The translations under genes and the position numbers were made by a program. DNA of 64,000 nucleotides from Dietzia sp. NCCP-2495 (GTDB taxonomy: Bacteria; Actinomycetota; Actinomycetes; Mycobacteriales; Mycobacteriaceae), in NCBI RefSeq assembly GCF_026011735.1, contig NZ_BRVN01000009.1, forward strand, positions 1 through 64,000, written 5' to 3'. The notes under the pieces were generated by a model. That model had not been told where the DNA came from, did no database searches, and saw nothing but the letters and a program-made list of their open reading frames with translations. This document shows, one piece after another, positions 1 through 64,000 of this stretch; position 1 is the stretch's first letter; the number at the start of each line of letters is the position of its first letter.

Positions 1-6
1 GCGGCG

Positions 7-777
7 TTAGCAGTTGCGCTCGAACACCAACCGCAGCCCCTCGAGCGCGAGGTCCGGCTCGACGTCGGTCACCGTCCGGGATTCCTCGGCCACCACGTCG
101 GCCCGCAGCCCGGTGAGCACGACAGAGGCGTCCGCCAACTCCGCGACATCGGTGCGCAGCCGGTCGACCAGGGCGTCGATCTGTCCGGCGAAACCGATCA
201 CGATGCCGGCCTGCAGCGCCGCGACGGTGTTCTTGCCGAGCGCCCCCTTGGGCCGGACCACCTCGATCTTGCGCAGCGCCGCCGCGCGCTCCGCCAGTGC
301 GTCGACGGAGATGTCGATGCCGGGCGCGATCGCCCCGCCGAGCAACTCGCCGCGCGCGGAGATCGCGTCGACGGTGGTCGCCGTGTCGACGTCGACGACG
401 ACGACGGGACCGTCGAACAGTGAGTGTGCGGCCAACGCGTTGACGACCCGGTCAGAGCCCACTTCCCGCGGGTTGTCCACGAGGAGCGGCACCCCGGTCT
501 TCACCCCGGGCGCCACCACGACGGACGGCAGTCGCGGCCAGTAGTCGGCGGCCATCCGGCGCAGTTCCCCAGTCACCGAGGGCACGACGGACAGTGCGGA
601 GATCCCCTCCAGGCGGTCGGCGCACTCCCCCAGCAGGCCGCGGACGGTCAGCGCGAGTTCGTCGGAGGTCACCGACGGGGACGTTCGCACACTCCAGGTG
701 CGCTCGAGCGGCCCGCCGTCCAGAGGGAATACGCCAAGCCGGATGTGGGTGTTCCCGACGTCGACGGTGAGAAGCAT
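7..777 (-). CDS. coaX: Type III pantothenate kinase
   Basis: Phosphorylates pantothenate to 4'-phosphopantothenate, the first step of cytoplasmic CoA synthesis. The 256-residue protein has the ASKHA-type phosphate loop DVGNT at residues 6-10, a GSDRVVNA segment near residue 108 and the second nucleotide loop DVDTATTVD near 130, all typical of CoaX and not of CoaA. ATG start, TAA stop, normal family length. It is the last gene visible of a leftward pantothenate run, 22 bases after panD, as in M. tuberculosis (Rv3600c). The next gene downstream lies outside the window. Confidence 0.96.
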   Translation of the reverse strand: MLLTVDVGNTHIRLGVFPLDGGPLERTWSVRTSPSVTSDELALTVRGLLGECADRLEGISALSVVPSVTGELRRMAADYWPRLPSVVVAPGVKTGVPLLVDNPREVGSDRVVNALAAHSLFDGPVVVVDVDTATTVDAISARGELLGGAIAPGIDISVDALAERAAALRKIEVVRPKGALGKNTVAALQAGIVIGFAGQIDALVDRLRTDVAELADASVVLTGLRADVVAEESRTVTDVEPDLALEGLRLVFERNC

Positions 778-799
778 GGTCGCTGTGGTCGTCCGCGGC

Positions 800-1225
800 C
801 TAGACGGCGGCGGGTTCCGGGACGCGCGGGTTCTTCAGGCCCGAGCCCTCGGGGACGTTCGCCGGGTCGTCGCCCTCGGTGAGCTTTCGGTTGTCGCCGT
901 CGACAAACACCACGCGAGGCTTGTAGGTCCGCGCCTCGGCGTCCTCCATGATCCCGTAGGCGATGATGATCACCAGGTCACCGGGGTGCACGAGGTGGGC
1001 GGCGGCACCGTTGATGCTGATCACGCCGGAGCCGCGCTCGCCGGTGATGGCGTAGGTGGTCAGGCGGTTGCCGTTGTTGATGTCGACAATGTCGATCTGC
1101 TGGCCCTCGAGCAGGTCGGCGGCGTCCATGAGGTCGGCGTCGATGGTGCAGGAGCCGACGTAGTGGAGGTCGGCCTGGGTCACGGTGGCGCGGTGGATCT
1201 TGGACTGGAGCATGGTGCGCTGCAT
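800..1225 (-). CDS. panD: Aspartate 1-decarboxylase proenzyme
   Basis: Makes beta-alanine from L-aspartate for pantothenate synthesis. The 141-residue proenzyme carries the self-cleavage site Gly24-Ser25 within HYVGSCTID; cleavage there gives the pyruvoyl cofactor on the alpha chain. The [11 protein letters not shown] segment with the conserved Tyr and Arg follows. Length is as in actinobacterial PanD. It starts only 3 bases after panC ends, so the two are surely co-transcribed, and the product feeds PanC directly. Confidence 0.97.
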
Positions 1226-1228
1226 TGG

Positions 1229-2218
1229 TCAGCCTTCCTGGGAGTCTGCGAGGTCCTGGGCCAGCTCGGCCTGCTGGGCGGCGACGGTGGCCTCGGCGGC
1301 GGCGAGGAAGCCGGTGCCGATGGCCACGCCGACGTTGTCGATGAGGCGGGTGGTTCCGATGCGGGCCGCCACGAGGAGCCGGCCGGGGCCCTCTTCCGGC
1401 GGGTCGCCGAGGTCCGCGGCGCGGAGCTCGAGGTAGTCGAGGGAGATCTGCGGGCGTTCGGCGAAGACCGCGGCCGCGGCCTCGATCACGGCGTCGCGGC
1501 CGGCCTTGGCGGCGAACGTGCCGGCGACGAGCGCGGCGTTGATGGTGGTGGCCAGTTCGCGCTCGTCTTCGGACAGGTAGCGGTTGCGCGAGCTCATGGC
1601 CAGGCCGTCGGCCTCGCGGACCGTCGGCACCCCCACGATCCGCACGTCGAGATTGAGGTCGGCGACCATCTGGCGGATCAGGACAAGCTGCTGGTAGTCC
1701 TTCTCCCCGAAGAACGCCTGGTGCGGCGCGACGATACCCAGCAGTTTCGCGACCACGGTGAGCATGCCGGCGAAGTGGCCGGGTCGGGCGCCGCCGTCGA
1801 GGATGTCACCGGTCGGGCCGGGCTGCACGGTGGTGCGCGGGCCGTCGGGATACATGGCGGTGGCGCTCGGGGCGAACACCAGCTCGACGCCGGCCGCCGC
1901 GAGCTTGGCGATGTCCTCGTCGAGTGTCCGTGGGTAGGCGTCGAGGTCCTCGCCGGGACCGAACTGCAACGGGTTGACGAAGATGGAGACCACGACGACG
2001 GCGCCGGGCGTGCGGCGCGCAGCCTCGACCAACGCGAGGTGGCCGTCATGGAGCGCACCCATGGTGGGCACGAACGTGATCTGCTTGCCGACCTTGCGCA
2101 GCGATTCGGTGACCGCGTGCAGCGAGTCCGGCTCGTGATGGACGGTCAGCTCACCGCGCGTGTAGCCGGTGCCCGGGCGGCCCGGGACGGCGGTGTGGAC
2201 CGGGAGGGAGGTGGTCAT
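1229..2218 (-). CDS. panC: Pantothenate synthetase
   Basis: Joins pantoate and beta-alanine using ATP through a pantoyl-adenylate. The nucleotidyltransferase fold is shown by [15 protein letters not shown] (the HIGH-like motif, near residue 52), [10 protein letters not shown] (near 165) and the SSRNRYLS segment that stands for KMSKS. At 329 residues it is slightly longer than average because of an N-terminal extension of about 25 residues. The ATG overlaps the stop of the upstream DUF2520 gene by 4 bases, which implies translational coupling. Confidence 0.96.
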
Positions 2219-3168
2219 CGAAGCTGCTCCGTGAGGTCGGGGGCCAGGAGGTCGGTCACGTCACGACCGGCGCCACACCGGTCGGCGGTACGCAGGGCGG
2301 CGGCGCGGTAGCCGTCGGCGATCCCGCCGTCGACGTTCTCGAGTGCATCGAGGTGGCGGGAGACGGTCACGGCGTCGCCACGCATGACGGGTCCGGTGAG
2401 GGCGGAGTCGCCGGAGTTCAGGACGTTGTCGAGGGCGGCGCGGAGCAGTGGCTCGAGGGTACGGCGCGCGAGTGCCACCGCATCCTGGCCGCCCATCCCG
2501 TCGGGATCGCCCTCGACCGAGCCACCCGGCAGAACGGCAAAGGAGGCGGCGAGGGCGTCGGCGGCGTCGTTCACCAGCGTGACGAGGTGGTTGGCGCCGT
2601 GCGCGAGGGCGGCGTGGTAAAGGGCCCGGTGGGATTCGGCGACGGTGACGGGCAGTCCGCCGGTCTCCATGACGAGCATCTGCCCCACGACCAGTCCCGT
2701 CTCGTCCGGGGAGGTCAGGGCCCACGAGCAGCCCTGCATTCGGTCGATATCGGCCTCGCCGCCGGTGAAGGTCATCGCCGGATGGGCGGCCACCACCACG
2801 GCGCCGGCGTCCGCGGCCGGGCGGAGGACCTCGGCGCCCACTGCTCCGGCGACGTGCATGACGATGTGGCCGGGACGGAAGGCGTCAGCCTCGGCGAGCT
2901 CAGCCACGACGCCGGGCAGCGCAGAGTCGGGTACGGCCAGGATGAGGAGTTCGCCCGCCTCGGCCACGCCGACCGGGTCGGTGAGGCGTGCCTCGGGCAG
3001 GCGACGTGCGACGAGGTCCCGCGACCGCTCGGACCGTGCGACGACCGCGGAGACGACGTGGCCGCGCCGTTCGAGGGCCGCGCCCACGGCAGTACCTACG
3101 CGGCCTCCGGAGATGAGGCCGATGGAAAGGCGGGCAGGGGGTGTTCCGGTGACGCCGAATTCGGACAT
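2215..3168 (-). CDS. Rossmann/DUF2520 protein of the pantothenate operon
   Basis: A 317-residue dehydrogenase-like protein. The N-terminus [18 protein letters not shown] is a dinucleotide-binding beta-alpha-beta fingerprint, followed by a helical DUF2520 C-terminal half with the segment [21 protein letters not shown]. The fold resembles ketopantoate reductase and 6-phosphogluconate dehydrogenase-like enzymes. Equivalent to Rv3603c, which sits at the same place. The reading frame is open for 33 more codons upstream, but the ATG at 3168 has a GGAG ribosome site and begins just before the Rossmann strand. Function is not established; its coupling to panC suggests a pantothenate role. Confidence 0.85.
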
Positions 3169-3464
3169 CGATGGGGCTCCAGTGCTCGATCCGTTCCAGG
3201 CCCACGAGTGAGTGGGTCCCAGACATCTCGCTGGCGAGGATAGTCCCGATGGGCGTCCACGTCGCATTTACGTGGCACACCTCACACCCCGCGCCATTCC
3301 GCAACCGCCCGACCCCCAAAACCAAGAATCCGCTACCCGGCCTGCTGATCCGCTACCCCTCTGCGGGTAGCGGATCCACAATTCGAGTAGCGGATCCTTT
3401 GGTGAGCTGGACCACGCGAGCTGGGTCAGACGAGCGAGCCGCAGCTGGTGGACCAGTGACGGCG
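3169..3464. other. Intergenic region with four-copy inverted array
   Basis: Lies between the DUF2520 gene and the DUF6779 gene, both leftward. No plausible gene is seen. It must hold the promoter of the pantothenate genes and any terminator of the fol/DUF genes. Its main content is the inverted array at 3328-3397. Confidence 0.5.
3328..3397. repeat. Four-copy inverted array of ATCCGCTAC
   Basis: The 9-mer ATCCGCTAC occurs at 3328 and 3348 on the plus strand and inverted (GTAGCGGAT) at 3367 and 3387, so two copies face two copies. The inner pair forms a perfect 12-bp stem (3347-3358 with 3365-3376) around a 6-base loop. It could act as a terminator or a protein-binding site. There is no T-tract on either side. 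Confidence 0.8.
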
Positions 3465-4724
3465 TCAGTCCTCCGCGCGACGACGGCGACGGCCACCGGA
3501 CGGGACGTCATCCCCACCGAGGCGCGCCATCAGCTCAGCCACGGAGAGCCCAGAGCCCTGACCGTGACGGCTGGCCGGCGCGGACTGCTCGCCCGACGAC
3601 GAATCGCCAGCGGACGATTCCTGCGACGGGCTCGAGGTCGACTCCGACGGCACGCTCGAGGTCTCGGCCTCCGCCGCTCGACGCGCGGCCCGGCCGGAGC
3701 CACCCGTGGGACGGACCGCCGGGCGACGGATCTCACCCGAGTCAGTGTTCGCACCCGAGCCGGCGTTCGCGCCCGAAGGCGTGGCCGACGCGGAGCCGGA
3801 AGTCGATGCGGAGCTGGAGCCAGGTGCGGAGCCGGAAGTCGATGCGGAGCTGTAGCCAGGTGCGATGCCGGAACTGGACGCAGTGCCGGTGCTCGACGTG
3901 TCATCGCGGTCGGCGACCGGCGAGAGCTTCTCCGTGCGCTCGGTGCTCGGAGTGGCGCCCGGGCCGACGCCCGAGACCGGCGTGCCGGTACGCGTGCCGG
4001 TCTTCGCAGCTGCACCGGCGGCGGCGCCCGCAGCGGCTGCACCGGCGGCTGCGCCCGCTGCGGGTGCACCCGTTGCGCCGGAACCGGCGGCGGCGCCCGA
4101 CCCGGACCTGCCGGCATCGGACTCCTGCGCGGCACCCGACGAGGGACGATCGGTCTGCCCCGGACGCGCTGCCGACGACTCGGACGGACGACGCCGCGGC
4201 TCGACCCGCTCGGACGGAACAGACTGCAGGTTCCCGGCACCGATCTGGGCGGCGGGAGCGTGCCCACCCACGGCGAACCTGTCCTCCGGGATGGTCACAC
4301 CCATCGCGCCGAGCTGCTCACGCAGCGCCGCGATCTCGTGCCGCAGGGCCAGGACGGACTCCGACGTCTCGAGCCTGATCGAATCGCGGAGATCCTTCTC
4401 CACGACGAGCTCGTGCTCACGGCGGGCCGAGATCTCGCGCTCGAGCTGCAGCTCGTAGACGGTGTGCAGGTCGCGGACACGCGCCGACTCGGCGGCGGCC
4501 TGCCGACGGTAGCGGGCGACGAGGAACGCTCCGATGAAGGCCGCCCACAGCGCGGCCAGCGTTCCGACACGCATCCACACGGGATTGTCGGAGATGACCA
4601 TCACCACGGTGGCCACCACCGCGAGGATCAGAAGCACCCCCAGGGCTATGCTCGCCAGATCGCGGTCCTCGCCGCGGCCTGGACGAGCCGACCTGGGCTT
4701 GTCAGTCGAGCCGTCGGAACTCAT
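3465..4724 (-). CDS. DUF6779-type membrane protein with long disordered tail
   Basis: A 419-residue protein in the Rv3604c position. A short charged N-terminus is followed by two membrane segments (near residues 24-46 and 50-73), a basic coiled-coil-like stretch with VYELQLEREISARREHELVV and LRHEIAALREQLGAMGV (about 75-140), then roughly 270 residues rich in Ala, Gly, Ser, Thr and Pro with no predicted fold. The tail is cytoplasmic if the hairpin inserts in the usual way. ATG at 4724 chosen; an ATG at 4733 is equally open. Function unknown. Confidence 0.75.
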   Translation of the reverse strand: MSSDGSTDKPRSARPGRGEDRDLASIALGVLLILAVVATVVMVISDNPVWMRVGTLAALWAAFIGAFLVARYRRQAAAESARVRDLHTVYELQLEREISARREHELVVEKDLRDSIRLETSESVLALRHEIAALREQLGAMGVTIPEDRFAVGGHAPAAQIGAGNLQSVPSERVEPRRRPSESSAARPGQTDRPSSGAAQESDAGRSGSGAAAGSGATGAPAAGAAAGAAAAGAAAGAAAKTGTRTGTPVSGVGPGATPSTERTEKLSPVADRDDTSSTGTASSSGIAPGYSSASTSGSAPGSSSASTSGSASATPSGANAGSGANTDSGEIRRPAVRPTGGSGRAARRAAEAETSSVPSESTSSPSQESSAGDSSSGEQSAPASRHGQGSGLSVAELMARLGGDDVPSGGRRRRRAED

Positions 4725-4833
4725 GCCCCGCATGATAGCGCCCGAACCACCAGTCACACCGGTGACCGACGCGTGTTGGTCCAGACGGCGACGGGCGGCC
4801 GGACCGCGGCCGCCGGGAACCGGATCCCGGACG

Positions 4834-5313
4834 TCACGTCGGCTGGGCGAGTCCGGGCACCTCGTCGTCGTCATCGGGCGGGGTCTGGCACACCCACTCC
4901 AGGAACAGGCCCGCCCCCAGTAACACCGCGCCCGAGACCAGCACGGCGATCGCCGCCGGCAGCTCCGCACGCGCGACCGCCAGTTCACCCAGGCGGAGCA
5001 GGAAGAACAGGGTGAGCCCCGCGCCGACCCCCGACATGGCCGCGCCGAGCACCGCGGACGCCTGACCCAGCGCCGCACTCCGGGCGATGGCCACCGGATG
5101 CATCTGGCTACGGTCCTGGCCGACGGAGCCGTCCGAGATGGCGGACCGGATACGCACCGCGAGGATCACGTCGATCACCGCCACCACGACGAGCGACACC
5201 CACGCGAAGCCGATCGGCGGCATCGAGCCGAGGAACGACCCCGTGAGCGCAAAGGCGGCCACGGCGGCGACGAGCGCCACCAGCACCAGCGTGGAGGCCG
5301 GTATCCGTGTCAT
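4834..5313 (-). CDS. DUF3180 membrane protein
   Basis: A 159-residue protein with four hydrophobic segments (about 7-27, 33-53, 83-108 and 118-141) and an acidic C-terminus, matching the Rv3605c/DUF3180 family in size, topology and place directly after folK. Only 1 base separates it from the folK stop, so it is part of the folate operon. No enzymatic motif is visible and its role is not known. Confidence 0.85.
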   Translation of the reverse strand: MTRIPASTLVLVALVAAVAAFALTGSFLGSMPPIGFAWVSLVVVAVIDVILAVRIRSAISDGSVGQDRSQMHPVAIARSAALGQASAVLGAAMSGVGAGLTLFFLLRLGELAVARAELPAAIAVLVSGAVLLGAGLFLEWVCQTPPDDDDEVPGLAQPT

Positions 5314-5314
5314 G

Positions 5315-5839
5315 TCAGCCCTCCCACCCCTCGGGGGCCAGGCGCTGGTCGAGCCTCGTGACGGCCTCCACCTCGCCCGGGGGCAACTCCTCGATCAGGT
5401 CGCGCACGGGACGGGAGGAGAGGACGGCGTCCGGGTCGACCTCGAGCCAGGGCACGAGGACGAACGCCCGGTCGACGGCGCGGGGATGCGGGAGGGTGAG
5501 GACCGGGTCGTCCGAGGTGACGTCGGTGCCGTCCACCGTGGCGGTGACGACGTCGACGTCGAGCGTGCGCGGCCCCCAGCGGACCTCCCGCGTGCGATGG
5601 GCCTCGCGCTCGCGCCCGAAGCCCCAGTCGAGGACGTCGGCGGGGGTGCCCGGGTGGTCGACGACGAGGACCGCGTTGAGGAAATCGTCCTGCTCGACCC
5701 CGCCCCACGGTGGGGTCGAATACACCGATGAGACCGCGCGCAGGATCCCGTCCGCGGCGGCCGCCTCGGCGACACCGCGCAGCAGCCCGAGGGCGTCCCC
5801 TTGGTTCCCGCCGATCGACAGCACCGCCCGGCAGCTCAT
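5315..5839 (-). CDS. folK: 2-amino-4-hydroxy-6-hydroxymethyldihydropteridine pyrophosphokinase
   Basis: Transfers pyrophosphate from ATP to 6-hydroxymethyl-dihydropterin, the step before FolP. The 174-residue protein shows SIGGNQGDA (N-terminal pterin loop), [20 protein letters not shown] and the signature [11 protein letters not shown] with the two metal-binding aspartates, then [15 protein letters not shown]. All core HPPK motifs are intact. The ATG at 5839 overlaps the folB stop by 4 bases; longer versions of the frame run through folB and are not credible. Confidence 0.95.
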
Positions 5840-6213
5840 CCGGCCACACCCTCGCGCGTGCGCCGGGCCACCACCGCGACGTCCGAGAACTCGGCGGGAA
5901 TGGGGGCCTGTGGCTTGTGCAGGGTCACCTCGACGGCGGTGGCGGTGGGCGCCATCTCCATGATCCCGTCGGCGATCCGGGACACGACGGTCTCGATGAG
6001 ATCGCACGCCGGACCGGACACGATGTCGCGGGCGAGAAGAGCCAGTGCCCCGTAGTCGACGGTATCGGCGAGATCGTCCGAGGCCGCGGCCCGCGAGAAG
6101 TCGGTCCAGAGCACCACGTCGACGAGGAAGTCCTGGCCGTCGCGCTTCTCGTGCTCGAAGACGCCGTGCTTGCCGCGGACCTTGAGTCCGGTGAGTTCGA
6201 TCCGGTCGGCCAT
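5836..6213 (-). CDS. folB: Dihydroneopterin aldolase
   Basis: Cleaves 7,8-dihydroneopterin to 6-hydroxymethyl-dihydropterin and glycolaldehyde. The 125-residue protein has the family pattern [27 protein letters not shown] near the N-terminus (including the conserved Glu), [15 protein letters not shown] and the Lys of the LHKPQAPIP segment near 100. Length fits the small tunnelling-fold aldolase. ATG at 6213, 2 bases after folP. Confidence 0.94.
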
Positions 6214-6215
6214 GG

Positions 6216-7097
6216 TCACTCTCCCGCTAGTCGGGCTCGTCCCGCGCGTCCCGCGGACCACGCCGCGGCGACCCGGACGGCGTCCGCGCTCGGGACGACA
6301 TCGTGCACCCGCACTCCCCACGCGCCTGCCGCGGCAGCGATCGACGTGACGGCCGCCGTGGCGGCGTCGCGCCCGGAGACCTCGCGGGGGCTGCCGTCCT
6401 GATCTGCCAGGAGCGCACCGATGAACCGCTTGCGCGAGGCCGCGACGAGCACCGGGAACCCGAGGTCGAGCAGCTGGTCGATGTCGCGGAGCAGCGCCCA
6501 GTTGTCGTCGGAGTCCTTGGCGAAGCCCAGTCCCGGGTCGAGGACGATGTCCTCGGCGGCGATGCCGGCGGCCAGCGCCGCGTCGGCCCGGCGGGCCAGG
6601 TGATCGCGGACCGAGCCCACCACGTCGCCGCCGTAATCGCTCCGGCCGCCCGCTCCCGCGTGGTAGTCGTCGGGCGAGACCCAGTGCATGAGGATCACCG
6701 GTGCACCGTGCTCCGCGACGACCCGGAGCATGTCCGGATCGGCGAGTCCGCCGGAGACGTCGTTGACGATTGTCGCGCCCTCGGCGAGCGCGCCTGCGGC
6801 GACGGATGCACGCATCGTGTCCACCGAGACGGGCACCCCGTCGGCGCGGAGTGCCCGTACGAGCGGGACGACCCGCTGCATCTCGTCGGACTCGGCGACC
6901 CTGATCGCGCCCGGCCGGGTGGATTCGCCTCCGACGTCGACGATGTCGGCACCGTCGGCGACCATCCGCCGAGCGTGGGCCACCGCGTCGTCGAACGCGA
7001 GGTGCCGTCCACCGTCGGAGAATGAATCGACGGTGATGTTGAGGATGCCCATGACCGCGCAGCGATCCGGTCGGGGCAGCCGGGGTGTCTCGCTCAC
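6216..7097 (-). CDS. folP: Dihydropteroate synthase
   Basis: Condenses hydroxymethyl-dihydropterin pyrophosphate with p-aminobenzoate; the sulfonamide target. A 293-residue TIM-barrel protein with [15 protein letters not shown] (first pterin loop), [11 protein letters not shown] (second loop), [25 protein letters not shown] and ASRKRFIG in the expected order. The loop-1 proline of many DHPS enzymes is Val here, comparable to the variant in mycobacterial FolP1. GTG start at 7097 overlaps the folE stop by 4 bases. Confidence 0.95.
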
Positions 7098-7762
7098 GTG
7101 CCGCGCAGGAGGCCGAGTGCCTCCGCCCTGCTCGCCGCGTTGGACCGCATGATGCCGCGGACGGCCGAGGTGGTGGTGACCGATCCCGGCTTACGGATGC
7201 CACGCATGGCCATGCACAGGTGCTCGCACTCGATCACCACGAGCACACCCGACGGGTCGAGCCGGTCGACCAGCGCGTCGGCGACCTGGCTGGTCAGGCG
7301 CTCCTGGACCTGGGGGCGCTTGGCGTAGAGATCGACGAGTCGCGCGAGCTTGCTCAGTCCGGTGACCGCCCCGGACTTGCCGGGGATGTAGCCGATGTGG
7401 GCGACCCCGTGGAACGGGACGAGGTGGTGCTCGCAGGTGGAGTAGATGGGGATGTCCCGCACCAGCACCAGTTCGCGATGGTCCTCGTTGAAGGTCTTGG
7501 CCAGCACCTCGGACGGGTCGGCGTACAGGCCCGAGAAGACCTCGCGGTAGGCACGGGTGACCCGGGCGGGCGTATCGCGCAGCCCTTCCCGGTCCGGGTC
7601 CTCACCGACGGCGATCAGCAGTTCACGTACCGCCGCCTCGGCGCGCTCCGCGTCGAACACGCGGTCCGTGCTCGCGCTGCCCGTGCTCGCACTGTCAGTG
7701 CTCGTGTTGCCCGTGGACACAGACACCTCGTCGACCCCGGGGCGATTCTCTGTGGTCGTCAT
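7094..7762 (-). CDS. folE: GTP cyclohydrolase I
   Basis: Converts GTP to 7,8-dihydroneopterin triphosphate, the entry to folate synthesis. Of 222 residues the last 185 form the conserved domain with [12 protein letters not shown] and [11 protein letters not shown], which supply the zinc-binding Cys-His-Cys set. The first 35 residues are a Ser/Thr/Asp/Gly repeat ([17 protein letters not shown]), likely disordered. The ATG at 7762 follows an AGAGGA ribosome site; the frame opens one codon earlier at a TTG. It heads the four folate genes and follows ftsH by 33 bases. Confidence 0.95.
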
Positions 7763-7795
7763 CAATCCTCTTCTCAGACGTCTACGACCGGGAGG

Positions 7796-10423
<2,628 letters not shown>

Positions 10424-10592
10424 TCGGTCCTCGTGTGGGGAGAACGGCCCCGCCGGACGGGGGACCAGGTGTTGCGACCGACTGGGTCGGTATCTGACCA
10501 GGCTACCTGCGAACTCCGACAGCCGACCGGCCTGATCGCCCACGGCGGACAGCGTGATCGAGGAGCGCGAACGGACACCGGGCTCGTCGTCG

Positions 10593-10598
10593 TACGAT
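10593..10598 (+). promoter_or_regulatory. -10 box of a leaderless amidase transcript
   Basis: TACGAT, matching TANNNT, ends 7 bases before the GTG at 10606. No ribosome site lies between, so transcription probably begins at the start codon itself. It lies in the 182-base region that also holds the divergent ftsH promoter. Confidence 0.5.
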
Positions 10599-10605
10599 CG
10601 TGGCC

Positions 10606-11958
10606 GTGACCAGCCCCCTGCCCACCGCCATCGACACCGCCGACGCCGTGCGTTCCGGCGAACTCGGCGCCCTGGAGGCCCTGGACGCCGCCGTCGACCG
10701 GATCACCGACGCCGATCCGACCCTGCGCGCCTTCACCTCGATCCTCCGCGCGGACGGACGGGCCGCCGGCGCCGCCGTCGACGCGATGGGCCCCGACCAG
10801 CGCGCGGCACTCCCCCTGGCGGGGGTCCCGCTGGCGATCAAGGGCACCGTCACCCTCGACAACCCGGTGGTCACGCCCCTGCTGGCGGCCGGGGCGCTCC
10901 CCGTCGGGATCACCGCGACCCCCCAACTGTGCACGTGGGGGATGACCGATTCCGACGCCCACGGCATCACCCGCAACCCACTGGACCTGTCCCTGACCTC
11001 GGGCGGATCCTCGGGAGGCTCGGCCACGTCCGTCGCCTCCGGGATGGTGCCGCTCGCGATCGGCGACGACGGCATGGGGTCGCTGCGCATCCCCTCCGCC
11101 GCCTGCGGCCTGGTCACCATCAAACCCGGAACCGGCGTGGTCCCCACCCGGTTGAGCGCCGGGAACTGGGGCGGACTCGCCGAGTCCGGACCGCTGGCGA
11201 GGACGGTCGCCGACGTGGCCCTGGCCCTGTCGGTCATGGCCGGACGCCCCGAGCTCGCCTCCCCCACAGAGGTGCCGGAGGGCACCCGGATCGGCCTGTC
11301 CGTCGCGAGCCCGATCCGCCTCGGGCTCGATCTGGTCCGCATCCACGAGCCGTGGATCCGTGCGGCCCGGGACGCGGCCTCGATCCTGCGTGGGCGGGAC
11401 CTCGTCGTCGTCGACACCTCCCTCCCCTCCCCGCGCGATCCGGTCCTCTACCTGGCCAGATGGACCTCCGCCGTCGCCCGGGCGGCCGAGGCCGAGAACC
11501 TGCCGCTGTCCGCGATGGAGCGTCGGACCCGCCACCACGCGCTGCTCGGGCGCACGGTGTTCCGCAACGGGATGGCGGGCGACGGCGACACCCGCTGGAA
11601 CCGCGGGGTCGAGGCACTGCGCGCCGAGGTCGAACGCGCGATGGACGCCGCCAGCGTGGACGTGTGGCTCACCCCGGCACTCGCCGACCTCCCGCCCGAG
11701 GCGACCGACTGGCACCGCCGCTCCTGGGGCCGCTCACTGTGGGCGTCGATGCGGTTCGCGCCGTTCTTCCCGCTCGCCAACGTCCTGGGCTGGCCCGCCA
11801 TGACCGTGCCGTGCGGCTCCACGCACACCACGCTCGGGCGGTACCTGCCCACGTCGGTCCAGTTGGTGGGTCGCCCCGGGTCCGAGGCGACCCTGTTGGC
11901 GCTCGCCGCGGCGATCGAGAGGGGCGACGACGACAACGCCCGCACCGCGGGTCGCTAG
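10606..11958 (+). CDS. Amidase-signature family hydrolase
   Basis: A 450-residue amidase-signature protein. The Ser-cisSer-Lys machinery is visible as the Lys of LAIKG near residue 77, the Gly-Ser-rich stretch [10 protein letters not shown] near 130 and [13 protein letters not shown] near 160, which holds the nucleophile. Such enzymes hydrolyse primary amides or related bonds; the substrate cannot be told. The GTG at 10606 is preferred because a -10 box lies 7 bases upstream; an in-frame GTG at 10600 also exists. It stands alone between ftsH and a leftward block. Confidence 0.85.
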
Positions 11959-11966
11959 CCGGGCAC

Positions 11967-12069
11967 CCGGCCCGATCAGTGGATCGGGCAACCGGCCTGG
12001 TCAGCGGATTCGGGCGGCCGGCCTGGTCAGCGTGTTCGGGCGGCCGGCCTGGTCAGTGGATCGGACAGC
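11967..12069. repeat. 26-bp tandem repeat, about four copies
   Basis: Units of the type CCGGCCTGGTCAGCGG plus ten bases begin at 11992, 12018 and 12044, with a more diverged copy before them. The array starts 8 bases after the amidase stop. The last unit contains the stop codon of the leftward gene at 12053. Confidence 0.85.
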
Positions 12070-12391
12070 CCGCGGGGGTGGCCGGCGTCCCGTCGTGGTG
12101 GTCGTACGGGGTCGACGTGATCCCGTTCTTCCTCGCCGAGACCCGCGAGGTCACCATGTTGATCCGCCAGAACCGGTCGCCGTTTCGGCCCCGCCACCTC
12201 AGACGCTGCTCCCGGAACGGCAGCGCGTCGACCGCCCTGTTGATCGCGATGTTCGCCGTCACCAGAGCGCCGACCACCTTCACCCACGGCGCGATGGTGA
12301 TGTCGTGAGCCGGAGTGGACGCGATCAGCGCCCGCGTCGCCGGCTCGCCACCGAAGTACGCCATCATCCCGAGTAGCGGCGCGATCGTCAT
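12053..12391 (-). CDS. Hypothetical protein, possibly a gene remnant
   Basis: A 112-residue frame with protein-like composition: a hydrophobic stretch (WVKVVGALVTANIAINRAV) and a tail with DRFWRINMVTSRVSARKNG and TPYDHHDGTPATPAGCPIH. The frame stays open for about 22 codons before the ATG with plausible sequence (VVASYANGNLTFGGR) but no start, then meets a stop. It may therefore be the 3' end of a longer, decayed gene. No family recognised. Confidence 0.4.
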   Translation of the reverse strand: MTIAPLLGMMAYFGGEPATRALIASTPAHDITIAPWVKVVGALVTANIAINRAVDALPFREQRLRWRGRNGDRFWRINMVTSRVSARKNGITSTPYDHHDGTPATPAGCPIH

Positions 12392-12493
12392 CCTGCCGCC
12401 GAAGGTGAGGTTCCCGTTGGCGTAGGAAGCAACAACCTGCTGTGGGGCTGGCGTTCACGTTCGAATTCGGGGGTCCGGTCCATGCCGGCCATT

Positions 12494-12577
12494 GTTCACT
12501 ACACGTACTGCCAGGAGAGTCGTTCACTACTCGCAGTGCTGGACAGGCCGCTCACTACGCGTACTGCTGCACGATCC
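12494..12577. repeat. 28-bp tandem repeat, three copies
   Basis: Units beginning GTTCACTAC or GCTCACTAC start at 12494, 12522 and 12550. The third contains the last codons and stop of the acyl-CoA synthetase gene; the other two extend into the intergenic region. Confidence 0.8.
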
Positions 12578-14090
12578 GGCGCTTGACCAGCTTGCCCGTC
12601 GGCGTACGGGGCAGCTCGTCGACGAAGTCCAGTCCGCGGGGCATCTTGAAATCCGAGATGGTGCCCCGCAACGCCCCGAGGATCTCCTCCGCCAGTTCCG
12701 GCCCGGGCTCGCGCCCCTCGGCAGCCACCACCACCGCGTACACCTTCTCCCCCAGATCCTCGTCGGGGATGCCGATCACGGCCACGTCCTCGACGGCCGG
12801 GTGCAGCACGAGCGCGTTCTCGATCTCCTGCGGGTAGATGTTCACGCCGCCCGAGATAATGGTGAACGCCTTGCGGTCGGTCAGGTAGAGGAAGCGGTCC
12901 TCATCGAGGTAGCCCACGTCGCCGAACGTGGCCCAGGTCGGGTGATCGGGGTGGCGGACGGACGCCGTCTTCTCGTCGTCGCCGTGGTACGAGAAAGAGT
13001 TCTCGTCGTTCTGCCAGTAGATGGTCCCGATCTCGCCGGTCGGGAGTTCGTTGCCGTCGTCGTCACAGATGTGCGCGATCCCCTTGAGCCCGTCCTTACC
13101 CACCGAGCCCGGCCGCTCGAGCGCCTCCTGCGAGTTGATGAACGTGATGCCCATTCCCTCGGTGGCCGAGTAGTACTCGTGGATCACCGGGCCCCACCAC
13201 TCGATCATGCGGCGCTTGACCTCCGGCGGGCACGGCGCGGCCGCGTGGATGGCGTGCGTCAGGCTCGACAGGTCGTACTTCGCGCGCGTGGCCTCCGGCA
13301 GCTTGAGCATGCGCACGAACATGGTCGGCACCCACTGCGAATGCGTGACCTCGTACTCCTGGATGAGCCGCAGTGACTCCTCCGCGTCGAAGCGGTCCAT
13401 GAGGATCACCGTGCCGCCGACCGAATTCACCACACCGCAGAACCGCAGCGGCGCAGCGTGATACAGCGGCGCCGGGCACAGGTAGATGCTGCTCGCATCG
13501 AAGCCGTAGAGGAAGCTGAAGATCGGCGTGTAATAGTCCGGCACCTCGTCGATCTGCCCCTCTGGCGGATCGACGCGCACGCCCTTCGGCCGGCCTGTGG
13601 TGCCGGAGGAATAGAGGAAGTCGTGGCCGCGGGGCTGATCCGCCGGCGCCTCGGTCGGCTGCCCCTCAAGCAACGTGCGGTAGTCCTCGAAGCCGGCGAG
13701 TTGGCCGCCGAACACCACGCGGTGCTCCACGCTCGGGTTCGCGCCCTCCGACAGATCGACATGGTCCGCCACTGGCGCGGAGACGAACAGAGCGCGTGCT
13801 CCGCAGTCGCCGATGATGTAGGACGACTCATCCGCGGTGAGATGGTGGTTGATGGCCGCGATGTAGAGGCCGACACGCAGCGCTCCCCAGTAGATCTCGA
13901 GCATCTCGAGGGTGTTGTCCGAGACCACCGCGATGGTCTCGCCGGGACGCATCCCCCAGTCGTCGACCAGCAGGTGCGCGAGCTGGGCCGATCGGGCCTC
14001 GAGCTCGGCGTACGTGACTTGCTCGCCCGTGGCGGGGCGGATGGCGGCGGGCTTGTCGGGCGTGGTGGCGGCGAAGGCTCCGGGGTACAT
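12555..14090 (-). CDS. Fatty acyl-CoA synthetase (AMP-binding)
   Basis: An ANL-superfamily enzyme of 511 residues that activates a carboxylic acid as acyl-AMP and then acyl-CoA. It shows the P-loop YSSGTTGRPKGV near 160, EYYSATEG near 300, GDVGYLDEDRFLYLTDRK near 400 and the catalytic lysine in PRTPTGKLVKRR near the end. Substrate is not decidable; closest in style to FadD-type acyl-CoA synthetases. The ATG at 14090 begins the family's usual N-terminus and has a TATGCT box 6 bases upstream. A palindromic Crp/GlxR-like site lies at 14113. Confidence 0.9.
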   Translation of the reverse strand: MYPGAFAATTPDKPAAIRPATGEQVTYAELEARSAQLAHLLVDDWGMRPGETIAVVSDNTLEMLEIYWGALRVGLYIAAINHHLTADESSYIIGDCGARALFVSAPVADHVDLSEGANPSVEHRVVFGGQLAGFEDYRTLLEGQPTEAPADQPRGHDFLYSSGTTGRPKGVRVDPPEGQIDEVPDYYTPIFSFLYGFDASSIYLCPAPLYHAAPLRFCGVVNSVGGTVILMDRFDAEESLRLIQEYEVTHSQWVPTMFVRMLKLPEATRAKYDLSSLTHAIHAAAPCPPEVKRRMIEWWGPVIHEYYSATEGMGITFINSQEALERPGSVGKDGLKGIAHICDDDGNELPTGEIGTIYWQNDENSFSYHGDDEKTASVRHPDHPTWATFGDVGYLDEDRFLYLTDRKAFTIISGGVNIYPQEIENALVLHPAVEDVAVIGIPDEDLGEKVYAVVVAAEGREPGPELAEEILGALRGTISDFKMPRGLDFVDELPRTPTGKLVKRRIVQQYA

Positions 14091-14096
14091 GCCGCG

Positions 14097-14102
14097 AGCA
14101 TA
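14097..14102 (-). promoter_or_regulatory. -10 box of the acyl-CoA synthetase gene
   Basis: On the minus strand TATGCT ends 6 bases before the ATG at 14090, and no ribosome site is present. This points to a leaderless mRNA. Confidence 0.45.
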
Positions 14103-14112
14103 TATCCGACAT

Positions 14113-14126
14113 GTGATGCGCATCAC
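14113..14126. promoter_or_regulatory. Crp/GlxR-type operator
   Basis: GTGATGCGCATCAC is a perfect 14-bp palindrome; with flanks it reads TGTGA-N6-TCACG, one mismatch from TGTGA-N6-TCACA, the known consensus for Crp and its corynebacterial counterpart GlxR. Its centre is 30 bases upstream of the acyl-CoA synthetase start, just upstream of the proposed -10 box. cAMP control of lipid use is a plausible reading. Confidence 0.6.
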
Positions 14127-14388
14127 GGTTTTCGGACCATGGTCCAATTGCGGCGCTCGACGTGCAGCCGCACCTCCCTCCCGGTTGCAAGACATCGACC
14201 CATAGTTGCGCGACATGAGGTGCGGTTCCGGACCGATTTCTCGCATGAGATGTCGTGCAACCGTCCGGGGATGTCTTGCAATCGCAGCGCGGGATCCGGA
14301 CAGGCGCGAGCCCTGGCAGGCGTGGGGTCCGAGCTGGCGAGGTGAGGCGCAGTCGGCACAACGCCGGGGCGCCGGAGCCCCCGCAGCC
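14127..14388. other. Intergenic region between acyl-CoA synthetase and hpt
   Basis: No gene is seen. The main content is the four-copy inverted array at 14183-14283. The remaining 100 bases before the hpt stop hold no clear signal. Confidence 0.5.
14183..14283. repeat. Four-copy inverted array of GGTTGCAAGACATC
   Basis: A 14-mer of the form GGTTGCAMGACATC occurs at 14183 and 14204 on the plus strand and inverted at 14249 and 14270. The outer pair match at 13 of 14 positions. The arrangement, two copies facing two copies, is the same as in the unrelated-sequence array at 3328-3397. Confidence 0.8.
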
Positions 14389-14946
14389 TCAGGAATACAT
14401 GCGCGGGTGCAGCTTGCCGATGTACGGCAGGTCGCGGTAGCGCTCGGCGAAGTCCAGGCCGTAGCCCACCACGAACTCGTTGGGGATGTCGAAGCCGATC
14501 TCGAGGATGTCGAGGTCAGCCTTCACCGCGTCGGGCTTGCGCAGCAGGGTGACGATCTCGATCGACCGCGGGTTGCGCGTGCGGAGGTTGCGCATCAGCC
14601 AGGACAGGGTGAGGCCGGAGTCGATGATGTCCTCGACGATGATCACGTCACGGTCCGCGATGTCGCGGTCGAGGTCCTTGAGGATCCGCACGACGCCGGA
14701 CGAGCTGGTGGAGGAGCCGTACGAGCTGACGGCCATGAACTCCATCTCGGACGGAATCGGCAGTGCGCGGGCGAAGTCGGAGACGAAGATCGCCGCGCCC
14801 TTGAGCACCGCGATCAGCACGACCTCCTGCTCGACATCGGCGTACTTCTCGCCGACGGCGGCGGCCATCTCGGCGATCCGCTCCCGGATCTGGTCCTCGC
14901 CCAGCAGGACGGATTCGATCTCGTCCGCGTACTTGTCCGTCGTCAT
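14389..14946 (-). CDS. hpt: Hypoxanthine phosphoribosyltransferase
   Basis: Salvages hypoxanthine and guanine with PRPP to IMP and GMP. The 185-residue protein has the PRPP-binding signature [14 protein letters not shown] near 105, the flexible-loop SSYGSST and the purine-binding [14 protein letters not shown] near the end. Normal length. It follows tilS with no gap: its ATG lies directly before the tilS stop on the opposite reading direction of the map, as in M. tuberculosis Rv3624c-Rv3625c. Confidence 0.95.
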
Positions 14947-16071
14947 CTAGCTCCCCGATCCGCTCGCCCGGTCCATCTCCAGGACCACCTTTCCATGCCG
15001 ACGCCGGGCGACCAACCTGGTCACCCGAACCTCGCCGGATCCACTGCCGCGACCTGCCGGTCCGATGCTGCTACCTGCCGATCCGCCGCCCGGAGCCGCC
15101 CCACCTCCGCCTCCCACGGCCACTCCGCCTACGGCCACGCCGCCCTGCCCGCGCCAGTCGGTGACCAGCGCCGCCACGCCCGTCAGGTGCACGTACGTCG
15201 GGGAGGCCACGCCGCCGGCGAGCAGCCAGCGCCGGATCACGCGGGTGAGCACCGCGGTGGGCAGCGCCTCGAGCGCGGCGGTGTCCAGCGCGACGTGCGG
15301 GGAGCGTGAGGCGTCACCGCGAGGAGCGTCGGCCGCGGCGGCATAGGCCTCGGCGGCGCGGCGGTCGAGCTCGTCGTCGTCGACCCCGAGCAGCTCGGCG
15401 GTGCGCGCCAGCCCTTCCGCCGCGCCACCGCCGAGCACGTCCTCGAGCAGCGGCAGCACCTCGTGCCGCAGGCGCACGCGCGTGAACGTGGGGTCGGTGT
15501 TGTGCGGGTCGTCCCACCAGGTCAGGCCGAGGACACGGCACGCGGCGCGGGTCTCGCCGGCGCGCACCCCGAGCAGCGGGCGGCCCCACGGCGCGTCCCA
15601 GTCGGCCATGCCGCGCAGGGACCGCGCGCCGGAGCCGCGGCCCAGCCCGAGGAGGACCGTCTCTGCCTGGTCGTCGAGCGTGTGCGCCAGGAGGACGGGG
15701 CGGGACCGGCGCGCGCCGTCGAGCGCGGTGTACCGGGCGGAGCGCGCGTCGGCCTCGGGGCCGGAACCGCCCTTGTCCACGACGACGACGAGGATCTCCG
15801 CCTCCGCACCGAGCCCGCGGGCTGCCGCGGCCGCGTCCCTCGCGACCTCATCCGAGCCGGCCTGCAGTCCGTGGTCGACGATCAGCGCAGTGACCCGGTC
15901 GAACTCGGCCACGGCGGCGGCGAGCAGGGCCAGCGAGTCGGCTCCGCCGGACAGGCCGACGCACACGTCGTCGCCGACCTCGGGGTGGTCACGTCGGAAG
16001 GCCCGCACCGCCGACCGGACGGTCCAGGCGTCGCCTGTCCAGGCGGCTGCGGGACGGTCAGCGGCAGCCAC
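14947..16071 (-). CDS. tilS: tRNA(Ile)-lysidine synthetase
   Basis: Modifies C34 of the CAU-anticodon tRNA-Ile to lysidine with ATP and lysine. The PP-loop SGGADSLALL is near residue 40, followed by VDHGLQAGSDEVA and HTLDDQAETVL, all conserved TilS elements. Of 374 residues, about 310-345 are a Gly/Ser-rich insertion in the C-terminal part (GGVAVGGGGGAAPGGGSAG), likely a linker. It overlaps the dacB 3' end by 14 bases. Confidence 0.94.
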   Translation of the reverse strand: MAAADRPAAAWTGDAWTVRSAVRAFRRDHPEVGDDVCVGLSGGADSLALLAAAVAEFDRVTALIVDHGLQAGSDEVARDAAAAARGLGAEAEILVVVVDKGGSGPEADARSARYTALDGARRSRPVLLAHTLDDQAETVLLGLGRGSGARSLRGMADWDAPWGRPLLGVRAGETRAACRVLGLTWWDDPHNTDPTFTRVRLRHEVLPLLEDVLGGGAAEGLARTAELLGVDDDELDRRAAEAYAAAADAPRGDASRSPHVALDTAALEALPTAVLTRVIRRWLLAGGVASPTYVHLTGVAALVTDWRGQGGVAVGGVAVGGGGGAAPGGGSAGSSIGPAGRGSGSGEVRVTRLVARRRHGKVVLEMDRASGSGS

Positions 16072-17515
16072 AGGTGCGGAGCTCCGCGGCGATCTGGTCG
16101 AGCACCGGACGAGCGATGGCGGGGTCGGTGCCCGTGGACAACAGCGCGAAGCTCATCGGCCGTCCGTCGACGCTGGTCACCGTGCCGGCCAGCGCACTCG
16201 TCCCGCTCAGCGTGCCGGTCTTGGCGCGCACCCAGCCGGCGCCGGCGCCGGAGGGGCCGTCGAAGCGGTCCACCAGGGTGCCCGACCCGGACGCGATGGG
16301 CAGGGTGTCGAGCAGGTCGCGCATCTCGCGAGAGGCGTCCGGGCCCGACGCGACCCGCAGGACGTCGGTGAGCACACGCGCCGGGATCCGGTTGCCGGCG
16401 CTCATGCCGGAGCAGTCGTCCAGGCGCACGCCGGACAGGTCCATCCCCAGCTCGGTCAGGGTGTCGGTGACCGCGGTGGCCCCGGCGGCGAAGTCCGCCT
16501 TCTGGTCCGGATGGCGGGACAGTGCCACCTCCCGGCAGACCGCCTCGGCCAGCACGTTATCCGAGTGCACAAGCATCGACCGCACGCGCTCGACCAGGTC
16601 CGCGGACGAGACCTTCCCGAGCTCCTCGCCTGTCTCCACCGGTTCCGCCGACACCCGCACCGTCTCGGGGTCCACGCCCAGCTGACGGGCGAGGATCCGG
16701 CCCGCGGCCAGGGCGGGCTCGGGGTACCGCGGCGAGTACTCGTCGGCCGGGTCCATACGCCCGCCGTCGAGCATCCACGGCTCGATCGGGGCGAGATTCC
16801 CCGAGGCGATCTCCCCCCGTGACCAGCCCGGCCCCAACCCCGGCCCCATATACGGTCCGGGGGCCACGACGATCCGTGCCGGCGTGAACCCCGCCCCACG
16901 CACGATGTCGGCCAGCTCCACCACCGTCGCCGAGCCGGGGAAGAGCGGGCCCGACTCGGAGCCCCGGGACATGGTCGGGTCACCGCCCGGGATCACGACG
17001 AGGGTCGTGGGATCGGAGCCTCGGGCGACCACCGTGTCGACGCGCTTGTCCGCCGGCAGCTGCGTGAGCGCCGCCAGAGCGGTGAGGAGCTTCGTGGTCG
17101 ACGCGGGGACCTTCGGCTTGTCCGGGTCGCGCTCCCACAGCACCTGCCCCGTCGCGTCGTCCACCACCCGGCCGGCAAGTTCGCCCACCTCCGCCGAATC
17201 CGCCAACGGGGCCAGCACCCGGGCGAGCGCAGCGGGATCGGGCATCGGCGCGTCCTCGCTCACCGCGAGTAGGCCCGGGGCGCGGACCTCGGGAGAGGCG
17301 GGCAGCCCGGGTGCGGCGGCGTTGTCGTCGTCGACCTCCGTGACCAGAGCGGCCGCCACCACGGCGGCGACGAGCACCGCCAGGACCACCACGGACACAC
17401 CGATCCGCCACGCCAGTGACCGGCCGCGCCACACACCCCGCTCTGCCACGGACCGCCCCCTCGTCGTCCTCGCCTGATCTGTGGCGCCGTCGAGCGCGGC
17501 GTCGTCTGCAGCCAT
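16058..17515 (-). CDS. dacB: D-alanyl-D-alanine carboxypeptidase/endopeptidase (PBP4 type)
   Basis: Peptidase S13 enzyme that trims peptidoglycan peptides outside the membrane. After a cytoplasmic N-terminus there is a membrane anchor at about 36-59. The three penicillin-binding motifs are intact: STTK near 138, SDN near 318 and KTG near 428, with the large inserted domain between the first two that is typical of PBP4. 485 residues, ATG start. It sits upstream of tilS and hpt and is divergent from ppa, the Rv3627c arrangement. Confidence 0.93.
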   Translation of the reverse strand: MAADDAALDGATDQARTTRGRSVAERGVWRGRSLAWRIGVSVVVLAVLVAAVVAAALVTEVDDDNAAAPGLPASPEVRAPGLLAVSEDAPMPDPAALARVLAPLADSAEVGELAGRVVDDATGQVLWERDPDKPKVPASTTKLLTALAALTQLPADKRVDTVVARGSDPTTLVVIPGGDPTMSRGSESGPLFPGSATVVELADIVRGAGFTPARIVVAPGPYMGPGLGPGWSRGEIASGNLAPIEPWMLDGGRMDPADEYSPRYPEPALAAGRILARQLGVDPETVRVSAEPVETGEELGKVSSADLVERVRSMLVHSDNVLAEAVCREVALSRHPDQKADFAAGATAVTDTLTELGMDLSGVRLDDCSGMSAGNRIPARVLTDVLRVASGPDASREMRDLLDTLPIASGSGTLVDRFDGPSGAGAGWVRAKTGTLSGTSALAGTVTSVDGRPMSFALLSTGTDPAIARPVLDQIAAELRTCGCR

Positions 17516-17637
17516 CCACGCTAGCGGGGACCCACGGTGTCGCCCACCCCCGACACCGGAGCGCCTACTAGAATCAGCCCGGATTCCCCGGGCGCGCAGA
17601 CCCGGAAACAGACAACTCCGATCAGCGAGGTACGCCA

Positions 17638-18150
17638 GTGTCCGTCGAAGTGACCATCGAGATCCCCAAGGGGTCGCGTAACAAGTACGAGATCCACCAC
17701 GAGACCGGGAAGATCTACCTCGACCGGTTCCTCTACACCTCGATGGGATACCCGGCCGACTACGGCTACATCGACGAGACCCTCGCCGACGACGGCGACC
17801 CCTGCGACGCCCTCGTGCTGCTCGACGAGTCCGTCTTCCCCGGCGTGATCGTCAACGCCCGCGTCGTGGCCGTCTACACCATGTCGGATGAGGCCGGCGG
17901 CGACGACAAGCTCCTGTGCGTCCCCGACGGCGACCCGCGCTGGGACCACATCCAGGACGTCGGCGACGTGCCGGAGTTCGAACTCAAGGCCATCGAGCAC
18001 TTCTTCCTCCACTACAAGGACCTCGAGCCCGGCAAGCACGTCACGCCCGGCGAGTGGAAGGACAAGGCGTGGGGCGAGAAGCTCGTCGCCGAGGGTCTCG
18101 AGAACTTCGTGAAGCACCCCGAGGACAAGGCCGAGCCCTTCCGGGGCTGA
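17638..18150 (+). CDS. ppa: Inorganic pyrophosphatase
   Basis: Hydrolyses pyrophosphate, pulling biosynthetic reactions forward. The 170-residue family I enzyme has [17 protein letters not shown] near the N-terminus, [24 protein letters not shown] (metal-binding aspartates, about 40-63) and the [13 protein letters not shown] segment. GTG start preceded by GAGG at a normal distance. Divergent from dacB and ended by the hairpin at 18170-18200. Confidence 0.97.
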
Positions 18151-18169
18151 CCCACAGCGCCCTCGCTCC

Positions 18170-18200
18170 GGGCCCGGCACCGACGATCGGTGCCGGGCCC
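18170..18200 (+). terminator. Hairpin terminator after ppa
   Basis: A perfect 14-bp stem (18170-18183 with 18187-18200) closes a 3-base loop 20 bases after the ppa stop. The stem is GC-rich; no run of T follows, so it may work as a tract-less terminator. Confidence 0.7.
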
Positions 18201-18278
18201 CGGCCATTTCAATGAGCGGTCCAACGCCGGGGTTCGGCCGACGGTTACCCGCGCCGATCCACTGTGCCGCAGGTCACG

Positions 18279-18292
18279 GTGATGATCATCAC
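18279..18292. promoter_or_regulatory. Second Crp/GlxR-type palindrome, upstream of tetR-mmpL
   Basis: GTGATGATCATCAC is a perfect 14-bp palindrome that keeps the GTGA-N6-TCAC core of the Crp/GlxR consensus. Its centre is about 55 bases upstream of the proposed start of the regulator transcript. Confidence 0.5.
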
Positions 18293-18296
18293 GAAA

Positions 18297-18312
18297 TTTC
18301 ATGACTCTGAAA
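18297..18312. promoter_or_regulatory. Candidate operator of the TetR regulator
   Basis: TTTCA and TGAAA are inverted around six bases (TTTCATGACTCTGAAA). The site covers the expected -35 region of the regulator gene, and CACGAT at 18328-18333 sits 7 bases before the GTG start as a possible -10. Autorepression would follow. Confidence 0.45.
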
Positions 18313-18340
18313 CTTTGCATCGGCATGCACGATCCGTACC

Positions 18341-19021
18341 GTGGGCCTGGTGAGTCCCGACTGTCTCAAACCCCGCGGGCTGCGCGAAGAGAAGAAGGCG
18401 CAGACCCGATCCGCGCTGTCCGACGCCGCACTGCTGCACGTCGCCCGTGACGGCTACGAGGCCACGACCGTCGAGGCGATCGCGCGCACCGCCGGCGTCT
18501 CGGTGCGCACCTTCCACAACTACTTCCCCGGCAAGGCCGCGGTCCTCGGGCACCTGGCGACCGACCTCATCACCGAGTTCCACGGCCTCCTGTGCGACCA
18601 GAGCGACGAGCTCAGCTGCGCGGACCCCCTCCGCGGCGCGTGGCTGGCCATGCTCGGTCGACACGACGACGACATCGCGGAGCTGAGCGCACTCGTCGAC
18701 GCGATCGAGACCAACTCCGACCTCCGTCGCCACCTCCGGGATTCCCACCCCGAAGTGGGTTCCCGCAACGTCCACGAGATCGCACGGCGCCTCGGCGTGG
18801 ACCCCGCCGTCTCGGTGGTGCCCCACGTGCTGGTCGAGCTCTCGTTCACCCTGGCGGTCACGGTCATCCGGATCAAGGACACAGACGAGTTCGGCGGCCG
18901 CACCCACCAGGACCTCCTCCGCGAGGCGTTCACGGCACTGCCGATGCTCGTCGCGGCCCCCACCCCCACCGATCCGGCACCGGCCACCGCCGTCGCCGCC
19001 GCCCCCACCCCCACCGACTAG
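18341..19021 (+). CDS. TetR/AcrR family regulator
   Basis: A 226-residue regulator. The N-terminal HTH is clear (TRSALSDAALLHVARDGYEATTVEAIARTAGVSVRTFHNYFPGKAAVLGHLATDL, described here by its ends at about residues 22-76), followed by a helical ligand domain with no informative motif and a Pro/Thr/Ala tail (TPTDPAPATAVAAAPTPTD). GTG at 18341 is chosen since a -10 box is 7 bases upstream; GTG at 18350 is possible. The efflux gene begins 15 bases downstream, so the regulator very likely controls it. Confidence 0.9.
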   Translation: MGLVSPDCLKPRGLREEKKAQTRSALSDAALLHVARDGYEATTVEAIARTAGVSVRTFHNYFPGKAAVLGHLATDLITEFHGLLCDQSDELSCADPLRGAWLAMLGRHDDDIAELSALVDAIETNSDLRRHLRDSHPEVGSRNVHEIARRLGVDPAVSVVPHVLVELSFTLAVTVIRIKDTDEFGGRTHQDLLREAFTALPMLVAAPTPTDPAPATAVAAAPTPTD

Positions 19022-19036
19022 GAGCAGACAGACCAC

Positions 19037-21436
19037 ATGGCTTCCTTCCTCTACCGCATCGGACGGGCCTCGTACCGACGCTGGTACATCGTCCTGGCCT
19101 CCTGGATCGGGCTCCTCGCCGTGGTCGGTGGCCTGGCGGCGGCGTTCTCGGCGCCGGCCTCCAGTTCGTTCACCATCCCCGGCATCCCGTCGGAGCGGGC
19201 GCAGACCCTGCTCACCGAGCGCTTCCCCAGCGACACCGGCGAGGACCCGCAGACCGCCCCGACCTTCACGATGGTCATCGCGACGCCGGACTCCAGCCCG
19301 CTGACCAGCCCGGAGAACCAGGAGAAGGTAGCCGAGGTCCTCGACGAGATCCGCGCGATCCCCGGCCTGGCCACCCCTGACGCCGTGGGCACGCTGGGCC
19401 TGCCCGCCGAGGCGCTCGCATCCGGGGCCGAGGGCGACCTGCCCTGGGTCACCGCCGTGAACGCCCAGTCCGCCGGCCTGATCCAGCAGGCCACCGCCGC
19501 CGGTGGAGACGAGGCCCAGGCCGCCAAGGACGCCGAGACGGTCTCACCCCTCTCCCCCGATGCGTCGGTCTACAAGGTCCAGGCCGCATTCGACACCGAG
19601 ATCACCCCCACCGCTATCGACATCACCGACGAGCAGCGCCAGGCGATGGACGCCGTCGCCGAGACCGGTGACTCGCTCGGCCTCGAGGTGGCCTACAACG
19701 GTCCCGCCGCCCAGGACATGGGCGCCATCGGGTTCACGTCCGAGATCATCGGCATCGTCGTGGCCCTCATCGTCCTGGCCGTCACCTTCGGGTCCATCGC
19801 CGCCGCCGGCCTGCCGATCGTCACCGCGATCGTCGGCGTGGGCATCGCCGTCCTGTCCGTCCACTCCCTCTCCGGTGTGGTGGACGTCAACGACATGACC
19901 CCGATCCTGGCCACCATGCTCGGCCTCGCCGTGGCGATCGACTACTCCCTGTTCATCGCCAGCCGCTTCAAGCACGAGATCCGACTCACCGACGATCGCG
20001 CACACGCCGCCGGTCGCGCGGTGGGCACCGCCGGATCGGCAGTGGTGTTCGCCGGTCTCACCGTGTTCATCGCGCTGGTCGCCCTCACGGTCGTGGGGAT
20101 CCCGTTCCTGTCAGTGATGGCACTCGCCGCGGCCGGCGCCGTCGTGGTCTCCGTCCTCATCGCCCTCACGCTCCTCCCCGCGCTGTTCGGCGCGCTCAAG
20201 GGCAAGGTCTTTGCCGGGCGCCTGCCGAAGATCACCGCGCCCGACCCCGAGGACGACGGCGTCCACACCGCCGGCGAGCGCTTCGCCAAGGCCATGCGCG
20301 CCAAGCCCTGGATCGGGCTCGCCGGAGGCGTGATCATCCTCGCGCTGCTGGCCATCCCGGTGGGCTCCATGCGACTGGCCCTCCCGTCGGACACCACCAT
20401 GGAGAAGGGCACCCCCGCCCGCGACGCCTCCGACCTGCTCGAGCGCGGCTTCGGCCCCGGCGCCAACGCCCCGCTTCTGGCGATCGTCGACGCCGCCGAG
20501 GTGCCCGCCGACGAGCGGATGTCGGCCTTCCAGACCGCGGCCGCCGACTTCCGCGAGATAGACGGCGTGGTCAACGCCCAGGTGATCGGAACCAACGGCG
20601 ACCCCGCCGACCCGGCCAGCGCCGACACCGCACAGATCCTCGTCAGCCCCACCACCGGTCCGACCGACGAGGCCACCGAGGACCTGCTGCACACGATGCG
20701 CGATCACGCCGACGCGTACACCGCGGAGACCGGCGCGAACTACGGCATCACCGGGCTCACCGCCATCCAGGCCGACGTGTCCGAGCGACTGTTCGACGCA
20801 CTTATCCCCTACCTGGCGATCGTCGTGACCCTGGCATTCCTGCTGCTCATGGTGGTGTTCCGCTCGATCGTCGTGCCGCTCACCGCCGCGCTCGGCTTCC
20901 TGCTGTCCGTGCTGGCGACGCTCGGCGCCACCGTCGCGATCTTCCAGTGGGGCTGGCTCGGGCTGGTCGAGGGCACTCCGATCATCAGCTTCCTGCCGAT
21001 CATCCTCATCGGACTGGTCTTCGGCCTCGCCATGGACTACCAGGTCTTCCTGGTCTCGCGGATGCGGGAGTCGTACTCGCACGGCGAGAACGCCGGCGAC
21101 GCGGTGGTCCACGGGTACAAGTACGGCGCCCGCGTCGTGAGCGCCGCCGCGGTGATCATGATCAGCGTGTTCGGCGCCTTTATCTTCATGGACATGGCGT
21201 TCATCAAGACGATGGGCTTCGCGCTCGCGGCGGCCGTGTTCTTCGACGCCTTCATCGTCCGCATGGTGGTCATGCCGTCGCTAATGTACCTGCTCGGCGA
21301 CAAGGCCTGGTGGCTGCCCGGATGGCTGGCCCGGATCCTGCCGAAGGTCGACATCGAGGGCGAGAACCTCGCGGTCGAGGCCCCCGGTGCCGCGCGCACC
21401 GACGCTCAGGACCGGGAGATGGTCAGCGTCAGCTGA
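19037..21436 (+). CDS. MMPL family RND transporter
   Basis: A 799-residue inner-membrane exporter with the two-fold RND layout: a first segment at about 16-38, a periplasmic domain, five to six segments around 225-390, one near 430, a second periplasmic domain and a last set of segments around 595-770. The sequence LGLAVAIDYSLFIASRFKHEI and its counterpart GLVFGLAMDYQVFLVSRMRESY hold the Asp-Tyr pairs used in proton transfer in MMPL proteins. GGAG lies before the ATG. Co-transcribed with the TetR gene; lipid or drug export is likely, the cargo is unknown. Confidence 0.92.
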   Translation: MASFLYRIGRASYRRWYIVLASWIGLLAVVGGLAAAFSAPASSSFTIPGIPSERAQTLLTERFPSDTGEDPQTAPTFTMVIATPDSSPLTSPENQEKVAEVLDEIRAIPGLATPDAVGTLGLPAEALASGAEGDLPWVTAVNAQSAGLIQQATAAGGDEAQAAKDAETVSPLSPDASVYKVQAAFDTEITPTAIDITDEQRQAMDAVAETGDSLGLEVAYNGPAAQDMGAIGFTSEIIGIVVALIVLAVTFGSIAAAGLPIVTAIVGVGIAVLSVHSLSGVVDVNDMTPILATMLGLAVAIDYSLFIASRFKHEIRLTDDRAHAAGRAVGTAGSAVVFAGLTVFIALVALTVVGIPFLSVMALAAAGAVVVSVLIALTLLPALFGALKGKVFAGRLPKITAPDPEDDGVHTAGERFAKAMRAKPWIGLAGGVIILALLAIPVGSMRLALPSDTTMEKGTPARDASDLLERGFGPGANAPLLAIVDAAEVPADERMSAFQTAAADFREIDGVVNAQVIGTNGDPADPASADTAQILVSPTTGPTDEATEDLLHTMRDHADAYTAETGANYGITGLTAIQADVSERLFDALIPYLAIVVTLAFLLLMVVFRSIVVPLTAALGFLLSVLATLGATVAIFQWGWLGLVEGTPIISFLPIILIGLVFGLAMDYQVFLVSRMRESYSHGENAGDAVVHGYKYGARVVSAAAVIMISVFGAFIFMDMAFIKTMGFALAAAVFFDAFIVRMVVMPSLMYLLGDKAWWLPGWLARILPKVDIEGENLAVEAPGAARTDAQDREMVSVS

Positions 21437-21456
21437 CTCCGGACCACCTGAAATAC

Positions 21457-21508
21457 GCAGAGGGTTCTGCACACGGCTCCCGACAGGGAGGTGTGTAGAA
21501 CCCTCTGC
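21457..21508. terminator. Long stem-loop between convergent genes
   Basis: 18-base arms (21457-21474 and 21491-21508) match at 17 positions around a 16-base loop, 20 bases after the MMPL stop. Likely terminator or mRNA-stabilising hairpin; no T-tract. It could also be a mobile repeat. Confidence 0.55.
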
Positions 21509-21651
21509 TCGTTGTGCGTGGGGCCGCTGTGCGTCGCGTCGTTGCTAGTCTCGTCGTTGCTCGTCGCGGCCCACTGACCGCTGCCCGCTGACCGCGTCGG
21601 GCCTGTTTTCAGCATCGAGCTTGCGGTCCCGGCCCCACGCATAACCGAACG

Positions 21652-21715
21652 AGCCGTCACTCCGGTCAGCGTTTCCCCAGGTGAATTCTCGGGAAAACGT
21701 ACCGGAGTGACGGCT
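21652..21715. repeat. Dispersed palindromic element, copy 1
   Basis: Arms at 21652-21674 and 21695-21715 share the inverted core ACCGGAGTGACGGCT but differ inside it. The left arm is, over 23 bases, the exact reverse complement of 57143-57165, and the right arm is a near match to the left arm of that copy. So the two elements are the same unit in opposite orientation, 35 kb apart. Confidence 0.85.
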
Positions 21716-21825
21716 CGCGGTTTGCAGGCGCGGGCTCGCGGCGGGCGGGAGGCCTCGCGGTTTGCAGGCGCGGGCCCGCGGCGGGCGGGAGGCCTCGCGG
21801 TTTGCAGGCGCGGGCCCGCGGTAGG
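21714..21825. repeat. 40-bp tandem repeat, about 2.8 copies
   Basis: Units beginning CTCGCGGTTTGCAGGCGCGG start at 21714, 21754 and 21794; the third is cut short. The array abuts the palindromic element on its right. Confidence 0.85.
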
Positions 21826-21871
21826 CAAGTGGCGGGCGGCGGACTCGCGTCCGGGGCCGCCCGCCGGCGGG

Positions 21872-22732
21872 TCAGCGACCGGTGTACTTGGCGTCCCGCT
21901 TCTCGAGCGCGGCGCCGATGGCCTCCATCATGTCGGCGGAGGCCAGGAAGCCCGCGTTCCACGTCGCGACATAGCGGTTCGACTCGTGGATCGGGCCCTC
22001 GATCGCGCGATTGAGGACCTCGCGGACACCGCGCACGACGAGCGGCGGGTTGTCGGCGATCTCCGCGGCCGTGGCGTGTGCGGACTCGAGGACACCGGCC
22101 GCGTCGTCGGCGACGTGGGAGATCAGGCCGTAACGCAGGGCCGTCTCGGCGGTGATGTCACGGCCCGTCAGGGCGAGCTCGCGGGTCAGGCCGGAGCCGA
22201 TGATGTGGGGCAGGCGCCCCAGCGTGCCCATGTCGGCGACGATGCCGACCTTGACCTCGCGAATCGAGTAGGTCGAGTCCGCCGACCCGTGCCGCACGTC
22301 GCACGCGGAGATGAGGTCGATCGCACCGCCGATGCACCGCCCCTGGACCGCGGCGACGGTGGGGGTCTTGGCCGCGGCCACCGCGTCGATACCCCGGCGC
22401 ATGGTCTCGACGAAGTCGAGGATGCGCTCGTTGCGTGAGGCGTCAGGCGTCTTGTCTTCGGGGAGGAACTCCATGAACTGCGGCATCATCGCCATGAGGT
22501 CGAGACCGTAGGAGAAGTTACGGCCGTCGCCGGCGATCACCGCGACACGGATCTCGGGGTCGGCATCGAGCTCGGCCATGACCTCGGGCATCTCGGCCCA
22601 GAACTCCGGGCCCATGCCGTTGTTGCGACCGGGGCCGATGAGGGTCACCTGCGCGACATGCGGGTGACGGGCGCCCTTCTCAATGCGGACGGAGGCGTAC
22701 TCGCCGGGGGTGGGGGTGCTGGAATCGTTCAT
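21872..22732 (-). CDS. Enoyl-CoA hydratase/isomerase family, dienoyl-CoA isomerase-like
   Basis: A 286-residue crotonase-fold protein. The oxyanion segment VQGRCIGGAIDLISACDVRHGS is followed by SIREVKVGIVADMGTLGRLPHIIG. This stretch closely resembles delta3,5-delta2,4-dienoyl-CoA isomerases, and the three acidic residues used by them (Asp of AIDL, Glu of REV, Asp of VAD) are all present. It would act in beta-oxidation of unsaturated acids with odd double bonds. ATG at 22732 begins the domain; a longer frame starts at 22759. Confidence 0.85.
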   Translation of the reverse strand: MNDSSTPTPGEYASVRIEKGARHPHVAQVTLIGPGRNNGMGPEFWAEMPEVMAELDADPEIRVAVIAGDGRNFSYGLDLMAMMPQFMEFLPEDKTPDASRNERILDFVETMRRGIDAVAAAKTPTVAAVQGRCIGGAIDLISACDVRHGSADSTYSIREVKVGIVADMGTLGRLPHIIGSGLTRELALTGRDITAETALRYGLISHVADDAAGVLESAHATAAEIADNPPLVVRGVREVLNRAIEGPIHESNRYVATWNAGFLASADMMEAIGAALEKRDAKYTGR

Positions 22733-22781
22733 GGGGTCAGCCTGCCATGCCCCGGCCACCCCGGTCCCGGGCAGTATCGGA

Positions 22782-23000
22782 TCAGGCTCCGGAATTCGGC
22801 ATCACGAGCCACAGGATTAGGTAGAGCAGAACCTGCGGTCCGGGCAGCAGCAGCGCCGCGGCGAACAGGATCCGGACCAGCGTCGGGTCCACCCCGAAGT
22901 AGTTCGCGACACCGCCGGCCACGCCACCGATCCATCGGTCGTCGGACCGGACCAGCCGCTTGGCGCCGGAGGGATTGCCGGAAGTGGGAATACTGGTCAT
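22782..23000 (-). CDS. PspC domain protein
   Basis: A 72-residue protein. The pattern RLVRSDDRWIGGVAGGVANYFGVDPTLVRILF followed by a hydrophobic segment (about 42-65) ending LVMPN is the PspC domain (given here only by its parts at residues 15-46). Small membrane proteins of this kind take part in envelope-stress responses. The ATG at 23000 has GAGGAG upstream; the longer frame has no ribosome site. No pspA-like gene is near. Confidence 0.88.
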   Translation of the reverse strand: MTSIPTSGNPSGAKRLVRSDDRWIGGVAGGVANYFGVDPTLVRILFAAALLLPGPQVLLYLILWLVMPNSGA

Positions 23001-23242
23001 GACGGAACTCCTCGGTGTCGTCGTCAGATCGGTTGTCTCCGGGGGCTCTCCCCCGGTGACTTCCACTGTCCTCCCGCACGATCGATCCCACATCGGGGAA
23101 CGACCCGACCCCGTCCCTGATCTTCACTGGCCGACACCCCTAGGGGTGCGACGGTGCGCCGGGGCCGGGCAGGGCCGGGCCGGTCAGGGCGCAGGACCGG
23201 GCCGGGGCCGGGGCCGAGGTACAGACCTGACGAGCGGACCCG

Positions 23243-24025
23243 TCAGGTGTGGAACTCCCCGCAGTCCACGGTGAGCGTCTGGCCGGTGATCGCCGACGAG
23301 CGGCTCGACAGCAGGAACAGGACCGGATCGACGATCTCCTGCTCGGACGGCAGGCGGCGCAGGTCCATCTTGGCGGCCATGTGCTGGTAGACGTCGTCGG
23401 TGGAGCCGCCGTACTTCTCGGCGAGGGACTCGAAGTAGGCCTTGAGGGTGTCGCCGTAGATGTAGCCGGGCGCGACCGTGTTGATGCGGATCCCGCGCGG
23501 GCCGAGCTCCGTGGCCAGTGAGTGGGCCAGCGCAACCAGCGCGGTCTTGGCGATCTTGTAGCCGGCGTAGCGCTCGCGGGAGTGGTGGATGACCGCCGAG
23601 GCCATCATCACCACCGAACCGCCTCCCGCCTCGAGGAGGTCCGTGAACTCCTGCGTCGCGCGCAGGGCGCCCATTACCGAGAGGTCGATGCCGGCGGTGA
23701 TCTGGGCGTGGTCGGTCTGCGCGAGCGACTTCATGCTGGGCACCGCGAACGCACTGTTGACCAGGCCGTGGACGGCGTCGGTGTGCTTCTCGACGGTCTC
23801 GCGAAGCGCGCGCACCGACTCCGGGTCCGTGGCGTCGACCGTCGCGGCGATGGCCCGGCCGCCCGCCTCGGTCACCTCGGCGGCGAGCTTCTCCAGTCGC
23901 TCGGCGGACCGCGCCGCCACCACGACGGCCGCGCCCTCGCGTGCGGCCTCCAGCGCGAGGGTCCGGCCGAAACCGGGGCCGGCGCCGATGATCACGATGG
24001 TCTTGTCCGTGAGTAGCCCTGTCAT
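23243..24025 (-). CDS. Short-chain dehydrogenase/reductase
   Basis: A 260-residue classical SDR. The cofactor loop is GAGPGFGR near 15-22 (in place of TGxxxGIG), the catalytic Ser lies in MMASAV and the YxxxK pair is YAGYK near 152-156; the C-terminal part has the usual INTVAPGYI. NAD(P)-dependent oxidoreductase of unknown substrate. ATG at 24025. It is divergent from the SRPBCC gene. Confidence 0.92.
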   Translation of the reverse strand: MTGLLTDKTIVIIGAGPGFGRTLALEAAREGAAVVVAARSAERLEKLAAEVTEAGGRAIAATVDATDPESVRALRETVEKHTDAVHGLVNSAFAVPSMKSLAQTDHAQITAGIDLSVMGALRATQEFTDLLEAGGGSVVMMASAVIHHSRERYAGYKIAKTALVALAHSLATELGPRGIRINTVAPGYIYGDTLKAYFESLAEKYGGSTDDVYQHMAAKMDLRRLPSEQEIVDPVLFLLSSRSSAITGQTLTVDCGEFHT

Positions 24026-24196
24026 AGATGGACATACAACCAGGAGGGTGGCGGTCGGCGGGGCGGGTTGTGCGATCCGGTAGAGGTGGGCGCGGGGCCG
24101 GACCGCGACGGCAGGTGGCCCGCGGGGGTCCCGCGGAGCGCCTCGCCTGTGGTGTGCTGGTGGCGATCTCCCGAACTCCATCCCGAGGAGCACGTC

Positions 24197-24697
24197 ATGA
24201 CCGACCAGGCCGAGCCGAACCAGACCGCCCCAGACGCCGCCCGCTTCGTCGTGGACCACGAAGTGTCCGCGTCTCCGTCGCAGGTGTTCGCCCTGCTGGC
24301 CGATCCCGCGCGCCACCACGAGACCGAGCCCGGCGACTGGGTGCGCGAGGCGATCGACCCGGCGCCGATCACCGAGGTCGGCCAGGTGTTCGGCATGAAC
24401 ATGGGGTTCCCGCAGGACGGCACGCCGTACACCATGCACAACCGGGTGATCGCGTTCGAGCAGGACCGCACCCTGGCGTGGGAGCCGGGCCAGTACGACC
24501 AGAACGGCGAACTCGGCACCGGCGGGTGGACCTGGCGGTACGACCTCGAGCCCACGGCCACCGGCACCCGGGTCCGGCTGACCTACGACTGGAGTGCGGT
24601 TCCCGACGTCCTGCGCGAGCAGTTCAGTTTGCCGCCGTTCCAGCCGTCGTTCCTGGAGAAGTCGCTGCAGCACCTCGAGGCCGCGCTCGCCCGCTGA
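24197..24697 (+). CDS. SRPBCC family protein
   Basis: A 166-residue polyketide cyclase/START-like protein. It opens with VDHEVSASPSQVFALLADPARHHETEPGDW, typical of the family (residues 20-49), has beta-strand segments in the middle and ends in a long helix (FLEKSLQHLEAALAR). These domains bind hydrophobic ligands in a cavity; no specific ligand can be named. GAGGAG precedes the ATG. Its stop lies in a 26-bp tandem repeat. Confidence 0.88.
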   Translation: MTDQAEPNQTAPDAARFVVDHEVSASPSQVFALLADPARHHETEPGDWVREAIDPAPITEVGQVFGMNMGFPQDGTPYTMHNRVIAFEQDRTLAWEPGQYDQNGELGTGGWTWRYDLEPTATGTRVRLTYDWSAVPDVLREQFSLPPFQPSFLEKSLQHLEAALAR

Positions 24698-24765
24698 CGG
24701 CGGCGCCCGACAGAGCCCGCTGATGGCGGCGCCCGACAGAGCCCGCTGACGGCGGCACCTGCCGG
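24690..24765. repeat. 26-bp tandem repeat overlapping a stop codon
   Basis: Units CCCGCTGACGGCGGCGCCCG plus six bases start at 24690, 24716 and 24742, the third diverging at its end. The first contains the SRPBCC stop TGA; since 26 is not a multiple of three, the repeated TGA falls in a different frame in each unit. Confidence 0.88.
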
Positions 24766-24859
24766 ACCCCGGGTGGCGACGCCCATCGGCGCCCTGGCGT
24801 CGGTGCCTGACAAACCCCCGGCTTTCCCGCGTCAGCTCTGGATGTTCACCTCGGCGGGA

Positions 24860-24865
24860 TACCAT
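24860..24865 (+). promoter_or_regulatory. -10 box of the Pls/PosA gene
   Basis: TACCAT ends 6 bases before the GTG at 24872 with no ribosome site, supporting that start codon over the open frame that reaches back to 24773. Confidence 0.45.
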
Positions 24866-24871
24866 GCGCCG

Positions 24872-27800
24872 GTGCACACCATCCCCGCGCAGTATCTCCG
24901 CAGTTCAGACGCCCCTGACCCGCGGACGTTGATCGATGTCCTCGGCAGTGCCGCCGAGCGTCATCCCGATGCGCCGTGCCTCGACGACGGCACGCGGGTC
25001 ATGTCCTATTCCGAGGTGTGGCGGGAGATCCACACGTCGGCGCGGTGGATGCACGACCAGGGCGTGGGCGCCGGGTACCGGGTGGGGATCCACATGCCGT
25101 CGGGCACGGTGGAGTTGTATCTGTCGATCCTGTCGACGCTCGCCGCCGGCGCGGCGTACGTGCCGGTCGACGTGGATGATCCGGCCGAGCGGGCGGAGCT
25201 GGTGTTCGGCCAGGCGGAGGTGGCGGCGGTCTTCACCGCGGAGGGCCTGCGGGTCACCGCCCCGGGGCGGGTGGTGGACGAGGGACGACGACGAGGCCCG
25301 GTCGGCACCGACGACTGCTGGATCATCTTCACCTCCGGCACCACGGGCCTGCCGAAGGGTGTGGCGGTCTCGCATCGCAGTGCGGCGGCGTTCGTCGATG
25401 CCGAGTCCCGGATCTTCCTCCAGTCCGAGCCGCTGGGGCCCGGGGACCGGGTGCTGGCGGGGCTGTCGGTGGCGTTCGACGCCTCGTGCGAGGAGATGTG
25501 GCTGGCGTGGGCGCACGGGGCGTGCCTGGTCCCGGCGCCGCGGTCGATCGTCAAGTCCGGTCTCGATCTGGGGCCGTGGCTGCGGGAGCGTGACATCACG
25601 GTCATCTCGACGGTGCCGACGCTGGCGCAGATGTGGTCGGACTCGATGCTCGCGGGTGTCCGGATGGTGATCCTCGGTGGCGAGGCGTGCCCGCCGGAGC
25701 TCGCGGCACGTCTGGCCGGTGGTGGGCGCGAGGTGTGGAACACCTACGGCCCCACCGAGGCGACGGTCGTCTCCTGTGCGGCCCCGATGGACGGGGTCGG
25801 CGAGGTGTCGATCGGTCTGCCACTGGACGGGTGGGATCTCGCGGTGGTGGACGCCGAGGGGCAGCCGGTCGGCCTCGGCGAGTCGGGCGAGCTGGTGATC
25901 GGTGGCGTGGGTCTGGCCCGCTATCTCGATCCCGTAAAGGACGCCGAGAAGTACGCGCCGATGGCCACCCTGGGCTGGGAGCGCGCGTACCGCTCGGGCG
26001 ATGTGGTGCGACTCGAGGAGGACGGTCTCTACTTCAACGGGCGTGTCGACGACCAGGTCAAGATCGGTGGCCGACGCCTCGAGCTCGGCGAGGTCGACAC
26101 CGCGGTCTCCGCTCTCCCGGGGGTGAGCGCGGGCGCGGCCGCGATCAAGAAGACCGATGCCGGACAGTCCGTCCTGGTGGCGTATCTCGTGGCGGAGGAC
26201 CCGGACACCTTCGACCTCCCCTACACGGCGGGCCTGCTGCGCGAGACCCTGCCGTCGGGCGTGGTCCCGCGGCTGGCGCTGGTGGACGAGCTCCCCACCC
26301 GCACGTCCGGCAAGGTGGACCGCGCGGCGTTGCCGTGGCCGCTGACGCAGACCTCGGCGTCGGAGTCCGAGCTCGACGGCACCGAGGCGTGGGTCGCCGA
26401 GCTGTGGTCGGGCGCCCTCGGTGCCGACGTGTCCGGCGTGGACGAGGACTTCTTCGCCCTCGGCGGCGGCTCGCTGGCCGCGGCGCACGTGGTGGCGCGG
26501 GTCCGCGAGCGGTTCCCGGCCGTCACGGTCAACGACATCTACGACAGGTCCCGGCTGGGCGATTTCGCGTCCTTCCTCGACGAGCTCGAGCCCGAGGCCG
26601 AGGTGGAGATCCGGGAGGTGCGACCCGTCGGCCGCGGCGCGCAGATCGTCCAGGTGCTCTCCACGATCCCGTTGCTCACCATCACCGGCCTGCAGTGGCT
26701 CACGTGGCTTGGTATCGCGAACAACATCGGTGCCGAACTGGGCGTGACGTGGGCCAGGCCGGTGTCGTGGTGGGTGCTCGCGCTCATGGCGGTCCTGCTC
26801 CTGCTGCCCGTCGGCCGCATGCTCGTCACCGCCGGGATCTGTCGTCTGCTTCTGGCCGGCGTGACTCCCGGGGTGTACCCGCGGGCCGGGTCGGTTCACC
26901 TGCGGATCTGGGCCGCCGAGCGTCTCGTCGAGTCCTCGGGCACGGCCTCCCTCACCGGCGCCGGCTGGCTGTCGACCTTCGCCAAGCTCCTGGGCGCGAA
27001 GATCGGTCGGGGCGTGGACATGCACACCCTCCCGCCGGTGACCGGCCTGCTCACGGTGGGTGACGGCGTCTCGATCGAGCCCGAGGTCGACCTGGCCGGC
27101 CACTGGGTCGACGGCGACGTGGTCCACGTCGGTGCCATCGAGATCGGCGCGAACGCCGTGATCGGCGCCCGGTCGACCCTGCTGCCGGGGTCGACCATCG
27201 GGGAGGGCGCCCACGTGGAGATCGGCTCCGCCGTGGTGGGCACCGTCAAGGCCCGCAAGCGGTACGCCGGGTCGCCCGCCTTCAAGCGGGGCAAGAGGGG
27301 GTCGAGCTGGCCTGCCGAGCCCGCCCCGCACAGCCGCGTGTGGAGCTCGATCTACCAGGTGTCGGCGCTGGTACTCGGCGGGATGCCGGTCGTGGCGATC
27401 GCCGCCGGGCTGGTCCTGGTCGTGTGGGGAGCCCGCGACGCGGACGGACCGGCCGAGCTGGCCCTGCGGACCGCACTGTGGTCGATCCCCGGAGCTCTGC
27501 TCGCCTTTGCCCTGTTCGCCCTGTTCACCCTCGTGGCGATCCGGGTCCTGTCGTTCCGCCTGGCCCCGGGGTTCCACCCGGTGCACTCGAGGATTGCGTG
27601 GCAGGCCTGGTGCAGCGAGCGGATCATGGACGCCGCCCGGAACTGGCTGTACCCGCTGTACGCCTCGATGCTCACGCCCGTGTGGCTGCGGATGCTGGGT
27701 GCGAAGATCGGCAAGGACGTCGAGGCGTCGACGGTTCTGCTCATCCCGTCCCTCACCACGGTCCGCGACGGGGCGTTCCTCGCCGACGACACCATGGTCG

Positions 27801-28720
27801 CCCCCTACGAACTGGGGTCGGGCTGGATGCGGCTCGAGCACGCACAGATCGGCAAGCGCGCGTTCCTCGGCAACTCGGGGATCGCGTCGGCGGGCCGGAA
27901 GGTCCCCGCACGCGGGCTCGTCGCGGTGCTCTCCTCGGCTCCGCAGAAGGCCAAGAAGGGCACCTCGTGGCTGGGCTCCCCGCCGCAGAAGCTCCCGCGG
28001 GCCGTCACCGATACGGACGGCGCCCGCACGTACGAGCCACCGAAGCGGCTCAAGGCGGCGCGTGGCGCCTGGGAGACCCTCCGACTCATGCCCGTCTGGC
28101 TGTCGTTCCTGCTGCTGGTCAGCGTGCTCGTGCTCATGCAGACCGTCCACGACCGCTGGGGCTTCGCGGTGGCCGCGCTGACCTCCGGTGTCGTGCTGGC
28201 CTACGCCGGGCTGGTCGCCCTGGTGCTGGCGGTGCTCGCCAAGTGGATCTTCGTGGGCCGGATCCGCGCAGGCGAGCAACCCCTGTGGTCCTCGTTCGTG
28301 TGGCGCAACGAGGTCGCGGACTCGTTTGTCGAACTGCTGGCCGCGCCGTGGATGGCCCGGCCGGCCACGGGCACGCCCGTCATGAACGCCATGCTCCGGC
28401 TCCTCGGCTCGCGCCTGGGTCGCGGCGTGTGGTGTGAGTCGTACTGGCTGCCGGAGGCCGACCTCATCGCGCTCGGCGACGGCGCGACCGTCAACCGCGG
28501 CTGCGTGGTCCAGACCCACCTCTTCCACGACCGGATCATGCAGATCGACCGCGTGGACCTGGAGGCCGGCGCCACACTCGGGGCGCACTGTGTGACCCTG
28601 CCCGCGTCCTCGATCGGCGAGGGCGCCACCGTCGGTCCGGCCTCGCTCGTCATGCGCGGCGACCGGATCCCGGCCGGCACGCGCTGGCAGGGCAACCCGA
28701 TCGCGCCGTGGCGGGGCTGA
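24872..28720 (+). CDS. Pls/PosA-family membrane NRPS-like synthetase
   Basis: A 1282-residue single-module synthetase. An adenylation domain (about 1-500) has FTSGTTGLPKGVAVSH near 153, FDASCEEMW, NTYGPTEATV, YRSGDVVRL and the Lys of TRTSGKVDR. A carrier domain follows with GGGSLAAA, the phosphopantetheine serine being near 534. The rest is membrane-bound: several hydrophobic segments separate soluble parts with left-handed beta-helix hexapeptides (VGDGVSIEPEVDL, IGANAVIGARSTLLPGS, and again near the end). This is the plan of Pls, which makes epsilon-poly-L-lysine, and PosA. The amino acid used and the product are unknown. GTG at 24872 is preferred. Confidence 0.88.
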   Translation: MHTIPAQYLRSSDAPDPRTLIDVLGSAAERHPDAPCLDDGTRVMSYSEVWREIHTSARWMHDQGVGAGYRVGIHMPSGTVELYLSILSTLAAGAAYVPVDVDDPAERAELVFGQAEVAAVFTAEGLRVTAPGRVVDEGRRRGPVGTDDCWIIFTSGTTGLPKGVAVSHRSAAAFVDAESRIFLQSEPLGPGDRVLAGLSVAFDASCEEMWLAWAHGACLVPAPRSIVKSGLDLGPWLRERDITVISTVPTLAQMWSDSMLAGVRMVILGGEACPPELAARLAGGGREVWNTYGPTEATVVSCAAPMDGVGEVSIGLPLDGWDLAVVDAEGQPVGLGESGELVIGGVGLARYLDPVKDAEKYAPMATLGWERAYRSGDVVRLEEDGLYFNGRVDDQVKIGGRRLELGEVDTAVSALPGVSAGAAAIKKTDAGQSVLVAYLVAEDPDTFDLPYTAGLLRETLPSGVVPRLALVDELPTRTSGKVDRAALPWPLTQTSASESELDGTEAWVAELWSGALGADVSGVDEDFFALGGGSLAAAHVVARVRERFPAVTVNDIYDRSRLGDFASFLDELEPEAEVEIREVRPVGRGAQIVQVLSTIPLLTITGLQWLTWLGIANNIGAELGVTWARPVSWWVLALMAVLLLLPVGRMLVTAGICRLLLAGVTPGVYPRAGSVHLRIWAAERLVESSGTASLTGAGWLSTFAKLLGAKIGRGVDMHTLPPVTGLLTVGDGVSIEPEVDLAGHWVDGDVVHVGAIEIGANAVIGARSTLLPGSTIGEGAHVEIGSAVVGTVKARKRYAGSPAFKRGKRGSSWPAEPAPHSRVWSSIYQVSALVLGGMPVVAIAAGLVLVVWGARDADGPAELALRTALWSIPGALLAFALFALFTLVAIRVLSFRLAPGFHPVHSRIAWQAWCSERIMDAARNWLYPLYASMLTPVWLRMLGAKIGKDVEASTVLLIPSLTTVRDGAFLADDTMVAPYELGSGWMRLEHAQIGKRAFLGNSGIASAGRKVPARGLVAVLSSAPQKAKKGTSWLGSPPQKLPRAVTDTDGARTYEPPKRLKAARGAWETLRLMPVWLSFLLLVSVLVLMQTVHDRWGFAVAALTSGVVLAYAGLVALVLAVLAKWIFVGRIRAGEQPLWSSFVWRNEVADSFVELLAAPWMARPATGTPVMNAMLRLLGSRLGRGVWCESYWLPEADLIALGDGATVNRGCVVQTHLFHDRIMQIDRVDLEAGATLGAHCVTLPASSIGEGATVGPASLVMRGDRIPAGTRWQGNPIAPWRG

Positions 28721-28773
28721 TGATCCCCGGGAGCGGGGCTGACGCAACACGAAAGGCGGTGTCGCGGGTCAAC

Positions 28774-28779
28774 TAGACT
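28774..28779 (+). promoter_or_regulatory. -10 box of the M1 peptidase gene
   Basis: TAGACT lies 10 bases before the ATG at 28790; the 5' leader would be only a few bases. Confidence 0.4.
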
Positions 28780-28789
28780 CGCGCAGGTC

Positions 28790-30184
28790 ATGGAACTCAG
28801 GGCAGTGAAACGAGACCTCGTCGCCAAAGTCGCGGCTCCCCTCAACCCGTCGCGCACCGACCCCGTCGACCCATATCTGCCCACCGCGGGCAACCACGGG
28901 TACCGGGTCTCGCGGTACGAACTGGATCTCACCTACAAGATGAGTTCCAACAACCTCCGGGGCCAGGCCGTCATCAGCGGCACCGTCACCGAGTCGCTCA
29001 AGACCCTGCACCTGGACCTGTCGCAGCACCTCACCGTGTCCAAGGTGACCATGGGCGGCGGTCGGAGCGTGCGCTGGTCGCGTCCCCGCGGCAAGCTCGC
29101 GGTGACGCCCTCCGAGCCCCTGGCCGTGGGATCGACGTTCACCATCACGATCCGCTACTCCGGCAACCCGCGACCCATCCGCGGCTCGTGGGGCGAGGTC
29201 GGCTGGGAGGAGCTCACCGACGGCGTCCTGGTGGCCAATCAGCCCAACGGTGCCGCCAGCTGGTTCCCCTGCGACGACCACCCCTCCTCCAAGGCCCCGT
29301 TCCGCATCAAGCTCACCACCGACTCGCCCTACCGGGCCGTGGTCACCGGCACGCTCGTCGCCAAGAAGCGCAGCGGCAGCATGACCACGTGGGAATTCGA
29401 CCTGCCCTACCCCACCTCCACGTACCTCGTGACGGTGAACCTCGGGCAGTATGAGCACCTCGAGGTCAGTGGCGGCAAGGTCCCGTTCCGGGCCTATCTG
29501 CCCGCCGACCTCAAGCGCGGGTTCCGCGAGGCGTTCGACAAGCAGCTCCAGATGATCGACGTGTTCAGCGATCTCTTCGGCCCGTACCCGTTCGACCAGT
29601 ACAAGGTCGTGATCACCGACGACGAGCTGGAGATCCCGCTCGAGGCCATGGGCATGTCGACGTTCGGCCGCAACACGTGTGAGGCGAACGGCGCCGACGA
29701 ACGACTGATCGCCCACGAGCTTGCCCACCAGTGGTTCGGCAACGCCGTGACCGCCGCGGAGTGGAAGCACATCTGGCTGCACGAGGGCTTCGCCTGCTAC
29801 GCGGAGTGGCTGTGGACGGAGTTCTCCGGCGGGGCGGACGCGGGCAGCCACGCCCTTCGCTACTACTCCAAGCTGCAGAACTCGCCGCAGGACATCCTGC
29901 TGGCCGATCCGGGGCCGGGGGACATGTTCGACGACCGCGTCTACAAGCGCGGCGCCCTGACCCTGCACGCGCTGCGCCTGACGATCGGCGACGAGAAGTT
30001 CTTCGAGCTCCTGCGCGCCTGGGTGGCCAGGTACTCGGGCAAGAACGTCACCACCGACGACTTCCTGCACATGGCCGCCGATCATTCCCCGGTCGACCTG
30101 CGGCCGCTGTGGAACGCGTGGCTGTTCTCCGAGCCGCTGCCGCCCACCCTCGGCATGCCCGATGGCCAGCCCGGATCCCGCTGA
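28790..30184 (+). CDS. M1 family metallopeptidase
   Basis: A 464-residue gluzincin. The zinc site HELAHQWFG starts near residue 308 and the third ligand Glu is in WLHEGFACYAEW near 329. The exopeptidase motif GxMEN is replaced by PLEAMGMS near 284, so substrate preference may differ from classical aminopeptidase N. It lacks the large C-terminal helical domain of long M1 enzymes and shows no signal peptide. It overlaps the next gene by 23 bases and so probably belongs to the same transcript as the envelope genes. Confidence 0.88.
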   Translation: MELRAVKRDLVAKVAAPLNPSRTDPVDPYLPTAGNHGYRVSRYELDLTYKMSSNNLRGQAVISGTVTESLKTLHLDLSQHLTVSKVTMGGGRSVRWSRPRGKLAVTPSEPLAVGSTFTITIRYSGNPRPIRGSWGEVGWEELTDGVLVANQPNGAASWFPCDDHPSSKAPFRIKLTTDSPYRAVVTGTLVAKKRSGSMTTWEFDLPYPTSTYLVTVNLGQYEHLEVSGGKVPFRAYLPADLKRGFREAFDKQLQMIDVFSDLFGPYPFDQYKVVITDDELEIPLEAMGMSTFGRNTCEANGADERLIAHELAHQWFGNAVTAAEWKHIWLHEGFACYAEWLWTEFSGGADAGSHALRYYSKLQNSPQDILLADPGPGDMFDDRVYKRGALTLHALRLTIGDEKFFELLRAWVARYSGKNVTTDDFLHMAADHSPVDLRPLWNAWLFSEPLPPTLGMPDGQPGSR

Positions 30185-31523
30185 GCCCGGGACCGACACC
30201 GCGCCCGGCCCGGATTCCGCTCGGCCGGCCGCGGGCGGTCTGCGAGCGCTGACCATGGCCACCCTGTTCGCCGCGGCGTCGGGGTACCTGGTCATGCTCA
30301 TCGCCGGCCGCGCGCTCGGCCCGGCCGACTATCCTCTGTTCGCCACGTACTGGGGCGCGTTCTTCGCGCTCGGCGGCGTGGCCAACGGTCTCATGCAGGA
30401 GGCCACCCGCGCGGTGCGGTCGGCGCGTCAGCTCGCCGCGCAGGACGACGACAACGCCGCCACCACCAGACCGCGGGCCGCCGTCCCGCCGCCCGGTCCC
30501 CGCGTGAGGCTTCTGCCGTCCGGCCTCGTGCTGGGCGTGGCCCTGGCGGCCGCCGTCGTGGTGAGCGCCCCCGCCTGGACTTCCGTCGGCCTGCCGACGT
30601 TCTCGGGCCTGGGCGTGGCGATCATGGCGTTCGGCATCCTCGGCTTCAGCCTCCAGGCCGCGACCGCCGGCGCCCTGTCCGGCACGGAGAAGTGGGGCCT
30701 CTACGCCGTCCTGGTCACCGTCGACGCCGCCCTGCGTCTGGTCGTGGCGGGGATCGCCTGGTGGATCGGTGACGCCGCACTCGGGTTCGCGCTGGCCACC
30801 GTCGCCGGAGCCGTGACCTGGGCTCTGCTCGTGGCCCTGTCCCCGGCCACCCGCTCGGCCCTGGCCTCCGCTCTCGATGTGGGACGCGGCCAGTTCTGGC
30901 GCAACACGGGCACCGCGATGCTCGCCTCCGCCGGCACCTCGGCACTGGTCACCGGGTTCCCGCTGTTCGTCACCGCGACGGCCCGGCCCGATGATCCGGC
31001 CCCGCTCGTCGGTGCCGTGATCCTCGCGATCACCCTCACCCGCGCTCCCCTGCTCGTGCCGCTCACGAGTTTCCAGAGCGCGATCATCGTCTACTTCGTC
31101 GAGCGCCGCCGGCAGGGGCCGCGCGCGTTGGCGCTGCCGCTCGCCGCCGTGACCGCGGTCGGCGTCGTCGGTGCCGGGGCCGCCTGGCTGCTGGGACCGT
31201 GGCTGATCCGGGTGCTGTTCGGCGCCGAGTTCGAGCTGTCCGGTCCTGTCCTGGCCGCGCTCACCGCCGCGTCCGTCGGCACGGCCGCGCTCATGGTCAC
31301 CGGCAACGCCGCCCTGGCCTTCGACCGCCACCTGCTCTACAACGTCGGCTGGTGGGTCGCGGTTGTCGCCGCCGCGGCACTGCTCGTCGCCGTTCCCGGT
31401 CCGCTCGATGTCCGCTCCGCGATCGCCCTGCTCGCAGGACCGGGCATCGGCGTCCTGGTGCACATCGCCGGCCTCGTCGTCGTCACCGCCCGGTCCTCAC
31501 CACTCGAGGAACGCGACCAGTGA
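30162..31523 (+). CDS. Polysaccharide-flippase-like membrane protein (Rv3630 type)
   Basis: A 453-residue protein with about 12-14 membrane segments, starting near residue 32 (LTMATLFAAASGYLVMLIAGRALGPADY is its first segment, residues about 30-57). Size, topology and place match Rv3630 and the oligosaccharide-flippase-like superfamily. It may move a lipid-linked sugar across the membrane for envelope glycan assembly. The ATG lies inside the end of the M1 gene, and its stop overlaps the next GTG by 4 bases. Confidence 0.78.
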   Translation: MASPDPAEPGTDTAPGPDSARPAAGGLRALTMATLFAAASGYLVMLIAGRALGPADYPLFATYWGAFFALGGVANGLMQEATRAVRSARQLAAQDDDNAATTRPRAAVPPPGPRVRLLPSGLVLGVALAAAVVVSAPAWTSVGLPTFSGLGVAIMAFGILGFSLQAATAGALSGTEKWGLYAVLVTVDAALRLVVAGIAWWIGDAALGFALATVAGAVTWALLVALSPATRSALASALDVGRGQFWRNTGTAMLASAGTSALVTGFPLFVTATARPDDPAPLVGAVILAITLTRAPLLVPLTSFQSAIIVYFVERRRQGPRALALPLAAVTAVGVVGAGAAWLLGPWLIRVLFGAEFELSGPVLAALTAASVGTAALMVTGNAALAFDRHLLYNVGWWVAVVAAAALLVAVPGPLDVRSAIALLAGPGIGVLVHIAGLVVVTARSSPLEERDQ

Positions 31524-33550
31524 CGGCCCCGCGCCCCGTGGTGGACCCCCGCTCCCTCGCGCGGCGGGCGGCCGAACTGCTCGCCGGGCTGCTCGTCGCC
31601 GTGGTGATGGGCGCGGTCACGCTCGGCGTGATCAGCCTGCTGCCGTTCGTCGAACCGAGCTGGCTGCCCGAGGCGTTCGGGGCGACCCTGGCCGCGGGGT
31701 TCGTGGTGCTGGCCGGCTGGCTGCTCCTGCGGCGCGGCACCGGTGACCGGGGCCTGTGGGCGCTCGGCACCGCCGGCCCCGCGTTCCTCTCGGCCTCGCA
31801 CCTCGGCCTGCTGCTGAACGGGACGCCGCACTACCTGTTCGGGCTCGGCGGCGACCAGATCAACCGGGTGACCTACCTGACCCGGTTCGCGGACTCAGCC
31901 GCCCTGTCAGACCCGTTCTACGCCGACGCCGCACCGTTCTACCCGCCGCAGTGGTTCTGGGTCGGCGGGCGACTCGCGGCGCTGCTCGGCGTGGACGGCT
32001 GGGAGTTCTACAAGCCGTACGCGATCGCCACCATGGCCGTCGCCGGCGCGATCGCGTTCGTCTCCTGGCGCTGGCTCGTCCCCGCCCGGCTCGCGGTCCT
32101 GTTCGGCCTGGTCACCTCGGTGATCGGCGGGCACACCAACGCCTACGAGCCGTACTCGTGGATCCTCATCTGTCTGCTTCCGCAGGTCGTGGTGGCGACG
32201 ATCCTGCTGTGCCGAGGCGTCACCGAGCGACGCGGTGCGCCCGGCCCGTCCGCCTACCGCGAGCCCACGTGGCCCCTCGTGGTGACCATCGGCGTGTACC
32301 TCGGCTGGGCGGCGCTCGGCTACACGCTCATCGCGGGCTTCGCGGCGCTGCTGGTCGGGCTGGTCGTGGTGATCGCCGCGTGGCGGTGGCGCCACCACCG
32401 CGAGACCGTCCGGGCGCTCGCCGGCCGGCTCCTGGGGATGGCCGGAATCTCCGCCGCGATCGCCCTCATCACGTGGCATCCGTACCTGGTGGCCGTGCTC
32501 GGCGGCGCCGAGACCGAGCCGTCCGTGGCGAACGACTTCGCGCCGGAGTCCTCGGCCAGTTGGCCGCTGCCGATGTTCGAGGTGTCCGCCGCGGGGCTGC
32601 TCTGCCTGATCGGCGTGGTGTGGGTGGTGGTGACCGTGTGGCCGTCAGGCGCCGGCAGGGTCGCCGGGCGCGGGGCCGAGGCGGTGCGGGCGCGGGTCGA
32701 CGACGACGACACCCCGCTCCCCGCCGATCCTCACACGACCTCGCTCCCCGCCGGCCCTCACGCGACCTCGGGAATCCTGCCCTCGCCCGACCGTCAGTTG
32801 GTGCTGGCCCGCGCGTTCGGACTGAGCACGGTGACGGTGTTCGCGTGGTTCGTCCTCTCCGGACTGCGGGCCGTCACGGGCAGCTCGCTGTTGCCGTTCC
32901 GCATGATCCCGCCCCTCACCCTCGTCCTGGCGCTCGCCGGCGTCGTGGGCGCTCTCGCCCTCGCCCGTTGGGCCGCGGCGACCTCACCGGCGAAGTCCCG
33001 CGGCAAGGTCCTGGCCGCGGCGGTGGTCGTGGCCGGGCTCGCAGCCGTGCAGATGGTGCAGCACGTCTCGGAGGAGGACACGAAGTTCGCCGCCGCGGCA
33101 CGGACGAATACCGGGATGCCGCAGGACGTCCTCGGCGCGATCGAGGAGATGACCCCGCATCACCAGCCGTCGGACCTGGTCCTGCTGAGCTCGGATCCGA
33201 GACTGTCCGCGTATCGGCCGTACTTCATGTTCCAGGCGCCCTCGCAGGCCTACGCCACCCCGACCGGACGCTACGAGGCCCGCACCGAGGAGCTCCGCGA
33301 GTGGTCGCGGGCCGGTTCGCCGACCGAGTTCGCCGCCGCCATGGACGCCAGCGACTTCCGCGCGCCCGACGTCCTGGTTCTCGACCGCGACGACGCCGGA
33401 CGCTGGTCGTTTCTCGCCACGATCAACGAGATGCCGCGCGTCCAGAACAACTCGCGGGAGAACATCGCGTTCCGGCCAGCGCAGTTCGCCGACCCGGAGC
33501 TGTTCGAGATCCGGTTGCTCAAGTCGCAGGTCGTGGTGGTGCGGCGGTAG
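31520..33550 (+). CDS. AftA-like arabinofuranosyltransferase
   Basis: A 676-residue GT-C type protein with some 11-13 membrane segments and a soluble C-terminal domain. GGDQINRVTYLTRF near 110 and APFYPPQWFWVGGRLAALLG near 135 correspond to the N-terminal signature of galactan 5-O-arabinofuranosyltransferase AftA (GT85); the end with VQNNSRENIAFRPAQFADP resembles its C-terminal domain. It would use decaprenyl-phospho-arabinose outside the membrane. AftA normally lies by the emb genes, which are not in view, so it could be a paralogue. GTG start, GAGGAA upstream, 4-base overlap with the flippase gene. Confidence 0.75.
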   Translation: MTAPRPVVDPRSLARRAAELLAGLLVAVVMGAVTLGVISLLPFVEPSWLPEAFGATLAAGFVVLAGWLLLRRGTGDRGLWALGTAGPAFLSASHLGLLLNGTPHYLFGLGGDQINRVTYLTRFADSAALSDPFYADAAPFYPPQWFWVGGRLAALLGVDGWEFYKPYAIATMAVAGAIAFVSWRWLVPARLAVLFGLVTSVIGGHTNAYEPYSWILICLLPQVVVATILLCRGVTERRGAPGPSAYREPTWPLVVTIGVYLGWAALGYTLIAGFAALLVGLVVVIAAWRWRHHRETVRALAGRLLGMAGISAAIALITWHPYLVAVLGGAETEPSVANDFAPESSASWPLPMFEVSAAGLLCLIGVVWVVVTVWPSGAGRVAGRGAEAVRARVDDDDTPLPADPHTTSLPAGPHATSGILPSPDRQLVLARAFGLSTVTVFAWFVLSGLRAVTGSSLLPFRMIPPLTLVLALAGVVGALALARWAAATSPAKSRGKVLAAAVVVAGLAAVQMVQHVSEEDTKFAAAARTNTGMPQDVLGAIEEMTPHHQPSDLVLLSSDPRLSAYRPYFMFQAPSQAYATPTGRYEARTEELREWSRAGSPTEFAAAMDASDFRAPDVLVLDRDDAGRWSFLATINEMPRVQNNSRENIAFRPAQFADPELFEIRLLKSQVVVVRR

Positions 33551-33580
33551 AGCCGTCGGCGAGCCTCGCTAACGGAACCA

Positions 33581-33616
33581 GTCCGCACCCCTCAGCCTGT
33601 CTGCGCCCCTCAGCCG
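33581..33616. repeat. 18-bp direct repeat overlapping a stop codon
   Basis: GTCCGCACCCCTCAGCCT at 33581 is followed at once by the near copy GTCTGCGCCCCTCAGCCG at 33599. The second copy contains the stop codon of the leftward gene at 33610. Confidence 0.75.
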
Positions 33617-34014
33617 AGGACGCGGAGTTCCGCCGGAGCCGGAAACGGCACCACGATCTCCTCGCCCACGTCCTCGATCGCATCGGTCAACGCCGTGGTG
33701 AGCACGATCCGGTCATCGTAGACGTGGGCGATCCGCACGGTGACGGGCTGGGCGGGCTCGTCGTCGTCATCAATTCCCCCAGCACCTCGGTGACCGGCCG
33801 CTCCCCCGTCGGCCCCGTACACGTAGCGCTCGGCGAGGAAACGCAGGCCGATCATCTCGAGGGCCTCCTCGGCCTCGAACCAATCGTCGACCGGTCCCAG
33901 CGCGCGGCCCAGGCGGTCGATCGGGACGATCCGCGGTTCGGCGACGGTAATGTCGATCCAGCCGATCAACTCGCCGTCCTCGCGGCGGTGCGGGATCCAG
34001 GTGTCGGGGAGCAT
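33610..34014 (-). CDS. Hypothetical protein
   Basis: A 134-residue acidic soluble protein, not recognised. It has an N-terminal beta-rich part with DTWIPHRREDGELIGWIDI and a Gly/Asp-rich middle (GADGGAAGHRGAGGIDDDDEP) that looks like a linker. Codon use resembles its neighbours, and the frame has good GC at third positions. It converges on the AftA-like gene; no ribosome site is obvious. Confidence 0.65.
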   Translation of the reverse strand: MLPDTWIPHRREDGELIGWIDITVAEPRIVPIDRLGRALGPVDDWFEAEEALEMIGLRFLAERYVYGADGGAAGHRGAGGIDDDDEPAQPVTVRIAHVYDDRIVLTTALTDAIEDVGEEIVVPFPAPAELRVLG

Positions 34015-34077
34015 GAGTCGAGTGTGCCCGACCCAGCGCCGGTGTCACGACCGTGGAGGGCTCGGTGGACGTCGCCC

Positions 34078-34425
34078 TCAGGCGGTGACGATCGCGTGAG
34101 TAAAAACAAACGCCACTATCGGCAAGAGAATCGTCAGCACGATCGCCAGGCCGAGCGTCCAGAGTTCCCGGACCACGCCCATCAGCACGGACATGGCGAT
34201 CACGGTCATAACCAGCACCCCGGTCGCGGTGTACGTCATGACCGACTGCCACTCCTGCGAACAGATCCGCATTACGTTGTCCGCAGAGCAGCCGTCCGAC
34301 GCCATCACCGACAAGCCGCCGAAGAGAAAGCTCGCGAAGCCCACCACGAGGACCTCTACGAAGTAGAACACCATGCCCAGCGACCACAAGGCAGACCGGG
34401 TATCGCTGCTCATTTCCTCGGCCAC
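34078..34425 (-). CDS. Small hypothetical membrane protein
   Basis: A 115-residue protein with three hydrophobic segments (about 15-40, 64-84 and 88-110) and two cysteines in a short loop (ASDGCSADNVMRICSQEW) that could form a disulfide outside the membrane. No family recognised. The GTG at 34425 lies 3 bases after the glycosyltransferase stop; an in-frame ATG at 34413 has GAGGAA too close to it. Lower GC than its neighbours. Confidence 0.6.
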   Translation of the reverse strand: MAEEMSSDTRSALWSLGMVFYFVEVLVVGFASFLFGGLSVMASDGCSADNVMRICSQEWQSVMTYTATGVLVMTVIAMSVLMGVVRELWTLGLAIVLTILLPIVAFVFTHAIVTA

Positions 34426-34428
34426 AGG

Positions 34429-35325
34429 TCAGAACTTCCGGAACGTGTGCCCCAGCAGCTTCTTCCCGCCCTCGGCGAGCTTGCCGGCCTTCGCCGCGGT
34501 CGGCAGCAGTGATAGCGCGTTGAGGCGGGAGGTCACGTGCAGTCGCGCGGCACGCTCGGCGTTCTTCCAGCCGCGGGCCGCGAACGCGTCGGCCTCGCCG
34601 GTGAAGAAGCGGGACTCCTCGTCGAAGCGACGGCCGTCCAGCGCGCGGACGGAGGAGTCCGAGGCCGAGTGGCGGCGGTACAGGAACGCCAGGGTCGGGT
34701 CGTAGATCATGTGGCCGCCGCCGGTGATCACGTCGACGAGCAGCGCCAGGTCCTGCACCACGTCCAGGCCCTCGCGGAAGCCGATCCGCTTGACCCACTC
34801 GGAGCTCCACGCGAGCGACGGGAAGTAGGTCCAGTTGCCGTGCATGAGCGAGGTCATGAGCTTCTCGCCGTGCAGCACGGTCCGACCGTCGGTCTTGGGG
34901 GTGGTGATCGCCTTGACGCTGTCCGAGAGGCCGCGCACGGCCTGGCCGTTCTCGTCGATGACGCTGACGCCCACCTCCATCACGGCGGCGTCGGGCACGG
35001 CCGCGAAGCCGTCGGCGACGACCTGCAGGTAGTTGGGCAGCATGATGTCGTCGGCACCCATGATCACCACGATCGGGGCCGTGACCATGCCGATGCACTT
35101 GCGGTAGTTACCGTTCGCGCCGAGGTTCGTCTCGTTCTTCTCGTACGTCACGCGGCTGTCGCGGGCGGTGATCTCACCCATGTACCGGGCGGGCTCCGGG
35201 TCCGGGTAGCCGTCATCCACCACCACGAGCCGGAAATCGCCGTAGCTCTGCGCGAGAACGCTGTCGACTGCCTTCTTGAAGTGGTCGACATCCCCGTAGT
35301 AGGGAAGCATCACGTCGATGGCCAT
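34429..35325 (-). CDS. Family 2 glycosyltransferase
   Basis: A 298-residue GT-A enzyme. MLPYYGDVDHFKKAVDSVLAQSYGDFRLVVVDDG (residues about 5-38) is the nucleotide-sugar domain start, and VIMGADDIMLPNYL near 100 holds the metal-binding aspartates. No membrane segment, so it acts at the cytoplasmic face on an unknown acceptor. ATG at 35325 begins the domain; a frame extension to an ATG at 35373 would add 16 residues. Divergent from ppgS, with overlapping promoter signals between. Confidence 0.85.
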   Translation of the reverse strand: MAIDVMLPYYGDVDHFKKAVDSVLAQSYGDFRLVVVDDGYPDPEPARYMGEITARDSRVTYEKNETNLGANGNYRKCIGMVTAPIVVIMGADDIMLPNYLQVVADGFAAVPDAAVMEVGVSVIDENGQAVRGLSDSVKAITTPKTDGRTVLHGEKLMTSLMHGNWTYFPSLAWSSEWVKRIGFREGLDVVQDLALLVDVITGGGHMIYDPTLAFLYRRHSASDSSVRALDGRRFDEESRFFTGEADAFAARGWKNAERAARLHVTSRLNALSLLPTAAKAGKLAEGGKKLLGHTFRKF

Positions 35326-35372
35326 CGGGGAACCGCCGTCCTTGTCGTCACCGGGTTGTACGTCCGATCGCA

Positions 35373-35378
35373 TAGTAT
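35373..35378 (+). promoter_or_regulatory. -10 box of the ppgS operon
   Basis: TAGTAT ends 9 bases before the ATG at 35388. On the opposite strand the same DNA gives TACTAT-like sequence, so promoters for the divergent GT2 gene may overlap it. Confidence 0.4.
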
Positions 35379-35387
35379 CGACCCGCG

Positions 35388-36140
35388 ATGAGTGGAGACA
35401 GTGTGCGGCCCACGGGGCCCGGTGAGACGGTCGGCGACACCCCCGTCCGGAACAGCGACGTCTGGCTCGTCGTGCCCTGCTTCAACGAGGGCACGGTCAT
35501 CGAGGACGTCCTGCGTGAGGCCGGTAAGACGTTCCCCAACATCGTCGCGGTGGACGACGGCTCGACGGACGACTCGTCCCTGGCCATCCACCGCGCCGGC
35601 GCGCACCTCGTGCGTCACCCCGTCAACCTCGGCCAGGGCGCGGCCATCCAGACCGGCGTGGAGTACGCGCGTTCCCAGCCCGGCGCCCAGTATTTCGTCA
35701 CCTTCGACGCGGACGGTCAGCACCAGGTCAAGGACGTCCTGACGATGGTCGGGCGCCTGCGCTCCGAGCCCGTCGACATCGTCGTGGGCACACGCTTCGG
35801 TCGCCCGCGCGCCGAGGGCGACCAGGTGCCGCTGATCAAACGCATCGTCCTCAAGACCGTCGTCCTGCTCAGCCCCCGCACGCGCCGCCTCGGGCTCACC
35901 GACGCCCACAACGGCCTGCGCGTGTTCAACCGTCGCGTGGCCGAGGACCTGAACCTGCGCATGAACGGGATGAGCCACGCGAGCGAGTTCGTGGAGCTCA
36001 TGGATGCGCGCGGCTGGCGGGTCGCCGAGGAGCCGGTCGACATCCTCTATACCGAGTACTCCATGTCGAAGGGGCAGTCGCTGCTCAACGGGATCAACAT
36101 CCTGTCCGACGGTTTCGTGGGACGGAGGCTTCCCCGATGA
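35388..36140 (+). CDS. ppgS: Polyprenyl-phosphate glycosyltransferase (PpgS-like)
   Basis: A 250-residue GT2 enzyme equivalent to Rv3631, which makes polyprenyl-phospho-N-acetylgalactosamine in mycobacteria. VVPCFNEGTVIEDVLRE near 22, VDDGSTDDS near 50, GQGAAIQTGVEYA and the metal motif FDADGQH near 107 are those of dolichyl-phosphate mannose synthase-like enzymes. Its stop overlaps the DUF2304 gene by 4 bases, as with Rv3631-Rv3632, where the partner is needed for activity. The sugar used here is inferred from the mycobacterial pair. Confidence 0.82.
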   Translation: MSGDSVRPTGPGETVGDTPVRNSDVWLVVPCFNEGTVIEDVLREAGKTFPNIVAVDDGSTDDSSLAIHRAGAHLVRHPVNLGQGAAIQTGVEYARSQPGAQYFVTFDADGQHQVKDVLTMVGRLRSEPVDIVVGTRFGRPRAEGDQVPLIKRIVLKTVVLLSPRTRRLGLTDAHNGLRVFNRRVAEDLNLRMNGMSHASEFVELMDARGWRVAEEPVDILYTEYSMSKGQSLLNGINILSDGFVGRRLPR

Positions 36141-36523
36141 TCAAGGTTCTCCTGCTGCTCGCCGGCGCCGGGCTGGTGCTGTTCTTCGTCGCGAACCGCC
36201 GCAAGGCGCGGGCCAAGGCCGGTGTGAAGATCGGCTTTGTCCTGTTCGTGGTGTTCATGGTCTACGCCGTGCTCCGCCCCGACGATCTCACCGTGGTGGC
36301 CAATTACCTCGGCGTGCAGCGCGGCACCGACCTGGTGTTGTACGCGCTGGTCATGGGCTTCGCGTTTGTCACCGTGTCGACGTGGGTGCGGTTCCGCGAG
36401 CAGGAACTGCGGTACTCGCGCCTGGCCCGGACGATCGCCCTGGCAAACGCGGTGCGCCCGGAGGACCAGATCGACGTGCGAATCATGAAGCCCGTCCGCG
36501 ACGACGACCCCCTCCAGGCCTGA
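36137..36523 (+). CDS. DUF2304 membrane partner of PpgS
   Basis: A 128-residue protein with three membrane segments (about 2-19, 28-47 and 66-86) and a soluble end with REQELRYSRLARTIALANAV. This is the DUF2304 family and the Rv3632 counterpart. In mycobacteria the partner promotes PpgS activity, probably by holding it at the membrane. Overlap of 4 bases with ppgS. Confidence 0.85.
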   Translation: MIKVLLLLAGAGLVLFFVANRRKARAKAGVKIGFVLFVVFMVYAVLRPDDLTVVANYLGVQRGTDLVLYALVMGFAFVTVSTWVRFREQELRYSRLARTIALANAVRPEDQIDVRIMKPVRDDDPLQA

Positions 36524-36531
36524 GCCGCGCC

Positions 36532-36863
36532 GTGGACGCCGGTGACGACGTCCGGGCCGAGGCCGCCCGCCTGCGCGCCCGCCTCGAGGTAGCGTCTCAT
36601 CGACTCGACGGAGCCGCTCGCCGTCCCGACGTAGCTGCTGACCGCCTCGACGCCCTCACCGCCGGCGGTCCTCGACCGGGCGGGGATGACGACGACAACG
36701 ACGACATCGACCCGCGGCTGCGCGCCCTTCTCCATCCCTCCGCCGACCGCGTCTCACACCTGCTCGAACTCGCCGGCTCGCTGGCGGACGGGACGATGAC
36801 CGACACCGCCGTCGCCGAGGCCGCGAGGGCGATCGCGGACTCCCAGCCCGTCCGGCGGCCGCG

Positions 36864-36867
<4 letters not shown>
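36532..36867 (+). CDS. Hypothetical helical protein
   Basis: A 111-residue protein, mostly helical, with a heptad-like N-terminal part (EAARLRARLEVASHRLDG), an acidic stretch DDDDNDD and a second helical half. No family recognised. GTG start 8 bases after the DUF2304 stop; the stop overlaps the next gene by 4 bases. Position before a DUF1023 hydrolase suggests a partner of it, but this is inference. Confidence 0.55.
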
Positions 36868-39445
<2,578 letters not shown>

Positions 39446-39466
39446 CTACCGGGCCGTCACCCCGCG

Positions 39467-39562
39467 CCGCCGGTGCCGGCCGCCCCCGCACCGCCGGTGG
39501 CGGTCACCCCTGCACCGCCGGTGGCGGTCACCCCTGCACCGCCGGTGCTGGTCACTCCGGTC
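39467..39562. repeat. 24-bp tandem repeat, four copies
   Basis: Units CCGCCGGTGGCGGTCACCCC plus four bases start at 39467, 39491, 39515 and 39539; the middle two are identical. The fourth contains the stop of the DUF6541 gene. The period keeps frame, and TCA (stop on the minus strand) recurs in most units. Confidence 0.88.
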
Positions 39563-41789
39563 CGCGCAGCTCGGTCGCGAGCGTGAGCGGGGTGCGACGC
39601 TCGGGCGGGAACGGGGAGTCGGCGAGGATCTGCGCGAGTTCCGGCTCGGTGAAGGCGGCGCGGACCGCGAAGATCCGCACGTGCGAGTCCCGGTAGACCT
39701 TGACCAGGCCCGGTGTCGCATCCAGTTCGAGCAGGGCCTTGTTGTCCTTCTGGAAATGCCAGTAGTTCGGCGGGCTGACGTAGATGTAGGTGACGCCCAG
39801 GTCGGCGAGGGCGCGGTCCACCTCCGGGTCGGTGCCCGCCCTGTCCATGGTGTGGAACAGGTAGTCGGTGAGCGGTGTGGTGTCCCCGGAGTAGAGGTAG
39901 TGCCTGGACGTGGACGGCAGGCCGTCGGTGGCGTACATCCAGCCCGAGCCCTCGTCGGGATTGGTGTAGATCAGTCCGGAGTAGGCCTGTGGTTGCTCGG
40001 AGAGCCAGGTGAAGGCACGCAGGTCGTGGACGTCGACCATGCGTCCCCAACGTTGGTTCACCCCGGCGGCGACCGCGTACTCGGGCGAGGTCTGGACGAC
40101 CCACGAGCCGACGCCCGTCAGGGCGGCGAGCGCCACCGCGACGCGCGCGAGCGCCACGCCGCTGCCGTTCGGGTCGGTGATCGGGTCCACCAGGCGGCCC
40201 AGCCAGCCGGCCAGAATCTGGACGAAGGCGCCCACCCCCACGCCCACGGCCGCCGCGACGAGTACGGCCATCACGACTCCGATCCGGCGGGGATCGTTGT
40301 AGTAGACGCTGCCGAGGGCCCGCAGGGCGCCGCCGGTCCAGTTGCCGAAGACGTTCATCGCGTTGACGCACACCACCAGCAGTCCGGCCCACAGCAGCAG
40401 GGGCCAGAAGACCAGTCGGCGCAGCATCACGATCAACCCGACCGCGGCCAGGGAGAGAAGGACCCAGCGCACGCCCCAGTCCTGCACGTGCCGCACCTGG
40501 AGTGCGACCGCCTTGCCCCACGTGGCCGCGCGGTCCGCGCCTGTCTGGAACTCGAACGCCGAGATGTCGTCCGCCTCGGCGGAGACGGTGAGGATCTGCG
40601 GCAGCAACGTGAGCACGCCGGCCAGTCCGATCCCGGCCAGCACCGCGAAGTCACGGATGCGGCCCCGGACCGGTCGCCACAGTCCCTCGAACAACCACCA
40701 GAACAGCACGATCACCGCGACGGTGACCATGCCCGACGGGTGCACCCCGCCGATCCCGACGAGTCCCAGGGCACCTGCGGGGATAAGCCGGCGATCGGCC
40801 AGGGCGGCCACCACGACGGCCGCGCCGAGTCCGGCCATCCCGTTCGCGACCGCCGACGGTGTCGCGGCGACCATCACCTCGACGAACGGCAGGCCCGGGA
40901 ACAGTGGCGTGGCCATGGCGGCGACCGCCGCCGAGGTGGCCACCACGGCGCGCGAGTACCGGCGGTGCGTGATGATCCACGCCAGGGCCGCCACTCCGAG
41001 GGGGAAGACCACCGCGACGGAACCGATCTGCACGAGGTTGTACGCCTCCACCGCCCCGATCCCACGGAGCGTCATGACGAGTGCGGCGATCGCGTGCCAG
41101 GTGCTCGGGTAGTAGAGGGTCGCGCCGTTCTCCGGGTAGCGCAGCTCGCCGGCGTGATCGGGTGAGGCCAGTCCGAGATCGTGGATGAACCGGATGTAGT
41201 TGGCGTGCCAGTGGGCGTCCCAGCCCTGGAACACATTCGCCATGCCGCCGGGGGTCGCCGACAGTTCGGTGATGATCATCTGGCCGATCAACCAGGCACT
41301 GACCACGACCGCCGCGCCTGGCAGCAGCCACCACCAGGACCGCCCGTCGGTCCCGCCAGCGGTGTCCACGCCTGCGTCGCGCGGCTCGCCGCCCACCCGT
41401 GCGGCCCCCCGCCGGCGCTGACGCCGGCGACCGGTGCCACCGTGTCGACGTGGGCGGCCGAGGCGGCCGGGCCGGCCGCGACGCCCACCTCGGCCGCGAC
41501 CGGCGCCCGTGGCCTCACCCTTGCGGCGGTTCCGAAGCCGTCGACGTAGCCAGCCCGCGCCGGTGATCAGCAGCCCCACGAGGCCGACCACCGCGGTGGT
41601 GACGGCAGTGGCCACCGCGTACCCGCCGAGGGACCACGGGACCGATATGCGGCCGTAGACGTAGCCGGCGATCGCGGCGATGCCGAACGACACGGGGATC
41701 GACGTGGCCACTGACATCCGCAGTGGCAACTGCGCGGCCAGACCGACGATCGCTCCGGGCACCACGAGAAGTGCGACGAGCGTGATCAT
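39552..41789 (-). CDS. DUF6541 polytopic membrane protein (Rv3635 type)
   Basis: A 745-residue protein with about 12-14 membrane segments and a soluble C-terminal domain of 150 residues. It has an unusual Arg/Gly-rich insertion at about residues 85-140 (RGGRRGRPGRLGRPRRHGG). GWDAHWHANYIRFIHDLGL near 190 and YPENGATLYYPSTWHAIAAL are typical of GT-C-fold glycosyltransferases. Place beside galE matches Rv3635. Probably transfers a sugar from a polyprenyl carrier outside the membrane. ATG at 41789; the frame opens two codons earlier at a TTG. Confidence 0.82.
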   Translation of the reverse strand: MITLVALLVVPGAIVGLAAQLPLRMSVATSIPVSFGIAAIAGYVYGRISVPWSLGGYAVATAVTTAVVGLVGLLITGAGWLRRRLRNRRKGEATGAGRGRGGRRGRPGRLGRPRRHGGTGRRRQRRRGAARVGGEPRDAGVDTAGGTDGRSWWWLLPGAAVVVSAWLIGQMIITELSATPGGMANVFQGWDAHWHANYIRFIHDLGLASPDHAGELRYPENGATLYYPSTWHAIAALVMTLRGIGAVEAYNLVQIGSVAVVFPLGVAALAWIITHRRYSRAVVATSAAVAAMATPLFPGLPFVEVMVAATPSAVANGMAGLGAAVVVAALADRRLIPAGALGLVGIGGVHPSGMVTVAVIVLFWWLFEGLWRPVRGRIRDFAVLAGIGLAGVLTLLPQILTVSAEADDISAFEFQTGADRAATWGKAVALQVRHVQDWGVRWVLLSLAAVGLIVMLRRLVFWPLLLWAGLLVVCVNAMNVFGNWTGGALRALGSVYYNDPRRIGVVMAVLVAAAVGVGVGAFVQILAGWLGRLVDPITDPNGSGVALARVAVALAALTGVGSWVVQTSPEYAVAAGVNQRWGRMVDVHDLRAFTWLSEQPQAYSGLIYTNPDEGSGWMYATDGLPSTSRHYLYSGDTTPLTDYLFHTMDRAGTDPEVDRALADLGVTYIYVSPPNYWHFQKDNKALLELDATPGLVKVYRDSHVRIFAVRAAFTEPELAQILADSPFPPERRTPLTLATELRGPE

Positions 41790-41871
41790 GACCAACGCGA
41801 TGTCGATGACCCGCCTCCGTTCTCCCCGTGCCTACCTACCCGCCCATTATGGGGCACCGCCGGCCGTCTCC

Positions 41872-43734
41872 TCATCGCGGCACGAGGACTCCGACAGGTC
41901 CGCTGCCGATACACAGCTCGTCGACGCCTCCGCGTGGCGTCACGGTCACCCCTGTTCCCGCGCCCTCGACGCGGAGGTAAACCGTGCTCAGTCCGGCCTC
42001 GACCGGGGCGACGGTGTCCCCACCCTCGTCGAGCCGGACCGCCACCTCGCCCGGGGCGTCGGCGAACAGGTTGAGCTGAACCACCCATTCCCGCCCGAGC
42101 AGCGGGCCGTCCAGGTCGAGCCTGTCGCCGCCCGGCCCGATCCGGAACCCACAGCCCGGCTCGGGGCCCTGCCCGATGGTGCGACCGAACGCCACCTGGG
42201 CCGGATGGAGCTGTCCCTGCTCGTCGATGAGCACCGGATCCGTGGTCCAGTCCCCCATTTCCGGCATCTCGGGGACCCCGGCGACCACCGCTGACACCCT
42301 GTTCGCGGGCGCGGTGACCGGGAGCAGGACCTCGACGGGGACCTGCTGGTCGAGCATCGGAACGGACCGCTCGCGCAGGGTCTCCAGCAGCGGGATCGTG
42401 TAGTCCCGCGACGGCTGTTCCGACCACACCTGGCGGAACGTCACAGTCGACACCGCCGACGAGACCAGCACCGCGATGAGCGCCACCGCCGTGGCTGCCC
42501 GACGCATCTCCGGCGTGCCCACGGTCCGGCGCCGCGGCGCGGACAGGGCCAAGGCCACCGCCGCACCGACGATGACCGGGAACTCCGCGTGGTAGCGGAG
42601 GGTGTCCACGATCTCCGCGGCGGTGTCCGGTCCCGCGCGGCCCACGGCGACCAGCACCACGGCGACCAACGGGTACAGGGCCACCCCCACCCAGATCGGA
42701 CCGGTACGCCGCCGGGTGACCAGCGACCACGTGACCACAGCGAGGCAGGCGAGCACGCCGAGTGCCACCGCGACCACCGGCGGGTCCGCCATGGGCGGGC
42801 CCGGATGCCAACGCTCCCACCGCCACGGTCCACCGGCCAGCGTCGGGACCACGGCCGAGTGGTAGGCGGTGTCGACGAGCGACAGAAAGCCCGGGCGGGT
42901 GCCCTCGGCGTCGCTGGGGGAGTCCCCACCGCCCAACCTCCCGACGACGACGACGAAGACCGCCGCCCACGCCGCCACGATCACCACCTGTGCGGCCCAG
43001 GCCTGACGCGTGCGGTGCCACATCTCACTGAGTTCGCGTCGGCCTCCCCCGGCGATCCACCAGCAGGCGAGCAGCCCTGCCGCACAGACCACGGGGATGA
43101 CGAACGCCTTCTCCACGAACAGCAGACCCACGATCGTCGCCAGCGCCGCCCCGACCGCATGTCGACGCCGCCCGGTCCGGTCGAGTCGGACCATCTCGGC
43201 AACACCCCAGCACAGCGCGGCGACGAGAGGGAGCACGTTGAGCGCGGAGGCCCACCAGGTGGCCGAGGGAAGTCCCAGTGGGAGGGCCAGTCCCGCGGTG
43301 AGCGGGACCAGGAGCACGGGCCTGCCCCGGAGCAGCACCCACAGCAAGCGGGCGTACGCCGCGCCCGCGAGCGTCTGGAGGATCGCGATCTGCACGAGAG
43401 GCACCCGGAATTCCAGGGGTGCGACGTGGGCGGCGATCCACGCCAGCGCCATGCCGCCGGGCATGAGGTGCCCGTCGTGGTCCGTCAACAGCAACTCCGG
43501 CGAGGGCCACGGGTGCCGGGCCGCCAGTCCGTGGAGGATGAGGTCGTCCCAGTAGAACCAGCCGGCGGCGGCCACCCACGTGCGCACGGCCACGGCCGCC
43601 ATCACGACCACCGCGCACATCGCGACCGTTCCACGCACCGACGGCGCGCGCAGGGTGCCCGCGGCACCCGGGAACTGAGTCCCCGCGGCACCCGGGAGCG
43701 GGGCCTCGGGCGGTGTCCGGTCTGTGGTCGTCAT
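41872..43734 (-). CDS. GT-C-like polytopic membrane protein
   Basis: A 620-residue protein with about 11 membrane segments and a beta-rich C-terminal domain of 180 residues. GWFYWDDLILHGLAARHPW near 58 and LLTDHDGHLMPGGMALAW near 82 place acidic residues just after the first segment, as in GT-C glycosyltransferases. No family name can be given. It follows the DUF6541 gene in the same direction and is probably part of the same envelope-glycan set. Confidence 0.75.
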   Translation of the reverse strand: MTTTDRTPPEAPLPGAAGTQFPGAAGTLRAPSVRGTVAMCAVVVMAAVAVRTWVAAAGWFYWDDLILHGLAARHPWPSPELLLTDHDGHLMPGGMALAWIAAHVAPLEFRVPLVQIAILQTLAGAAYARLLWVLLRGRPVLLVPLTAGLALPLGLPSATWWASALNVLPLVAALCWGVAEMVRLDRTGRRRHAVGAALATIVGLLFVEKAFVIPVVCAAGLLACWWIAGGGRRELSEMWHRTRQAWAAQVVIVAAWAAVFVVVVGRLGGGDSPSDAEGTRPGFLSLVDTAYHSAVVPTLAGGPWRWERWHPGPPMADPPVVAVALGVLACLAVVTWSLVTRRRTGPIWVGVALYPLVAVVLVAVGRAGPDTAAEIVDTLRYHAEFPVIVGAAVALALSAPRRRTVGTPEMRRAATAVALIAVLVSSAVSTVTFRQVWSEQPSRDYTIPLLETLRERSVPMLDQQVPVEVLLPVTAPANRVSAVVAGVPEMPEMGDWTTDPVLIDEQGQLHPAQVAFGRTIGQGPEPGCGFRIGPGGDRLDLDGPLLGREWVVQLNLFADAPGEVAVRLDEGGDTVAPVEAGLSTVYLRVEGAGTGVTVTPRGGVDELCIGSGPVGVLVPR

Positions 43735-43808
43735 CGCGGGTCAGGCTAGCGCCCGCGTCCGACAAGCCCTGACTGCCGCGCCCTGACGGTCGTGTCGGAG
43801 GCGGGGGT

Positions 43809-43814
43809 TATGGT
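43809..43814 (+). promoter_or_regulatory. -10 box of the HNH gene
   Basis: TATGGT ends 7 bases before the ATG at 43822 with no ribosome site, which supports that start and a leaderless mRNA. Confidence 0.45.
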
Positions 43815-43821
43815 GCCCGGC

Positions 43822-44676
43822 ATGAGTTCCACGACGTCCCGTTCGGTCTTCGGCATCACCCTGGCCGTGGCCGTGGTGGCGGGAATCGGATGGTGCTCGG
43901 ACCAGGGCGGTGTCGCCGGTCCCGGGGAAACCGGAGCGAGTGGCGAACCCGGCATTTCGCAGACCGTCACGTCGGCGGCACCGTCGTCGTCCGGGCCCGC
44001 ATCCACACCGCCCTCCGCGCCGGCACCCGGCACCGACGCGGCACTTCCTCCCCCGCCGCCCGGCGAGCCGGCACCGCCGGCGCCGGGTCCCCCGCCCGAC
44101 CCGCTGATCCCGGCCGCCCGCGCGGCGGTGGGGCAACTCGAGGTCAAGGGACGGGCGCCCAAGACGGGGTACGACCGGGATCTGTTCGGTCAGGCCTGGT
44201 CGGACGATGTCGGCGTGGAGTTCGGGCACAACGGCTGCGACACCCGTAACGACATCCTGCGTCGCGACCTGGTGGAGGCCACGCTCAAGCCGGGGACCCG
44301 CGACTGTGTGGTGCTCACGGGCGTGCTGACCGGGCCGTATTCCGGGGAGCGCATCGAGTTCCAGCGCGGTCAGGGCACTTCATCGCAGGTACAGGTCGAC
44401 CATGTGGTGGCGCTGTCGGACGCCTGGCAGAAGGGGGCTCAGCGGCTCACCGTGGATCAGCGGCGCGATTTCGCCAACGACCCGCTAAACCTGCTGGCGG
44501 TGGCCGGGCACGTAAACCAGAGCAAGAGTGACGGCGACGCTGCCACCTGGTTACCGCCGCGTCGCGAGTTCCGCTGCTCGTACGTCGCGCGTCAGGTCAT
44601 GGTCAAGGAGCGGTACGGCTTGTGGGTGACGCACGCCGAACGTGACGCGATCGACCGGGTGCTGGCCACCTGCTAG
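43822..44676 (+). CDS. Exported HNH/DUF1524-type nuclease
   Basis: A 284-residue protein. A hydrophobic N-terminal segment (about 6-25) should direct export; next is a Pro/Ala/Ser linker (PPPPPGEPAPPAPGPPPDP), then the nuclease domain with QVDHVVALSDAW near 190 and NDPLNLLAVAGHVNQSKSD near 220. The DH pair, Asn and Lys residues are those of HNH/DUF1524 nucleases. A Cys follows the hydrophobic segment but the lipobox is poor. Such secreted nucleases are common in actinobacteria and their role is unclear. Confidence 0.83.
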   Translation: MSSTTSRSVFGITLAVAVVAGIGWCSDQGGVAGPGETGASGEPGISQTVTSAAPSSSGPASTPPSAPAPGTDAALPPPPPGEPAPPAPGPPPDPLIPAARAAVGQLEVKGRAPKTGYDRDLFGQAWSDDVGVEFGHNGCDTRNDILRRDLVEATLKPGTRDCVVLTGVLTGPYSGERIEFQRGQGTSSQVQVDHVVALSDAWQKGAQRLTVDQRRDFANDPLNLLAVAGHVNQSKSDGDAATWLPPRREFRCSYVARQVMVKERYGLWVTHAERDAIDRVLATC

Positions 44677-44717
44677 AGGTACTCGACGTCCAGGTTGGTG
44701 ACAGTCGGCTGATCGGT

Positions 44718-44759
44718 GGGGCCGGCCCGGCGTGTCTCGTCGGGGTCGGCCCGGCGTGT
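44718..44759. repeat. 24-bp spaced direct repeat
   Basis: The 18-mer GGGGCCGGCCCGGCGTGT at 44718 recurs with one change at 44742, in the gap between the HNH stop and the stop of the next, leftward gene. Confidence 0.7.
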
Positions 44760-44770
44760 GAAGCGGTGGG

Positions 44771-45670
44771 TCAGAAGTCGAAGAGTCCGCCGTCGAAGAA
44801 GCCTCCGCCGTCGCCACCGCCGCCGAAGAACCCGCCGCCACCGTCACCGCCGCCGAACATTCCGCCGTCGAAAAAGCCGCCGCCGTCGCCACCGGCATCT
44901 CCGCCCACGTCGCCGCCGTCACCTCCGAACAGTCCGCCGTCGAAGAACCCACCGTCGTCGCCACCGGCATCTCCGCCCATGTCACCGCCGAGCTCACCCA
45001 TGTCCGCGCCGCCCTCGCCGACCCCGGACGCGAAGTCCTCACCGGAGTACCCGACCCCCGCCATGCCGGCGAACATCATGTTGAACATCATCATCGAGCT
45101 CATCATCCACATGCCGCTGGCCAGCGCAGACGCCCACCACGGCTCGGAGTACCAGCCGGCGGGAACGGGCCGCCCGGCCACTACGCCGCCCGGGTAGTAG
45201 TGGGGCGTCTGGTCGCTCGGCCCGGTGGCCGCGCTCATGGTCCGACCGTCCACCTCGACGGTCCGGTCCTCGGTCACGCGCCCCGCCCGGCTCTGACCCG
45301 GGGTGGCTGGCAGCTCGGGACCGGGGTCCATACCCATCGCCTCCCGTGCCGCTCGCACGTAATAGAGCCCCTCGAGCGCGGTGTCCTTGGCCAGCTGCGC
45401 CTGCACGGGCGTCTGCGCGCGTTCCAACTCGGCGACCGCGGACGTGTACCGCTCCGAGGCGTCGGCCATGGCCTGCTTGGACGCGTCGTCGATCCCGTCG
45501 ATGTTGAACACCTGACCACCAAGTCGCTCGACCCACCGCGACGCCTCGGCCCGGTAGTCCTCGAGGTGGCGGTTCTGGTGCGCCTGCAGCTGCGTCTGCC
45601 CCTTGTTCTGACTACGGTTGACCATAGCGACGGTGATCGCGATCAGTGCGGCGATGAGGAGGAATTCCAC
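44771..45670 (-). CDS. Membrane protein with Gly/Asp/Phe repeat tail
   Basis: A 299-residue protein of unknown function. One membrane segment at about 3-17, a helical part, a Met-rich hydrophobic stretch (MWMMSSMMMFNMMFAGMAGV, about 189-208) and a last 85 residues made of repeats like GGGFFDGGLFGGD. The DNA of the tail is itself repetitive. The GTG at 45670 has GAAAGG upstream; the open frame continues to 45772 without support. Last chromosomal gene before the integrated element. Confidence 0.65.
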   Translation of the reverse strand: MEFLLIAALIAITVAMVNRSQNKGQTQLQAHQNRHLEDYRAEASRWVERLGGQVFNIDGIDDASKQAMADASERYTSAVAELERAQTPVQAQLAKDTALEGLYYVRAAREAMGMDPGPELPATPGQSRAGRVTEDRTVEVDGRTMSAATGPSDQTPHYYPGGVVAGRPVPAGWYSEPWWASALASGMWMMSSMMMFNMMFAGMAGVGYSGEDFASGVGEGGADMGELGGDMGGDAGGDDGGFFDGGLFGGDGGDVGGDAGGDGGGFFDGGMFGGGDGGGGFFGGGGDGGGFFDGGLFDF

Positions 45671-45794
45671 GGGCGACCTTTCTCGGTACTTCTTCACGAG
45701 CCTACCGAGATCGCGAATCAGGGGCGCCGGTGCGACGATCGCTCTGTACGGTGCCAGTCCCGCCCTGCCCACCGACTCCGGGGCCGGCGCCGGG

Positions 45795-45825
45795 AAAAAC
45801 TCAACCCCGGCCGGGGCCGGGGTTG
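45795..45825 (-). terminator. Original tRNA-Thr terminator, now stranded
   Basis: On the minus strand a perfect 11-bp stem (45815-45825 with 45802-45812) is followed by AGTTTTT. It lies 11 bases beyond the 3' end of the partial tRNA copy, where the terminator of the undisturbed tRNA-Thr gene would be. Confidence 0.75.
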
Positions 45826-45835
45826 TGGGTGCTTC

Positions 45836-45882
45836 GTGGAGCCGCGTGTCGGAATCGAACCGACGACCTTTTCATTACGAGT
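45836..45882. repeat. attL, 47-bp core
   Basis: Identical to 53860-53906. It carries only the acceptor, T-arm and anticodon-stem part of tRNA-Thr; the rest of the tRNA is absent here, so it is not a working tRNA gene. Confidence 0.92.
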
Positions 45883-46055
45883 TAGGTCTGAACCTACTCA
45901 CGTCGTGATTCGTGATCACACGCCGATTCACAAAAGCCCAGTAAGAAGCCTGTTTCCTATCGCTTTCACTGACTCTCGTGCAATGACGTGTGTGTGCACA
46001 TTGTGATCACACTGCAGAGGCTCGACGTGTCCCGCACGGCAATAGCATTCGACAC
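45883..46055. other. Left end of the element, candidate arm sites
   Basis: No gene. GTGATCACAC occurs at 45912 and 46003. The same 10-mer lies near the other end at 53786. Such shared end motifs are probable arm-type sites for integrase or excisionase. Confidence 0.45.
46043..46048 (+). promoter_or_regulatory. -10 box, leaderless small gene
   Basis: TAGCAT ends 7 bases before the ATG at 46056. Confidence 0.45.
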
Positions 46056-46322
46056 ATGAAGCGCGATCATTCACACCAGAACTACTCCACGTCCACGTGC
46101 CACACGTTGTGCTCGCACCCTGACTCCTACAAGGAGCGCAAGGCCTGCGTCTACGAGTGGTACCAGCGCCTGACACACCGACACTGCGATCACGACGACA
46201 CCCGCGACGCACGACGCGACTGCACACGCGCTCGCCTCAAGGGTGGACCCGCACGAGGGACAGGTGGACGCGATGCAGCGTTCCGCATGTCGGAGATGAT
46301 GCACAAGAGTCTTTCGGGGTAG
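46056..46322 (+). CDS. Small Cys/His-rich protein
   Basis: An 88-residue protein of unknown function, with five Cys and seven His residues clustered in the first 60 positions (TCHTLCSHPD, KACVYEWY, HRHCDHDD, RRDCTRAR), which suggests metal binding. The start at 46056 is chosen for the -10 box 7 bases upstream; the frame is open from 45990. First gene from the left end of the element. May be nucleic-acid binding; no homologue recognised. Confidence 0.5.
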   Translation: MKRDHSHQNYSTSTCHTLCSHPDSYKERKACVYEWYQRLTHRHCDHDDTRDARRDCTRARLKGGPARGTGGRDAAFRMSEMMHKSLSG

Positions 46323-46377
46323 CGAGCAAAGTCTCTTATCGTCCTCACGTCAGACCCCCGCTGCCCAGGAGGACACC

Positions 46378-46683
46378 ATGACCGAACCCAAGACTCTCTC
46401 CACCCGCGAGGTCGCCGAGAAGGTCGGCACCGACCCGAAGACCCTGCGAGTGTTCCTGCGTGCGACCTCGCAGGGTGTGGGATCAGGCAAGCGATACGCC
46501 CTGCCCGCGAAGGACGTTGCGAAGGTCAAGAAGGAGTTCGTCGCCTGGGAGGCTGAGCGACAGGCCGCGCGAGAAGCAGCCAACGACCAAGGCCCGTGCG
46601 ACAACTGCGGCGCGAAGGTCGACCTGTACCACGACGAAGCCTCCGGCTCGTCCCTGTGCGAGGACTGCGTGCCCGCCGAGTAA
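46378..46683 (+). CDS. HTH plus zinc-ribbon protein
   Basis: A 101-residue protein. The first 55 residues (LSTREVAEKVGTDPKTLRVFLRA) look like a helix-turn-helix similar to small phage DNA-binding proteins; the C-terminal part has CDNCGAKVDLYHDE and CEDC, a four-Cys zinc ribbon. AGGAGG precedes the ATG. Probably a DNA-binding regulator of the element. Confidence 0.75.
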   Translation: MTEPKTLSTREVAEKVGTDPKTLRVFLRATSQGVGSGKRYALPAKDVAKVKKEFVAWEAERQAAREAANDQGPCDNCGAKVDLYHDEASGSSLCEDCVPAE

Positions 46684-46732
46684 TCCCACACCCTCCCGAC
46701 TGCCCTCGCCTCGTGCGGGGGCAGTGGAGTAG

Positions 46733-47536
46733 TCAGTCGTCGCTCTGAGACTCGTCGTTACCATCAGTCGCGACAACCTGCTCAATCGCAGAGTACGTCC
46801 CCGTCACGTTCTCGATAATCCCGTGAACGTCGCCTGTTACATCCTCGACATGTCCAAGCGCGGCGAATATCCACAATGCCGCATTGCTAATCTTCTTCTT
46901 TAGTTCGGGGCTGGTTACACGCGAAAACAACCCCAGCCCCTCGGAAGCGGCTGAGGTCGCGTGTCGCTTTATAGCTGCCGCTCCGAAAGTGGAAGCGTGA
47001 GCCATGTACCACTCAGCCTGACGAAGATGATACGCAATCCGATCACGGATCGCCGGAGCAACTTCTGCAGCGTCGACTACGTCTTTCAAAGCCTCCAACG
47101 CTCGCAAGAGCTCAGTGAGTTCAGAGGACGTTGCCTGCCCCGATGGGTACGAGTTAGACGATTCTAGAAACTGGCCAAGACTTTCAAGCTGATCGAGTAC
47201 AGGCACATCGAGATGGTCAGCGAGCTTGATTCCCCCATTCCAATTAGGGTAACCAATGGCGTAACCATGCCACTTCTGCAGGTAAGGGGAATACCTGCGG
47301 TACTCACGCGATTCGTCCGGGAAGGCGCGAACCGTCGCGGAAACCTCACCGAATAGGTCCATCATCGCCGAATGGCGTTCGGAGAACTCCCGCGACGGAA
47401 AGCCCGCACCCAACGCGCTTGCCCACCCGTTCTGGAAGTTATCTTTCCCTGAGGTTCGTACACGCTCGAATAAGTCCCTCAGCGCGTACGCGGAGTTCGG
47501 TGCGTCCTCGATCTGCGGCTGTTCGCTTTCCGTCAT
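46733..47536 (-). CDS. Hypothetical cargo protein
   Basis: A 267-residue acidic, mostly helical protein, not recognised. Base composition is clearly more AT-rich than the rest of the window, which suggests recent transfer. The segment KKISNAALWIFAALGHVEDVTGDV near 220 could be amphipathic. It stands alone with its own 170-base upstream region at one end of the element, where satellites carry accessory genes such as anti-phage functions; that role is a guess. Confidence 0.7.
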   Translation of the reverse strand: MTESEQPQIEDAPNSAYALRDLFERVRTSGKDNFQNGWASALGAGFPSREFSERHSAMMDLFGEVSATVRAFPDESREYRRYSPYLQKWHGYAIGYPNWNGGIKLADHLDVPVLDQLESLGQFLESSNSYPSGQATSSELTELLRALEALKDVVDAAEVAPAIRDRIAYHLRQAEWYMAHASTFGAAAIKRHATSAASEGLGLFSRVTSPELKKKISNAALWIFAALGHVEDVTGDVHGIIENVTGTYSAIEQVVATDGNDESQSDD

Positions 47537-47706
47537 GCCAGCAGCGTAGCGGGTGGGTCGGACACAGCAGCGCCTGTGAGCGTCTGGGACACGGTGACCA
47601 TGTATGCACTCGTGCGGGACGGCGCCAGGCGCTCAGCAGCGAATCTAGCGCCCTCTGCACTCAGTCTCGCCGGCGTATTGCACAGCGAGACTGAATGAAC
47701 GAACGA

Positions 47707-48351
47707 TCAAGCGGCGGCGTCAGCCTCTACCCAGTTGAGCGAGAACTCAGGGAGACGGAACCCTGCGTCGATTCGTGCAGTCGCCATCGCCAGGTCGTGC
47801 CGGGCCACAGCAGCGATGCGCTCAGTCGCTCGCAGGTTGTCACTCGCTCGCACGTACTCAGGCGAGACGCGACGCTTGAACTCCTGCACAGCCTCGGGTG
47901 TCTCCAGACGGTCGATGACCTCCTGCGTGATGATCGCCTTGAGCGCGTCGTCGTGGCCCTCCGAGGCGACCAATTCCACACCTCTCTCTATGCGTCGCTG
48001 CCCCTCCTCCGCCTCGAGACTGCTCACGATGCTGTCCCTGCGACGCGAGAACGTGGCCTCTGCGAGCGAGCGCTCATCCGTTGAGCCCTTGGGCGAAGTG
48101 ATCGCAGCGTCAGCCACGCGCACGTCCTCCACCGCCTGGTCCACAGCCGCGTCAATCTGATCGCGCATGCCTGCGAGACGATCAGACCACTTGCGCTGTG
48201 CGTCCCACCCCTTGATGCGTTCCACACCCCCCGCCTCAGTGAGTGTGCGCGAGTCGTCCACCTCAGCCTCGACGCTCACAGCGTAGGTCGCGTGATCCTC
48301 GACAATGACCTTCATCTGGTCGATGTAGTCCTTCAGGTCCTCGATATCCAT
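47707..48351 (-). CDS. Hypothetical element protein, coiled-coil
   Basis: A 214-residue, highly charged, largely helical protein without a recognised domain (IDQMKVIVEDHATYAVSVEAEV near the start; LEAEEGQRRIERGVELVASE in the middle). It may form coiled coils. AAAGGAG lies upstream of the ATG. It follows the 99-residue gene by about 50 bases in the same direction and may share its transcript. Confidence 0.7.
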   Translation of the reverse strand: MDIEDLKDYIDQMKVIVEDHATYAVSVEAEVDDSRTLTEAGGVERIKGWDAQRKWSDRLAGMRDQIDAAVDQAVEDVRVADAAITSPKGSTDERSLAEATFSRRRDSIVSSLEAEEGQRRIERGVELVASEGHDDALKAIITQEVIDRLETPEAVQEFKRRVSPEYVRASDNLRATERIAAVARHDLAMATARIDAGFRLPEFSLNWVEADAAA

Positions 48352-48405
48352 TCCTCATTCTCCTTTCGACAGGGGCAAAAATTCTGGCCTGGATTGCTAT
48401 AGCAA

Positions 48406-48705
48406 TCACGCACTCGCCTTAGCAGGTGCAACGATCTCGGTCCGGAAGTAGTGTTCGGTGATTGCTTCTTCCCCGACCTCGACGACATATCCCCGCGTCT
48501 TCCAACAGGTGTCGTCGTGGTGAAGAATCATCACGGTCGGGTTCAGTACGTCGTCTACGCACCCGTGAGGCGTATTGCAGTCTGGACACATAACGTCCAC
48601 GTGAACCATCACCGAGACCTGGGACCCTTCCGGTCCGCCGTGTAGAAACTGCGCCCACTCTCGCTTTCCGCATAGAGCGCCTCGCAGATGCCTTAGTCGA
48701 ATCAT
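48406..48705 (-). CDS. Hypothetical element protein with Cys motif
   Basis: A 99-residue protein with MCPDCNTPHGCVDD near 40, a CxxC plus His-Gly-Cys group that may bind zinc, then DDTCWKTRGYVVEVG. No family recognised. AAGGAAGG precedes the ATG. First leftward gene after the iteron-like cluster. Confidence 0.68.
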   Translation of the reverse strand: MIRLRHLRGALCGKREWAQFLHGGPEGSQVSVMVHVDVMCPDCNTPHGCVDDVLNPTVMILHHDDTCWKTRGYVVEVGEEAITEHYFRTEIVAPAKASA

Positions 48706-48981
48706 CGAACTACCTTCCTTTCCGGATCGAATTAATGCTAAGAGAAGTTGGATTCAACTGAGCCATTAGTACGTCCTCGAATCGGCGTACCGGCGGTGTG
48801 TGCACTACGTACACACACGCACCGTCCCGGAAACGCGACTGGGGCGACCGTACTGAGTGTTCCGGGACATGTCCTGCCTGCAGTTATTCGCCAGTACGGT
48901 ACGGCGTTCCCGGAACACAAGAGCGTTCCCGAAGAGCGTTCCCGAAGGACACTCGCCAGTACGCCCTCCGGGAACGCCCTT
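48706..48981. other. Candidate replication origin region
   Basis: No gene is seen. It lies beyond the 3' end of the primase-helicase gene and upstream of three leftward genes, so it also holds their promoter. It contains six iteron-like copies and short direct and inverted repeats (next entry). Confidence 0.5.
48824..48977. repeat. Six iteron-like copies of GCGTTCCCGGAA
   Basis: Copies at 48904, 48923 and 48936 read GCGTTCCCGRA; inverted or diverged copies are at 48824, 48857 and 48966. The 10-mer CGCCAGTACG also occurs twice (48889, 48954). Clustered repeats beside a Rep-like gene are typical of plasmid and satellite origins. Confidence 0.65.
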
Positions 48982-50898
48982 TCACAAGGCCGGGCCTCGC
49001 GCTTTTCGATACGCAATCACTCGCTGAGTCTTCTCGGTACCGGCCTTGAGGCCCGCTTTGTTTATTGCCCTCGCAACCAGAACCCTGCCCGCGTCGTGGT
49101 CAAGGCCTGCATCGTCAACGGCCTCAACCAACGGGCGGATGCCTTCATCGACTTCCGTGAAGTCCAGATCAAGGAGTCCGTCGGAGGGTGTGGGAACGTC
49201 CCCGCCCAGCATTGTCGCCGCGTGCCCGAGTGGTTCCTGCGTTCGACGTATCGGCACGACGGATGCGAGGTCGCCCGTCCGGTCCTTGTCACAGACGAGC
49301 TTGAACCTTGACGAGTTCTTCTCGCCTTGAATAATCCAAGACCCGTCAACGTCGGTATTCTTCGCACTTGACCCTCGGGCACCTTTCGACTGATCCTTGC
49401 CCGTGTGATCCAGGCGGATGATCGTCACGCCGTCAGCCCTCAGCGGTGCGAGCGCATAGCGGTACAGAGCCGCATAGGTCGCTGCGTCGTTCTCATCTCC
49501 TTCTACGAAGCGAGAGAGCGTGTCGATCACGACAACCTCAGCCTGTACCCGTCGCACGTGTGCGACGAACTCAGCCCCTCCGCGTTCCGTGTCCAGCGGA
49601 AGGAGTGGGGGCATACTGGCGTACTTCAGGCGATTGAGGCCCCTCACGTCCATCTCTTGAAGTCGGGACATGATGATCCGTTGCGTGTTCTCGCCGTCGA
49701 TATAGAGAACAGTCAACGCCTTGGAGGGTGTGGAATCCCCGTCGGGAATCACAGCCCCCGGCAGCGCCTCGATGCCTCGTGCGAGTCGCTGCGAGATATC
49801 GAGCATCAGCAATGACTTGCCCATGCCCGCGTAACTCACGACCTGATATAGCCCGCCCCGTTGGAACACCTGCGGCACCAGCCATTCGACGGGCTCAATG
49901 CCTCGCGTCAGCAGGTCGTCAAGATCGAGCAGGGAAAGCCCGTTCTCGTCTTCGTGCGTTCCCGGCCCCTCGTCCCTCGTGCTCATCTCCCAGCACGCGA
50001 CGACCTGGCCCCTCAATCGGTCCTCGTGCTGGAACTTCGCCACGGACGGCTCGTGATTCGTGAGCACCCACAGCGCTTCCGCCTGACTCATTCCCGCTTC
50101 CTGGCATTCCTTGACCAGGCGCATGGTTCTCTTGAATCGAGCCGTCCCGTCACCGGGGTCTTCCTCGCGAAGTGCTCGCTTGATCGACCGGGGCACGACG
50201 GCGGGTTTCACAGGCTCGAATTGAAGGCCCTGAGAGCGATTCTGAGCGCCTGGCACCCGGTCATGTGAGTGTGCACTCGGTCGCACGTTCACAGCGACGC
50301 TGAGGCCCTGCTGGGTGTAGGTCGCGTCCGTGCGTTCGACTACCTCACACAGAGTCGGCGGGTCGTGTTTAAGGTTGCGAGTCCCCGGTAGCCGTAGGAA
50401 CCCCTCGTCGGTCGTCTTGTCATTCCCACACCCAAGGCACTCACCCAGCCCCTTCGCGAACGCTTGGTACTTATCGACTTCCACACCCTCCGGGACGGAG
50501 TAGTAAAGGTGCGAGTGACCCGGCGTTCCCGAGTTCACGACAAGCGTGGGCCTCAGTGCGCCTGGGTTCGTCATTGGGCGGTCCTGATCGACAACCACCC
50601 ATTGGCGCTCGACGGACGCGCCCTTGCGCTTGCTGTCCCCACTCCTGTGCACGAACGGACAGAAGAACAGTTCGCGCGTCATCGCGTGGGTCTCGATGTA
50701 CTCGCGCACGTCGTCTCGCTCTGCTGGCCACGCGAATGACTCTTGCTGCCAGTTGATCATCTTCGGCTTTCCGTTGACCACCTCGGCTCGCCCGCAACTT
50801 GCGAGCCATGCATAACCTTTTGCCTCCCCCAAGATGAGGTCCAGGTGCTCCATCGCGAGGTCGATATCCACGCCCTCGTCGGTGATCGCCACAGTCAT
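48982..50898 (-). CDS. Primase-helicase replication protein
   Basis: A 638-residue two-domain protein. The N-terminal half resembles RepB-type archaeo-eukaryotic primases: VVVDQDR near 103 with the paired aspartates, then SGTPGHSHLYY and FLRLPGTRNLK. The C-terminal half is a RecA-like ATPase: Walker A YAGMGKS near 352, Walker B VVVIDTLSRF near 456, then RLDHTGKDQSKGARGSSAK, typical of RepA/phage helicases. Such primase-helicase fusions start replication of satellites and plasmids at iterons. Its ATG overlaps the excisionase-like stop by 4 bases. Confidence 0.88.
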   Translation of the reverse strand: MTVAITDEGVDIDLAMEHLDLILGEAKGYAWLASCGRAEVVNGKPKMINWQQESFAWPAERDDVREYIETHAMTRELFFCPFVHRSGDSKRKGASVERQWVVVDQDRPMTNPGALRPTLVVNSGTPGHSHLYYSVPEGVEVDKYQAFAKGLGECLGCGNDKTTDEGFLRLPGTRNLKHDPPTLCEVVERTDATYTQQGLSVAVNVRPSAHSHDRVPGAQNRSQGLQFEPVKPAVVPRSIKRALREEDPGDGTARFKRTMRLVKECQEAGMSQAEALWVLTNHEPSVAKFQHEDRLRGQVVACWEMSTRDEGPGTHEDENGLSLLDLDDLLTRGIEPVEWLVPQVFQRGGLYQVVSYAGMGKSLLMLDISQRLARGIEALPGAVIPDGDSTPSKALTVLYIDGENTQRIIMSRLQEMDVRGLNRLKYASMPPLLPLDTERGGAEFVAHVRRVQAEVVVIDTLSRFVEGDENDAATYAALYRYALAPLRADGVTIIRLDHTGKDQSKGARGSSAKNTDVDGSWIIQGEKNSSRFKLVCDKDRTGDLASVVPIRRTQEPLGHAATMLGGDVPTPSDGLLDLDFTEVDEGIRPLVEAVDDAGLDHDAGRVLVARAINKAGLKAGTEKTQRVIAYRKARGPAL

Positions 50899-51248
50899 GC
50901 CCCCACCCCGAACAGGCGAGCGCCTGCGATCAGATCAGCGCCGAGGATGGATCGACCGCGGACCTTGTATCGCTTCGTAGAGACGATCACCGTCCCCTTG
51001 GGCGTAGTCATCGTCTCGCCCTGCACGGGAGGTGTGGGATCACTTCCCTCGTCCCGGATCCCGAGGTAGTCGAGAAGGGGCGCTGTCGGGAACTTGAAGT
51101 TCGAACCCAGTTGATGCATCGGCACCGGCAGCCTGTCTTCTTTGATCATTCGATAGACGTACGTCGTCGAGACATCCAGCGCCTTCGCCAGTTGCGGCAC
51201 CTTGATCGTCGCGGGCAATGCCAGCAGTTCTTCCCTTGTCATAGCCAT
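50895..51248 (-). CDS. Excisionase/AlpA-like HTH protein
   Basis: A 117-residue DNA-binding protein. KVPQLAKALDVSTTYVYRMIKEDRLPVPM at about 17-45 is a MerR-like/HTH_17 fold used by excisionases and AlpA regulators; the C-terminal 60 residues are unknown. AGGAAGG precedes the ATG at 51248. Its place, divergent from the repressor-like gene and translationally coupled to the primase, is that of the first derepressed gene in phage satellites. Confidence 0.8.
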   Translation of the reverse strand: MAMTREELLALPATIKVPQLAKALDVSTTYVYRMIKEDRLPVPMHQLGSNFKFPTAPLLDYLGIRDEGSDPTPPVQGETMTTPKGTVIVSTKRYKVRGRSILGADLIAGARLFGVGA

Positions 51249-51282
51249 GACTTAGCCTTCCTCATGTCACGTTCTGAGTTGA

Positions 51283-51367
51283 TTCATGATCGAACGGTGA
51301 CAATGTGCCATGCGTTCATGAACTAAGTCAAACGCGTGGCATGAAGGTGATACAGTCTTGTTCATGA
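51283..51367. promoter_or_regulatory. Control region between divergent genes
   Basis: TTCATGA occurs at 51283, 51315 and 51361. GTTCATGAAC at 51314-51323 is a perfect palindrome. TGCCATGCGTT (51306-51316) is inverted as AACGCGTGGCA (51331-51341) with one mismatch. TACAGT at 51351-51356 sits 7 bases before the ATG at 51364 as a -10 box. The sites are well placed for the repressor to control both genes. Confidence 0.55.
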
Positions 51368-51930
51368 GCGAATCGAGCACCGGTCGTATCGTCGGCGAGA
51401 ACCTACGCAAGCAGCGCATATCTGCTGGCCTGAGCCAGGCAGAGGTAGCGAGCAAGGCCAACTCGATGGGACTTTCATGGGCCCAGGCCAACGTCACGAC
51501 GATTGAGACGGGTCGCCGTCAGTCGATCACCATTGACGAACTGCTCGTGCTCTCAATCGTTTTCGAGTGCCCACTCTCGTCATGGTTCGCCGGCACGGGT
51601 GATGTGGCCGTGACTGAGCACATGAGCATGAAGCGCAGCGTCATCCGTGAGGCACTCGCGGGCGAGACTCCCACACCCTCCCGGGTCGTGTCCGTCGACT
51701 TCTCGACCGTCGAGGACTACAGCGCAGACGAAAGTGCGGCCCGAGTCCTTGGGATCACCCAGGAGCAGGTCACGCAGATTGCCGTGGACCTCTGGGGCCA
51801 CTCGCTCACCGCCGAACGCGACAAGCGCCTCAGCGAGCACGCCGACAAGTCCCCGCGAGAACTGCGCACCCTACGGGGCGGCATGACCAAGCGCCTCTCG
51901 AAGATCATTCGCCAGCAGATGGAGGAATAA
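51364..51930 (+). CDS. Xre-family repressor-like protein
   Basis: A 188-residue protein with an N-terminal HTH_3 domain: GENLRKQRISAGLSQAEVASKANSMG and ANVTTIETGRRQSITIDELLVLSIVFECPL lie at about 9-60 (quoted here in parts). The C-terminal half is helical with no peptidase motif, so not a LexA-type repressor. The ATG at 51364 has a -10 box 7 bases upstream; a TTG two codons earlier is unlikely. It precedes the integrase by 3 bases. By position it corresponds to the Stl master repressor of phage satellites. Confidence 0.82.
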   Translation: MSESSTGRIVGENLRKQRISAGLSQAEVASKANSMGLSWAQANVTTIETGRRQSITIDELLVLSIVFECPLSSWFAGTGDVAVTEHMSMKRSVIREALAGETPTPSRVVSVDFSTVEDYSADESAARVLGITQEQVTQIAVDLWGHSLTAERDKRLSEHADKSPRELRTLRGGMTKRLSKIIRQQMEE

Positions 51931-51933
51931 GCA

Positions 51934-53283
51934 ATGGCCCGTGGCTCTGTCTATCGACGGTGCGGCTGCTCAGAACTGGACCCGAGCACCGGGAAGCGAA
52001 AGCAACTCGGGCGGTCCTGCCCCAAGTTGAGGCGAGCGAACGGGCAGTGGGCGAACCACGGCGCGTGGGCTTTTACGCTCAGCCTCACGCTGCACACAGG
52101 CGAGCGCCGACAGGTCTCTCGATCTGGGTTCGATACTCGCGACGAGGCCGAGAAGGTCATGGATGACCTGCGAGCACAAGCAGCCAACGGCATTCGCGTA
52201 GACAAGCGCATCACGACGGGCGACTTCCTCACCCGATGGATCGACAGCAAGCACGACGTGAAGGCGAACACCGCTGCGCACTACAGGCGCTACATCGAGA
52301 AGGTCTTCATCCCCCACCTGGGCGGCATCGCCCTGGCCGACCTGCGAGCGCATCACATCACGGCGATGCTGCAGGAGGTCAACAGCAGCGCCCAGAATCG
52401 CCGTACGTCGTCTACCGGGAACGCGACGACACAACGTGTGCGAGCGGTCCTCAGAAGCGCGCTCAGCGACGCTGTGCGTGAGGGCTACATCTCCACGAAC
52501 CCGGCAGCCCTGGTGAAGATGCCCACTGCGACTCGCACGAAGGCCCTTGTGTGGACACGGGGGCGTGAGGACGAGTGGCGAGCAGAGGTCCAGCGATTGA
52601 TCAACGAGGGTTCCACACCCTCCCTCGCCCGGCGTAAGGCGAAGCGTCCGAGCAGCGTCATGGTGTGGCGAGGGGATCACCTTGGAACCTTCCTCGATCA
52701 CGTCGAACAGCACAGGCTCTACGCCCTCTTCTACGTCGCTGCGCACACGGGCATGAGGCGAGGGGAAGTGTGCGGCCTTCGATGGGCAGACGTGGACATG
52801 GACGCAGGCACGATCACGATTGAGCGCCAACTCGTCAACGTCGTGGGCAAGGTTCAGGAGGACTCGCCCAAGTCGAGCGCGTCAGGTCGCGTCGTCGCCA
52901 TCGGCAAGGAGGGTGTGGAAGTCCTCAAGGCCCATCGCGCTCGCACCAATGCTGATCGTCTCGCCTGGGGACCTGCCTACTCCCACACCTCCCGAGTGTT
53001 CGTGCGCGAGGACGGGACAGACCTCGATCCCTCGTGGCTCCTGAAGGAGTTCCAGCGCCAGGCATTCAAGGCCGATCTACCGCCTGTGCGATTCCACGAC
53101 CTACGCCACGCGGCAGCGTCCCTGATGCTGGCCTCTGGTTCGTCCATGAAGGTCGTCTCGACCGTCCTCGGGCATTCGTCCACGGCGATCACGTCAGACG
53201 TTTACACGAGCGTGTACGACGATGCGGGCGCCGCAGCTGTCGATGCGATGCGCGCGCTCATCCCTCGCAACCAGGCGCGCTAG
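51934..53283 (+). CDS. int: Tyrosine integrase
   Basis: A 449-residue tyrosine recombinase. The first 40 residues hold several Cys (RRCGCSE, GRSCPK), possibly a small zinc-binding fold; then come an arm-binding/SAM-like domain (about 85-165) and the catalytic domain with Arg in HTGMRRGEVCGLRW near 272, HDLRH near 388, the His of LGHSS and the nucleophile Tyr in ITSDVYTSV near 428. All catalytic residues are present. It should recombine the 47-bp core in tRNA-Thr. GAGGAA lies upstream of the ATG, at the end of the repressor-like gene. Confidence 0.94.
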   Translation: MARGSVYRRCGCSELDPSTGKRKQLGRSCPKLRRANGQWANHGAWAFTLSLTLHTGERRQVSRSGFDTRDEAEKVMDDLRAQAANGIRVDKRITTGDFLTRWIDSKHDVKANTAAHYRRYIEKVFIPHLGGIALADLRAHHITAMLQEVNSSAQNRRTSSTGNATTQRVRAVLRSALSDAVREGYISTNPAALVKMPTATRTKALVWTRGREDEWRAEVQRLINEGSTPSLARRKAKRPSSVMVWRGDHLGTFLDHVEQHRLYALFYVAAHTGMRRGEVCGLRWADVDMDAGTITIERQLVNVVGKVQEDSPKSSASGRVVAIGKEGVEVLKAHRARTNADRLAWGPAYSHTSRVFVREDGTDLDPSWLLKEFQRQAFKADLPPVRFHDLRHAAASLMLASGSSMKVVSTVLGHSSTAITSDVYTSVYDDAGAAAVDAMRALIPRNQAR

Positions 53284-53744
53284 AGGTGAATGATCTTTTC
53301 GAGCTCCTCAGGGAGATAGGGGAAGTACTCATTCGCGTCTCCATAATTATCTGCGACTTCCTGGCTGCCAAACTTCGAGCGGGCTTGTTCGTAGCCGGGT
53401 GTTTGGAGTCGACGGACCGTATCCACATAGTTGTCGAAGTCCCTGATCTTCAGGCCGCCCCCGCCGAGGATCGGCCCGACGCTGAGGAACGACAGCAAGT
53501 ATGCGAGCCCGTCTGCTCCGACCAAGCGAGAAACGTCCACCCAGCGAGAATTGCCGCCGGGATCGCACTGTCGGCCGGAAGTCTCCTTGTGAACAATCCG
53601 GAATCGATCAACTGCGGAATCGTCATCCCAACTCTGCGTCCAGACCACGATGCCTTGTCCGGGCTCGCCGATCGTCTCGCCACATTCGTCACAGATCCAG
53701 GTCGCTGGTGTCGTCGTCACCCACGGGAACTTACCCCGCGCCAC
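53280..53744 (-). CDS. Hypothetical protein with Zn-finger-like start
   Basis: A 154-residue protein, not recognised. WICDECGETIGEPGQG near 17 and a later His and Cys (VHKETSGRQC) could form a zinc site; the rest is mixed alpha/beta. GTG start at 53744, with no clear ribosome site. It overlaps the integrase 3' end by 4 bases tail to tail and is the last gene at the right end, so it may be accessory cargo. Confidence 0.62.
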   Translation of the reverse strand: MARGKFPWVTTTPATWICDECGETIGEPGQGIVVWTQSWDDDSAVDRFRIVHKETSGRQCDPGGNSRWVDVSRLVGADGLAYLLSFLSVGPILGGGGLKIRDFDNYVDTVRRLQTPGYEQARSKFGSQEVADNYGDANEYFPYLPEELEKIIHL

Positions 53745-53785
53745 CCGTCCAGTGTCGCGCTTCGCAGAACGCTCGTGTTCATAGT

Positions 53786-53795
53786 GTGATCACAC
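53786..53795. promoter_or_regulatory. Right-end arm-site candidate
   Basis: GTGATCACAC, part of the 12-bp palindrome GTGTGATCACAC, shared with 45912 and 46003 at the other end. The surroundings at 46003 and 53786 also agree (CACACTGCAGA and CACACAGCAGA). Confidence 0.45.
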
Positions 53796-53819
53796 AGCAG
53801 ACTTCGCACAGATGCTCGA

Positions 53820-53855
53820 AAGGCCCCTAACGCGCTGATGCACGTCAGAGGCCCT
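53820..53855 (-). terminator. Element-borne terminator for the rebuilt tRNA
   Basis: On the minus strand, just past the tRNA 3' end, a 13-bp stem (53843-53855 with 53820-53832, three G-T pairs) closes a 10-base loop and is followed by a short T run. It replaces the chromosomal terminator cut off by integration. Confidence 0.55.
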
Positions 53856-53859
53856 CCTA

Positions 53860-53906
53860 GTGGAGCCGCGTGTCGGAATCGAACCGACGACCTTTTCATT
53901 ACGAGT
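53860..53906. repeat. attR, 47-bp core
   Basis: Identical to 45836-45882. It supplies the 3' part of the intact tRNA-Thr gene, so integration leaves the tRNA functional. Confidence 0.92.
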
Positions 53907-53936
53907 GAAATGCTCTACCGACTGAGCTAACGCGGC
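53861..53936 (-). tRNA. tRNA-Thr(CGT)
   Basis: A full cloverleaf of 76 bases: acceptor GCCGCGT with ACGCGGC, D-arm GCTC/GAGC, anticodon loop CTCGTAA with anticodon CGT, T-arm GTCGG TTCGATT CCGAC, and an encoded CCA end. Reads ACG codons. Its 3' half is the integration core of the element. Confidence 0.96.
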
Positions 53937-54032
53937 GAGCCCTTGTGGGGCGAGGCAACTATATCCGACGGGACCCGCCACAGAAAAAACGCGTCACCCC
54001 ACCCGTGCCCACCACGTCGTTCGAGGCTCCGC

Positions 54033-54098
54033 GGAGGACTCCCTCCACTCACTTCAAGGCCGCGCGGTGGACTCTCTCCACTCACTTCAGGGCTGCGC
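54033..54098. repeat. 33-bp direct repeat overlapping the holB stop
   Basis: Two units of about 33 bases built on GGACTCYCTCCACTCACTTC (core at 54036 and 54069). The second contains the holB stop codon. Confidence 0.8.
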
Positions 54099-55293
54099 GG
54101 ATGGCCCCCACCATGGCGGCCACGGCGAACCTGGGCTTGACGTTGACCTCGATCGCCCGCCGGCACTCCTGCACCGCCTCGATCGCGCCGAGGATGGACG
54201 CGGACGGATAGTGACCGCCCAGACGCGCCGTCTCCGCCTCCTTGTCCGCGTGGACCAGTGTCACGTCCTGGGCCCCCAGCGACGCCATCAACGCGTCCCG
54301 GTAGAAGCCGGCCAGGTCGACCAACGCGAGATCCAACGAATCCCGCGTCGACCGGGTGCGGCGCGACTTCTGCAACTTCTCCAACTCCTTGACCGCGCCG
54401 GTTGCTCCCCTGCCGGCCGACGCGGTGCCCTTGCCCGTGCCACCGGCGCCGAGCGCGGTCCGGAGTTCTTCGATCTCCCGCTCGTCGGACTCGGTGTTCC
54501 GCGCCACCGCCTCCTGCTCGGCCGTCTTGACCAACTGGTCCGCCAGCGGGAACGCGCGCCCCGGGTTGTGCATGACCATCGGCAGCTGCAGCACCGTGGT
54601 GCGCCGCTCCCTGGTCGCCTCGTCCGTGGCCAGCCACCGCGCACGACCGACATGCCCAGAGGACACCGACGCCGCCCACCTCGCCAGATCCGGATCGATG
54701 CCACTGTCCGCGAGCAGCGCCGACTCAACGGCCGCGGCACCGGGCTGCCGGAGAGCAACATTTCTCGACCGCGAACGGAGGGTCACCATGATGTCCATCG
54801 GGTCCGTGGTGGGCGAACACAACAGGAATACCGTCCGACTCGGCGGCTCCTCCACGACCTTGAGCAGAGCGTTGCCGGACTGCTCCGTCAGCCGGTCCGC
54901 CTCCTCGACCACCACGATCTGCCACCGCCCGGTCCCCGGTCTGGAGGAGGCCCGGTGAACGGTCTCCTTCACGTCCTTGAGCAGGATGTTGACCCCCTGC
55001 GGGGCCAGTAGGTGCACATCGGAATGGGTACCGGCCAGGACCGTGTGACAGGCCCGACACTCGCCACAGCCCACGATCTCGGGATGCTCGCACTGCAGCG
55101 CGGCCGCGAACGACATGGCCGCGACGGACCTGCCGCTGCCGGGCGGGCCGGTGAAAAGCCACGCGTGCACCATGCGCGCATCCGCGGAATCCCAACCCTG
55201 TCCGGGGACACGGTCGCGAGCTGCGACAGCCGCTGCTCGCAACTGGGCCACGGCCTCATCCTGGCCGGCCAGACGATCGAATACCCCGGGCAT
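54082..55293 (-). CDS. holB: DNA polymerase III subunit delta'
   Basis: Clamp-loader subunit of 403 residues. GPPGSGRSVAAM near 46 is the nucleotide-binding loop (Arg in place of the usual Lys, as expected for delta', which does not hydrolyse ATP), and CEHPEIVGCGECRACHT near 66-82 is the four-Cys zinc module. VVEEADRLTEQSGNALLKVVEEP is the Walker B and sensor region (about 130-152). Equivalent to Rv3644c. Divergent from the adenylate cyclase gene. Confidence 0.93.
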   Translation of the reverse strand: MPGVFDRLAGQDEAVAQLRAAAVAARDRVPGQGWDSADARMVHAWLFTGPPGSGRSVAAMSFAAALQCEHPEIVGCGECRACHTVLAGTHSDVHLLAPQGVNILLKDVKETVHRASSRPGTGRWQIVVVEEADRLTEQSGNALLKVVEEPPSRTVFLLCSPTTDPMDIMVTLRSRSRNVALRQPGAAAVESALLADSGIDPDLARWAASVSSGHVGRARWLATDEATRERRTTVLQLPMVMHNPGRAFPLADQLVKTAEQEAVARNTESDEREIEELRTALGAGGTGKGTASAGRGATGAVKELEKLQKSRRTRSTRDSLDLALVDLAGFYRDALMASLGAQDVTLVHADKEAETARLGGHYPSASILGAIEAVQECRRAIEVNVKPRFAVAAMVGAIRAALK

Positions 55294-55352
55294 GGCCCCA
55301 CCTTATCCCCGCGGTGCGACACACATGCATACCCGGGATGAGCGGGGCGAAC

Positions 55353-55358
55353 TAGGCT
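55353..55358 (+). promoter_or_regulatory. -10 box of the adenylate cyclase gene
   Basis: TAGGCT ends 7 bases before the ATG at 55366; no ribosome site. Confidence 0.45.
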
Positions 55359-55365
55359 GGGGTCG

Positions 55366-56943
55366 ATGGAGAACTGGGTCAGGTTGTTCAGGTGGCTGTG
55401 GGCCACCCCCTGGCCCGTCTATGCACTGACGATGGTGCAGGCCAACATCATCGGCGCCGTCTTCGTGTTCGCGTTCCTCCGCTTCGTCCTCCCGCTCGAC
55501 AGCTTTCTCGACCTGGACGAGTTCCGTTTCCTCAACCAGTACCTGTTCATCGGGTACCTCGTCCTGGCGTTCATCGGCGGCGTGATCGCGTCGACCCTGC
55601 TCCTGTTCCCCGTCCTGCGGGCCGACCGCTCCGGCGGGGATTTCGGCGGCGAGATACGCAACCGCACCCTGCGTCTGCCCCTTCAACAGGCCCTGATCTC
55701 GGGAACCATGTGGGGAATCGGAACTCTCCTCTTCGTCGTCGTCAATGTCGGCCACTCCCCACGCCTCGCCCTCATCGTGGCGGTGACCAGCATCCTCGGT
55801 GGGGTCGTCACCTGCCTGATCTCCTACCTCCAGGCCGAGCGGATCATGCGCCCCATCACGGTGCGCGCCCTCGCGCGCGGCGTCCCGACCAACCGGCACG
55901 TCCCCGGCATCCGTCGGCGCATCTTCCTCGGCTGGTCACTCACCACAGTCATCCCGATCGCCGGCGTGATCCTCATCCTCATCGGACAGTGGTTCGGCCT
56001 GTTCGGCGAAGACCCCGCCCACATCCTCGTCGCCGTCGCCGTGCTGGCCAGTGTCGCCGTGATCGCCGGCGCCATCGGCATGGGGCTGACCTCGGACTCG
56101 ATCGCCGACCCCGTGCGCGAGATGCGCGAGGGCGTCCAACTGGTCAAGAAGGGCGATCTCGAGACCCGGCTGACGATCTACGACAGCTCCGAAATCGGGC
56201 GACTCGCACAGGGCTTCAACGAGATGGTCACCGGACTCCAGGAACGCGAGGCCATCCAGGACCTCTTCGGCCGCTACGTCGGCGAGGACGTCGCGCGCAA
56301 CGCCCTCGAGCGGGGCACCGAACTCGGCGGCCAGGAACGTGAGGTCGCGGTCCTGTTCGTCGACCTCACCGGCTCCACCGAGTTCGCCGCCGCGCACGAA
56401 CCCGCCGAGGTCGTGCAGGTACTCAACGACTTCTTCCGGATCGCCGTCGAGGCCGTGGACAGCAACGGCGGGTACATCAACAAGTTCCAAGGAGATGCCC
56501 TGCTCGCCGTGTTCGGGGCGCCCCTGGAGGTGGAGAACGAGGCCGGCCGGGCCCTGCGCGCCGCTCGCGCACTCCAGGCCAGGCTCCCCGAGCTCGCGCC
56601 GCTGACCGCCGGCATCGGCGTCTCCTACGGCACGGTCATCGCCGGACACATCGGCCACGCCAAGCGCTTCGAGTACACGGTAATCGGCGACCCGGTGAAC
56701 GAAGCCGCCAGACTCACCACCCTGGCCAAGATGGAGCAGGGCCACGTGTTGGCCTCCGCGGCGACGATCCGCCACGCCGACGCGACGGAGGCGGCCCGCT
56801 GGGTCCTCGGTCGGAGCGTGGAACTGCGGGGTCGCGGGGTCATGACGCAGCTCGCCCGCCCGCTGCGCCCGACGTTGGCGGACCGCTGGCAGGCGGGGAA
56901 GGTCCCGCTCCGGCCCGCGCCGGCCGACGATCTCAGCAGCTGA
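55366..56943 (+). CDS. Membrane class III adenylate cyclase
   Basis: A 525-residue enzyme equivalent to Rv3645. Six membrane segments (about 20-270), a HAMP domain (IADPVREMREGVQLVKKGDLE to NEMVTGLQER, about 246-300) and a catalytic domain from 320. VDLTGST near 331 and KFQGDA near 372 give the metal and adenine-binding residues; GDPVNEAARL near 442 has the transition-state Asn. It should make cAMP, whose receptor Crp/GlxR may bind sites at 14113 and 18279. HAMP suggests sensing of a membrane signal. Confidence 0.93.
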   Translation: MENWVRLFRWLWATPWPVYALTMVQANIIGAVFVFAFLRFVLPLDSFLDLDEFRFLNQYLFIGYLVLAFIGGVIASTLLLFPVLRADRSGGDFGGEIRNRTLRLPLQQALISGTMWGIGTLLFVVVNVGHSPRLALIVAVTSILGGVVTCLISYLQAERIMRPITVRALARGVPTNRHVPGIRRRIFLGWSLTTVIPIAGVILILIGQWFGLFGEDPAHILVAVAVLASVAVIAGAIGMGLTSDSIADPVREMREGVQLVKKGDLETRLTIYDSSEIGRLAQGFNEMVTGLQEREAIQDLFGRYVGEDVARNALERGTELGGQEREVAVLFVDLTGSTEFAAAHEPAEVVQVLNDFFRIAVEAVDSNGGYINKFQGDALLAVFGAPLEVENEAGRALRAARALQARLPELAPLTAGIGVSYGTVIAGHIGHAKRFEYTVIGDPVNEAARLTTLAKMEQGHVLASAATIRHADATEAARWVLGRSVELRGRGVMTQLARPLRPTLADRWQAGKVPLRPAPADDLSS

Positions 56944-57301
56944 CCAGCAGCGAGCAGCCTGCGCCGGGGCCTCGCGTTTCCCGGGGCCTCGCGCCGTCCC
57001 GAGGCCTCGCACCACGCGGGGTCTTGCGCCTTGCCGGGGTCTTGCGCCTCTCGGGGCTGTCGCTTCCTCCCGCGCCCTCGCTCCCGCTCCCGGGACCGGT
57101 CAGCCGTCAGTCCGGTACGGTTTCGCGGCCAGCGTCCTGGGCAAACGCTGACCGGAGTGACGGCTGACCGGAGTGACGGCTGACCGAGGGAAGCCCGCAG
57201 AGGCCTGCGGAAGCCCACGGCGGTAGGCGGCCCACGCTGGCCTGCGGAAGCCCGCAGAGGCCCTTGGCGGGAGGCAGCCCGAGCCGAGCCGAGCCGGGGT
57301 C
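56944..57301. other. Repeat-filled intergenic region before topA
   Basis: Between the convergent cyclase and topA genes. It holds loose repeats of GGCCTCGCG/GGGTCTTGCGCC type (56965-57055), the second palindromic element (57101-57182) and a further set around GGCCTGCGGAAGCCC (57190-57265). No gene or clear terminator is seen. Confidence 0.65.
57101..57182. repeat. Dispersed palindromic element, copy 2
   Basis: Arms at 57101-57123 and 57143-57166, in opposite orientation to the copy at 21652-21715. The 16-mer ACCGGAGTGACGGCTG is tandemly doubled (57151 and 57167). Confidence 0.85.
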
Positions 57302-60300
57302 CTACTTGGCAGACGCCTTCTTCTTGGCCGGCGCCTTCTTCTTGGCCGGCGCCTTCTTCTTCGCAGGAGCCTTCTTAGCCGGCGCCTTGGCCCGCCGTTC
57401 GGACAGCAGCTCCGAGGCCCGCGCATCGGTGAGCGTCTCCACGGTGTCGCCCTTACGCAGCGAGGCGTTAGTCTCGCCGTCGGTGACATACGCGCCAAAA
57501 CGGCCGTCCTTGACGAGCATCTGCTTGCCGGAGACCTCGTCGACGCCCATCTCGCGCAGGGCCTTGGGGGCGGCGGCCTGGCGACCCCGACGCTTCGGCT
57601 CGGAGTAGATCTTCAGCGCCTCGTCGAGGGTCACCGTGAAGACGGCGTCCTCCGAGTCCAGCGTGCGTGAATCCGTCCCCTTGCGCAGGTACGGACCGTA
57701 GCGGCCGAGCTGCGCGGTGATCTCCTCGCCGCTCGTCGGGTCCACGCCCACGACGCGCGGGAGCGAGAGCAGCTTGAGCGCGTCCTCCAGCGTCACCGTG
57801 GCCGGCTCCATGGACTGCATGAGCGAGCCGGTGCGCGGCTTGGGCCCGGTGGGGCTGTCGGCGTCCTTCTTGGCCTTGCGGGTCACCGCGGCCTTGGCCT
57901 TGGTGGCGGCCTTCTTGGCCTCGGCCACCTCGGCGTCGTTCTTCGCGGCGGCGATCGCGGCCTCGCGCTCGGCGTCGATCCGCTTCTTCTCTTCGTCGGC
58001 CTCGGCCATGACCTTCTCGGCCCAGGCCTTCTTCTCCTCGTCGGTGGCCTCGGGCAGCTTCTCGGTCACGTACGGGCCGTAGCGGCCGTCCTTGACCACG
58101 ATCTCGTGGCCGGTGGCCGGGTCCGTGCCGAGCGGACGCCCGTCCTGCGGGGTGGCGAAGAGCTTCTCGGCCACCTCCAGGGTGAGCTCGTCGGGGCTCA
58201 TGCCCTCGGGCAGGTTGGCGCGCTGCGACTGCTCTTCTCCGGACTCGCCCGTCACCATCCGCTCGAGGTACGGGCCGTAGCGGCCGACGCGCACGTAGAC
58301 GGGCCGCCCTTCGGAGTCGTCGAACACGCGGATCGAGTTGATGCTGCGGGCGTCGATGGCCTCGAGGTTCACGTCGACGAGGTTCTTGAGTCCGAGCGCG
58401 TACGCCGAGTCGTCGGAGGCAGTGCCCGAGCCGGAGCCTGACCCGGCGGACCCGGCACCGGCACCGGCACCGAAATAGAAGCGACGCAGCCAGTCGTCGC
58501 GGTTCTCGCGGCCCTCGGCGATCGCGTCGAGTTCGTCCTCCATGAGGGACGTGAAGTCGTAGTCGACGAGTCGACCGAAGTTCTGCTCGAGCAGCCCCAC
58601 CACGGCGAACGCCACCCAGCTGGGCACGAGCGCGTTGCCGCGGGAGTAGACGTAGCCGCGGTCCTGGATAGTGCGGATGATGCTGGCGTAGGTGGACGGG
58701 CGGCCGATGCCCATCTCCTCCATCGCCTTGACGAGGCTGGCCTCGGTGTAGCGGGCCGGCGGGCTGGTGGTGTGGCCGTCGGCGACGAGGTCGGTGCCGG
58801 TGAGCTTCTGCCCCTCGTCGAGTCGGGGCAGGCGCCGCTCGGCGTCGTCGGCCATGGGCTTGTCAGAGGACTCGGCGGGCTCGTCGGCGGCCTCGACGTA
58901 GGCCTTGAGGAAGCCCGGGAAGGTGATGGTGCGGCCGGAGGCGGCGAACGTGGCCGTGCTGTAGCCGGAGTCGTTCGCACCGGCCTGCCCGGAGATGCGG
59001 ATGCTCACGGAGGTACCGCGGGCGTCGGCCATCTGGGAGGCGACGGTGCGCTGCCAGATCAGCTCGTAGAGGCGGTACTCCTCGGCGTCCAGCACGCTGT
59101 GGAGCTGACCCGGGGTGGCGAAGGTCTCGCCGGCGGGGCGGATGGCCTCGTGTGCCTCCTGCGAGTTCTTGACCTTGCGGTTGTACTGCCGCGGCGAGGG
59201 CGAGACGTACTCGCTGCCGTACAGCTCCGCCGCCTGCGCCCGGGCGGCGGCGATGCCCGACTCGGACAGCGTCGTGGAGTCGGTTCGCATGTAGGTGATG
59301 TAGCCGTTCTCGTACAGCCGCTGCGCGATGCGCATCGTCCGCTCCGATGTGTAGCGCAGCTTGCGACCGGACTCCTGCTGCAGCGTGGAGGTCATGAAGG
59401 GCGCATAGGGTCGCCGCGTGTAGGGCTTGGACTCCACCGAGTCCACCACGAAGTCGGCGCCCTCGAGCGCGCCGGCCAGCGCCTTGGCCGCACTCTCGCC
59501 CAGCACCACGGCGTCCTTCGCGGCGCCGGAGGCCTTGAGCTTCCCGTCCTGGCCGAAGTCGCGGCCCTGCGCCACGCGGGCACCGTCGACCGCCGACAGG
59601 CGGGCGGTGAAGCTCGTCGGCTCGCCGGCGTCGCCCCCTGTGACGCCCTGGGTGGCGAGCGAGGCGGTGATGTCCCAGTAGTCGGCGGCGACGAAGGCCA
59701 TGCGCTCGCGCTCGCGCTCGACGATCACGCGGGTGGCCACGGACTGCACACGCCCGGCGGACAGTCGCGGCATGACCTTCTTCCAGAGGACCGGCGAGAC
59801 CTCGTAGCCGTAGAGGCGGTCGAGGATGCGGCGGGTCTCCTGCGCGTCCACCAGGTCCGTGTCCAGCTCGCGGGTGTTCTCCGCGGCCGCGAGGATCGCG
59901 GGTTTGGTGATCTCGTGGAACACCATCCGCTTGACCGGCACCTTGGGCTTGAGCACCTCGAGCAGGTGCCAGGCGATCGCCTCGCCCTCACGGTCGGGGT
60001 CTGTCGCGAGCAGCAGCTGGTCGACCCCGGCGAGTTCCTTCTTGAGCTCGGCGACCTTCTTCTTCTTGTCCGTGCTCACCACGTAGATGGGCTCGAAGTC
60101 CGCGTCGGGGTTCACGCCGAGGCGCGCCCACGGTTCCTTCTTGTACTTGGCGGGGATGTCGGCGGCGCCCTTGGGCAGGTCGCGGATGTGCCCGACGGAG
60201 GCCTCCACCACGTAGTCGGAGCCCAGGTACGGCTGGATCTTGCGGGCCTTGGTGGCGGACTCGACGATCACCAGGCTCCGCTTACCGCCCGATGCTGTCT

Positions 60301-60313
60301 GCTTGCTCGCCAC
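57302..60313 (-). CDS. topA: DNA topoisomerase I
   Basis: Type IA topoisomerase of 1003 residues that relaxes negative supercoils. The Toprim domain begins with SLVIVESATKARKI and includes DPDREGEAIAWH near 110; the active tyrosine is in YITYMRTDSTT near 340. Instead of zinc ribbons the C-terminal part has the basic actinobacterial repeats (PYVTEKLP, YGPYLRKGT) and ends in a Lys/Ala tail, AKKKAPAKKKASAK. The GTG at 60313 has GGGAG upstream; the longer frame to 60358 is not needed. Equivalent to Rv3646c. Confidence 0.96.
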   Translation of the reverse strand: MASKQTASGGKRSLVIVESATKARKIQPYLGSDYVVEASVGHIRDLPKGAADIPAKYKKEPWARLGVNPDADFEPIYVVSTDKKKKVAELKKELAGVDQLLLATDPDREGEAIAWHLLEVLKPKVPVKRMVFHEITKPAILAAAENTRELDTDLVDAQETRRILDRLYGYEVSPVLWKKVMPRLSAGRVQSVATRVIVERERERMAFVAADYWDITASLATQGVTGGDAGEPTSFTARLSAVDGARVAQGRDFGQDGKLKASGAAKDAVVLGESAAKALAGALEGADFVVDSVESKPYTRRPYAPFMTSTLQQESGRKLRYTSERTMRIAQRLYENGYITYMRTDSTTLSESGIAAARAQAAELYGSEYVSPSPRQYNRKVKNSQEAHEAIRPAGETFATPGQLHSVLDAEEYRLYELIWQRTVASQMADARGTSVSIRISGQAGANDSGYSTATFAASGRTITFPGFLKAYVEAADEPAESSDKPMADDAERRLPRLDEGQKLTGTDLVADGHTTSPPARYTEASLVKAMEEMGIGRPSTYASIIRTIQDRGYVYSRGNALVPSWVAFAVVGLLEQNFGRLVDYDFTSLMEDELDAIAEGRENRDDWLRRFYFGAGAGAGSAGSGSGSGTASDDSAYALGLKNLVDVNLEAIDARSINSIRVFDDSEGRPVYVRVGRYGPYLERMVTGESGEEQSQRANLPEGMSPDELTLEVAEKLFATPQDGRPLGTDPATGHEIVVKDGRYGPYVTEKLPEATDEEKKAWAEKVMAEADEEKKRIDAEREAAIAAAKNDAEVAEAKKAATKAKAAVTRKAKKDADSPTGPKPRTGSLMQSMEPATVTLEDALKLLSLPRVVGVDPTSGEEITAQLGRYGPYLRKGTDSRTLDSEDAVFTVTLDEALKIYSEPKRRGRQAAAPKALREMGVDEVSGKQMLVKDGRFGAYVTDGETNASLRKGDTVETLTDARASELLSERRAKAPAKKAPAKKKAPAKKKAPAKKKASAK

Positions 60314-60639
60314 TGGAGTGCTCCCAACCTGCGCTGATGCGTCGACGACGCCTGCCACCGATCCCTCGATCCCCGGTTACGGTACGCGTGCCGGGGTCCT
60401 TCTATAGGAATTCATACCAGGCATGCGGCCGGCGGCGAGAAACGCTCTCCACACCGAAACGTGTCCCCGTGCTGGTCAGGGAGCCTGTTCCGTGCAGTGT
60501 TGGTTATGTGTCGCCAGGTGTCCATCGCGTGGTCTCCGCGAGCGCGTCGTCACCTTTCACGTCCCCATTTATAGGAATGGCCGTTGCCCCCACGGCGCCG
60601 CTACAGATCCGGTGCGTCGACGTTCAGGCCAGCGGGCGC

Positions 60640-60681
60640 GAGGCACAAGGCACGAGGCACAAGGCACGAGGCACGAGGCAC
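60640..60681. repeat. 7-bp tandem repeat RAGGCAC, six copies
   Basis: GAGGCAC and AAGGCAC alternate for six units from 60640 to 60681, then TAGGCGC. Such short units are prone to copy-number change. Confidence 0.85.
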
Positions 60682-60818
60682 TAGGCGCGAGGACGACCAG
60701 ACCGATGACGACGACAACGCGCCGGGCCCTCGTGACAACCGCGTGCGTGGTGATGAGTAATTCATACCAGCAGTTCCGGTGGAAAAAAATCGACCCCCGA
60801 CATCCACGAGTAGCCCAA

Positions 60819-60836
60819 ATAGACAGATCGGTCTAT
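60819..60836. promoter_or_regulatory. Candidate operator upstream of korAB
   Basis: ATAGACAGATCGGTCTAT is a palindrome with 16 of 18 positions paired. TATGGT at 60834-60839, a -10-like box, overlaps its end, so a bound regulator, perhaps of the TetR type, would block transcription of korA. Confidence 0.5.
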
Positions 60837-60990
60837 GGTTGGGGGAAGCGACCCCCAGATGGAAGTGCAACCTGTTACAGTTTGCGCGCGGGCTAGTGGT
60901 CGCGGGCTACGTCGTACCCGGCGTAACTTCGGCCAGCGCAGGGGTGTCGTGACGAGCCCGACAATTTCGATGTAGTGGAGGTCAGCAGCG

Positions 60991-62973
60991 GTGGGCAATG
61001 CGTCCAAGACCAGGCTGGACAAGGTGGTCATCCGGATCGCGGGTGACTCGGGTGACGGCATGCAGCTCGCAGGTGACCAGTTCACCTCCGAGGCCGCTGC
61101 GTTCGGAAACGACCTGGCGACCCAGCCGAACTACCCGGCCGAGATCCGTGCCCCGCAGGGCACGATCCATGGCGTTTCCAGCTTCCAGATCCAGATCGCG
61201 GACTACGACATCCTCACCGCCGGTGACCGCCCCGACGTGTTGGTGGCGATGAACCCGGCCGCGCTCAAGGCGAACATCGCCGACCTGCCCTCGGGCGGGA
61301 TCCTCATCGTCAACTCGGACGAGTTCACCAAGCGCAACCTCACCAAGGTCGGCTACGAGTCCAACCCGCTGGGCTCGCCCGCGTTCGAGGCCTACCAGGT
61401 CCACGAGGTCGCGATGGGCACCCTCACCATCGGCGCCGTGGAGTCGGTGGACATCGGCAAGAAGGACGCCGAGCGGTGTAAGAACATGTTCGCTCTCGGT
61501 CTGCTGATGTGGATGTATGGCCGCACGGTCGAGTCGATCGAGAAGTTCCTGGCCGGCAAGTTCGGCAAGAAGCCGGCGATCCTCGAAGCCAATGTCCTCG
61601 CGCTGCGGGCCGGGTGGAACTACGGCGAGACCACCGAGGCGTTCGCCTCGGAGTACGAGATCCAGCCCGCCACACTGCCCGCGGGCCGCTACCGCCAGGT
61701 CACGGGCAACACCGCCCTGGCCTACGGTCTGGTCACCGCCGGCATGTCCGCGGAGATGCCGGTGTTTCTGGGCACCTATCCCATCACCCCGGCCTCGGAC
61801 ATCCTGCACGAGCTGAGCAAGCTCAAGCAGTTCGACGTCACGACGTTCCAGGCCGAGGACGAGATCGCCGGCGTTGCCGCGGCACTGGGCGCCTCCTACG
61901 GCGGTGCCCTCGGCGTCACCTCCACCTCCGGACCTGGCCTGGCTCTGAAGTCCGAGGCGATCGGCCTGGGCGTGATGACCGAGCTTCCGCTGGTGGTCGT
62001 CGACGTCCAGCGTGGTGGCCCCTCCACGGGACTTCCCACCAAGACCGAGCAGTCCGACCTGCTGCAGGCCCTGTTCGGCCGCAACGGCGAGTCTCCCGTC
62101 GCGGTGGTCGCGCCGCAGTCGCCGGCCGACTGCTTCGACGCCGCCCGCGAAGCCGCCCGCATCGCGGTCACCTACCGCACCCCGGTCATCCTGCTCTCGG
62201 ACGGCGCGATCGCCAACGGCTCCGAACCGTGGCTGCTGCCAGAGGTCGCCGACCTGCCGGCGATCGACAAGAACTTCGCCGTCGCCCCCGCCGAGGGGGA
62301 CGAGGCCACCGAGTACCTGCCCTACGCCCGCGATCCACAGACCCTCGCCCGCGACTGGGCGGTGCCCGGAACCCCGGGCCTGGAGCACCGGATCGGCGGA
62401 CTGGAGAAGGCCAACGGCACCGGCAACATCTCCTACACGGGCGACAACCATGCACTGATGACGCGGATCCGCGCCCTGAAGATCGCGCTCATCGAGGTCC
62501 CCGACCTCGAGGTCGACGATCCGTCCGGCAAGGCCGACGTCCTGGTGATCGGCTGGGGCTCGTCATACGGTCCGATCGGTGAGGCCGTCCGTCGTGCGCG
62601 GGCCAACGGTCACCGTGTGGCCCGTACCCACGTCCGGCACCTCAACCCGCTTCCCGCCAACATCGGTGACGTCCTGAGCAAATACCGCCGTGTGCTGGTG
62701 CCGGAGATGAATCTCGGCCAGCTGTCGATGCTGCTCAAGGCCCGGTTCCCGGCAGAGATCCAGCCCATCACCAAGGTGCAGGGCATGGCGTTCTCCGCCG
62801 AGGAGCTCCAGGAGGCCATCGAGGCGGAGTTCGCCGGCCGACTGACCCATGCCGAGCATGACAAGTACCGCGTCGCACTCGACGGCGTGGCCACCACCAC
62901 CGGTGAGCCCGCGACCAGCAATCATCGCCTGGGCACCACCGCCACCGGCACCACCACCGCCAACCGCCGCTGA
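60991..62973 (+). CDS. korA: 2-oxoacid:ferredoxin oxidoreductase, alpha subunit
   Basis: A 660-residue fused gamma-alpha subunit of the CoA-acylating 2-oxoglutarate:ferredoxin oxidoreductase (KorAB of mycobacteria). VIRIAGDSGDGMQLAGDQF at the start is the gamma domain; the alpha domain begins near 230 with FLGTYPITPASDILHEL and continues with TFQAEDEIAGVAAALGASYGG. GTG start with GGAGG upstream. The C-terminal 30 residues are a Thr-rich tail. It gives an oxygen-tolerant bypass of the oxoglutarate dehydrogenase complex. Confidence 0.93.
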   Translation: MGNASKTRLDKVVIRIAGDSGDGMQLAGDQFTSEAAAFGNDLATQPNYPAEIRAPQGTIHGVSSFQIQIADYDILTAGDRPDVLVAMNPAALKANIADLPSGGILIVNSDEFTKRNLTKVGYESNPLGSPAFEAYQVHEVAMGTLTIGAVESVDIGKKDAERCKNMFALGLLMWMYGRTVESIEKFLAGKFGKKPAILEANVLALRAGWNYGETTEAFASEYEIQPATLPAGRYRQVTGNTALAYGLVTAGMSAEMPVFLGTYPITPASDILHELSKLKQFDVTTFQAEDEIAGVAAALGASYGGALGVTSTSGPGLALKSEAIGLGVMTELPLVVVDVQRGGPSTGLPTKTEQSDLLQALFGRNGESPVAVVAPQSPADCFDAAREAARIAVTYRTPVILLSDGAIANGSEPWLLPEVADLPAIDKNFAVAPAEGDEATEYLPYARDPQTLARDWAVPGTPGLEHRIGGLEKANGTGNISYTGDNHALMTRIRALKIALIEVPDLEVDDPSGKADVLVIGWGSSYGPIGEAVRRARANGHRVARTHVRHLNPLPANIGDVLSKYRRVLVPEMNLGQLSMLLKARFPAEIQPITKVQGMAFSAEELQEAIEAEFAGRLTHAEHDKYRVALDGVATTTGEPATSNHRLGTTATGTTTANRR

Positions 62974-63000
62974 CGTCACGAGCGAGGAGAGGATCACCCA

Positions 63001-64000
63001 TGACAAGTACAGACTCCGGACTCGTCGGCACCGAGTTGCCGCTGGACGCGTTGGCGTCCGTGCCCAAGACGGATGCTCCGCAGAAGCCCAAGGACTACAC
63101 CTCCGACCAGGAGGTGCGCTGGTGCCCCGGCTGTGGCGACTACGTCATCCTGGCCACCATCCGCGCCCTGCTGCCCAAGCTCGGGCTCAAGCGGGAGAAC
63201 ATCACCTTCATCTCCGGCATCGGCTGCTCGAGCCGTTTCCCGTACTACCTCGAGACGTACGGGATGCACTCGATCCACGGTCGTGCCCCTGCCATCGCGA
63301 CCGGCCTGGCCACCGCACGCCCCGACCAGTCGGTCTGGGTCGTCACCGGTGACGGTGACGCGATGTCCATCGGCGGCAACCACCTGATCCACACGCTGCG
63401 CCGCAACGTCAACCTCAACATCCTGCTGTTCAACAACCGCATCTACGGACTGACCAAGGGCCAGTACTCCCCCACCTCCGAAACGGGCAAGGTCACCAAG
63501 TCCAGCCCCATGGGCTCACTCGACCACCCCTTCAATACCCTGTCCCTGGCACTCGGCGCACAAGGCACCTTCGTCGCCCGCGCCCTGGACTCCGACCGAA
63601 AAGGCCTGACCGAAGTCCTCCAAGCCGCCGCGCTCCACCGGGGCACGAGCTTCGTGGAGATCATGCAGGACTGCCCCATCTTCAACGACGGCTCCTTCGA
63701 CCTGCTGCGCAAGGAGAACGCCGCCGACCACCTCATCCACGTGCGTCACGGTGAGAAGATCATCTTCGGCGACGAGGGCCAGCACTGCGTCATCCGGTCC
63801 GGCTTCTCCCTCACCGTCGCCGCCACCGCTGACGTAGACGACGCCGACATCATCGTCCACGACGCCCACACCGACGACCCCGCCTACGCCCACGCCCTGG
63901 CAAACCTGTCCAGCCAGGACCTCGAGTACACGGTCATGGGCGTCATCCGCCAGGTCCACCGCCCCACCTACGACGACCAGGCCCGCGCCCAGGTCACCAA
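63001..64000 (+). CDS. korB: 2-oxoacid:ferredoxin oxidoreductase, beta subunit (partial)
   Basis: The thiamine-diphosphate subunit; 333 codons are present and the frame is open at the window end. VRWCPGCGDYVIL near 38 provides cysteines for the iron-sulfur cluster, and TGDGDAMSIGGNHLIHTLRRN near 117-137 (given by parts) is the ThDP/Mg motif. FNNRIYGLTKGQYSPTSETG follows. GAGGAGAGGA precedes the ATG, 27 bases after korA, so the two are one operon. Confidence 0.93.

Follow-up and report, generated by a model that had tools for sequence, protein, structure and literature searches.

A capsid-less phage satellite candidate of PICI-like design in a tRNA-Thr gene of Dietzia sp. NCCP-2495

The phage-inducible chromosomal islands (PICIs) of Gram-positive cocci and Gram-negative bacteria, as outlined in PMC6092414, have divergent regulators, with int on one side and xis-rep-ori on the other, carry accessory genes at their ends, lack structural and lytic genes, and are typically ∼15 kb long; a helper phage induces them, and they replicate with it, are packaged by it and interfere with it. 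The element described here, from Dietzia sp. NCCP-2495, has the same divergent arrangement (int and repressor facing xis, rep and ori) and likewise has accessory genes at its ends, but it is 8 kb long, no terS was recognised among its proteins, and its replication protein is a RepA-like helicase. The initial annotation had proposed an actinobacterial PICI-like satellite; the layout and the relatives fit this proposal, but the phylum is not new for PICIs, since candidates from Actinobacteria have already been published (PMC10654092). The Mycobacterium candidates described there, which are defined by an integrase and a major capsid gene and were in part also obtained with SatelliteFinder, resemble the element in being actinobacterial and in having an integrase; some have replication genes, and there are tyrosine-integrase examples in tRNA genes. 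Three of the loci compared here (L026, L032 and L170) fit that published description, whereas the element itself has no capsid gene and carries genes C, B and D. The absence of a capsid gene and of a recognisable terS is what is less usual in this element, and a criterion of integrase plus capsid gene, as given in PMC10654092, would miss it. Experimental validation of such elements is described as lagging in Actinobacteria (PMC10023795), and our literature search, made without a certain genus name, found no description of these elements.

The PICMI of Vibrionaceae are also small, with a core of int, alpA and primase and with neither capsid-remodelling genes nor terS recognised (PMC10803314). 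According to the same account they are located at fis rather than in tRNA-Thr and use another replication protein (the primase Pfam families of the PICMI model are unmatched in the element), whereas the element encodes an Xre repressor and contains an iteron cluster. A genome with two satellites, such as that of this host, was by that account never observed for PICMI. The cf-PICI and the Streptomyces satellites MulchRoom and MiniFlayer share the satellite life style, and the latter are also from Actinomycetota, but both encode capsid and packaging genes (PMC10690885); none was recognised in the element, and capsid genes are present in three related loci (see below). AICEs such as pSAM2 are integrated actinobacterial elements with int and rep (PMC3218068). 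Neither an FtsK/SpoIIIE Tra protein nor any of the AICE replication types given in that source (RepSA, RepAM, Prim-Pol) was recognised in the element, which has only the AAA_25/RepA-like helicase; RepSA was judged from the clear other assignment of Rep rather than with the RepSA profile of PMC3218068. In its behaviour the element most likely corresponds, in an actinobacterial setting, to the packaging-dependent islands (PICI, PICMI) and not to the capsid-forming PICIs.

Attachment site and core genes

The element comprises 8,071 bp (45836–53906) of the window, which is the 64-kb stretch of host DNA analysed here, and has a GC content of 0.608, compared with 0.705 for the remainder of the window. 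Both the direct repeats and the tRNA-Thr insertion gene of the initial annotation were borne out (Table 1): the two 47-bp copies agree at 47 of 47 positions, have a start-to-start distance of 8,024 bp, and represent the 3′ part of a complete tRNA-Thr(CGT) gene, which, judging by its sequence, the inserted element has left whole. A search of the surrounding 14 kb gave no second exact repeat of at least 16 bp with a spacing of 4–19 kb. The candidate arm-type site GTGATCACA, which the initial annotation does not list, occurs three times in the 64 kb, each time close to an att copy, with both copies represented; two of the three sites also match the opposite strand at an offset of one base. The site at 46003 lies within a 27-nt repeat (45992–46018 and 53775–53801, 85% identical). 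The attachment site is empty in two sister species (G072 and G170), and in a third (G200) it contains decayed integrase pieces.

The predicted gene order was confirmed, with int and the Xre-type gene in one direction, and an xis-like HTH gene coupled to rep (by a 4-bp overlap) in the other. Both assignments of the Xis/AlpA type (HTH_17 and TIGR01764) fall slightly under the curated cut-off. The description of Rep as a primase-helicase holds for the helicase, whose AAA_25/RepA-type domain is clear (the match to the RepA helicase structure 1g8y is weak, E 0.008), but the primase part corresponds solely to a profile-level match at the N terminus (residues 19–198, DNA primase phrog_10514, E 2e-9). 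The iteron-like cluster also stood up, the 9-mer CGGGAACGC being present four times when both strands are counted, a number reached in 0 of 500 dinucleotide shuffles. All RTTCATGANC sites of the 64 kb, likewise unlisted in the initial annotation, belong to the divergent xis/xre region, lying inside it or at its edge; they give four matches when both strands are counted, which 0 of 100 shuffles reached, and the shorter TTCATGA is present at four other places in the 64 kb as well. When used singly as queries, Rep, C and B matched nothing in viral contigs, nor did Rep in genome contigs, where the integrase pair found a single distant match, in Virgibacillus.

Table 1. Features of the element, with positions in the window, strand, and supporting evidence.
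Feature	Position	Strand	Evidence
att copy, int-distal, 47 bp, 3′ part of tRNA-Thr	45836..45882	+	exact repeat of 53860–53906
Candidate arm-type site GTGATCACA	45912..45920	.	beside att copy
Candidate arm-type site GTGATCACA	46003..46011	.	inside 27-nt repeat
S88, small Cys/His-rich ORF, 88 aa	46056..46322	+	two C-x-H-(x)n-[AE]R[RK]-x-C motifs
A, MerR-like HTH protein, 101 aa, distal-end gene	46378..46683	+	phrog_15118, E 7.5e-11
B, 267-aa protein	46733..47536	-	relatives in 6 other genomes of 397
C, 214-aa protein, marker of the genus's satellites	47707..48351	-	six places with strong profile matches
D, 99-aa protein with Cys pairs	48406..48705	-	GC-by-codon-position ORF caller
Iteron-like cluster, candidate replication origin	48706..48981	.	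repeated 9-mer
rep, AAA_25/RepA-like helicase with primase-like N terminus, 638 aa	48982..50898	-	AAA_25, E 8e-21; phrog_3123, E 4e-28
xis/alpA-like HTH_17 protein, 117 aa	50895..51248	-	HTH_17, E 4.9e-5; TIGR01764 excise, E 1.1e-5
Three RTTCATGANC sites, candidate repressor operators	51282..51369	.	at 51282, 51314 and 51360
Xre/CI-type repressor, 190 aa, Stl-like position	51358..51930	+	HTH_3, E 2.1e-7; 52% to L032 copy
Tyrosine integrase, 449 aa	51934..53283	+	Phage_integrase, E 1.7e-23; 52–53% to L032 integrase, same tRNA
E, 154-aa accessory gene between int and att	53280..53744	-	phrog_35745, E 6.8e-22
Candidate arm-type site GTGATCACA	53786..53794	.	beside att copy
att copy at tRNA-Thr gene	53860..53906	+	exact repeat of 45836–45882
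Intact tRNA-Thr(CGT), attachment gene	53861..53936	-	complete tRNA gene found

Cargo genes and the family of protein C

The five small unknown genes noted originally are present, but there is a sixth small ORF, S88, besides. Its Cys/His motif was found at four distinct places, two in S88 and two in L029, in a count over 4,948 filtered ORFs (loci >6 kb, overlaps and repeats included). Gene A has relatives in L026, L029, L032 and L170, and also among actinophage HTH proteins. A relative of B in L170 adjoins gene A inside a capsid-bearing element, while that in L167 adjoins a ResIII helicase and an N6/N4 methylase; B itself gave no match in PADLOC. Protein E is 37.5% identical to a gene in 13 Gordonia phage records, and in phage Attis its relative is located between the tail genes and the integrase, near genes annotated as toxin and antitoxin. 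An accessory role against phages is probable for B and E alike. D has a short resemblance, by eye, to a 64-aa ORF of L194. As had been observed initially, no packaging or capsid-remodelling gene is apparent: searches of the nine proteins with Pfam, PHROGs, NCBIfam and PADLOC recognised no terS, capsid, scaffold or known redirecting gene, and no phage structural or lytic gene. A conjugation gene was not recognised in the element either.

Strong matches to a profile of C were found at six places in 5 of 401 genomes, all within the host genus; five of the six are inside int-bearing elements, and one is on a 4.2-kb contig. The C of this element is 20–27% identical to the other members, and as the sole query it finds nothing beyond its own element. 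In the other five places C is preceded by an HTH gene, perhaps a small terminase, which is missing here. A tblastn search of phages with C, B, D, one relative of C and one of these HTH partners gave no match, and a second HTH partner gave one weak match of 55 residues. Weak profile matches to C (E 6.6e-5 to 0.008) occur in eight further genomes; in the six of these eight loci that were inspected, the only relatives of element genes are of the Xre type (L197 and L202), and L197 reads as a prophage. The weak match in G388 adjoins a tape-measure-sized ORF in an apparent prophage, and C may thus be remotely connected with virion genes. The idea that C is a scaffold comparable to the genes that follow rep in L026, L028 and L037 found no support in a comparison of profiles, and PDB searches with the alignments of C and of the HTH partner gave nothing interpretable. 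A noncoding motif (≤3 mismatches) is found in 3 of 23 genomes of the genus, always after C, and is absent from the window; it could be taken for a packaging site, although a terminator would explain it equally well. In the C-bearing relatives, dN/dS is 0.08–0.10 for Int and primase, and 0.17–0.34 for C (four closer pairs). Genes unique to such elements are given as a PICI trait in PMC6092414, and within the sample C is such a gene. We regard C as the best candidate for coupling to helper packaging, or for helper interference.

The other C-bearing elements are C7 in the host genome (tRNA-Arg), those of G072 and G190 (both tRNA-Asn), that of G218 (tRNA-Arg, on split contigs), and that of G003, which is larger, has a tape-measure gene and is in tRNA-Met. 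The att-bounded C-bearing relatives measure 6.6–13.9 kb. Capsid, adaptor, HNH and terminase queries found nothing adjoining C or int in C7, G072, G190 and G218, and a PHROGs search of C7 likewise gave no match of these four kinds. C7 (7.2 kb) is a second capsid-less satellite in the host genome; it and the G072 element have rep regions with 91% identical DNA, diverged integrases and different attB genes. The host genome also contains a prophage that has TerL, portal, MCP and tape-measure genes. According to PMC6092414 the att sites of PICIs are never used by prophages; the attachment gene of the host prophage is tRNA-Arg(TCT). At the sensitivity of the comparison, a packaging site common to this prophage and the element received no support, the best match being 20 bp (E 0.065).

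Relatives of Rep and the tRNA-Thr sister

Relatives of Rep are present in 20 of 301 family genomes, including the host. Nineteen Rep loci were examined as stretches of 18–20 kb, and in six of them (L026, L028, L030, L031, L032 and L037) int and rep are enclosed by direct repeats that match a tRNA. Three of the six have an MCP gene (L026, L032 and L037), and small-terminase matches were obtained in L027, L028 (weak, E 0.0043), L029, L030 and L031. The initial annotation had suggested searching related genomes for the same core in tRNA-Thr with different cargo, and this is what is found in L032, which is from another genus of the same family and occupies the same tRNA-Thr(CGT). Its identity with the element is 52% for the integrase and Xre proteins, 34% for xis, 33% for part of Rep, and 59% over 59 aligned columns for gene A, and its cargo includes MCP (phrog_10), a head-tail adaptor (phrog_1290) and HNH (phrog_333). 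Transfer genes of the tra/FtsK type, which would have pointed away from a satellite, were also sought in the relatives: there is no FtsK/Tra or relaxase among the matches listed (25 of 32 Pfam families) for the 88 ORFs of eight att-bounded elements, and capsid or small-terminase genes are found instead.

Origin and way of life of the element

The core order, the L032 sister, and the absence of transfer genes from the listed matches support the satellite reading, and we consider it likely that the element is a phage satellite of PICI-like design that lacks a capsid gene, is integrated and looks intact. An element of this kind could also be what remains of a temperate prophage after loss of the virion genes, with only integration, immunity and replication genes retained; Rep, gene A and gene E do have actinophage relatives, and the G003 element still has a tape-measure gene. 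We nevertheless judge such a remnant improbable, because the recognised genes have open frames and are compactly arranged, relatives under purifying selection show a similarly small layout at various tRNA genes of the genus, and L032 has capsid genes in the cargo position without a genome of phage length.

The AICE layout (PMC3218068) likewise comprises int, xis, rep and a regulator in a small element integrated at a tRNA gene, and Prim-Pol was found in one of the 88 element ORFs (among the matches listed). A derivative of an AICE, or an integrative mobilisable element moved in trans by a conjugative element, is still quite improbable given that the element has no Pfam match to FtsK/SpoIIIE Tra, RepAM or Prim-Pol, that the listed matches for its relatives are free of FtsK and relaxase, and that the relatives have phage head and terminase genes. 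In addition, Rep has relatives in 32 phage records but in only one plasmid record, where the match is distant. The same comparison, together with the virion and terminase genes of the relatives, argues against a self-replicating integrative plasmid with no phage tie, spread by generalised transduction or transformation. The element's own Rep and iteron cluster, and the lack of a packaging gene recognised with Pfam, would suit such a plasmid, but an Xre gene facing xis-rep across operator-like repeats suggests induction on cue, and we hold this origin to be very improbable.

As a satellite, the element probably excises and copies itself, and it seems to borrow phage particles for travel; its induction, phage-dependent replication and packaging are predicted from sequence. 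In the quiescent state, the Xre protein would bind the candidate operators between xre and xis. A helper phage would relieve this repression, after which Xis and Int would excise a circle via the att cores and the arm sites, Rep would unwind the iteron origin and so multiply the element, and the helper terminase would package it in helper capsids.

We suggest only tentatively, and with some doubt, that the element represents a minimal satellite lineage with neither capsid gene nor recognisable terS, in which C may be a new packaging or helper-takeover factor, and in which the int-xre-xis-rep chassis alternates between capsid cargo (L032) and C cargo. Within this lineage, C has an HTH partner before it elsewhere and stands alone here. 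With two cargoes on one chassis, both satellite strategies would have arisen by cargo exchange, and the element and L032, which share tRNA-Thr, would form a natural comparison of a capsid-less and a capsid-forming satellite. If true, a non-capsid satellite lineage, a prophage and a second satellite share one genome, so that helper dependence may be testable in a single strain.

Layout of the element and its insertion site

The element lies on contig C9, part of a 3.69-Mb genome of 64 contigs, and has a GC fraction of 0.608, versus 0.705 for the remaining window. The initial annotation had described 47-bp direct repeats around it, and these are exact; the second copy forms the 3' portion of an intact tRNA-Thr(CGT) gene (see table). 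The gene order described there, with int and an Xre-type gene in one direction and an excisionase-like HTH gene and rep in the other, was found as claimed, as was the iteron-like cluster behind rep, which consists of short repeats including one 9-mer present in four copies, a number reached in none of 500 shuffles. Two further sets of sites fit this layout. The sequence GTGATCACA occurs only at three positions, flanking both att copies, and provides candidate arm sites. Candidate operators are represented by RTTCATGANC, confined to three positions (four matches, reached by 0 of 100 shuffles); the bare 7-mer TTCATGA occurs at four further places.

Features of the window element and of related loci (window positions unless a locus is named)
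Feature	Position	Size	Strand, site or setting
Left-flank host gene	44771-45772		long Gly/Asp/Phe-rich C-terminal region in the protein
Direct repeats	45836-45882; 53860-53906	47 bp	
GTGATCACA	45912; 46003; 53786		
Small Cys/His-rich ORF	46056		plus; alongside A
A, MerR-like HTH		101 aa	plus; after B
B		267 aa	after C
C		214 aa	between D and B
D		99 aa	after repeat cluster behind rep, before C
RTTCATGANC	51282; 51314; 51360		
Rep		638 aa	minus; coupled to HTH_17/excisionase-like gene
HTH_17/excisionase-like gene			minus; facing Xre/int; 4-bp overlap with rep
Xre-type gene, tyrosine integrase			plus; 3 bp between them
E		154 aa	between int and tRNA gene
tRNA-Thr(CGT)	53861-53936		minus
Rep locus L026			tRNA-Gly; att-bounded, int + rep
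Rep locus L028			tRNA-Val; att-bounded, int + rep
Rep locus L030			tRNA-Ala; att-bounded, int + rep
Rep locus L031			tRNA-Val; att-bounded, int + rep
Rep locus L032	att 3608-3652; 13359-13403		tRNA-Thr; imperfect repeats (41/45), int + rep
Rep locus L037 (G292)	L037:2297-13421	11 kb	tRNA-Val; att-bounded, int + rep
C, window element			tRNA-Thr
C, own C7		7,211 bp	tRNA-Arg(ACG)
C, G072		7,111 bp	tRNA-Asn
C, G190		6,628 bp	tRNA-Asn
C, G003	L194:2364-16228	13,865 bp	tRNA-Met; HTH gene, 1,528-aa tape-measure protein, IS transposase (by eye)
C, G218		4.2-kb contig	int, xre, alpA on another G218 contig at tRNA-Arg(ACG)
Noncoding stretch after C	L178:15805-16000; L195:1697-1900; L196:9331-9500; L193 near 9000-9172		hairpin-like repeats
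B relative, G702	L167:9285-14618		
int-xre-alpA trio, own C20	L177:4002-6092		tRNA-Leu

Of the 23 genus genomes, the tRNA-Thr region was retrieved for 20, the remainder being the own genome, and G234 and G248, in which the flank had no match. The left-neighbour gene of the element falls inside the fetched stretch in 15 of these 20; among the remaining contigs, some do not extend far enough to show whether it is there. This gene lies ~260 bp from tRNA-Thr in G072 and ~200 bp in G170, with no integrase between, so that both sites are empty; in most other genomes, host genes occupy the interval. In G200, integrase fragments 83-86% identical to the integrase of the window element adjoin tRNA-Thr and represent a decayed relative. 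Among the 14 called ORFs nearest tRNA-Thr in each of the 20 regions, phmmer (E <=1e-4) found no relatives of the element's genes.

Relatives that share Rep

A Rep relative is present in 20 of 301 family genomes, own included, and 19 loci of 18-20 kb were fetched around such genes. In six of the 19, tRNA-matching direct repeats enclose int and rep. The key relative is L032, which uses tRNA-Thr(CGT) as the window element does, has an integrase and Xre protein 52% identical to those of the window element, and matches it in the order of xis, rep and gene A; its middle cargo consists of a major capsid protein, a head-tail adaptor and an HNH nuclease. The check proposed earlier, for the same core in tRNA-Thr of relatives with different cargo, came out in favour of the satellite reading with L032. 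Between the two att copies of L032 there are four mismatches in 45 bases, and by eye some of these affect paired T-stem positions, as though one copy had been brought in from a host whose tRNA-Thr is a variant.

Capsid and adaptor genes are also present in L026, and capsid, portal and TerL genes in L037, a cf-PICI-like relative. L027, L028 (weakly), L029, L030 and L031 gave small-terminase matches, and L029 and L170 have serine recombinases. Some Rep relatives are not satellites; L040, which adjoins a long tail-type gene, looks like a full prophage by eye. We scanned with Pfam 88 ORFs of eight att-bounded elements (the six loci, the window element and the C7 element, the second satellite of the own genome), called by a simple script that missed two C7 genes, the HTH gene and one of 119 aa, both scanned later. 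Integrase was found in eight, AAA_25 in seven, capsid in three and terminase small subunit in two, and neither FtsK nor relaxase was among the 25 of 32 Pfam families displayed for these ORFs.

Relatives of C and of the other cargo genes

As a single query against 397 genomes, C matched only itself. The second element of the own genome encodes a weakly related protein (26% identity when aligned; BLASTP E 0.004), and a two-row profile searched in 401 genomes (E <=0.01) gave matches in 13. The strong matches (E <= ~1e-24) occupy six places in five genomes that all belong to this genus (two in G000, one each in G072, G003, G218 and G190). Those in the other eight genomes (E 6.6e-5 to 0.008; six of the eight loci fetched and read) look like chance or coiled-coil matches, though the best, in G388, adjoins an ORF as long as a tape-measure gene in an apparent prophage. 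The G003 element may be a satellite that carries a tail gene, or else a prophage in decay.

In the five strong places other than the window element, an HTH gene precedes C, and all five match phrog_5536, a family without known function. In C7, G072, G190 and G218 this gene and the start of C overlap; in G003 it ends up ~640 bp ahead of C, and a further ORF may lie in the gap. The position and composition of the HTH gene lead us to guess that it is a small terminase. The rep regions of C7 and G072 are 91% identical in DNA despite diverged integrases and different target genes, which argues for recent exchange. The dN/dS values of 0.10 for the primase, 0.08-0.09 for the integrases and 0.17-0.34 for C (four pairs >65% identity) point to purifying selection on these genes of the relatives, the window C being too diverged from the others for use. 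In four relatives, C is followed by a noncoding stretch that is conserved and contains hairpin-like repeats. The core pattern of this stretch was seen in three of 23 genus genomes, always after C (in G072 the copy has diverged too far to fit it), and the stretch may be a packaging site or a terminator.

Relatives of B occur in six other genomes of 397. In G112 the relative neighbours gene A within an element that also encodes adaptor and capsid proteins. The G702 relative has a ResIII helicase and an N6/N4 methylase next to it, both confirmed by family matches, a context that G620 and G714 resemble by eye. These contexts suggest that B may have a defence role; B had no match in PADLOC. The ResIII-type helicase and N6/N4 methylase neighbourhood at L167 and, by eye, at L168 and L169, in another family of the order, is a possible defence cluster. 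In 13 Gordonia phage records there is a gene to which E is 37.5% identical; in phage Attis, the E-like gene has the integrase and genes labelled toxin and antitoxin nearby. The small ORF shares with two L029 genes a Cys/His motif that occurs at four distinct places among 4,948 ORFs.

Possible helper and class of the element

A siphophage-type prophage, located at ~125-164 kb on contig C2 of the own genome, encodes TerL, portal, MCP and tape-measure proteins, and its integrase gene adjoins tRNA-Arg(TCT). No packaging site common to this prophage and the window element was found, and so it is only a candidate helper. On contig C20, an int-xre-alpA trio (alpA by eye) with no rep behind is a possible satellite remnant.

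Integration site, gene order, repeats and relatives were read directly for the window element; in the cycle that we propose, it would be kept repressed until phage induction, then excise, replicate and be packaged, with C taking a presumed part. Against this satellite model count the lack of a recognised packaging gene, of a site common with the prophage and of a C partner. As PICIs are described in PMC6092414, their traits are this gene order, no structural genes and genes unique to PICIs; the window element is alike in all three (its unique genes being so within our sample), but is smaller than typical. It differs from cf-PICIs in lacking a capsid gene, from PICMIs in integration site and primase families, and from AICEs in having no Tra and a Rep of another type. 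Candidate PICIs with capsids have already been published for Mycobacterium (PMC10654092). Given these likenesses and differences, and the published Mycobacterium candidates, we regard the window element as a PICI-like satellite rather than a proven PICI, with putative dependence on a helper phage.
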